Source: a virus
Direction: 5' to 3' (one strand)
Length of the DNA: 31,015 nucleotides
Virus record (IMG/VR): IMGVR_UViG_3300001589_000088
Span: 1 to 31,015 of that record
Both the position numbers and the translations under genes were made by a program. The notes under the pieces are model-generated. The model was given only the letters and a program-made list of their open reading frames with translations. It was not told where the DNA came from and did no database searches. Below are positions 1 to 31,015 of this stretch, piece by piece. Position 1 is the first letter of the stretch; the number at the start of each line of letters is the position of its first letter.

Positions 1-87
1 ACCAACTGGTCGGACACTTCTTATTTGATCCTTTTTCTTTTGTCAATGTTGTTTAATTGCTAAGATTAGCACCAGAAACACCCACAA

Positions 88-112
88 AACCTCTATTATT
101 AGGGGTTTTTTT
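88..112 (+). terminator. Rho-independent terminator near left edge
   Basis: A 7-bp stem (AACCTCT at 88-94 paired with AGGGGTT at 101-107, one G-U pair) has a 6-nt loop and runs into a stretch of T. This is a classical intrinsic terminator. It would end a rightward transcript that begins outside the window. Confidence 0.75.
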
Positions 113-375
113 ATGCTTAAAAATTAATAAATGTTGTTAATTAAGTTTAAATATTAGTGTTATGATCTTTTTTTTATCTCTTTAGATACAAAAACAAGGT
201 AAAACCCAAACTAAAACCAGTTTATGCTCAGCATTTAATGACTTCAATTCATCAAAGTAATGATTTAAAGCCCTTAAAAGCCATTAAAAAGGCATTAAGA
301 AAGGCGTGAGTTTTGATTCCGTAACCCAAAGCCCAGAGACTCTTTGAACACCAACACGTACACACACAAAACCAA

Positions 376-389
376 AGTTCAATTTTATA
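376..389 (+). repeat. Direct repeat AGTTCAATTTTATA, copy 1
   Basis: An exact 14-bp match to positions 688-701. The core CAATTTTATA also occurs just inside the strong promoter at 24886-24915. The element may therefore be promoter-related rather than a random AT-rich match. No clear -33 TTG accompanies this copy. Confidence 0.45.
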
Positions 390-687
390 AAAGGTCTATA
401 TTATTTAAACATCTATTTTAGAAGTTGTATATACTTTGCGATATGAGCAATGATGTTTACTAGAATGTTGTGGCGATTATGAGAACAGTCATATCTGCTA
501 GTGTTTTATTTAGTTGGCACTCACAAGCAGACTTCTTTTATAATGTTATGCTGGTTCTTATAAGAGGCACGAAGATAGTGTTTGAGAATTAAATACTTTC
601 ACAGTTTTTATACAAAACGCAGGCATAGGGTAAAATGTTAAAAGATAAGTTAATTATAGGGCTATATAGTTACGATAAAACTAGAGA

Positions 688-706
688 AGTTCAATTTTAT
701 ATCTTT
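688..706 (+). promoter_or_regulatory. Repeat copy 2 with weak promoter-like -7
   Basis: The second copy of AGTTCAATTTTATA (688-701) continues into ATCTTTA, so that 699-706 reads TATCTTTA, one base off the Bacteroidota -7 consensus TAnnTTTG. It closely resembles the strong promoter at 24886-24915 but lacks a TTG about 19 bp upstream. It could be a weak or activator-dependent late promoter for the terminase operon. TATATTGG at 735-742 is an alternative -7 element. Confidence 0.3.
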
Positions 707-757
707 ATTGTGAATAAGGTTTAAAAGATTATTGTATATTGGCAAACTAAACGAATA

Positions 758-1174
758 ATGATGGAAGAAGAAGAAAATAAAGTGGTAGGTAGCGAAGCTA
801 TGAAAAAGCGACCTAACAATATAGATGAGAACTTTAACAAGACTGCAAAGTCTTTACTACCTAAGAATAATGAAACAAGAAAACTAGCTAGAATGACTAG
901 AAAGTCTTTAGCTTATGCATTAGAAGGACAGCCTGTAAAGATTAAGATGGCATTAGATATATTATTTGAAGAGGATGCAAGAGCATACATAGATGCAATA
1001 GCTAAACTAATGAACTATGCAATGCCTAAACTATCATCAACAGAAATAAAGAAAGATACAGAAACTAAGATTGAAATAAACTTAACTGAAGGTGCAACAC
1101 TTGATGATATTAAAAAGCAGATTAGAGGGCTAGAAGAAGCAGAAGATATTGACTACACAGAATTAGATGACTAA
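758..1174 (+). CDS. Putative terminase small subunit
   Basis: A 138-residue, highly charged protein directly upstream of the terminase large subunit; its last codons overlap that gene by 8 bases. Small subunits bind packaging sites in phage DNA and regulate the large-subunit motor, and they usually sit in exactly this position. The central part (about residues 38-95) is predicted to be helical and basic, with alternating Lys/Arg and Leu/Ala, which would suit DNA binding. The acidic C-terminus (about 118-138) would suit contact with the large subunit. The sequence itself carries no motif that I recognise, so the call rests on position, size and charge pattern. Two adjacent ATG codons (758 and 761) could serve as start. 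Confidence 0.6.
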   Translation: MMEEEENKVVGSEAMKKRPNNIDENFNKTAKSLLPKNNETRKLARMTRKSLAYALEGQPVKIKMALDILFEEDARAYIDAIAKLMNYAMPKLSSTEIKKDTETKIEINLTEGATLDDIKKQIRGLEEAEDIDYTELDD

Positions 1175-2609
1175 TAAAAAACTTTTAAAGTTTGCACTAG
1201 AAAAGAAACTATGCGAGATGAGTTTCTATGAGTTCTTTAAAGCAGCGTGGATTGTAGTAGAACCATCAGTACCTCTATCAACTAATTGGCATCATAAGTA
1301 TGTATGCGACTTATTGCAGGAAGAGTGTGAAAGAGTAATAGCTCAGAAACCTAAAACTAAAGATGTTATTATTAATGTACCCTTCCGTAGTACAAAATCT
1401 CTTATAGTAACTGTTATGTTTCCAGTATGGGCTTGGATAAAATCACCTAAACTTAGATTCATTACATCATCATACTCAGCAACACTATCTATTGAGCTTG
1501 CAACTAAGAGCAGAGATATTATATTTAGCGATTGGTTTAAGAGAAGATGGGGAGATGTGTTTCATATTAAGAAAGACCAAAACCTAAAAGAGAGATACGA
1601 GAACAATCATGTTGGAATGAGAAGAGCAACATCAGTAGGTGGTACTGTTACTGGGCAAGGTGGGGACTTTCTAATAGTAGATGACCCTTTATCACCACAA
1701 ATGGCAAGTTCTGCAACAGAAAGAGATAATGCTAACGAATGGTATAGGACTACATTCTACTCTAGGCTTAATCAACCTGATATTGGAGTGAGAATTATAA
1801 TTATGCAAAGAGTACACGAAGATGACTTAACAGGATTCTTGTTAGGTAAGGAAACTAGGCTAAAGTATAAACACATCTGTATTCCTGCTAAAAGTGGAGA
1901 TGGAAACATAAAGCCTGCACACCTAGAGGAGTTTTATGATAAAGATACTGGATTGTTTTGGGAAGAAAGGTTTAGTCAAAGTACATTAGATGATTACAGG
2001 AGTGCATTAGGTAGTTATGGGTATGCTGGACAACTACAACAAACACCAACACCACTAGATAGTGGAATGATACACAAGGATTGGTTTAAAGTAGATAGAT
2101 ATAGGGTTGAAGATTCAGTAGTTAATTTTGTAATTGACCCTGCATATACTGCTGACCAAAAGAATGATCCTTCTGCATTGCTAGCATATACCTATAAAGA
2201 GAACAGATGGCAGATAGTAGATTGCGTTAATGTCTACAAAGAGTTTCCAGACTTAGTAAAATTCATTCAACAGTGGGTTCAAAAGAATGGATATACAAAT
2301 AGAAGTAGAATATATGTGGAGCCTAAAGCATCAGGTAAGTCTATTGTGCAAACTCTAGTAAGAGAAACAGGACTTAATGTTAAAGAAGATAAACCGCCAA
2401 CTAAAGATAAGGTAGCAAGAGTGAGTGATGTAAGTGCATCTTTAGAGAGTGGTAGGGTTAGCCTGCTTAATGGCGATTGGAATGATGAGTTCTTAGACCA
2501 ATTAACTAAGTTTCCTGCAGCTAAACATGATGATATGGTAGATTGCTTAGTGATGGCAGTAAACAAGGAGATTTGGAGTGGTGGAGGCAAGGTATTATAT
2601 TTTTCATAA
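1167..2609 (+). CDS. terL: Terminase large subunit (ATPase-nuclease)
   Basis: A DNA-packaging motor of 480 residues. The N-terminal ATPase has a degenerate Walker A (NVPFRSTKS, residues 70-78, Lys77) and a Walker B (FLIVDDP, 168-174). The C-terminal RNase H-like nuclease shows the expected acidic residues: Asp324 in FVIDPAYT, Glu385 in IYVEPKASG, and Asp455, Asp456 and Asp459 in KHDDMVD. Together these make the assignment firm. The length is normal for a complete subunit. The start overlaps the small subunit by 8 bases, implying translational coupling. It acts in the host cytoplasm at the portal, translocating DNA into the prohead and cutting concatemers. The portal gene here is some 15 kb downstream, not adjacent as usual. 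Confidence 0.95.
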   Translation: MTNKKLLKFALEKKLCEMSFYEFFKAAWIVVEPSVPLSTNWHHKYVCDLLQEECERVIAQKPKTKDVIINVPFRSTKSLIVTVMFPVWAWIKSPKLRFITSSYSATLSIELATKSRDIIFSDWFKRRWGDVFHIKKDQNLKERYENNHVGMRRATSVGGTVTGQGGDFLIVDDPLSPQMASSATERDNANEWYRTTFYSRLNQPDIGVRIIIMQRVHEDDLTGFLLGKETRLKYKHICIPAKSGDGNIKPAHLEEFYDKDTGLFWEERFSQSTLDDYRSALGSYGYAGQLQQTPTPLDSGMIHKDWFKVDRYRVEDSVVNFVIDPAYTADQKNDPSALLAYTYKENRWQIVDCVNVYKEFPDLVKFIQQWVQKNGYTNRSRIYVEPKASGKSIVQTLVRETGLNVKEDKPPTKDKVARVSDVSASLESGRVSLLNGDWNDEFLDQLTKFPAAKHDDMVDCLVMAVNKEIWSGGGKVLYFS

Positions 2610-2619
2610 TAATTTTCAG

Positions 2620-2666
2620 TTTGTCGGAAAACTGTGAAAATATTTATAGTTAAATTACTATTTTTG
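2620..2666 (+). promoter_or_regulatory. Possible internal promoter -7 after terL
   Basis: TATTTTTG at 2659-2666 matches the -7 consensus TAnnTTTG, about 40 bp before the start at 2706. No TTG sits 19 bp upstream (2637-2639 reads AAA-like sequence), so the promoter would be weak or depend on an activator. An imperfect inverted repeat (TTTTCAGTTT with AAACTGTGAAAA, two-base bulge) just precedes it and may weakly attenuate terminase transcripts. Confidence 0.3.
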
Positions 2667-2705
2667 CCTAGTTTTGAATAATTACTAAAAAATTATCAAA
2701 GAATT

Positions 2706-3143
2706 ATGAAAAAGATGGATATACTTTACTTAAACGAAGGGCATCAAGCAGTTGTTGAGTTTCTTATGGAAGATGTAAAGAAAATAATGTATTATGCTAC
2801 AGAAGATGAGATAGCAGGTAAATATCAAGACTTCTTAAACATACTTGACTCTGTTTACTTGTATTCAAATAATTTCCATGAAACAACACTAAAGATTGAA
2901 GGTGATGATGGAGCAATGGCAGAATTTATCTTTTTAATACCAAATATGTTGTTCTATACTACTATTGGATTTCTTACTGCACTAAAAACAAAAGAAAATG
3001 GAGATGCTATGGTTGTGCATTTAGAAAAGATTGCTAATTTATGTGAAAACTCTACAGGAGAGTTAGCAGATGTACTTATAGATGCTACTGATGAAAAGAG
3101 ATTGCTAGAGGGAGTATTACAGAAAGAAACAACAAACAACTAA
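2706..3143 (+). CDS. Hypothetical protein upstream of tail chaperones
   Basis: A 145-residue acidic, mostly helical protein that I do not recognise. Residues 75-95 (around FIFLIPNMLFYTT) form a hydrophobic segment, but its flanks do not look like a membrane anchor. It lies between the terminase and the tail assembly chaperone pair, three bases before the next start, so it is probably part of the tail operon. Possible roles are a tail assembly factor or a head-tail joining component, and neither can be read from the sequence. A second ATG at 2715 is in frame and could be the real start. Confidence 0.6.
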   Translation: MKKMDILYLNEGHQAVVEFLMEDVKKIMYYATEDEIAGKYQDFLNILDSVYLYSNNFHETTLKIEGDDGAMAEFIFLIPNMLFYTTIGFLTALKTKENGDAMVVHLEKIANLCENSTGELADVLIDATDEKRLLEGVLQKETTNN

Positions 3144-3146
3144 GAT

Positions 3147-3827
3147 ATGGTAGAAATTAAAATTCAAGACAGCTCATACGAGATTCCAACAGAATGGAAA
3201 GACATTACATTGAGGTATTGGTGTGGATTATACTCAATTATAAGTCAATATAACAAAAAAGATGAAGAAGGTAATGTTATTGAAGCAGAACACTCAGAAG
3301 TAGAGCTACTAAAGATGAATAGAGATATATTTATGTATCTAACTGGACTTACTCAAAATGAGATGAACAGACTTGATGTAGATAGCGTTAATCAGGCTGT
3401 AGCGACATTCTCTAGTCTTTTAGAAGAATATAAGCCTAAAGGTATAGAAAAATTTGAATTAGATGGTGAAGAGTACTTATTTCCAAAAGAATTTCTAAGA
3501 AGGAACACATTTGGAGATTATATTGAGTCTACTCACTTAGATAGTACAATAGAAATAATGAAACATGGAAGGTTTGATGTATTGCCTGAGCAAATGGCAA
3601 TACTTTGCAGGAGAGCAGATGAGGAGTATGATGATGATGCAATACCAGCTAAGACCGAGAAGTTTAAAGAATTAAGCATGGATTTCGTTTGGGAGTTCAG
3701 TTTTTTTTTGACAATGCAAAGCGTAAAATTAACTCGGACTTTCCAAATGTTTTTGGGGAAAACAGAAGAGGAGGTGGAGGTGGCAAAGGTAGAGTTTCTA
3801 CAGTTGGACTCTACAACAAGTTCATAA
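3147..3827 (+). CDS. Tail assembly chaperone, G-like
   Basis: A 226-residue acidic protein before the tail genes, in the place and with the look of the gpG-type chaperones that coat the tape measure during tail assembly. The N-terminus (about 1-35) begins with a short beta-rich segment and is followed by a helical acidic body. The decisive feature is an overlapping frame (stop at 4027) reachable by a -1 slip on nine T residues at 3701-3709. That arrangement is the known G/GT design of long-tailed phages. Residues after about 187 differ between the normal product and the frameshift product. The tape measure gene it should serve is at 11165, unusually far downstream. Confidence 0.65.
   Translation: MVEIKIQDSSYEIPTEWKDITLRYWCGLYSIISQYNKKDEEGNVIEAEHSEVELLKMNRDIFMYLTGLTQNEMNRLDVDSVNQAVATFSSLLEEYKPKGIEKFELDGEEYLFPKEFLRRNTFGDYIESTHLDSTIEIMKHGRFDVLPEQMAILCRRADEEYDDDAIPAKTEKFKELSMDFVWEFSFFLTMQSVKLTRTFQMFLGKTEEEVEVAKVEFLQLDSTTSS
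3701..3709 (+). promoter_or_regulatory. Probable -1 ribosomal frameshift site
   Basis: In the 3147 frame the codons around this site read AGT TTT TTT TTG, so 3701-3707 is a T TTT TTT heptamer and 3704-3710 is T TTT TTG. Both fit the X XXY YYZ rule for -1 slippage. A slip leads into the open frame that ends at 4027. No strong downstream hairpin was found by eye; a G-rich stretch (GGAGGTGGAGGTGGC, 3770-3784) lies some 60 nt downstream. Confidence 0.65.
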
Positions 3828-4027
3828 AGCCTTATGGATGGCTTAACAGCCTTTATATGGTAGCAGAGAAGGGGATATTTAGAATAGAAGGTAATAATGA
3901 TATTGATAGCGTGAAAAAAACAGATTTATACAAAGTATTAACTTACTTGAGCTACAATACTGCTAAGAACGATTATGAAATTGCTGTGCAAGAAAAGATA
4001 CATAATAAAAATAATATAACATTGTAA
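3707..4027 (+). CDS. GT extension of tail chaperone (frameshift product)
   Basis: This open frame is in -1 phase to the gene at 3147 and overlaps it. It has no credible start of its own with a suitable upstream context. Read after a slip at 3701-3707 it would give a fusion of about 293 residues (187 from the first frame plus 106). The unique part contains KFIKPYGWLNSLYMVAEKG followed by acidic and basic helices and KVLTYLSY, which resembles the T domain found in GT proteins: a YGW motif, then a segment on forming or evaluating contacts with tail tube subunits. It could instead be a separate gene, but the placement and phase argue for frameshifting. Confidence 0.6.
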   Translation, partial: FDNAKRKINSDFPNVFGENRRGGGGGKGRVSTVGLYNKFIKPYGWLNSLYMVAEKGIFRIEGNNDIDSVKKTDLYKVLTYLSYNTAKNDYEIAVQEKIHNKNNITL

Positions 4028-4029
4028 TA

Positions 4030-5169
4030 ATGGCAATAACAAGATTAACAGACATAATAACAGTATTTGAAAGTAAGTGGACTTATGGGGACTCAAAGTT
4101 TGGTTATGATGGGGAGGTAAATCAAGACCACGATACTCAGTACCCATTAATGATGGTAACACCACCAGAATCAATAATGCCAGTAGTTTACGAGGGTAGA
4201 GAAGAATACACTTTTGAAATAAACTTTTACAATCTATACTCTCAAGCAGCACAATCAGTAGTAACACTACAAAAGAGATGGGATAACCTACAAGACTTAT
4301 CTAACGAATGGTTGGATATGGTTCTTAAAAACTATCAAGATGTTACTGTAGAGGCTTATCTTAATGATGAGAGCATTGAGATTGAAAGAATTAAAGATGC
4401 GAAGAATGACAAGTTAGTGCAAATCAAGTTAGTATTCACAATGAGTGCGTTTACTAAGTGCTTTAGACCTGTTTCTAACTACCCATCAGATTATTCTGAT
4501 TTAAAAGTATGGTTAAAAGCAGATAGTGGTGCTACATTTGATATAGCATCTAAAAGAGTGAGTGCTTGGGCTGACCAATCAGGTAATAACAGTAATGTTG
4601 CTCAGGCTACAGTAGCAAATCAACCACTAAGATATGGATATGATGGCATTAACGACAAGACATATTTTGATTTTGATGGCACTAATGATACTTTTGTTTC
4701 AGGAAGTAACTTACCTGTAACAACAGACTTTACAATATTTGAGGTAAGTAGAATTGATAAAGCAAGTGATAATGTATTTGGATGGTATAACTCAAGTGCT
4801 GCTATATCTATAGGTACAAATGCTAGTGGTCATATTACTGCTACAGTAAGTGATGGAACTAATACAATAACTGCAAATACTTCTGTAGACAATAAAGAAA
4901 GTAATCATATATCAATATTAAAGAAAAATAACAAAAGAATAGATTTAGAATATTATGATTCTGCAAACTCTATAACTGCTACCGATAATGATTCAAGTTT
5001 TGATAATACTTTTGTTTTCAATACTGCAACATTTAATATTGGTTCTTATAATAATACAAATTATATGGATGGACAATTAAACGAATTAATAATTTTTAAC
5101 AGAGCCTTAAATGATACTGAAATTGCTGAAGTAAGAGGTTACTTAAATTTAAAATATAAAATATATTAA
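4030..5169 (+). CDS. Tail protein with C-terminal LamG-like lectin domain
   Basis: A 379-residue protein in two parts. Residues 1-150 form a compact domain (YPLMMVTPP at about 39-47, then alternating strands and helices, ending in AFTKCFRP) like the small tail-terminator or neck proteins seen in phages of Bacteroidota. Residues about 157-379 form a concanavalin A/LamG-like beta-sandwich: LKVWLKADSG, VSAWADQSGN, YFDFDGTND and the terminal NELIIFNRALNDTEI are typical strands of this fold. Such domains bind sugars or surface proteins. A tail protein with a lectin graft may decorate the virion and aid host attachment. The gene begins two bases after the frameshift product stops. Function of the N-terminal part is inferred. 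Confidence 0.6.
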   Translation: MAITRLTDIITVFESKWTYGDSKFGYDGEVNQDHDTQYPLMMVTPPESIMPVVYEGREEYTFEINFYNLYSQAAQSVVTLQKRWDNLQDLSNEWLDMVLKNYQDVTVEAYLNDESIEIERIKDAKNDKLVQIKLVFTMSAFTKCFRPVSNYPSDYSDLKVWLKADSGATFDIASKRVSAWADQSGNNSNVAQATVANQPLRYGYDGINDKTYFDFDGTNDTFVSGSNLPVTTDFTIFEVSRIDKASDNVFGWYNSSAAISIGTNASGHITATVSDGTNTITANTSVDNKESNHISILKKNNKRIDLEYYDSANSITATDNDSSFDNTFVFNTATFNIGSYNNTNYMDGQLNELIIFNRALNDTEIAEVRGYLNLKYKIY

Positions 5170-5172
5170 GAT

Positions 5173-6954
5173 ATGTCAAAACCAATAAACGGAGTTTGTA
5201 GGTGGGGAATAGTTCCTCTTGATTTTACTGGCTCTCAATTAAATTACATGAGTCAAGGTTCAAGATCCAACTACTTGAAGAGTGCTAACGACCAACTAAG
5301 ATATGAAATTGTTTGGTCAAAGAGTGGTATAGGGGAGGCAGTTGAACCTTTTGAGTATGGAGATGTAGTTAATGTAATATTTAAGGTAGAAACAAGAACT
5401 GTAGGGGGTGCTTATGAAACTATTGGAACTATTAAGAAGTCAAGGGATATTTCTAATAAAAAATACACAGGCGGTAACGCACCAGCAGGTCATAGATTTA
5501 CTATAGATGTAAGTCAATTAGTTTCAGATCAACTATCATATAGCTTATGTCCAATTAATAAAGGTACTTGGCAAAGCACTGCCTATGGAGGTATGAATGG
5601 GGGACTTACAATGCAAGATAATGTTATTAACAAGGATGCTACAGCAGGAGGAAGTCCAATTAGTGAATTTAATGTTTCTCAAAATGGAACATATAGAGAA
5701 CTAAGGGTAAGTGCAACTTTTGAAATTATTGGTGATGTCGCTAATAATGGAGCATTAGAACTAGCTACAAATGATGCAAAAATAGCAGAAATTATAAGGG
5801 TAATAAACTCAGTAAATCAATTTGAAAGAGATAATGTTTATTATTTCGCCCAATTTCTTCACGACAAAAAACCAGTAACTGCAACCTTTGAAAACAGATT
5901 TCTTTCTAGGTGTCCAAATTGGTATTATACTGATGCAGAGAATAAAGTAGCCTACCATAAGTTAGTTAGAATGGATGAACAGGGAGAATTTTTACAATGG
6001 TATCTTCAGGAACTTATAGATCAAGCTAGCGATACTCAATTTTTTAATTATTACGAATTATTTGGAGTTGCTTACGATTATGATGGCACTGAAACTGAAT
6101 TTGTTTTAGCTGATTTTAACTCTTTATTATCCACATTAGGAGTTGGTAATCCTGCAGTAGAATTTGCACAAGTTCAAAACAGAATGTTAATTCAGAATGT
6201 TAGTCCTGATTTTATTAATAATAATGCCTATGTACCTCAAACTGGAGCAGGTAGACCATACACAACATCAATATCACCTATAACATCAACTATAGATAAG
6301 TACAGTATAAATGCAAGAGGTCGTTACTTTGACAGTCAAGGTACTCCTCCTGCTTATGTAACTACAACAAAAACTTCTACTTATTGGTTTCAAATTGATA
6401 GAGAAAGCGAAAACATCCCCTATGGATATGTAAGATTTCATTGGTTAAATTCAATGGGAGGTACTGATAGTTATACTGCCAAAAGAGATGTAGTAGAAGG
6501 ATTAACTATAAGTAGAGATGTTATTGAAAGAAAAAGTGGAGATAGAACTTGGTATCAAGATAATCAAGGTTATACTGGTGCTATCCCATTTGATGTCCCT
6601 AACAGTGATTATATTTCAGACACAATGAGAGGTGGTGATATATATAAGGGTGGTAGAGAGGTTTCAAATGTATATGCAGATAGAGTGCAAAGCGTATATA
6701 CTGAGCCATTAAATAAATCTGTTGCTAATTGGTTGGAAGAAATCATGTTATCGCCTAATGTATGGATAGAAATGGAAACAGATGCTACAAAGCGTGGAAA
6801 TGCTGTTAATCCTTATTTAAGACCATCAACAAAAGAATACATACCAGTCATCATAACAAATAGTGATATTGAAACTGTTAATCAAGAAAATGGTTTAGTT
6901 AGATTTAATATTGAATATACTTTAGCTCATAAAGTTCAAACACAAAGAAACTAA
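5173..6954 (+). CDS. Large tail structural protein
   Basis: A 593-residue protein I do not recognise by motif. It is rich in aromatic residues, Asn, Thr and predicted beta-strands, without signal peptide or membrane segment, which is the composition of phage structural proteins. It lies in a tightly packed run of tail genes (three bases after the previous stop, one base before the next start). A stretch near residues 205-300 has a mixed helical character with many Phe and Tyr residues. A distal tail or baseplate subunit is the likeliest role. No catalytic motif is evident. Confidence 0.55.
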   Translation: MSKPINGVCRWGIVPLDFTGSQLNYMSQGSRSNYLKSANDQLRYEIVWSKSGIGEAVEPFEYGDVVNVIFKVETRTVGGAYETIGTIKKSRDISNKKYTGGNAPAGHRFTIDVSQLVSDQLSYSLCPINKGTWQSTAYGGMNGGLTMQDNVINKDATAGGSPISEFNVSQNGTYRELRVSATFEIIGDVANNGALELATNDAKIAEIIRVINSVNQFERDNVYYFAQFLHDKKPVTATFENRFLSRCPNWYYTDAENKVAYHKLVRMDEQGEFLQWYLQELIDQASDTQFFNYYELFGVAYDYDGTETEFVLADFNSLLSTLGVGNPAVEFAQVQNRMLIQNVSPDFINNNAYVPQTGAGRPYTTSISPITSTIDKYSINARGRYFDSQGTPPAYVTTTKTSTYWFQIDRESENIPYGYVRFHWLNSMGGTDSYTAKRDVVEGLTISRDVIERKSGDRTWYQDNQGYTGAIPFDVPNSDYISDTMRGGDIYKGGREVSNVYADRVQSVYTEPLNKSVANWLEEIMLSPNVWIEMETDATKRGNAVNPYLRPSTKEYIPVIITNSDIETVNQENGLVRFNIEYTLAHKVQTQRN

Positions 6955-6955
6955 T

Positions 6956-9928
6956 ATGTCAGTAAAAATAGAGATATTAGATTATGTATTTGGTGAGTTT
7001 GAGGGTGCGCAGATGATTACTAACCCATCATTTTCTAGCTCTTCTAATTGGGATTTAGGAACAGGATGGGCGATAGCAGGAGGTGCTGCTACTCATTCTG
7101 GTGGGAGTTCTGGTTTTTTAATACAATCAAATCTAATTTTTGTTGAGGGTCAAAGATATAGAATAAAATATAAAATAAGTGGAAGAACAGGAGGTAGTTT
7201 AATATTAGCAAATCATTTAGCAGGATCTGCTAATGGATTTGTTCAAGTTAATAATGGTACATTTGAATATGATTGGGTGCAGGGAGGTAGTAATAATAAT
7301 AGACTTAGTCTTTTTGGAGGTAGTGCTTTTGATGGTTCTGTAGAGTATGTAGAGGTTTATAATATAACTGGTATTGACTGGGAAAATAGCGTGGTTGGAG
7401 AGCTAGATGTTACTGACCATTCTGACTTTCCTCTTGCAATGACATTTCAGATTTCAGATTTTAAAGATTTAACCTCAACAAGTGGTGATTATAGTAAGAC
7501 ATTTAAAATTCCTGCCACTAAGAATAATAATCAAATATTTAAAAACCTATATATTGCAAATATAGATGTTGATAATAAAGTTACTGCAAAAAAACAATGT
7601 AGAATACTCGTAAATAATCTTTACTCTAAGGTTGGATTAATACAAGTTAATAGTGTTAGTGGTTATGGTGAAAAACCATCTCATTATGAATGTGTGTTTT
7701 TCGGAAATAATTTAACTTGGGCTGCAGGCATTCAAGATGCTTATATGAGTGATATAGATTGGGGGGCTGAGGGAGATGGGCTTATCTACAATAAAGATGG
7801 CATTGTAGATACTTGGCAGCATGTAGATTCTGATAATGGAGCTAACTCACCTATAGTTTATCCAATAACATCTTATGGAGTTTATAATGCAGGAGGTGAT
7901 CAAAGAACAATACAACTACTAGATACTCATTTTGGTAGGTACGGAGCATTAACAAGTCCAAGCACATTAGGTTATTATGGATTTAATAATGGACAAAACG
8001 ATTACGGAACACCACCACCTTCTCCAGACTGGCGACCTACAATATTCGTTAAAAAAACTTTAGAGAAGATATTTTCTGGACTGGGATTTAAGATAAGCTC
8101 ATCTTTTATCAATACTGATATGTTTAAGAGGTTAGTATGGTCATTACCTAATTTTCTATATAACAATGCTTCAGAAAGATTGACTATATATTCTTATGGT
8201 AATAGCTTCACAGGAGAGGGGTTAATATCTTCATTTTTAATAGATCCTGATAATGATCCATTTGACCCTACTGAGTTTTCTTATTTCACTTTTAACATTG
8301 ACCTTAATGATTCTGCTGGTTTTACTTTAAATACTGACACTGATAATGTAGGCTGGGATGCAACATCAGGTATATATACTGTGCAAGAATATGGCTTTCA
8401 TAATATTTCTCTAAATGACTTTGGATTATTTGGTGAGAGAGTTAGTTATACTTCAGGTTCTTTAGAGGTGGGGTGGACTAAGATAGTCTTGCAGCTAAAA
8501 ACAGTAGGTCAAACTTCTTTTAATAATATTGCTAGCATGATAACCAGCAGTTTTATTGATTCAGGTGGGAGTCCGTTGTCAGACAATCCAGCTCAGTTAT
8601 TTACTGCAGGGTTAGATGAAACTAGATACCTTAATAAAGGTGATCAATTAAGATTGGTTCTTAATGTTAAAGCAAGAACTTCTTCTTTAGGTACTAATGA
8701 AATAAGACTCTATTTATTTGGCTCAACTACACCAACTTCAACAACAACATCTGATAGTGCTAATGCTACTTATGCAATTAATATTAATCCTGAATATGTT
8801 GATTATGGGCAGACTTATAACTTATCCGAAGTGATTGATAAAGAGATGAAGCAGATAGATTTTGTTAAAGGTATAGCTCACGCATTTAATCTTCAAATGA
8901 CTACAGATGAAGGTTCTAAGACAGTACATATAGAGCCTTTTAATGATTTTTATAAGCCTCTAAAAGATGCAATAGATTGGACTTATAAATTAGATAGAAG
9001 TAAAGAAATAAATGATCAATGGATAAAAAGTGATTTAAAAAGAAATATCATTTTTAAGTATAAGAGTGATAGTGCAGATGCTGTAGTAAATTACAGAGGT
9101 AAGAAGTTTTTTAATGACATACAAGATGAATACCCATACTGGGAGCAGCTTCCTGATACTTTTGAGAAGGGAGATAGTACATTTGAAAATCCATTCTTTG
9201 CTGGAACTTACAATGCTAAAGACAACGACACTACTGTATTTCCATCAACTAATACTGCATACTCTGGTTGTTTGTGGACAGAAAATGTTAATGCTAGAGA
9301 TGAGGGACGACCAGATAAAGGTTTTAGTTTTCTGCCAAGATTATTATATTGGAATAAATACTCTCCTACAGTTCCTGCCGCCTTACCAACAACTAAATTT
9401 GCTTTTGCTCAAACTTGGGGTGATAAATTGAAAAAAATAATTGCGAAACAAGGATTATCTGGGGAGGGGGTAGTTTCAGGGATATTCCCACAAGCAACAA
9501 TGGTAAATAGAGATAGCAACACAAGTCCTGTCTTATCTTATGGTAATATTTCTATTAGGAATTATGATGATGCTACAGGGATATATAGTGCAGAAGAAAC
9601 AGGAGCTGGCTTGTATGAAACATATTACAGAAACTTAATAGAGATGCTTAAATTAAATCCAAGAGTAAGAAGTGTATATGTTGATTTAAAAATTTCAGAT
9701 ATTGTAAATTTAGATTTTACAAAATTAATTTATATAGATGGTGTTTATTGGAGAATAAGTAAAGTTTTAGATTATATGCCAAATAAAAATGATTCTACTA
9801 AAGTTGAGTTAATTGAATTTATTACATCACTTGTTTACCCTTTTAATGCACCAGTATTTAGAGGCAGACCTCGTAATTGGGCGAGTCCACCTAGCAGTCC
9901 TTTTTTACCAGAAGTACCTCAGCTTTAA
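6956..9928 (+). CDS. Very large tail or baseplate protein with CBM-like N-terminus
   Basis: A 990-residue protein. Residues about 18-138 (MITNPSFSSSSNWDLGTGW onwards, then VEGQRYRIKYKISG and VEYVEVYNITG) have the strand pattern of a carbohydrate-binding module of the CBM4/9-type jelly roll. The rest is a long structural protein. Residues 640-760 include a hub-like region (EMKQIDFVKGIAHAFNLQM and a downstream FKYKSDSAD) that I associate with baseplate proteins of phages of Bacteroidota. The C-terminus ends in a Pro-rich tail (FLPEVPQL). The position before the tape measure gene is odd for a baseplate protein but consistent with the rearranged order here. Host-surface recognition is plausible. 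The homology statements are from memory of families and are not computed. Confidence 0.55.
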   Translation: MSVKIEILDYVFGEFEGAQMITNPSFSSSSNWDLGTGWAIAGGAATHSGGSSGFLIQSNLIFVEGQRYRIKYKISGRTGGSLILANHLAGSANGFVQVNNGTFEYDWVQGGSNNNRLSLFGGSAFDGSVEYVEVYNITGIDWENSVVGELDVTDHSDFPLAMTFQISDFKDLTSTSGDYSKTFKIPATKNNNQIFKNLYIANIDVDNKVTAKKQCRILVNNLYSKVGLIQVNSVSGYGEKPSHYECVFFGNNLTWAAGIQDAYMSDIDWGAEGDGLIYNKDGIVDTWQHVDSDNGANSPIVYPITSYGVYNAGGDQRTIQLLDTHFGRYGALTSPSTLGYYGFNNGQNDYGTPPPSPDWRPTIFVKKTLEKIFSGLGFKISSSFINTDMFKRLVWSLPNFLYNNASERLTIYSYGNSFTGEGLISSFLIDPDNDPFDPTEFSYFTFNIDLNDSAGFTLNTDTDNVGWDATSGIYTVQEYGFHNISLNDFGLFGERVSYTSGSLEVGWTKIVLQLKTVGQTSFNNIASMITSSFIDSGGSPLSDNPAQLFTAGLDETRYLNKGDQLRLVLNVKARTSSLGTNEIRLYLFGSTTPTSTTTSDSANATYAININPEYVDYGQTYNLSEVIDKEMKQIDFVKGIAHAFNLQMTTDEGSKTVHIEPFNDFYKPLKDAIDWTYKLDRSKEINDQWIKSDLKRNIIFKYKSDSADAVVNYRGKKFFNDIQDEYPYWEQLPDTFEKGDSTFENPFFAGTYNAKDNDTTVFPSTNTAYSGCLWTENVNARDEGRPDKGFSFLPRLLYWNKYSPTVPAALPTTKFAFAQTWGDKLKKIIAKQGLSGEGVVSGIFPQATMVNRDSNTSPVLSYGNISIRNYDDATGIYSAEETGAGLYETYYRNLIEMLKLNPRVRSVYVDLKISDIVNLDFTKLIYIDGVYWRISKVLDYMPNKNDSTKVELIEFITSLVYPFNAPVFRGRPRNWASPPSSPFLPEVPQL

Positions 9929-9948
9929 AAATATATTAATAATAAAAT

Positions 9949-10665
9949 ATGAATAATCAAGAAATATCAAGTAGAGGAGTGCCACAACAAAGTGGATTAG
10001 ACATATTCTGCAGTATAACAAACTATACTGGTGAGTTTTTAGGTTTAGGACAGCCATTACTAACCAGCAATATAGATTCTGCTGTAGATTATGCAACTAC
10101 TGCTGCTGATCCACAATTAGATGCTGTTTCTAATAGTTATCCAACAACTAAAAATATATGGTATAAATATCACACTGCAGGTACTGAAGGAAGTCCATAT
10201 ACTAACATAGAAGCACCATCCATAAGTGGTTCTTTTGCTCAGTTCAAAGGACATAAGTCTAGTAGTAAGCCTAGTTTTTGTGGTATTTATCAGCAATTAT
10301 CAGGATTAACTATAGGTAAAACTTACGAGATAGATATTACAAATCCTTATTTGTTGATTGTAGGCACTATAACAGTAAAGACATATAGAAAGGAAGGTGA
10401 TACTTGTTATATATCTTCATCAAATTCATTCACTATGCCTTATGCTAATGGTAATATGCGAGCAAATTTCATAGCAACTACTGAAAATGATGTCATATTG
10501 ATTGACTACACTACTGAATCAACAAGTGCAGTAATACAATATCTTTATTCAATGAGAATATCAGAGTTGCAGGAATACTTAGTTCCAACTTACGCTGAAG
10601 ATGCTTATGGTAATGACCACAAAATATTAAGAAGAAATTTAGGAAATACACTATCAGATGTTTAA
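9949..10665 (+). CDS. Tail-associated structural protein, unknown
   Basis: A 238-residue protein with a beta-rich, Ser/Thr/Tyr-rich composition and no recognised domain. A segment around residues 118-175 (LSGLTIGKTYEIDI and following strands) resembles jelly-roll sugar-binding folds, but the match is weak. It follows the 990-residue tail protein and overlaps the next gene by eight bases, so it belongs to the tail operon. A minor tail or adhesin-related role is possible. The start at 9949 has an AT-rich leader of the type used throughout this window. Confidence 0.5.
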   Translation: MNNQEISSRGVPQQSGLDIFCSITNYTGEFLGLGQPLLTSNIDSAVDYATTAADPQLDAVSNSYPTTKNIWYKYHTAGTEGSPYTNIEAPSISGSFAQFKGHKSSSKPSFCGIYQQLSGLTIGKTYEIDITNPYLLIVGTITVKTYRKEGDTCYISSSNSFTMPYANGNMRANFIATTENDVILIDYTTESTSAVIQYLYSMRISELQEYLVPTYAEDAYGNDHKILRRNLGNTLSDV

Positions 10666-11152
10666 ATTTAAAAGAACAAATAAAACTCTTATTGAGGTTG
10701 GTTTTATGCTTAGGAAAGGGTTGCAAGACGAACTTAAAGCACAGAAGCATAATGCTACTGGTAAATTAAGCAGAGGTCTTAAATATCATATTAAAGATAA
10801 TGTCTTAAGTATGATGTCATCTGTTAGTTATTGGAAGGCAGTAAACAATCCTTTATTCGCTGCAGTTCCAAATCTTAATGCAATCCAAAGCTGGATGAAT
10901 GTTAAGAATTTAAAAGGAAGTGCTACTGCTATATTAAGGAAATTAAAAAACAAAGGATATGGTCAGCCTTATTCGTTTTGGACTGAAGGCAATAGATTAA
11001 GAAGAACAGACTTTGCAGGATATACTGCAAATAAGTTTAAAGATAAGATAGCAGAAAAGTTAGCACCATCTATAGGTAAGGATGTGGCAGATATGATAGC
11101 AGAACAAATTAAAAAAAATAATCCAAAAGCAAATGTTCAACGAGCATTTTAA
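10658..11152 (+). CDS. Putative tail completion or neck protein
   Basis: A 164-residue strongly basic protein, starting eight bases before the previous gene ends. The pattern LRKGLQDELKAQKHNATGKLSRGL (split over residues 18-41) followed by a beta-strand and helix pair resembles the small minor tail or head-tail joining proteins of the HK97 gp10 type, which have a helix, a conserved Ser/Gly turn and a strand. It directly precedes the tape measure gene, which fits a tail role. Assignment is by pattern and context only. Confidence 0.45.
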   Translation: MFKFKRTNKTLIEVGFMLRKGLQDELKAQKHNATGKLSRGLKYHIKDNVLSMMSSVSYWKAVNNPLFAAVPNLNAIQSWMNVKNLKGSATAILRKLKNKGYGQPYSFWTEGNRLRRTDFAGYTANKFKDKIAEKLAPSIGKDVADMIAEQIKKNNPKANVQRAF

Positions 11153-11164
11153 TATATAATATAT

Positions 11165-13840
11165 ATGTCAACAAATACAGAAAAAATTGTAGTACAGGTA
11201 GTTGTACAGGGAGATAAACAATTAGACCAGTTAGATAGAAAAGCAGCCAAAACAACTAAAAGTTTTGGAAATATGGCTGCAGGAATTTTAGGTGCTGTTG
11301 CTGCATTTAGAGGAATAAGTAGTGTTATAGGAACAGCTATTAAGTCTTTTAGAGATTTTGAATTTCAGATGGCTAAAGTAAGGGCTGTTACTGGTGCTTC
11401 AGATAAAGACTTTAAAAAACTAACTAATACTGCTAAGGAACTAGGAAGAACAACATTCTTTACAGCACAACAGGTTGCAGAACTTCAGACTAATTATGGT
11501 AAATTGGGTTTTTCAACCAAGGAAATATTAGATGCTCAAGAAGCAACATTACAGTTAGCTACAGCAACAGATACAGATTTAGGTAGAGCAGCAATAGTAG
11601 CAGGTGCTGCAATTAGAGGTTTTGGATTAGATGCTTCTGAGGCAGGTAGAGTTGTAGATGTAATGGCTGAAGCATTTACAAGTTCTGCATTAGATATAGA
11701 GAAGTTTCAAACATCTATGACTAAGGTAGCTCCTATTGCAGCAGCAGCAAATATATCATTAGAAGCAACTACTGCTATTATGGGAACACTAACAGATGCT
11801 GGTATTGAGGCTTCTATAGCAGGTACATCTTTAAGAAATATATTCTTAAAAATGCAAGATTCATCATCTGATTTATCTAAGTTTTTAGGATTTACTGTCA
11901 ATAGTTCTGATGATTTAGAAAGAGCTTTAAATGACTTAAATAAAGCAGGTCTTACAAATGAAGAGGTAATGAGTCTTGTTGATTTAAGACAAGTTGCTGC
12001 TTTTAATACAATGATAAGAGGCTCAGAAAGAATACAACAGCTTACAACAGATTTTAATGAAGCTAATGGTGCTGCTGCTAAAATGGCAGCTATTGTTGCA
12101 GATACACTAGAAGGTTCTTTTAAGCGTTTTACTTCAGCAACTGAAGGTCTTTCAATACAGTTAATGGAAGATTTAGGAGGTTCTCTAAAAGAAACAATTA
12201 ATAAATTTGCAAACTTCTTTAATGCACTAACTGAAAATTCAACAGTAATAGCTAAGGTTGTAAGTGGGCTTATATCTTTAATAAAATTTATTGGGCTTTA
12301 TAAGTTAGGTACACTAGCTGCAACAGCAGCAACAATAGGATTTAAAAATGCAGTATTATTATTAAATGGAGGTTTAAAAATAACAAAAACGGCTATAGCG
12401 AAAACAGGTATTGGTCTTTTTGTAGTTGCATTAGGAGAGGTTGCTTCAAGGTATATGCTAGTTGGAGATGCAGCAGAAACTGCAGCGAAAAAGATGGAAA
12501 TATTTAATGTAGCAAAAGAGAGACAATTATCCAGAGAGGAAGATTTAATGAAGTTAATAAATCAACAGTTAGCTACAACAAAAAAACAATCTGAAAGGAA
12601 TCTAGCGAACATAAAAGTACAGATTGATGGTAGAACAAATCTAAAGAATGCTATGTTAGATGAGATTGAGGCAGGAATGGATGATATAAAAAAGAAAAAA
12701 GAATACAAGAAAGAGATAAAATTAATTAATAGTGAATTAGCTTTATTAGTAAGCAATCAGGGTCTTAGAATGATTAACCAAAGAAAACTTATTGATAGTG
12801 AAAGTGAAGAGATATTACAAACAAAATCATTAATAACATTAGCTGAAGAAGAAATGGCTATACTTCTTAGGATGCCTGAAACAACAGAGAAAGAAATAAC
12901 AGATAAGAATAAATTAATAGATACACTTCAGTTAGAGATAGATAGATTAAAAGATTTAGGTAGAGAGAAGGATGACCAAGTAGAAAAAAATAAAGACATA
13001 ATAGAGTTTAATCCATATCAATCATCATTAGAAGATTTAGATGAATTAATAGCAAAAGATAAGGAGGCTGCTGATGCTAGAATAGCTAATGGGGAGAGAG
13101 TGTTAAATGCTATGAGTGTAACTTCTGATGCTATTTTTACAATATTAAATGCTAACTTAAATAGAAGAGCTACTACAGATGAGAAAATTCTTGAAGAGAG
13201 AAAACAAGCTGGATTAATAACAGAACAGCAATATGAAGAAGGAGTAGAAGCTATACAAAGAAAAGCATTTCAAAGAAAAAAGAGAATGGATATTGCTCAA
13301 GTGGTTATAGACACTGCAATAGCAATAGCAAAAATAAAGTTAAATGCAGCAGTCATGAAGAGTAATCCAGTTACAATTCTATTTGCAGGTATGAGTATAT
13401 CTCAAATAGGTTTAGCTGCAGCTACAGGAGCTGCGCAGATTGCAGTAATAGCAGCACAAAAATTTGCAAATGGGGGAATGATAGAAGAGTTTGCTGATGG
13501 AGGAATGGTGAAGGGTAAATCACACGCACAGGGAGGAGAGAAGTTTGCTGTAGGTGGTAGAGTGGTTGAATTAGAGGGTGGTGAGGCTGTTATTAATAAA
13601 AGAAGTACAGCAATGTTTAGCAGACAATTATCTGCAATGAACTCAGCAGGAGGAGGTGTTAAGTTTGCTGATGGAGGATTACTTAATTCACCTTCATTCT
13701 CACAACAACAATTTAATGCATTAGGACAGAATCAAATGATGGGTGCAATGGGAAGTTCAAGTAAAGTAACAGTAGTAGAGGCAGACATTACTAGCAGTCA
13801 GAACACTGTAAGTGTGATACAATCTCAAGCTACAATTTAA
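11165..13840 (+). CDS. Tape measure protein
   Basis: An 891-residue tape measure protein, which sets tail length and is ejected with the DNA. Residues 50-225 contain the conserved phage tape-measure core: MAKVRAVTGASDKDFKKL, then the strings of Ala/Gly and Thr typical of TIGR01760-like proteins. Hydrophobic segments at about 360-400 and 710-770 are usual in these proteins. Central residues 450-620 are coiled-coil-like. The C-terminus has Gly-rich repeats (FADGGM, ELEGGEAVINKRSTAMF) seen in many tape measures from phages of Bacteroidota. At roughly 0.15 nm per residue the protein would give a tail near 130 nm, consistent with a siphovirus; this is an estimate. Confidence 0.9.
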   Translation: MSTNTEKIVVQVVVQGDKQLDQLDRKAAKTTKSFGNMAAGILGAVAAFRGISSVIGTAIKSFRDFEFQMAKVRAVTGASDKDFKKLTNTAKELGRTTFFTAQQVAELQTNYGKLGFSTKEILDAQEATLQLATATDTDLGRAAIVAGAAIRGFGLDASEAGRVVDVMAEAFTSSALDIEKFQTSMTKVAPIAAAANISLEATTAIMGTLTDAGIEASIAGTSLRNIFLKMQDSSSDLSKFLGFTVNSSDDLERALNDLNKAGLTNEEVMSLVDLRQVAAFNTMIRGSERIQQLTTDFNEANGAAAKMAAIVADTLEGSFKRFTSATEGLSIQLMEDLGGSLKETINKFANFFNALTENSTVIAKVVSGLISLIKFIGLYKLGTLAATAATIGFKNAVLLLNGGLKITKTAIAKTGIGLFVVALGEVASRYMLVGDAAETAAKKMEIFNVAKERQLSREEDLMKLINQQLATTKKQSERNLANIKVQIDGRTNLKNAMLDEIEAGMDDIKKKKEYKKEIKLINSELALLVSNQGLRMINQRKLIDSESEEILQTKSLITLAEEEMAILLRMPETTEKEITDKNKLIDTLQLEIDRLKDLGREKDDQVEKNKDIIEFNPYQSSLEDLDELIAKDKEAADARIANGERVLNAMSVTSDAIFTILNANLNRRATTDEKILEERKQAGLITEQQYEEGVEAIQRKAFQRKKRMDIAQVVIDTAIAIAKIKLNAAVMKSNPVTILFAGMSISQIGLAAATGAAQIAVIAAQKFANGGMIEEFADGGMVKGKSHAQGGEKFAVGGRVVELEGGEAVINKRSTAMFSRQLSAMNSAGGGVKFADGGLLNSPSFSQQQFNALGQNQMMGAMGSSSKVTVVEADITSSQNTVSVIQSQATI

Positions 13841-13859
13841 TAATTAAAAAAGTAAACAA

Positions 13860-14054
13860 ATGTTTGTTGATAAAAAAACTAAATTAGAAAGATTAGATAT
13901 ATGTAAAAGTTGTAGTTTTTACCGAAACTTTTTACTGTTAAAGAAACCTAAAATAAGTAGAGGATCAAGATGTGCTAAATGCAAGTGTTTCTTAGATGCT
14001 AAGACATCATTAACAAAAGAGTTTTTTGGTAAATGTCCAGAAGATAAATGGTAA
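13860..14054 (+). CDS. Small zinc-ribbon-like protein
   Basis: A 64-residue protein with six cysteines in a zinc-binding arrangement: CKSC at residues 15-18, CAKCKC at about 38-43, and CP in KCPEDKW near the C-terminus. The closing GKCPEDKW motif is shared by small zinc-ribbon proteins found in the late operons of many phages. Their role is not known. It lies 20 bases after the tape measure gene in the same direction. Confidence 0.6.
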   Translation: MFVDKKTKLERLDICKSCSFYRNFLLLKKPKISRGSRCAKCKCFLDAKTSLTKEFFGKCPEDKW

Positions 14055-14064
14055 AACTTTACAT

Positions 14065-14358
14065 ATGAATTTTAAAGAAATCGCTGCTAATTACAGCAAA
14101 CAAAAAAGAAAGATGATGACTGATGCAGTTATCACTAACAAAAATCATCAAAGAAACTTTCCAACCCATCAAGCAACTTCATTAAGTTTAATGTTTGAAG
14201 AGTGGCATTTATTATTTCCATCTAACAAACAATCTATGAATTGCACTTCATGTAGGCAAGCAGTTTTTAAGTTTTGGGAAATGATGGTAGATGAGTGGAT
14301 TGAAATAGAGCAAACTCCTAAAAAGAAAAATGTCCCTAAAAAAAATAAGACAAAATAA
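14065..14358 (+). CDS. Small hypothetical protein
   Basis: A 98-residue basic protein with ATG at 14065, preceded by an A/T-rich leader. An upstream TTG at 14026 would extend it into the preceding gene and is less likely. Residues 45-85 contain WHLLFPSNKQSMNCTSCRQAVF, a CxxC pair and aromatic residues, followed by a Lys-rich tail (about 86-98). I do not recognise the family. It overlaps the next gene by 29 bases, which indicates an operon. It may be an accessory DNA-binding or assembly protein. Confidence 0.5.
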   Translation: MNFKEIAANYSKQKRKMMTDAVITNKNHQRNFPTHQATSLSLMFEEWHLLFPSNKQSMNCTSCRQAVFKFWEMMVDEWIEIEQTPKKKNVPKKNKTK

Positions 14359-14662
14359 AGTAGATGTAGTCTTTGACTTCATTGAAATTGCTGGTACTGA
14401 GTTAGATAAGAGGTTTGGAGAGCATCCAACCTGTAAGGATATTATAAGACATCTTTCAGAGAAAGGATTAATTGAGCCTAAGAGAATTAGGAACTATATG
14501 ATTATTGCTGACTTTGATAAGATGCTAGTAGGTAATCAAGGAAGTAGAACTAACACTTGGATGGACTTATCTATTAAGTACGAGATAAGTGAGAGTATGG
14601 CTCAGAATATAGTATATAAGGAGAGAAAGAAAGCTGTACCATCAAGCAATATCACATACTAA
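14330..14662 (+). CDS. HTH-like small protein before the protease gene
   Basis: A 110-residue protein with a compact helical body. Residues 30-62 contain HPTCKDIIRHLSEKGLI, and residues 80-101 contain a turn (DLSIKYEISESMAQNIV) with the spacing of a helix-turn-helix. It reads as a small DNA-binding protein, perhaps a late regulator or packaging accessory. It sits between the tail genes and the head genes. The start at 14330 overlaps the preceding gene by 29 bases. No family could be named. Confidence 0.45.
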   Translation: MSLKKIRQNKVDVVFDFIEIAGTELDKRFGEHPTCKDIIRHLSEKGLIEPKRIRNYMIIADFDKMLVGNQGSRTNTWMDLSIKYEISESMAQNIVYKERKKAVPSSNITY

Positions 14663-14705
14663 AAGTTTTGTAGGTAAATTAGGTAAGATTAAAATCACTT
14701 GCTTG

Positions 14706-14713
14706 TATTTTTG
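14706..14713 (+). promoter_or_regulatory. Possible -7 element before the protease gene
   Basis: TATTTTTG matches the Bacteroidota -7 consensus TAnnTTTG exactly. It ends only five bases before the ATG at 14719, so a transcript from it would have almost no leader. No TTG lies 19 bp upstream. It may be a chance match in AT-rich DNA. Confidence 0.25.
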
Positions 14714-14718
14714 CTGCT

Positions 14719-15753
14719 ATGAACGAAAAATGGTATAACATTCAAAACAAGGCAGGTGAAACTGCTGATATATATATCTTTGATGAAATAGGTACTTATG
14801 GAGTAACTGCACAAGACTTCATCTCAGAAATCAAAGGACTAAAAGATATGCCAATCAACTTACGCATTAATTCGCTTGGAGGAGATGTGTTTGATGGAAT
14901 GGCTATGTATAATGTAATCAAAAGAAGAGAATCTAAGACTACAGTCTATATAGAGGGCATAGCAGCAAGTATCGCTACTATCATTGCTTTAGGTGCAGAT
15001 GAGGTTATAATGGCTGAGAACTCTTTATTTATGATTCATAACGCTTGGGGAGGAACATCAGGAGAGGCTAAGGATATGCGAAAGACTGCAGAAACTCTTG
15101 ATAAGATTACAAGTGAACTAACAGACATTTATGTAAAAAAGACAGGATTATCGTATGATACTCTTGCTGAGATGATGAATGAGGAGAGTTGGTTAAATGC
15201 TCAAGAGGCTTTTGACTTAGGATTCATTGATACTATCTCTGACTCTATTAAAGTGGCTGCTAAGTATGATGTTTCTAAGTTTAAGAACATCACGCAGGAA
15301 GAAATTAAGAATAAATTAAGTATTAATATAAATAACAAAAAAATGACTAACGAGTTAAAAGATTGGTTCAATAGCAAGGTTGAGGAAATTGTTACTGCCG
15401 TAAAAGGTGATGTAAAAGTTTCTGAAGATGTTGCTGAACAAACTGCGATAACTGTAAACTTAGGAGATAACGAAGAAATTACAAATAAGATTTCTGAATT
15501 TGAAGCTAAGAACATAGAATTATCAAACAAGATTTCTTTACTAGAGGGTGAATTAGTTTCTGAAAAAGGAAACAATGAAACTTTAACAGTAGAGGTTGAA
15601 GGTTTGAACGCAAAAATCAACAAAGCAGATGCTAAAGGTACAGAATTAGAAACTTCAAGCGACCCTGCAGTAGTTGAAAACAAAAAAGTAGATGCAAATG
15701 CAGAATTTTACAATGTATTAGCATCAAAAATAAGAAGTAAATTTACTAACTAA
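14719..15753 (+). CDS. ClpP-like prohead protease fused to scaffold
   Basis: A 344-residue protein. Residues 15-180 form a ClpP/S14-like protease: INSLGGDVFDG at 50-60 (oxyanion strand), nucleophile Ser84 in EGIAASIAT, probable catalytic His107 in MIHNAWG, and the closing helix around AQEAFDLGFID. It cleaves the scaffold and itself during head maturation. Residues about 205-344 are a Glu/Lys-rich coiled-coil scaffold, as in phages with protease-scaffold fusions. The gene stops 14 bases before the major capsid gene. An in-frame ATG at 15343 could yield the scaffold alone. The third catalytic residue cannot be settled by eye. Confidence 0.88.
   Translation: MNEKWYNIQNKAGETADIYIFDEIGTYGVTAQDFISEIKGLKDMPINLRINSLGGDVFDGMAMYNVIKRRESKTTVYIEGIAASIATIIALGADEVIMAENSLFMIHNAWGGTSGEAKDMRKTAETLDKITSELTDIYVKKTGLSYDTLAEMMNEESWLNAQEAFDLGFIDTISDSIKVAAKYDVSKFKNITQEEIKNKLSININNKKMTNELKDWFNSKVEEIVTAVKGDVKVSEDVAEQTAITVNLGDNEEITNKISEFEAKNIELSNKISLLEGELVSEKGNNETLTVEVEGLNAKINKADAKGTELETSSDPAVVENKKVDANAEFYNVLASKIRSKFTN
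15343..15753 (+). CDS. Possible internally started scaffold protein (nested)
   Basis: The in-frame ATG at 15343 (residue 209 of the protease-scaffold protein) begins MTNELKDWFN, exactly at the junction between protease and coiled-coil scaffold. It is preceded by an A-rich leader (AATAACAAAAAA) resembling that of the capsid gene, so a separate scaffold of 136 residues could be made. Phages such as lambda use this nested design for protease and scaffold. No direct evidence in the sequence proves use of this start. Confidence 0.4.
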   Translation: MTNELKDWFNSKVEEIVTAVKGDVKVSEDVAEQTAITVNLGDNEEITNKISEFEAKNIELSNKISLLEGELVSEKGNNETLTVEVEGLNAKINKADAKGTELETSSDPAVVENKKVDANAEFYNVLASKIRSKFTN

Positions 15754-15767
15754 AAAAATAGAAAAAA

Positions 15768-16769
15768 ATGGCAAATGTAGCAAATGATAGTATCGCAGCA
15801 GCTTATGGTGGGGCGAACTTAAACGAAATATTTTACGAGCCTGTATTCAGAAGTGAAGATTTAATGCGTAACTACAGGGTAATACCTAATGTTAAGCATA
15901 AAATGAATGTTTACACTGCAGCAGCTTTAACTAAAATTGTTGAGTCTTACTCAGCTTGTAGTGCATCAAGTGGTGCTACTCAGTTCAATATTGATGATAA
16001 GGTAATTACAGCAGGAAGATGTAGAGTTGCTTTAGAGCAATGTACTGATGAGTTTTTCGGAACTTTTATTGAGGAGTCTTACAGAAACGGAGCTGATGTA
16101 ATGAATATTGAGGGAACTCAATTAGCAGATGCAATCGTTGATAGAGCAGTAAAAGGTATAGCTCAAGATGTAGTAAGATTAGCTTGGGGTGGTGATGTAG
16201 CTGGAGCAGTAGCAGGATATACAGCATTTGATGGATGGATGGAATTAATGAAAGCAGAAACTGTAATAGAAAGTGCAGCAGCAGCAACGGGAGTTCCAAC
16301 AGCAGCAGAAGCATTAACTATGATTACAGCAATTTATGATGGCGCACCTGCAGCATTACAGCAAGTACCACCATCAGAGAAGAAAATGTTTGTAACACCT
16401 AGAGTATATAACGCTTACTTACAAAGTCTTGAAGGTACTGGTTCTGACTTAGCATTGGTTAATAGAGTAGATTCTTCACCTAGAGTTTCTTTTAGAGGTG
16501 TTGAATTAGTAGCAATGTATGAGTGGGTTACTATTGTAACAGACACTAATCCAGATGTATTCCAAAGTGCAGCAGGAGCTAACAATACTGAAGGAATGTG
16601 TTACTGTGCAATTGATAACTTAATTATCGGTTCTGATGTAACTGACCCACAAGGTTCATTCAAAGTATTTTATGATGATTTAGAAGAAAAAATGTTCTTC
16701 AGAGGTTACTTCAAGTTAGGGGTACAGTACTTGTACTCTTCTCTTGTTCAGTGGGGACTTTTAGTATAA
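15768..16769 (+). CDS. Major capsid protein, HK97-fold candidate
   Basis: A 333-residue protein directly after the protease-scaffold gene, the usual place and size for a major head protein. The composition is Ala/Val/Gly-rich with few charged runs, and it ends with MFFRGYFKLGVQYLYSSLVQWGLLV-type beta-rich residues (split here). Residues 25-50 contain the N-arm-like MRNYRVIPNVKHKMNV. It begins with an A-rich leader typical of strongly expressed genes in this window. A strong terminator-like hairpin follows at 16785. I do not see a recognisable HK97 motif, so the fold is inferred from context. Confidence 0.8.
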   Translation: MANVANDSIAAAYGGANLNEIFYEPVFRSEDLMRNYRVIPNVKHKMNVYTAAALTKIVESYSACSASSGATQFNIDDKVITAGRCRVALEQCTDEFFGTFIEESYRNGADVMNIEGTQLADAIVDRAVKGIAQDVVRLAWGGDVAGAVAGYTAFDGWMELMKAETVIESAAAATGVPTAAEALTMITAIYDGAPAALQQVPPSEKKMFVTPRVYNAYLQSLEGTGSDLALVNRVDSSPRVSFRGVELVAMYEWVTIVTDTNPDVFQSAAGANNTEGMCYCAIDNLIIGSDVTDPQGSFKVFYDDLEEKMFFRGYFKLGVQYLYSSLVQWGLLV

Positions 16770-16784
16770 TAATAATGTAATAAT

Positions 16785-16820
16785 AGAGGGGAGGTTTATC
16801 CTCCTCTCTTAATTACTTTT
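16785..16820 (+). terminator. Hairpin terminator after the capsid gene
   Basis: A 10-bp stem (AGAGGGGAGG at 16785-16794 with CCTCCTCTCT at 16800-16809, one G-U pair) has a 5-nt loop and is followed by T-rich sequence (TTAATTACTTTT). It probably reduces transcription past the capsid gene, which would raise the ratio of capsid to downstream products. Confidence 0.7.
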
Positions 16821-16845
16821 AATAATCAAATAAAATAATAAAAAA

Positions 16846-17424
16846 ATGGCAATAGATACAGGTATAGGGGTTGTATGTGCGAACTTACAATCAACAGGTG
16901 GTATAAAACAAATACTTTTAAGAAGTTGGGAAACTGCTGATGTTATTACTTATGGTAATGCTGCAGGTGAGTGGGATATTGATAATATTCAGTCAGGTGG
17001 TGATGCTGCTTGGTTTGTTTATGAGTTCAAAAACGAAACTCCTGCATTAACAATAAATGGAACGAAAGAAAATGGTTCAACTGCATTTGAATGTGGTTTA
17101 TCATTTATGATTCCTCAATTAGAAAGTGCTACTTTTCACGCAATGCAAGAAACTCTTGATCAATGTATGATGGGTATAGCGATTGATACTAATGATAACG
17201 CTTGGGTTCTTGGTGTTAGTGCTAAGTATGCAAATGAGGATGTAGCTGCAAAAAGTCAGACTTTCTTAAATATGTCTACTATAGAGGGTGGTACAGGAGC
17301 AGCTTTTTCTGATGAAAGTGGAATTACTGTAAGCTTAATGGCTAGACAGTTTGAGTTACCTAGAAAGTATATTGGTACGATTACTGTTAATACTTCAGCA
17401 TTAACTGCAACAACAGGAGCATAA
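16846..17424 (+). CDS. Putative major tail tube protein
   Basis: A 192-residue protein with a beta-rich, Gly/Thr-rich composition. The central part (residues 65-125: NETPALTINGTKEN, then FECGLSFMIPQLESATFHAM, then AIDTNDNAWVLG) is a pattern I associate with tail tube or virion-surface proteins of phages of Bacteroidota. The start is preceded by an A-rich leader like that of the capsid gene, which suggests high expression. It could alternatively be a capsid decoration protein, given its place just after the capsid gene. The call is by pattern and position. Confidence 0.45.
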   Translation: MAIDTGIGVVCANLQSTGGIKQILLRSWETADVITYGNAAGEWDIDNIQSGGDAAWFVYEFKNETPALTINGTKENGSTAFECGLSFMIPQLESATFHAMQETLDQCMMGIAIDTNDNAWVLGVSAKYANEDVAAKSQTFLNMSTIEGGTGAAFSDESGITVSLMARQFELPRKYIGTITVNTSALTATTGA

Positions 17425-17560
17425 TAATTAAAGATATATTTTTAGGTTGAACTTGTTTCGTAAAAAGTTTATAACATTTCCCTATTAATATCTTTCTAAT
17501 AATATGTGTGATTGTGGTAAAAATATTGTAGATTCACCACACTTAAAAATATATACAATT

Positions 17561-17779
17561 ATGGCAAAATATAAAGCAAAAAAAACATCTGGAAGAACTT
17601 ATAAAGATGGTTTTGTTATTAGGTGGGCAACAGCAACTCAAGAGGAGTTAGCATACGCTTATGAAGATTTGGGATTGAAAAAATTAGTAGAAAAATTATC
17701 AACTATAAAAACTGAAGATGAGCCAAAAAAAGAAAGTAAGAGGAACAGCAAAAACAAATCTTCAGACTCAAAAGAGTAA
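17561..17779 (+). CDS. Small basic protein before the portal gene
   Basis: A 72-residue protein from ATG 17561 (MAKYKAKKTS), with a conserved-looking core (YKDGFVIRWATATQEELAYAYEDLG) and a Lys/Ser-rich tail. An in-frame ATG at 17504 would add 19 residues including CDCGK; I cannot tell which start is used. The gene overlaps the portal gene by 62 bases. I do not recognise a function, but it could be a small head-tail joining component, as it lies between head genes. Confidence 0.55.
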   Translation: MAKYKAKKTSGRTYKDGFVIRWATATQEELAYAYEDLGLKKLVEKLSTIKTEDEPKKESKRNSKNKSSDSKE

Positions 17780-19046
17780 TACTTTTGAATTTGGAGTTTT
17801 TAATTTATCTGTACCTCAAAACATTGAAGAACCTCAAGACATCTCTAAAATTAGGACTAAGTTTATACCATTTGGCACTAACAACTTATTTCCTCAATAT
17901 TTAGCTGAGTTAAAGAGAAAAAGTAGCACTCATAGAAGTGTACTAGCTCAAAAGACAATCTTTACAAGTGGAGCTAAATTCGTTAGTAATAATGAAGATA
18001 TATTAGATTATATTAAAGATGTTAATGCTGATGGAGAGTCATTAAGAATGATTTTTAAAAAATTAGCAGATGACTATTATACATTCGGAAATGCTTACTT
18101 AGAGGGGGTTTTATATGATGGTGGGATGAATCTATACCATATAGATGCAACTACTGTTAGAATGTCTAAGAATAAGAAAGAAGCGTATGTGCATCCTGAT
18201 TGGGCTAAGTACAATACAATGAAGGAAGATTTGAATATAATTCCTATATATCCAGCAGTTAAGGGAAATAGATTTATACTTCAATTTAAAGATTATGAGC
18301 CTACATTCTCATTTTATGGATTGCCAGATTATGTTGCTGCATTAGAGCATATTGCTGTTGATTATGAGATTGGTAAGTGGAATCATACAAAATTTAAAAA
18401 TGGCTTCCAACCATCTGCTATCGTTGAGATTAGTGGGGATATGGGCGAAGAAGAAGCAAAGAAATTAGTACACGAAGCTCAGAAGAAGTTTGTTGGAGAG
18501 GGTAATAATGGTAAGATTATGTTTATCGTTAAGAATGGAGATACTTCTGCTGCTAATGTTTCTATTATAAAAGATGATCAAGAAGGTAGTTGGATAGATT
18601 TACAGAGAATAACTGACCAGAACATTGTAACTGCTCACAGATGGCAACCATCACTAAGTGGATTAGTTTCAAGTGGTAAGATGAATAACACAGGTAGTGA
18701 GATTAGAATTGCTTATGACTTAGCAATGACTACTGTAATTAAAGACACTTCTGATTTACTTTTAAATGGAATAAAGACTATTCTATATAAAGAATTAGGA
18801 TTCTTACCTCAAGATTTAATCATTCACTATGAGCCACCAATTAGTTTTGCTACTCAGATTGACCCATCTAAAATACTTACAATCAACGAGCAAAGAAGAT
18901 TATTAGATGAAGATTTACCAATGCTTGAAGAGGGAGATATGTTCTTAACTGATAGAGAGCAAATCATTGTAACTAGAGATGATGATGCAGATGGAGTTGG
19001 TGATGATAATGCAGGTGATTTAAGTGTAACTGAAAAAACTGAATAA
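17718..19046 (+). CDS. Portal protein
   Basis: A 442-residue portal candidate, forming the dodecameric ring through which DNA enters the head. Residues 55-140 contain HRSVLAQKTIFTSGAKF and KKLADDYYTFGNAYLEG, which resemble the N-terminal body of phage portals (the YYTFGNAYLE pattern is typical). The middle contains GLPDYVAALEHIAVDYEIGK, and the long helical segment near residues 285-345 is compatible with the portal wing and stem. The C-terminus is acidic. The gene lies after the capsid gene rather than between terminase and capsid, which is uncommon. Its start at 17718 is inside the preceding gene. Confidence 0.8.
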   Translation: MSQKKKVRGTAKTNLQTQKSNTFEFGVFNLSVPQNIEEPQDISKIRTKFIPFGTNNLFPQYLAELKRKSSTHRSVLAQKTIFTSGAKFVSNNEDILDYIKDVNADGESLRMIFKKLADDYYTFGNAYLEGVLYDGGMNLYHIDATTVRMSKNKKEAYVHPDWAKYNTMKEDLNIIPIYPAVKGNRFILQFKDYEPTFSFYGLPDYVAALEHIAVDYEIGKWNHTKFKNGFQPSAIVEISGDMGEEEAKKLVHEAQKKFVGEGNNGKIMFIVKNGDTSAANVSIIKDDQEGSWIDLQRITDQNIVTAHRWQPSLSGLVSSGKMNNTGSEIRIAYDLAMTTVIKDTSDLLLNGIKTILYKELGFLPQDLIIHYEPPISFATQIDPSKILTINEQRRLLDEDLPMLEEGDMFLTDREQIIVTRDDDADGVGDDNAGDLSVTEKTE

Positions 19047-19051
19047 TAACT

Positions 19052-19648
19052 ATGGCAAATGTAAATCAATATAAAACACTAGCAACAGCAGCAGAGGTTA
19101 TAAGTAATAGTTTTACTAATGCTAATACTGATCCTGCTTTAATATCAACCAATACTATATTACTTTCTGAGTTAGCACATTTAAAGACTGCTATTGGAAA
19201 GAAGTTTTATGAAGAGTTAAAGACACAGAACAATGTAGGTGATTTTCCTGCTGTAGGTGGTCTTACGCAAGCTAATCAAACTTTGATGGATGATTTCTTA
19301 ATTAGAACTCTATGTTGGTTTGCTAGATTTGAGGTTATTAATGAAGTTCAGAGTAATAGTAGTAGTATGGGGATTGTTCATAATATTGATGAGTTCTCTA
19401 CTATCATTGACCCTGCTGAGTTAAATGCTTATAAGCAAGACACTTATAGAAAGTCTGAGATATACTTGCAAGATATGTTAGAGTTTTTAAATGACTCTGA
19501 CAATAGTGCTGACTATCCTACATATACAGCTAACGCACCTTGTAATACAACTACTTATAAGAATCATGGAATTATAATGTATGATAGTATATATGCTAGA
19601 CCACGAAGAAATTACGATAGTTGGAAGAATTACTGTCCAGAATGTTAA
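19052..19648 (+). CDS. Head-tail connector protein
   Basis: A 198-residue protein starting five bases after the portal gene. Helical N-terminal and central parts (residues 1-130) are like head-tail adaptor proteins: helices with ISTNTILLSELAHLKTAIGK and TLCWFARFEVINEV. A more open C-terminal segment ends in YCPEC. In phages of this type the gene after the portal commonly encodes a connector that joins head and tail. Called from context and helical pattern, without a firm motif. Confidence 0.5.
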   Translation: MANVNQYKTLATAAEVISNSFTNANTDPALISTNTILLSELAHLKTAIGKKFYEELKTQNNVGDFPAVGGLTQANQTLMDDFLIRTLCWFARFEVINEVQSNSSSMGIVHNIDEFSTIIDPAELNAYKQDTYRKSEIYLQDMLEFLNDSDNSADYPTYTANAPCNTTTYKNHGIIMYDSIYARPRRNYDSWKNYCPEC

Positions 19649-19663
19649 AAAACATATAAATTA

Positions 19664-20305
19664 ATGGCTGCAAACGAACATAAGAACTTAACTGATATTA
19701 ATAGACATAATCCAAAAGGATTTGAAAATGCTACTAATAATACTACACTAACTAAGAGTGAAGGAACTTCTGCTACTGGAACTGATGGTAATTTAGTTTG
19801 GCAGAGTAAAGCATTAATGGGGGTCTCTAATTATAAGATGCAGGGTTTTTCTACAGGAGCTGCAAATTACCACTATGGAGAGGATATAGCAGACACTAAG
19901 TCGCCTTTTGAGATGGCTGTTGATTATGGAAATAGTGTTGTTGCTTCAGGTAGTTTAGTTCCTACCAATTTTTTCAGAATTGGTCAGGGTTGTATTATAC
20001 CAGAAATTGCTAAAGTTGTATCTATTAGCGGATGGCTTACATCTAACAATGAGACTGTAATTACTATTGCTATATGTAAAGTAACTCCTGTGGAGGATGT
20101 TTCAACTAATGTTACTCCTATAGTAATTGATGAAATAGCTGTAACTGGTCTAGGTAGTAATGCTAAACTAGCAAGAATAAATGAAACAACTATAACCACC
20201 TCCTCATTAGCAGCAGGAGATATTATATTTCCAATGATAAAAGAAACAGGTGGTACTGGTAGTTCAGTTTTTATTAATCTATCTGTTAAAACAACTACCT
20301 TTTAA
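19664..20305 (+). CDS. Virion or tail-fibre-type protein
   Basis: A 213-residue protein beginning NEHKNLTDINRHNPKGFENA, a start I have seen in virion proteins of phages of Bacteroidota. It is followed by a beta-rich, Thr/Ser-rich body. Residues 95-205 suggest a beta-sandwich with alternating hydrophobic strands. No enzyme motif is visible. The gene ends inside the first base of the next gene (TAATG overlap). A virion appendage or fibre-head role is the best guess, but it is inferred from composition. Confidence 0.45.
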   Translation: MAANEHKNLTDINRHNPKGFENATNNTTLTKSEGTSATGTDGNLVWQSKALMGVSNYKMQGFSTGAANYHYGEDIADTKSPFEMAVDYGNSVVASGSLVPTNFFRIGQGCIIPEIAKVVSISGWLTSNNETVITIAICKVTPVEDVSTNVTPIVIDEIAVTGLGSNAKLARINETTITTSSLAAGDIIFPMIKETGGTGSSVFINLSVKTTTF

Positions 20306-20538
20306 TGACTACTAAAGAAGAATTAATTTCAATGAAAAAAGACATTAACTCTATTAATGGAAAAATGAGTAATATAGAGGATAAATTAGATATGCTTACT
20401 GAAAAACTATTAAATCCTGATACAGGGGTTACTGCTAGAGTAAATAGAAACACAGCAATGAGAAAAATATTAGTAAAAGCTATGTGGGTTATATACAGCA
20501 TAACAATAGGTGCAATGATAACAGTATTTACAAGATAA
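20305..20538 (+). CDS. Coiled-coil membrane protein, XhlA-like
   Basis: A 77-residue protein with an N-terminal charged coiled-coil (about 1-38, with heptad spacing of Leu/Ile) and one C-terminal membrane segment (about 55-75, ILVKAMWVIYSITIGAMITVF). This layout is that of XhlA-type lysis-associated proteins, which sit at the inner membrane. The role here is inferred from architecture; it could be an extra holin-like or antiholin protein. It lies some 2.4 kb before the endolysin gene. Confidence 0.5.
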   Translation: MTTKEELISMKKDINSINGKMSNIEDKLDMLTEKLLNPDTGVTARVNRNTAMRKILVKAMWVIYSITIGAMITVFTR

Positions 20539-20563
20539 TAATAACAATAAAAAAAATAAAAAA

Positions 20564-20833
20564 ATGAGTACATTTGATACAGACAATACATTACTAATGA
20601 TGCAATTAGGTAAAGGTGGAGGGACAGAGGTTTTTACTACTGTTGCACAAACAGGTAAAACTTGGTTTTGCGTACACTTTCCTGTAGAGTCAGTTATATC
20701 TTCTATAGCTGCTGATGGGGTTACAGGCGAAGCTGCTCTTCAAACTACACTACCTGCTGGAAGCACGCTGTTTCTTAACATTACAGCAATTACACTTACT
20801 AGTGGTGTGGGAATTGGTTACAGAGATTTATAA
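20564..20833 (+). CDS. Small virion-associated protein
   Basis: An 89-residue protein rich in Thr, Ala and Gly, with repeated hydrophobic strands and no charged runs. It ends in TSGVGIGYRDL. The composition is like a small structural or decoration protein. It has an A-rich leader like those of the abundant structural genes. I do not recognise the family. Confidence 0.45.
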   Translation: MSTFDTDNTLLMMQLGKGGGTEVFTTVAQTGKTWFCVHFPVESVISSIAADGVTGEAALQTTLPAGSTLFLNITAITLTSGVGIGYRDL

Positions 20834-20840
20834 ATAAAAT

Positions 20841-21518
20841 ATGTTAAGTTTAAAACAAGGATTAAGTTTAAGTGCGAGGAAATCTTTAGGTGGATGGACT
20901 CCAACTGATGAAGCCACGTTAGAGGGATGGTATCAAAATAAAATTGGTATTACCTTAAATGGTTCTAATGTAAGTCAATGGGCTGACCAATCTACTAACA
21001 GTAGAGATATGGTTCAAAGTGATGACCCTGAGCAACCAGCATATAATTCAAGTACAGGTGCTTTAACTTTTGACAGTTCAAATAAAAGTAATTTACAAAC
21101 ATCTGGTCAGATAAGTGTATCAGGAGATTTTACTCTTGGAATTAGAATGAATCCTACTACAGCTAATGGAACATTCGTTGCTGATAATACAACAGCGAAT
21201 GAACTATTTAAAATATCTTCAGATTCTCAAATTACTATTAAAATAGATGGTGGTACAGCAGTTATAGGTTTAGACTCAGGTTCTTTTGGTGATGACTACA
21301 TTGTTTTGACTAGAGTTTCTAATGTCTTTACTTTATATAAGAATGGATCACCACAAAGCACTACTCAAACTTTATCAGGTACTATTGATATAGATGCAAT
21401 AGGTATTAGAGAAGAAAATAGAAATGGATTTAGTGGAACTATAGAAGAGGTGCAAATATATAGTAGTTCAAGTGATACCTTAACAAGCAATATTAACAGT
21501 AGACTATCATCATTATAG
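20841..21518 (+). CDS. LamG-like lectin protein
   Basis: A 225-residue protein whose residues 20-220 form a LamG/concanavalin-like domain: LEGWYQNKIGITLNGSN, SQWADQSTNSRDMV, a central strand series, and the closing FSGTIEEVQIYSSSSD. The motif WADQS is shared with the LamG-like part of the protein at 4030-5169. It probably binds surface glycans or proteins on the host and may be displayed on the virion. No signal peptide or membrane segment is visible, which fits a virion rather than a secreted protein. The start lies seven bases after the preceding gene. Confidence 0.65.
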   Translation: MLSLKQGLSLSARKSLGGWTPTDEATLEGWYQNKIGITLNGSNVSQWADQSTNSRDMVQSDDPEQPAYNSSTGALTFDSSNKSNLQTSGQISVSGDFTLGIRMNPTTANGTFVADNTTANELFKISSDSQITIKIDGGTAVIGLDSGSFGDDYIVLTRVSNVFTLYKNGSPQSTTQTLSGTIDIDAIGIREENRNGFSGTIEEVQIYSSSSDTLTSNINSRLSSL

Positions 21519-21552
21519 TATAATGATATATTAACATAAAAAATAAAAAGAC

Positions 21553-22020
21553 ATGGCAACAACAATAGTACCTTCAAATTTAATAGTATCAATAACAGAG
21601 TCTTATTCTCTAAATGGAGTTGATTATGGGAATACAATGGCTAAGACTTACCTTAATAATGACAGAGTTTCTCAGAGAGTAATGAGTATTGCAGGTAAAG
21701 GTTCAGAGAGTATAACTTGGACAAATATATTAGCATTATCAACATTAGATGGTCAAGGTCAGGTAGTTAAAGATAATTATCAATACTTTAGAATCACAAA
21801 TTTAGATAGTGTAAATACGCTTCACCTTAGAGTTTATAATGGTTCTGACTATTTAGCGTTTCAAGTTTCTCCTGCAAGCAGTAAATTATTTATGGATGCA
21901 GGTATTGACTCTCCAACAGGAGCAGGTACTGTAACTTTTGCAGATATTGAAGCGATAGCAGGTCAATCAAGCAGTGCAAGTGATGCTATTGATGTTGAAT
22001 TTATAATGGTTACTTCTTAA
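21553..22020 (+). CDS. Hypothetical virion protein
   Basis: A 155-residue protein with strands separated by short turns, and Ser/Thr/Asn-rich. The segment YFRITNLDSVNTLHLRV and the following lines suggest a beta-sandwich fold, like small virion-surface proteins. It sits between the LamG protein and a conserved phage protein. The role is not visible from the sequence. Confidence 0.45.
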   Translation: MATTIVPSNLIVSITESYSLNGVDYGNTMAKTYLNNDRVSQRVMSIAGKGSESITWTNILALSTLDGQGQVVKDNYQYFRITNLDSVNTLHLRVYNGSDYLAFQVSPASSKLFMDAGIDSPTGAGTVTFADIEAIAGQSSSASDAIDVEFIMVTS

Positions 22021-22021
22021 T

Positions 22022-22687
22022 ATGCCTTGCTACGAGTGCGAAGAAGGAAAGTGGAGGTTTGGTCAAACTGGCGATTGTCAGTATGATTCTAAATCAGAAT
22101 GTGAAACTGCTAATAAAGATTATTATGCAGAAGAAACTTATAATGACTATCCAGAAGCAGCAACTAATAATGCAAAGAGAGCTATAAAATATAAGAAAGA
22201 GAATGGTAGTGATTGTGGTACTATTGTAGGTTGGACAAGAGCAGGTCAATTAGCTAGAAGAGAAAAGCTATCAAGAGATACTATTGCTCGTATGGCTTCT
22301 TTTAAAAGGCATCAGCAACATAAAGATGTTCCCTATGATGAAGGTTGTGGTGGTATTATGTGGGATGCTTGGGGAGGTACATCAGGTGTAGAGTGGGCGA
22401 TAAAAAAATTAGAACAAATAGATAAAAAAAATATGGCTAAAAAAAAGAAGTATTATTCAGATGATAATCATGATCACCATTTTCATTTTACGAAAGAAAT
22501 GATGGAAGTCTTACATAGTGAGGGGGAATTAGAGGTTAAAGTTGAGGAAGATGATAAAGAGATGTTAATATTATTTACTTATGATATGCACGAATCAGAA
22601 GAATACAATCCAGATGATGAAGATGTTAAAGATGCTTTTCAAGATTATTTTGATGAAGTTATTAAAAACATTAAACATTCAAAGTAA
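22022..22687 (+). CDS. Conserved phage protein with Cys-rich N-terminus
   Basis: A 221-residue protein. Residues 1-35 (MPCYECEEGKWRFG onwards) contain four Cys in an arrangement like a small zinc finger. Residues 40-130 contain YPEAATNNAKRAIKYK, GWTRAGQLARREKLS and CGGIMWDAWGGTSGVEWA, a pattern I have seen in conserved proteins of many phages of Bacteroidota whose role is not known. Residues 143-155 are His/Asp-rich (DDNHDHHFHF). The C-terminal third is strongly acidic. It lies directly before the endolysin gene, one base apart, in the lysis operon. A structural, capsid-related or lysis-accessory role is possible. Confidence 0.6.
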   Translation: MPCYECEEGKWRFGQTGDCQYDSKSECETANKDYYAEETYNDYPEAATNNAKRAIKYKKENGSDCGTIVGWTRAGQLARREKLSRDTIARMASFKRHQQHKDVPYDEGCGGIMWDAWGGTSGVEWAIKKLEQIDKKNMAKKKKYYSDDNHDHHFHFTKEMMEVLHSEGELEVKVEEDDKEMLILFTYDMHESEEYNPDDEDVKDAFQDYFDEVIKNIKHSK

Positions 22688-22688
22688 A

Positions 22689-23042
22689 ATGGAATTAAAA
22701 CACTTTAACAAAAGTGAGTTTACTTGTAAGTGTGGATGTGGTGAAACTGTTATAAGTGATTATTTGCTTGAAATGCTAGATGAAGCGAGGAGCTTCGCTA
22801 AAACACCTTTTGTAATTAATAGTGGATATAGATGTAAGAATCATCCTGAATCAATTAAGAGTCCAACATCATCTCATATAAAGGGATTAGCAGTAGACAT
22901 TAAATGCACAAACAGTAAGAAGAGAGCAATCATTATAGATGCTTTAGGGTATGTAGGGTTTAAAAGATTTGGAATAGCAGATAGCTTTATACATACAGAC
23001 ATAGATGAGAAAAAATCAAATCCTGCGATTTGGTTATATTAA
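22689..23042 (+). CDS. M15-type peptidase endolysin
   Basis: A 117-residue peptidase of the M15A type (D-Ala-D-Ala carboxypeptidase-like), probably cutting the peptide cross-bridges in host peptidoglycan at lysis. The zinc ligands are visible: His63 in SSHIKGLAVD, Asp70 in the same motif, and His102 in FIHTDID. The conserved SGYRC precedes them (residues 45-49). No signal peptide is visible, so holin-mediated release is expected. The start is ATG 22689, one base after the preceding gene, and the small membrane proteins that follow support a lysis cassette. An upstream start would only extend it into the preceding gene. Confidence 0.85.
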   Translation: MELKHFNKSEFTCKCGCGETVISDYLLEMLDEARSFAKTPFVINSGYRCKNHPESIKSPTSSHIKGLAVDIKCTNSKKRAIIIDALGYVGFKRFGIADSFIHTDIDEKKSNPAIWLY

Positions 23043-23063
23043 TTAATTAATTAAATATATATT

Positions 23064-23225
23064 ATGAATTTTATTACAGAAAATTGGCTAGAATTATTAA
23101 TTGGAATAATGGCTTTTATTAAAGTTATTACTAACTTAACTCCAACAGAGAGAGATAACAAGATTTTTGGATGGTTAGACACTATGATTGATGCTATAGT
23201 TCCTAAATACAAAAATAAAAAATAA
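23064..23225 (+). CDS. Small membrane protein in the lysis cassette
   Basis: A 53-residue protein (MNFITENWLEL at the start) with one amphipathic or membrane helix at about residues 8-26 and a basic tail (YKNKK). It is directly after the endolysin and overlaps the next gene by one base (TAATG). The size, position and helix suggest a lysis-related small membrane protein, perhaps a holin or antiholin component. Confidence 0.6.
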   Translation: MNFITENWLELLIGIMAFIKVITNLTPTERDNKIFGWLDTMIDAIVPKYKNKK

Positions 23226-23503
23226 TGGTTACTAAATGGATAGGATCTATGCTAATGAAGGGTGGCATAAAACCAATAACAGAATTACTGAAAGCAGTAA
23301 AAGAGTTATTTACAGACACAAAAGGAAAGTGGAGTAGCAAAAGAACTATTAGTGGTGTGATAGTTTTATCTGCAAGTCTATATATTGAGAAGAATGGAAT
23401 TGACACTAATGCTTTGATATTAACAGGATTAGGAATACTTCCATTATGTTTCTCAGTATTTGAAAAAAATAATAAAAATAATGACTGTAGTTATACTAAA
23501 TAA
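23225..23503 (+). CDS. Two-helix holin candidate
   Basis: A 92-residue protein with a basic amphipathic N-terminal half (1-38) and two hydrophobic segments at about 40-54 (RTISGVIVLSASLYI) and 63-79 (ALILTGLGILPLCFSVF), joined by a short charged loop (EKNGID). The C-terminus is short and charged. This is the layout of a class II-type holin, which would open the inner membrane for the endolysin at 22689. The start is shared with the previous gene's stop (TAATG overlap). Function is inferred from topology and position. Confidence 0.6.
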   Translation: MVTKWIGSMLMKGGIKPITELLKAVKELFTDTKGKWSSKRTISGVIVLSASLYIEKNGIDTNALILTGLGILPLCFSVFEKNNKNNDCSYTK

Positions 23504-23504
23504 G

Positions 23505-23512
23505 TATCTTTG
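23505..23512 (+). promoter_or_regulatory. -7 element TATCTTTG before the double hairpin
   Basis: A perfect TAnnTTTG motif lies directly after the holin gene, and a transcript from it would start at about 23519, just before the hairpin at 23524. No TTG is seen 19 bp upstream, so the strength is uncertain. It could make a short non-coding RNA or the message of the gene at 23657. Confidence 0.35.
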
Positions 23513-23523
23513 CATTAAGATTT

Positions 23524-23550
23524 AGACAGGGTTGTGCCTGTCTTTGTTTC
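23524..23550 (+). terminator. Terminator after the lysis cassette
   Basis: A 7-bp stem (AGACAGG at 23524-23530 with CCTGTCT at 23537-23543) has a 6-nt loop and a T-rich tail (TTGTTTC). It is likely to end the late-operon transcript behind the holin gene. Confidence 0.65.
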
Positions 23551-23565
23551 ATTGTTTATAGTTTT

Positions 23566-23621
23566 CAAGAGTGGGATGTTCAAAAACATCTCACTCTTGT
23601 ATTATATAAGCCTTTTTTTTT
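23566..23621 (+). terminator. Long hairpin upstream of the phosphoesterase gene
   Basis: A 13-bp stem (CAAGAGTGGGATG at 23566-23578 with CATCTCACTCTTG at 23587-23599; one G-U pair) has an 8-nt loop. A tract of nine T residues follows at 23613-23621, 14 bases after the stem. It may be a second terminator or a structured leader. Two hairpins in a row over 80 bases are unusual. Confidence 0.55.
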
Positions 23622-23656
23622 GTATAATTGCTACCTAACAACCAATACTTTAAGCA

Positions 23657-24748
23657 ATGAAAGAATATGGTAAAAGATTAAGATTGTCAGAGGAGGAAGT
23701 AGAGATGATTTATGAGAACAGAGCTGAATCAACTACTAACACTAATGGTAATACAGCACTAGACATTAACTTAGCAGAGAGAGGCATCAAGAAAAAGGAT
23801 GTGGTATCTGTAAAACATTGGCAGTCTGCTAGTGGAGAGTTTAGATTTAGTATTGTTACTAAAGAAGATTTAACTGCTAATGAAAATGATATATTAAAGA
23901 CAGTTAGTAACTTCATAGAAAAACATTCACCTCACTACCCATCAGTAAAGAGAACAAATAAACATAACAATCACTTATTAGTAATTAATCCAGCAGATAT
24001 TCATATTGGTAAATATGCTAATCATCTTGAAACTGGTGATGGTTACAATGTAGAGATTGCGTGTGAGAGGGTCTTAGAGGGTCTACAAGGGCTTATTGAC
24101 AAATCTGAAGGCTTTGATGTGGATAGGGTGTTATTTTGCATAGGGAACGATATTTTGCATATAGATAATGTTTACAATACAACTACAGCAGGTACAAATC
24201 AAGATGTAGATGGTAAGTGGTGGGAACATTTTGAAATTGCTCTTGCGTTATATGTTAAGTGTGTTGAGATTTTAAGAGAGATTGCACCTGTAGATGTGGT
24301 TCATTCAATGTCTAATCACGATTATCAGAGTGGTTTTCATTTAGCTCACGCATTAAAGAGTTGGTTTAGACACGATAGTGAAGTTAGCTTTGACATATCA
24401 GTAGCACATAGAAAGTATTACAAGTATGGTAAGAACTTAATAGGCTTAGAGCATGGAGATGGTGCTAAGATGGCAAACTTACCTTTAACAATGGCGCAGG
24501 AAAGACCTCTCTTATGGTCAGAAACAACTCATAGGTATTGGTATCTACATCATTTACATCACAAGGTTAAGCATAAGTGGTTAGATGCTAAAGATTTTAT
24601 TGGCGTAACTGTTGAGTACATGAGAAGTCCATCAGGGACTGATAGTTGGCACTCAAGAAAAGGATATGTAGGAGTTCCAAGAGCAGTTGAAGGTTTCTTG
24701 CATGAAAAAGATAGTGGTCAAGTAGCTCGTTTAGTTCATTACTTTTAA
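23657..24748 (+). CDS. Calcineurin-like metallophosphoesterase
   Basis: A 363-residue enzyme of the metallophosphoesterase superfamily. The metal-binding motifs are in order: DIHIGK with Asp114 and His116, GND at 163-165, SNHD at 219-222, and a closing His cluster HHLHH at 298-302, with GLEHGDG (263-269) as a likely further ligand. Phages carry such enzymes for DNA end processing or nucleotide metabolism; the substrate is not visible here. Residues 1-100 form an N-terminal extension of mixed helices. The gene lies between the late and early regions and may be expressed with either. Confidence 0.8.
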   Translation: MKEYGKRLRLSEEEVEMIYENRAESTTNTNGNTALDINLAERGIKKKDVVSVKHWQSASGEFRFSIVTKEDLTANENDILKTVSNFIEKHSPHYPSVKRTNKHNNHLLVINPADIHIGKYANHLETGDGYNVEIACERVLEGLQGLIDKSEGFDVDRVLFCIGNDILHIDNVYNTTTAGTNQDVDGKWWEHFEIALALYVKCVEILREIAPVDVVHSMSNHDYQSGFHLAHALKSWFRHDSEVSFDISVAHRKYYKYGKNLIGLEHGDGAKMANLPLTMAQERPLLWSETTHRYWYLHHLHHKVKHKWLDAKDFIGVTVEYMRSPSGTDSWHSRKGYVGVPRAVEGFLHEKDSGQVARLVHYF

Positions 24749-24764
24749 TATTTTTACAATCAAA

Positions 24765-24839
24765 ATGAAAGACTCAACTAAACTATCCTTGTTCTATATT
24801 GCACTAATTGTAATAGTTTTACTTATTACTATAAATTAG
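24765..24839 (+). CDS. Tiny single-helix peptide, 24 residues
   Basis: The open frame runs from ATG at 24765 to TAG at 24839 and encodes MKDSTKLS followed by a hydrophobic helix (about residues 8-23). Such small membrane peptides are common in phages but hard to confirm. It has an A-rich leader (CAATCAAA) like those of real genes here. It could be an accessory lysis or host-takeover peptide, or chance. Confidence 0.35.
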   Translation: MKDSTKLSLFYIALIVIVLLITIN

Positions 24840-24885
24840 TCGTATCTAGCCGATAAACATTTTTATAAAAATTGTTAAAAATTTT

Positions 24886-24915
24886 TTGGTAGGTAATTCC
24901 AATTTTATATCTTTG
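24886..24915 (+). promoter_or_regulatory. Strong Bacteroidota-type promoter of the replication module
   Basis: A -33 TTG (24886-24888, within TTTTTTG) and a -7 TATCTTTG (24908-24915, matching TAnnTTTG) are separated by exactly 19 bp. A transcript would begin at about 24921, giving a leader of about 26 nt before the ATG at 24947. The first promoter of the early gene cluster is expected here. The same spacing is seen at 30752-30781. Confidence 0.75.
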
Positions 24916-24946
24916 CCTCAATTAATAACTAAAACAATAAACAATT

Positions 24947-25477
24947 ATGGGAAAGATGAAAGAAATGCATATAGAAATGCAAGAACAAGAACAAAATCAG
25001 AATACTAATCAATTAAATAATCAAATGGCAAAAAAAACAATGCAGGAAAAATTAAAGAAGCAACCAGAAGTAGTTGTTGAAACAAGAACAGAGGCTTTAA
25101 GAAGGCTTTATAAAGAGAATGGCTTAACTGCTGAAGATGTGTTTAAAGACCCTAGAGGCTTTGTAATCATCACTAGAACAGGTATTGATAAGATTTCTGC
25201 TAAGAATGGAATCACTATTGGATATGAAGTGATAACTATGGATATTGAAAAAAGCACTTGTGTATTAAAAGCAGCAGGTACTATGAAGGTTGGTAGTGAA
25301 GTTAGAAATGTAATGAGTTTTGGTGAAGCATCTCCTGCTAACTTAAATGGTGGTGGTAAGAAATTTCCAGTATCAATGGCTGAGAAAAGAGCAATGAGTA
25401 GAGTGGTTCTTAAACTAACAGGATTCTATGAGCAAGGAGTATTTGGTCAGGATGAGATTGTAGATGAGCCTAAGTAA
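24947..25477 (+). CDS. Putative ssDNA-annealing or recombination protein
   Basis: A 176-residue protein. Residues 1-45 are Gln/Asn/Lys-rich and low in complexity. The body (about 50-165) contains ITRTGIDKISAKNGITIGYEV, a strand series, MSFGEASPANLNGG, and KFPVSMAEKRAMSRVVLKLTG, ending in GQDE. The last segments resemble the C-terminal signature of phage proteins that I associate with the Rad52/Sak-like annealing families, but this is a tentative memory-based assignment. It is the first gene behind the strong promoter at 24886, as recombination proteins often are. Alternative start at an internal ATG (about 25025) is possible. It overlaps the next gene by 14 bases. Confidence 0.4.
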   Translation: MGKMKEMHIEMQEQEQNQNTNQLNNQMAKKTMQEKLKKQPEVVVETRTEALRRLYKENGLTAEDVFKDPRGFVIITRTGIDKISAKNGITIGYEVITMDIEKSTCVLKAAGTMKVGSEVRNVMSFGEASPANLNGGGKKFPVSMAEKRAMSRVVLKLTGFYEQGVFGQDEIVDEPK

Positions 25478-25736
25478 TAGTGATATAGATGAACTTTTTG
25501 ATGGAAAGCCTAGTGAGATAACAAACTCACAATGGCTGACCATTGAAGGTAACATTGACTTAACATCACTTACGACAACAATGAAAACTGATATTTTAAA
25601 TAGATTAAATGATTTATCAGAAGAAGAAGCAGAAGAAATAATAACTATACTATATAACAACAGATATGAAAAAGACCCACAAAAGCAATGGCTCAAAATG
25701 CACAAAGATGGAGTATTTAGAGATAGAGATTTTTAA
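25464..25736 (+). CDS. Small acidic hypothetical protein
   Basis: A 90-residue protein, acidic with predicted helices (for example LSEEEAEEIITILYNNRYEKD). It overlaps the preceding gene by 14 bases and the next by 29. I do not recognise a family. Its place in the early operon suggests a replication-associated or host-modifying role. Confidence 0.5.
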   Translation: MSLSNSDIDELFDGKPSEITNSQWLTIEGNIDLTSLTTTMKTDILNRLNDLSEEEAEEIITILYNNRYEKDPQKQWLKMHKDGVFRDRDF

Positions 25737-25920
25737 ACATTTCCTAAAAGTTTACACATACATTGTATGGAATAATAAAAGTGTTTTAGGTTTTATATCT
25801 GAAGATGATATTATTGAGCTGCTAGATAAGAAGCAGGTGTTAGACTTCTATCACTTTGATAAAACAAACTTTAAAGTATTAGCTAGCAAGGTTGATAAAT
25901 ACTTGCACAGAAATGACTAA
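25708..25920 (+). CDS. Small hypothetical protein in the early operon
   Basis: A 70-residue protein from ATG 25708 (MEYLEIEIFKH); an in-frame ATG at 25666 would add 14 residues but overlaps the preceding gene more. Mixed charge, aromatic-rich (FYHFDKTNF), without membrane segment. Function unknown. Its stop overlaps the next start by eight bases. Confidence 0.45.
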   Translation: MEYLEIEIFKHFLKVYTYIVWNNKSVLGFISEDDIIELLDKKQVLDFYHFDKTNFKVLASKVDKYLHRND

Positions 25921-26155
25921 AAAATATTCACTACTAAAGATTAGGCAATCTAGGAATGAGTTTGAAGCACTACTAAGAATATATGGTATATCTAATTCAA
26001 CTCTATGTAAGGTGATAGGAGTTAATTATGCTACCAGTAGAGATTTCATAAAAATACCATCCAACCTTAGATTTATACACGCACATAGATTAGCAGACTT
26101 TATAGGCTTAACAGTTCAAGATGTAATAGACACAATAATTTACGACTTAAAATAA
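25913..26155 (+). CDS. HTH-type small protein
   Basis: An 80-residue basic protein with an XRE/HTH-like pattern in residues 15-55: LLRIYGISNSTLCKVIGVNYATSRDF has the helix-turn-helix spacing, followed by a short C-terminal helix pair. It may be a regulator of the early operon. ATG 25913 overlaps the preceding gene by eight bases; an upstream ATG at 25892 is less likely. No cognate operator is recognised. Confidence 0.5.
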   Translation: MTKKYSLLKIRQSRNEFEALLRIYGISNSTLCKVIGVNYATSRDFIKIPSNLRFIHAHRLADFIGLTVQDVIDTIIYDLK

Positions 26156-26165
26156 CAATAAACAA

Positions 26166-26642
26166 ATGAAAAGAAAACAATTAAAATTTAACGATAGTTA
26201 TAACAATATAATTATTGATGAATTATCAGATATTTACAAAGTAAGTAAAGATCAAATATTTTCAGGAAGCAGAAAGAGAAACATTATATCAGCAAAAAGA
26301 ATGTATATTTTTGTGCTTAGAGAAGTTTTTGCATTAACTTTAATGAAGATAGGGGAGGTTACAAATTTACATCACGCAACAATAATATATCATGCAAGAC
26401 AATTTAAGTTTTTCTTTAAAACATATTCTGAAGATTCTAAATCATTTAAAAGAGTAGAAGGTGTAATTGACATTGAAACTTATGAAAGAATAGAAGGGAG
26501 ATTAATGCAGGTCGATGTGGATGAAGAAATAATAAAACTAGAAGATATATTAAGCAGAATAAAGGATTCATTAACTAAATTATATAAAATTAAAAAACAA
26601 AAAAATGACAGACAAGAAAGAGAAGGTCTACTTACCAAGTAG
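26166..26642 (+). CDS. DnaA domain IV-like replication initiator fragment
   Basis: A 158-residue protein. Residues 15-80 resemble the DNA-binding domain IV of DnaA (Bac_DnaA_C type): VSKDQIFSGSRKRNIISAKR, then a helix pair, then the DnaA-signature-like NLHHATIIYHAR (67-78). The ATPase domains of DnaA are missing, and residues 80-158 form a charged helical tail. A stand-alone domain IV could mark the phage origin and recruit the host replisome. It lies in the replication cluster, followed by an SSB-like gene that starts inside it. Candidate binding repeats lie at 30575-30670. The residue match is clear but short. Confidence 0.65.
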   Translation: MKRKQLKFNDSYNNIIIDELSDIYKVSKDQIFSGSRKRNIISAKRMYIFVLREVFALTLMKIGEVTNLHHATIIYHARQFKFFFKTYSEDSKSFKRVEGVIDIETYERIEGRLMQVDVDEEIIKLEDILSRIKDSLTKLYKIKKQKNDRQEREGLLTK

Positions 26643-26895
26643 TATTAAAAACATTCCAACTAAGTATGGATCAATGATGGTCGCTAACTTTAAGCTGGAT
26701 GAATTACAAAAGAACTCAAAGAATGGTTGGGTGTCTATGGTTATTTCAGAACGCAGAGAGCCATCAGAAAAAGGTGCTACACATTATGCCTATGTAAATG
26801 ATTTTGAGCCAAAACAAAAGCCATTAATGAGTGAAACATCAAGAAAAGACCCTATGGGTGGGATAAATTCACCTTCAGATGACTTACCATTCTAA
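26605..26895 (+). CDS. SSB-like single-stranded DNA-binding protein
   Basis: A 96-residue protein that ends in DDLPF (92-96), the acidic tip that bacterial SSB proteins use to bind replication partners. The body (1-85: MVANFKLDELQKNSKNGWVSMV and a strand-rich segment with GATHYAYVND) is consistent with a small OB-like domain, but I see no clear SSB fold motif. The gene starts 38 bases before the preceding gene ends. The acidic tail and location in the replication operon support the call. A hairpin follows at 26904. Confidence 0.55.
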   Translation: MTDKKEKVYLPSSIKNIPTKYGSMMVANFKLDELQKNSKNGWVSMVISERREPSEKGATHYAYVNDFEPKQKPLMSETSRKDPMGGINSPSDDLPF

Positions 26896-26903
26896 ATAAA
26901 AAC

Positions 26904-26931
26904 AAGGAGGGGTTGAAATATACTCCTCCTT
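26904..26931 (+). terminator. Hairpin between the SSB-like and initiator genes
   Basis: A 9-bp stem (AAGGAGGGG at 26904-26912 with CTCCTCCTT at 26923-26931, one G-U pair) with a 10-nt loop, followed by ATTTTAAAA. It resembles the terminator behind the capsid gene in its GGAGG/CCTCC core. A weak terminator, or an RNA element regulating the start at 26952. Confidence 0.5.
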
Positions 26932-26951
26932 ATTTTAAAAACTATAACACA

Positions 26952-27575
26952 ATGAAAGAACAACCAAACTTCTTCTCTGTCATACCTGCAGGTGTAAGGT
27001 ATGATAAAGATTTAACTCCAAACGCTAAACTTCTTTATGCTGAAATAACATCTCTACTTTCAATGGGTGGTGCTTGTTATGCTTCTAATAAATACTTCTC
27101 AGATTTATATGGAAAGAACAAAGTAACTATTTCCAGATGGATTAAAGAATTAAAGGAAAGAGGCTATATATCAGTTAGTTATACATATAAGGAAGGTAGT
27201 AACGAAATTGCTAATAGGTATATACAAATTTGTTTAGACCCCCTTAGCAAAAATGACAAAGGGGTATTAACAAAAATGCTAAAGAGTAGTAATACTAGTA
27301 TTAATAATAAGAGTATTAATAATAAGGTAAATTTTAAAAAACCAACAATAATTGAAGTTAAAGAATATTGTACTGAAAGAAAAAATAATGTAGATGCAGA
27401 AACATTCTGTGATTTTTATGAAAGTAAAGGTTGGCAGATAGGTAAAGAAAAAATGAAGAGCTGGAAGGCTTGTGTAAGAACTTGGGAAAAAAGTAGTAGA
27501 AACAATAATACTAATGATAGAACTACATCACATAGACATACTAAGGGTAAGGATTATGGAGATGGTTCTTTTTAA
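26952..27575 (+). CDS. Winged-helix replication initiator or organiser
   Basis: A 207-residue protein from ATG 26952. Residues 1-90 contain FFSVIPAGVRYDKDLTPNAKLLYAEI (split over 5-35) and then NKVTISRWIKELKERGYI, the pattern of helix-turn-helix initiator or replisome-organiser proteins. Residues 120-190 have a DnaD-like helix set with WKACVRTWEK. It may bind the origin and the helicase loader encoded at 28012. A TTG at 26913 lies in frame inside the hairpin at 26904, but ATG 26952 has the A-rich context seen at real starts here. Confidence 0.6.
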   Translation: MKEQPNFFSVIPAGVRYDKDLTPNAKLLYAEITSLLSMGGACYASNKYFSDLYGKNKVTISRWIKELKERGYISVSYTYKEGSNEIANRYIQICLDPLSKNDKGVLTKMLKSSNTSINNKSINNKVNFKKPTIIEVKEYCTERKNNVDAETFCDFYESKGWQIGKEKMKSWKACVRTWEKSSRNNNTNDRTTSHRHTKGKDYGDGSF

Positions 27576-27585
27576 AACTATAATT

Positions 27586-28008
27586 ATGAAAACAAGACAA
27601 ACATCAGTAGATTGCTACAATCAAATTAAAGAAGAAGGATTATTATCTAAAATGAGATTTAAAGTTTATGAATCTATTTTGACTAATGCACCCTGTACGA
27701 GTGCAGAAGTATTATCTACTATGTTAAGTAAAAATAGTGCGATTACATCTTCAAGAGCAAGATTTACTGAACTTAGAGAGTTGGGTGTTATTTACGAGGT
27801 TAGAAATAGAAAGTGTAGTATTACAGGCAGGACATCAATTGAATGGGATTTAACAGATAGACTTCCTGTAAATGTAAAAAAGACTAATAAAACCAAGAAG
27901 CAAAAGATTAATGATGCATTAAGTGCATTGCGTGTATTATACAAGAATAAAGATAATAGCACAAATGATGATTGGAGGGCAGTTGCTGATTTAATTAAGG
28001 ATATATAG
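27586..28008 (+). CDS. Winged-helix DNA-binding protein
   Basis: A 140-residue protein from ATG 27586 (MKTRQTSVDCYNQ). Residues 25-70 form a winged helix: RFKVYESILTNAPCTSAEVLSTML, then SSRARFTELRELGVIYEV and a beta hairpin. The C-terminal part is basic, with NKTKKQKINDAL. It probably binds DNA as a regulator or replication accessory. An upstream start at 27514 would overlap the preceding gene and is less likely. Confidence 0.55.
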   Translation: MKTRQTSVDCYNQIKEEGLLSKMRFKVYESILTNAPCTSAEVLSTMLSKNSAITSSRARFTELRELGVIYEVRNRKCSITGRTSIEWDLTDRLPVNVKKTNKTKKQKINDALSALRVLYKNKDNSTNDDWRAVADLIKDI

Positions 28009-28011
28009 ATT

Positions 28012-28587
28012 ATGAGAACAATAGAAGATACTTTTAAAATAGAAAACTTCCTACAACCTAAGATGTATAACAGATACAGGTTAGGAACTAAAGAGGATAT
28101 TAAAGAAATGTTTGTTAAAGCGTTTAAGCATTACGATAGAACTATTGATGTATATGATCATTTAGAATCTTACGATAAAATAATTGATTGGTTAGTTGAT
28201 ACTAAAGGTAGAGGTTTAATGCTAATGGGTGATTGTGGATTAGGTAAGTCTACTATTCTTAACTATGTTATTCCTGCAATCTTTAGAACAAAAACAAATA
28301 AGTTGCTTACTAGCATACCAGCTAAAGAACTTGGTCAGATAGAAAGGAGTGATGCTTCTTTTATTATTATTGATGATTTAGGGACTGAGAGTATTAAGAA
28401 TGATTATGGTACTAAGATAGATGCAGTTGCTGATGCTATATCTTATGCTGAAGATAGTTCAAAGACTTTACTTATAACTACTAATTTAGATGCAGAAGAT
28501 TTATCAAAAAGATATGATGAGAGAACTTTAGATAGGTTAAGAAAGTGTAAAGTGGTGGTTATCAGGGGTAAAAGTTTTAGAAAGTAA
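28012..28587 (+). CDS. DnaC-like helicase loader, AAA+ ATPase
   Basis: A 191-residue AAA+ ATPase of the DnaC/IstB type. Walker A is GDCGLGKST at 73-81 and Walker B FIIIDDLG at 117-124. A sensor-type TTN (156-158) and a box VII Arg in RYDERTLDRL (about 167-176) complete the pattern. It would load the host replicative helicase at the phage origin. It lies three bases after the preceding gene, in one operon with the winged-helix initiator and the DnaA-like protein. No helicase gene is seen in the window, so a host helicase is the likely partner. Confidence 0.8.
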   Translation: MRTIEDTFKIENFLQPKMYNRYRLGTKEDIKEMFVKAFKHYDRTIDVYDHLESYDKIIDWLVDTKGRGLMLMGDCGLGKSTILNYVIPAIFRTKTNKLLTSIPAKELGQIERSDASFIIIDDLGTESIKNDYGTKIDAVADAISYAEDSSKTLLITTNLDAEDLSKRYDERTLDRLRKCKVVVIRGKSFRK

Positions 28588-28612
28588 TTTATATAAAATT
28601 CAATTATTTTTA

Positions 28613-28620
28613 TATATTTG
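28613..28620 (+). promoter_or_regulatory. Possible -7 element after the loader gene
   Basis: TATATTTG matches TAnnTTTG just before the small gene at 28625, but no TTG lies 19 bp upstream. The ATG is only four bases downstream, so a transcript from here would begin inside the gene or lack a leader. Likely weak or fortuitous. Confidence 0.2.
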
Positions 28621-28624
28621 TTTC

Positions 28625-28798
28625 ATGAAAAATAAAGAGAAATACAAATTAAAGAAATTAGAAATACCAGAAACTATAAATACTGACTTGACATATTACA
28701 TGCAGTTTGGTTGGAAAAGAGTTAAACAGGTAAATGATATAAAAAAAGAAGCAATAAAATACCATAAGACTGTTTATGGAAATTTATTTAAAACATAA
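28625..28798 (+). CDS. Small basic hypothetical protein
   Basis: A 57-residue Lys-rich protein (MKNKEKYKLKK start), with a helix-like QFGWKRVKQVNDIKKEAIKY. It follows the loader gene by 37 bases, in the same direction. The family is not recognised. A basic helical protein in a replication operon may bind nucleic acid, but no motif proves it. Confidence 0.55.
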   Translation: MKNKEKYKLKKLEIPETINTDLTYYMQFGWKRVKQVNDIKKEAIKYHKTVYGNLFKT

Positions 28799-28802
28799 TA
28801 AA

Positions 28803-28898
28803 TACTCAGGAAGTAATTAATAATAAATAAAGGGTAAGACCTAAGAGCTTTTAATTGTTCAGACCTGAGTAGTAGAGGGGGGGTTTGGTCGCCTCCCC
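28803..28898 (+). ncRNA. Structured RNA-like spacer
   Basis: The 123-bp gap between two small genes can fold into two structures. An outer 8-bp stem (TACTCAGG at 28803-28810 with CCTGAGTA at 28864-28871) encloses an inner AATTAA/TTAATT stem. A separate G/C-rich 7-bp hairpin lies at 28877-28898 (GGGGGGG with CCTCCCC, loop TTTGGTCG). No T tract follows, so it is not a simple terminator. A regulatory leader for 28922 or a small RNA is possible. Found by eye; a folding program and comparison with related phages would be needed. Confidence 0.35.
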
Positions 28899-28921
28899 AA
28901 TACAATTAAAACAATAATAAA

Positions 28922-29092
28922 ATGGAAAGAAAATACAAGACAATTAAGTGGGTGTTAAAAGGACACATCAAGAACAAAGTAAATTCTTTATGGATATGGG
29001 AAGAAGATAACTTTACTTGTATCTTTGACACTTATTCAGGAAATGAAAGAATATATACGAGTTCACAATTACTAAGACTATTATCAGAATGA
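28922..29092 (+). CDS. Small hypothetical protein
   Basis: A 56-residue protein with an A-rich leader, ending within the first bases of the next gene (ATGA overlap). It is Lys-rich at the start (MERKYKTIKWVLKG), then aromatic (SLWIWEEDNFTCIFDTY). The family is unknown. The preceding spacer appears structured. Confidence 0.55.
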   Translation: MERKYKTIKWVLKGHIKNKVNSLWIWEEDNFTCIFDTYSGNERIYTSSQLLRLLSE

Positions 29093-29337
29093 TTATATTT
29101 ACAATACTAGGCATAATACTATCAATCTTTTTTTTAATAGTTATATTAATTACTATTATAGAAGGAAGAATTAAAGGTAAACAGAATCAAAAGATAATTT
29201 GGAATATGGAGAAAGTAGAAACTGCTAACATAAAGGGGCGAAGAGATAAAGTAGTAACAAGAACAGGAGGTTTAGCACACGATAGAAATATAAGTTATAG
29301 TGAAATACAAAAACAAAATGTCAGAAAAACACAATAA
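29089..29337 (+). CDS. Single-helix membrane protein
   Basis: An 82-residue protein with an N-terminal membrane segment (about residues 2-25: IIFTILGIILSIFFLIVIL) and a charged, basic cytoplasmic part. It has an ATGA overlap with the preceding gene and overlaps the next start. A membrane-anchored early protein of unknown role. Confidence 0.5.
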   Translation: MIIFTILGIILSIFFLIVILITIIEGRIKGKQNQKIIWNMEKVETANIKGRRDKVVTRTGGLAHDRNISYSEIQKQNVRKTQ

Positions 29338-29659
29338 ACTTTATTACGAACAGGGCAGGAATGGATATACTATGAGTGATACAATAAATCCAAAGATGAA
29401 ACTGACTAAAAATCAGTTAGGATTAGAAGTAGACTATAGTAAAGATAAGATACCTAACTATTACATTGGTAAAGTGTATGGATATGAGGCTAGGAAAGTA
29501 ATTGAGGATTTTGATTTATCGTATAATGTAGGGACTGCCACCACATATTTGCTCCGAGCAAAAAGGAAACACTCTACAAGTGTTGAGTGCATACAGAAAG
29601 CAATCAATCATTTAGAATTTGAGTTAGATAAAATAAAAAATGAAGAAACCGATATTTAG
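29318..29659 (+). CDS. DUF3310-like protein
   Basis: A 113-residue protein from ATG 29318 (MSEKHNKLY). Residues 50-105 contain NYYIGKVYGYEARKVIEDFDLSY, GTATTYLLRAKRK and CIQKAINHLEFELDK, the layout of DUF3310, a domain found in phage proteins of unknown or nucleotide-related function. A GTG at 29300 is an alternative start. It overlaps the next gene by 20 bases. Confidence 0.6.
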   Translation: MSEKHNKLYYEQGRNGYTMSDTINPKMKLTKNQLGLEVDYSKDKIPNYYIGKVYGYEARKVIEDFDLSYNVGTATTYLLRAKRKHSTSVECIQKAINHLEFELDKIKNEETDI

Positions 29660-29900
29660 AATATTTGTATCGTATGAGATTAAGAATAAGGCTGCTGTAA
29701 CCAGGAAGGTTACTATGGGAATATTAGATACATTTGCACTAACATCCAACATAGATCAAATAAAGAAAGACCAAGAACTAATAGATAGAATCTGTTACGT
29801 AAATAAAAAGAAGTTAAACAAAGTAGAGGTAACTATAACAAATGTTGATGTTGAATACCAGTATGGTGAAACTACTGACAGGTTTGATGATGAATATTAA
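29640..29900 (+). CDS. Small hypothetical protein
   Basis: An 86-residue protein with a mixed charged composition (for example RKVTMGILDTFAL, KVEVTITNVDVEYQYGE) and an acidic C-terminus (DRFDDEY). It begins 20 bases before the preceding gene stops. No recognised domain. Confidence 0.45.
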   Translation: MKKPIFRIFVSYEIKNKAAVTRKVTMGILDTFALTSNIDQIKKDQELIDRICYVNKKKLNKVEVTITNVDVEYQYGETTDRFDDEY

Positions 29901-29909
29901 ATAGATATT

Positions 29910-30185
29910 ATGCCAAAGATTAGAAAGATAAAAGTAGGTGATAGGAAAGACTCAAGAGGTGGAGGTTACTCTAGAAGAAAGTTTACTGTTGCTGAAGCTG
30001 ATGCTATAAGACTAGAGTTTAATACTGCTACTGATAAGATAACTATATCTGCTATGGCTAGGAAGTATGAAGTATCACAACCATTAATGTATCAACTACT
30101 TAAAGGAACTACCTATACTGATAAGGGAGGTAGGGGGACTAGGGGGATAGGGGGTACAGGGGGTGTAGGGGGTAAGGGGGTATAG
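29910..30185 (+). CDS. HTH-like protein with Gly-rich tail
   Basis: A 91-residue basic protein. Residues 20-65 contain FTVAEADAIRLEFN, then ISAMARKYEVSQPLMYQLLKG, a helix-turn-helix-like pattern. Residues 70-91 are Gly-rich (GGRGTRGIGGTGG), because the end of the gene is a G-tract repeat (30133-30180). The repeat may have been selected as DNA or RNA rather than for protein. It could be a small regulator. It stops four bases before the nuclease gene. Confidence 0.5.
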   Translation: MPKIRKIKVGDRKDSRGGGYSRRKFTVAEADAIRLEFNTATDKITISAMARKYEVSQPLMYQLLKGTTYTDKGGRGTRGIGGTGGVGGKGV

Positions 30186-30187
30186 GG
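30125..30187 (+). repeat. G-quadruplex-type G-tract repeat
   Basis: Six runs of five G (30133-30137, 30142-30146, 30150-30154, 30159-30163, 30168-30172, 30176-30180), flanked by GGG at 30125 and 30185, are separated by 3-4 nt loops. Any four neighbouring runs fit the G3+N1-7 quadruplex rule. It lies at the end of the gene at 29910 and just before the nuclease gene. In this AT-rich sequence such a cluster is very unlikely by chance. Confidence 0.9.
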
Positions 30188-30188
30188 T

Positions 30189-30542
30189 ATGGCAATGAAG
30201 AAAGAAGCTAGAGTACAATCATCATTCTGCACCTATATACAATTTACCTATCCTAAAGTTAGATACTGTGCATCTCTAGGTGGTATAAGAACCTCAATGA
30301 CTCAAGCTATTATGGCTAAGAAAACAGGATATGTTAAAGGGTTTCCTGATATGCAGATACTAAAGGTCAATAGCGAGTACGCAGGACTCTTCTTAGAGAT
30401 TAAAGCCGATAAGACTTGCTATGCATCCAAAGAACAAAAACAATGGGTAGCTGACCTCAATGAAGCAGGTTACTATGCTAAAGTAGTTAAAGGACTTGAA
30501 GAATGTATGGATGTCCTTGATTGGTATATGAAAATAAAATAA
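30189..30542 (+). CDS. VRR-NUC domain nuclease
   Basis: A 117-residue protein with the VRR-NUC pattern: GFPDMQI with Asp54 (51-57), LFLEIKA with Glu70 and Lys72, and a downstream EQKQW (82-86) and AGYYAKVV segment. These are the core acidic and Lys residues of this nuclease fold, which acts on DNA junctions or flaps. It may process recombination or replication intermediates. The start lies three bases after the preceding stop, in a G-rich tract. A stand-alone VRR-NUC is common in phages. Confidence 0.8.
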   Translation: MAMKKEARVQSSFCTYIQFTYPKVRYCASLGGIRTSMTQAIMAKKTGYVKGFPDMQILKVNSEYAGLFLEIKADKTCYASKEQKQWVADLNEAGYYAKVVKGLEECMDVLDWYMKIK

Positions 30543-30548
30543 TTTTCT

Positions 30549-30572
30549 AAAAAACTTTTACAAAAAACTTTT
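30549..30572 (+). repeat. Direct repeat of AAAAAACTTTT, two copies
   Basis: Two copies of the 11-bp AAAAAACTTTT lie at 30549-30559 and 30562-30572. They immediately precede the TGAAACTG repeat array and may be part of an origin or control region. Confidence 0.55.
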
Positions 30573-30574
30573 CT

Positions 30575-30628
30575 TGAAACTGTTTCTGCCCTGAAACTGC
30601 CCTGAAACTGCTGAAACTGCTGAAACTG
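30575..30628 (+). repeat. TGAAACTG iteron-like array, five copies
   Basis: The octamer TGAAACTG occurs at 30575, 30592, 30603, 30612 and 30621 (spacings of 17, 11, 9 and 9 bases), embedded in CCCTGAAACTGC-type units. Short direct repeats like these are typical of protein-binding iterons at origins. The likely partner is unknown; the DnaA-like protein at 26166 or the winged-helix initiator at 26952 are candidates. Confidence 0.75.
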
Positions 30629-30640
30629 CCAGACATCTCC

Positions 30641-30670
30641 TATGTGCGTGTATGCGTGTGTATGTGCGTT
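30641..30670 (+). repeat. Three tandem 10-bp units, TATGTGCGTG type
   Basis: Three consecutive 10-base units, TATGTGCGTG, TATGCGTGTG and TATGTGCGTT, lie on one face of the helix (10-bp period). They lie between the TGAAACTG array and an AT-rich stretch, and add to the case for a control or origin region. Confidence 0.65.
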
Positions 30671-30751
30671 CTATATACTGCAATCTCTTGATTTCTAGTT
30701 ATTTAGAATCATTATAAATTAGCATATTTATAAATATTTTTAACAATTTAT
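30671..30751. other. AT-rich stretch, possible DNA-unwinding element
   Basis: This stretch is very AT-rich (for example ATATTTATAAATATTTTTAA) and lies between the repeats and the promoter at 30752. Together with the repeats it looks like an origin layout: binding sites followed by an easily melted region. No DnaA box of the TTATNCACA type is seen inside it. Confidence 0.35.
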
Positions 30752-30781
30752 TTGCTATTGTGCAAAAGTGTTATATATTTG
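30752..30781 (+). promoter_or_regulatory. Strong Bacteroidota-type promoter
   Basis: -33 TTG (30752-30754) and -7 TATATTTG (30774-30781, TAnnTTTG) with 19 bp between them, the same spacing as at 24886-24915. The start would be at about 30788, leading into the small gene at 30820. It marks a second early operon that continues beyond the window. Confidence 0.75.
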
Positions 30782-30819
30782 CAATGTAAATAATTACAAA
30801 TAATTAAATAAATAAAACT

Positions 30820-30978
30820 ATGCAAAAACTAAACTCTAACCTTTTAAAAAAAGTAAGTAGTAAAAAAACAAGCATAAAAGATAATATTTTATTCACTATC
30901 GTATCATTTGCTGCCCTCTATGGCTTAATCTATGCACTTTGCACAATCATTACATTAATTGAATTTATAACACTTTAA
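30820..30978 (+). CDS. Small membrane protein, 52 residues
   Basis: A 52-residue protein with a basic N-terminus (LLKKVSSKKTSIKD) and a long hydrophobic segment at about 22-52 (starting NILFTIVSFAALYGLIYAL), perhaps one or two membrane helices. It is the first gene behind the promoter at 30752, so it is probably an early, host-directed protein. No family is recognised. Confidence 0.6.
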   Translation: MQKLNSNLLKKVSSKKTSIKDNILFTIVSFAALYGLIYALCTIITLIEFITL

Positions 30979-30989
30979 AACCTTTTAAA

Positions 30990-31015
30990 ATGACTTATAC
31001 ACCTATTTTATCAGA
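30990..31015 (+). CDS. Start of a gene cut by the window edge
   Basis: ATG at 30990 follows the small membrane gene by 11 bases after an A-rich run (CCTTTTAAAA) and stays open to the end of the window (MTYTPILS). Too short to identify. It is likely the second gene of the early operon. Confidence 0.4.

Follow-up and report, generated by a model that had tools for sequence, protein, structure and literature searches.

A strand-polar element of G-runs and octamer repeats at the border of a hypervariable block in a family of uncultured phages

What is the role of a short, repeat-rich and gene-free stretch that separates the early genes of a phage from a block of changing gene content? The DNA analysed here (the window) is one whole virus record of 31,015 bases, the sole contig of its assembly, and carries all of its main genes on the + strand. 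Near its right-hand end, 277 bp (30543–30819) are free of genes, as an earlier note on this DNA had reported; that note took the stretch to be a candidate replication origin, with iterons beside an AT-rich element, and an early control region. The repeats that it listed are all present—two copies of AAAAAACTTTT, five of TGAAACTG, three 10-mers, an AT-rich stretch, and a promoter—and it is their function that we consider here.

A search of deposited phages with the window DNA gave no match at the nucleotide level, and the closest cultured matches to its TerL protein are in phages of Flavobacteriia (38–46% identity). The window promoters are of the Bacteroidota type, and the phage family that carries the array of TGAAACTG probably has Bacteroidota hosts and is probably marine. 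Many relatives are held in IMG/VR. In those that cover the whole of it, the block reaching from the VRR-NUC gene to the small terminase gene (terS) spans a few kb, and for this reason we place both ends of the window at the flanks of a missing piece of this block. At the left end, about 750 bp upstream of the small terminase gene (1–757) lack a long open reading frame (orf), and a terminator-like CCTCTATTATTAGGGG-T7 lies within this orf-poor stretch at ~90–113.

The early replication genes are preceded by a promoter-like site of their own, TTTG-N19-TATCTTTG (24885–24915, + strand). The three replication proteins that the earlier note had recognized are borne out by profile matches: a DnaA domain IV-like protein (26166–26642, +; PF08299, 3.6e-11), a winged-helix replication initiator (26913–27575, +; PF13730, 1.1e-15; PHROG replication initiation, 8e-26), and a DnaC-like helicase loader (28012–28587, +; PHROG 3277, 6.4e-20). 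The orf at 24947–25477 encodes a conserved early protein with a C-terminal motif resembling ...AEKRAMSRVVLKLTGFYEQG; it was considered as a single-strand annealing protein and set aside, as the fold search yielded weak dsRBD-like matches and nothing else. Toward the right are a small HTH protein (29910–30185, +), whose alignment shows a nearly invariant basic arm, DRKDxRGGGYxxRKF, and a VRR-NUC protein (30189–30542, +; PF08774, 8.6e-05, slightly below the cut-off; PHROG 5702, Holliday junction resolvase, 1.7e-12), which is the final gene of the conserved early block. A counterpart of the HTH protein is present at 30 of the 36 distinct arrays that have at least 7 kb of left flank. Its predicted fold has three helices at low confidence, and the structure model is too weak to class it by fold as a known DNA binder.

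Immediately behind the VRR-NUC gene, five copies of TGAAACTG lie within 54 bp (30575–30628, +), starting at 30575, 30592, 30603, 30612 and 30621 and thus spaced by 17, 11, 9 and 9. When the whole window was shuffled 60 times (first order), four-letter octamers reached at most three copies per 60 bp, against the five real ones. The two copies of AAAAAACTTTT (30549 and 30562; 30549–30572, +) sit past the VRR-NUC stop and ahead of the array; this word is frequent in close relatives and variable in others, and a third copy, absent from the earlier note, is found at 1176.

The array occurs throughout the family. We collected loci by the VRR-NUC protein alone and kept the distinct ones extending at least 250 bp past the gene; all 63 have two to seven copies of (T/C)GAAACTG behind it, and reverse copies number zero. 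Fetching by TerL gives a similar picture, with an array at 18 of 20 loci that have at least 5.5 kb left of TerL. Arrays occur also in distant phages (VRR-NUC identity 36–61%, TerL 65–76%), where the DUF3310, HTH and VRR-NUC genes come in three different orders and the array usually stands behind whichever of them is last. Copy number is maintained across relatives and spacing varies, the intervals in 95 distinct noncoding arrays being mostly 11, 12 and 9, with some of 13 and of 17–18. Some phages have extra octamer arrays inside genes, translated in frame as ETA repeats, either in a small Cys-rich protein (loci L168, L181, L207, L220, L225 and similar) or at the N-terminus of DUF3310 proteins (L215, L242, L256). 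Octamer arrays found in bacterial genomes are mostly simple tandem or protein-coding repeats, and no phage-like array was identified among them. The variability of copy number and spacing is what one would expect if a tandem repeat had simply grown neutrally, with no function; we regard this as highly improbable, as the octamer is preserved exactly in relatives with TerL identity as low as 65% and amid unrelated flanking sequence, is present in 63 of 63 loci and never reversed, and in the rest of the genome exceeds what codon usage predicts.

The array does not stand alone. A cluster of six GGGGG runs lies to its left (30133–30180, +), inside the 3′ end of the HTH orf, and at least three runs of G4 or longer are found within 1.5 kb left of the array at 90 of 96 distinct loci. 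Clusters of at least four G-runs are scarce elsewhere in these loci, and there is one C-run cluster in the set. The gap from G-cluster to array has medians of 379–411 bp in most gene orders (range 360–469 bp) and of 500 bp in one order (range 491–618 bp). In the commonest gene order the gap consists mostly of the VRR-NUC gene, such that a constrained distance becomes evident only from the rarer orders. Always left of the array, the cluster usually occupies the 3′ end of the HTH gene, with the exceptions of L134 and L159, where it is inside the VRR-NUC gene, L213 and L225, where it is at the start of another orf, and L246, where no long reading frame covers it. Positions 30133–30628 therefore constitute a two-part cis-element that is conserved and strand-polar, with a G-run cluster on the left and the TGAAACTG array some 400 bp further right. 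The element ends the conserved early block and faces the hypervariable block ahead of the small terminase gene, and our confidence that a real, conserved cis-element is present here is high.

Is this element a replication origin? Such an origin could operate through binding of the initiator or the DnaA-like protein and melting of the AT-rich DNA, or through an R-loop at the G-runs that exposes single-stranded octamers for helicase loading. The early block encodes an initiator, a DnaA-IV-like protein and a loader, and the repeats adjoin AT-rich DNA, as in iteron and lambda-O origins; the G-runs are on the non-template strand 400–600 bp upstream, and an origin of the R-loop type fits both these runs and the polarity. 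The initiators of the family, however, point elsewhere. They comprise winged-helix types and types with a dissimilar N-terminal domain (no BLAST similarity), and the octamer is identical in all, including those of the second kind (clusters 4, 6 and 9). Because the array persists when the DNA-binding domain of the initiator is swapped for an unrelated one, the octamers are not the iterons of the initiator; neither change with the initiator nor helically phased spacing, the two marks of iterons that we looked for, is seen. We also found no DnaA boxes near the array, and the DnaC-like loader is detected in only 11 of the 36 array loci with sufficient flank, being absent or replaced in many. The earlier note had proposed looking for an origin peak in the skew: four-fold-site skew is positive in the structural genes, near zero in the early genes and negative in the variable block, and has no clear origin signature. 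The genes of the variable block are probably recent acquisitions.

A rival candidate for the origin lies inside the initiator gene. Two 18-bp direct repeats 23 bp apart are followed there by two copies of the AT-rich AGTATTAATAATAAG (27244–27326, +), a layout that we take to be that of lambda O. In six winged-helix clusters the best in-gene repeats are always 23–24 bp apart and differ in sequence by type, tracking the type of initiator in the way that the array does not; synonymous shuffles equal them in 2–7 of 60 cases, which is of modest significance. Judged by sequence pattern, these repeats are the better candidate for an origin, with a modest signal, and they stand apart from the octamers, which are indifferent to initiator type, unphased, and dispersed over the genome in a manner that an origin leaves unexplained. 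The iteron origin with a DUE thus finds no support, and the AT-rich stretch assigned to it is part of an exchangeable module that lies to the right of the array and carries the promoter. The array is probably not the replication origin of the initiator, and an origin at this element by either route seems to us rather unlikely.

The octamer is also dispersed over the genome. Outside the array, the window has seven copies of TGAAACTG on the + strand (6090, 6870, 14757, 22102, 22742, 24028 and 29397), compared with 1.6 expected from synonymous codon shuffling, and none on the − strand. When all octamers were ranked by the same kind of shuffle in 363 nonredundant orfs of the family, array-bearing orfs having been removed, TGAAACTG came first of 65,536 in the coding strands (32 observed, 9.1 expected). 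As a yardstick, the identical test on 100 kb of E. coli puts Chi 21st and the Chi complement 2nd. Four of six subgroups show a strong excess, and the TerL-75% set shows none. It varies along the genome: the ratio of observed to expected copies is 5.7 and 5.6 across the 10 kb left of the array and 2.1–2.6 in the structural genes past TerL, and the variable block has no copies (1.1 expected). The reverse complement shows no enrichment in the family regions scored. The octamer is, in short, over-represented genome-wide on one strand, and the earlier note had itself named abundance across the genome as evidence against its origin proposal.

Bacteroidota chromosomes gave no comparable signal. Five Flavobacteriales genomes, which may not be of the host's lineage, show no enrichment of the word (z −1.0 to 0.8). 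A search for the host by octamer density among 198 Bacteroidota genomes gave no strong outlier; of two of the densest that were checked (z 3.9 and 1.8), just one is enriched, and weakly.

All genes of these phages share one direction, and hence the polarity of the octamer in DNA is inseparable here from mRNA sense. The octamer might accordingly be an RNA-level element, with UGAAACUG in early mRNAs as the target that a phage protein binds or cuts and with the 3′ end of the early transcript marked by the array. Its restriction to the coding sense and its greatest strength in the early block are as this would predict; on the other hand, several distant phages (L179, L204, L219, L246 and L256) have what looks like an intrinsic terminator, a hairpin with a T-run, immediately before the array, no unusual RNA fold was seen, and no Rfam family matched. 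Terminator-like hairpins right before the array favour its acting as DNA rather than RNA, and we consider an RNA role quite unlikely. In L163, L181, L195 and L225 the first octamer is within a terminator-like hairpin that closes the early block.

Compared with an iteron origin, a site for DNA processing is the better fit, be it Chi-like, for packaging or of another kind. As a packaging site of the pac type, the octamers would be bound by the small terminase, and packaging would proceed to the right, across the accessory block and on into the terminase genes. The pac site of P1 consists of several short, polar and loosely spaced repeats that can sit inside genes, and P1 terminase binds the hexamer repeats of that site. 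The window array is likewise made of several short, polar, loosely spaced repeats; it is near-universal in the family, terS follows it at 2–5 kb whatever the gene order, and contigs continue from the array to TerL, indicating that ends are not fixed at cos-like sites. Pac sites, however, are usually within or adjoining terS, whereas this array is 2–5 kb away; contig ends are scattered over the variable block with none piling up at the array; and packaging offers no reason for the excess of the octamer in coding sequence, which, unlike the repeats of P1 pac, extends over the genome. Packaging is for us an unlikely explanation.

A Chi-like role is the best fit, on account of the dispersed copies, the variable spacing and the polarity. 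Known Chi words include GCTGGTGG of E. coli, GAAGCGG of S. aureus and GCGCGT of L. lactis. Like these, TGAAACTG is a short, non-palindromic, polar word with an excess in coding sequence, one that is picked up by the same codon-shuffle test, and its excess in the phage family goes beyond codon usage and base composition, as is asked of a Chi word. Among lambdoid phages, those that lack RecBCD inhibitors are known to have an excess of Chi (PMC3784561). The window octamer differs from Chi in being one-stranded, densely arrayed and partnered by G-runs, and most candidate host chromosomes tested are not enriched for it. We found no described Chi motif for Bacteroidota in the literature.

The Chi-like reading may be put as follows. 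TGAAACTG would act as DNA, a word that a DNA-processing machine reads one way; single copies would be scattered over the conserved genome on its coding strand, and an array would have built up where this genome meets the exchangeable right-hand block. Degradation or recombination arriving from the right would be halted or redirected at the array, and the halt could shield the conserved genes and leave the accessory block free to be exchanged. The reader of the octamer is probably encoded by the phage, as the octamer is not enriched in most of the Bacteroidota genomes tested, and the HTH protein at 29910 is a candidate for it. That the array works as a Chi-type polar DNA site at the border of conserved and exchangeable DNA is a proposal we make tentatively, and the Chi model does not account for the G-run cluster. 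A broader possibility, which we hold with similar caution, is that the locus represents a new class of cis-element, in which a G-run cluster prone to form a G-quadruplex or R-loop and a polar octamer array some 400–600 bp away would let a phage factor direct DNA processing at the hypervariable border. This reading takes in the retention of the element regardless of gene order or overlapped gene, the genome-wide enrichment of the octamer, and a phage-encoded reader.

Right of the array the sequence modules vary between relatives. The module in the window starts with three 10-bp units of alternating purines and pyrimidines (30641, 30651 and 30661; 30641–30670, +), and GT/CG-alternating tracts of differing sequence are found at a comparable place in many relatives, making a Z-DNA-prone element possible. 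The tracts between array and promoter often end in GCGTTCTAT. The DNA that follows (30676–30820) is 83% A+T and includes a promoter, TTTG-N19-TATATTTG (30751–30781, +), which fits the Bacteroidota consensus TTTG-N17-23-TAnnTTTG and is conserved in position in relatives. This promoter serves the accessory genes, the first of which in the window is a 52-aa orf (30820–30978, +) with one hydrophobic stretch; among 86 distinct first orfs past the array there are 39 groups. The proposal of an early control region therefore holds in part: the region is cis-acting, no relative open to inspection from the VRR-NUC side lacks the array, and a promoter does follow, but that promoter is not one for the early replication genes.

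Between the array and the promoter is a Fur-box-like palindrome, ATTTAGAATCATTATAAAT (30701–30719), with one mismatch to ATTTAGAATNATTCTAAAT. It matches the Flavobacteriales Fur consensus, and its location at the promoter exceeds chance: allowing up to two mismatches, the palindrome occurs at 36 of 99 loci within 900 bp right of the VRR-NUC gene, compared with five occurrences in 2.33 Mb elsewhere. At these 36 loci it is mostly 44 or 54–55 bp from the −7 element, distances about one helical turn apart. Every copy of the palindrome in the Flavobacteriaceae chromosomes that we inspected is intergenic, with hemA and genes for TonB receptors and cytochrome c among its neighbours. Riemerella anatipestifer has ATTTAGAATTATTCTAAAT as its Fur box, and in gel shifts Fur is reported to bind selected promoters with putative boxes (PMC5609570). 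The phage palindrome resembles this box and differs in its placement, being mostly 44 or 54–55 bp upstream of the −7 element and not overlapping it. The accessory phage genes are probably under host iron control through this putative Fur box. Promoter and Fur box form a unit of the accessory genes, separate from the two-part element.

Few sequence signals in this widespread group of uncultured phages are as strong as this one octamer, whose array marks where their genomes exchange accessory genes. The putative Fur box would link the expression of those genes to the iron state of the host. A Chi-like octamer would be the first word of this kind linked to Bacteroidota phages; an array that serves as packaging site or origin would open a way into the life cycle of phages that are known from metagenomes alone.
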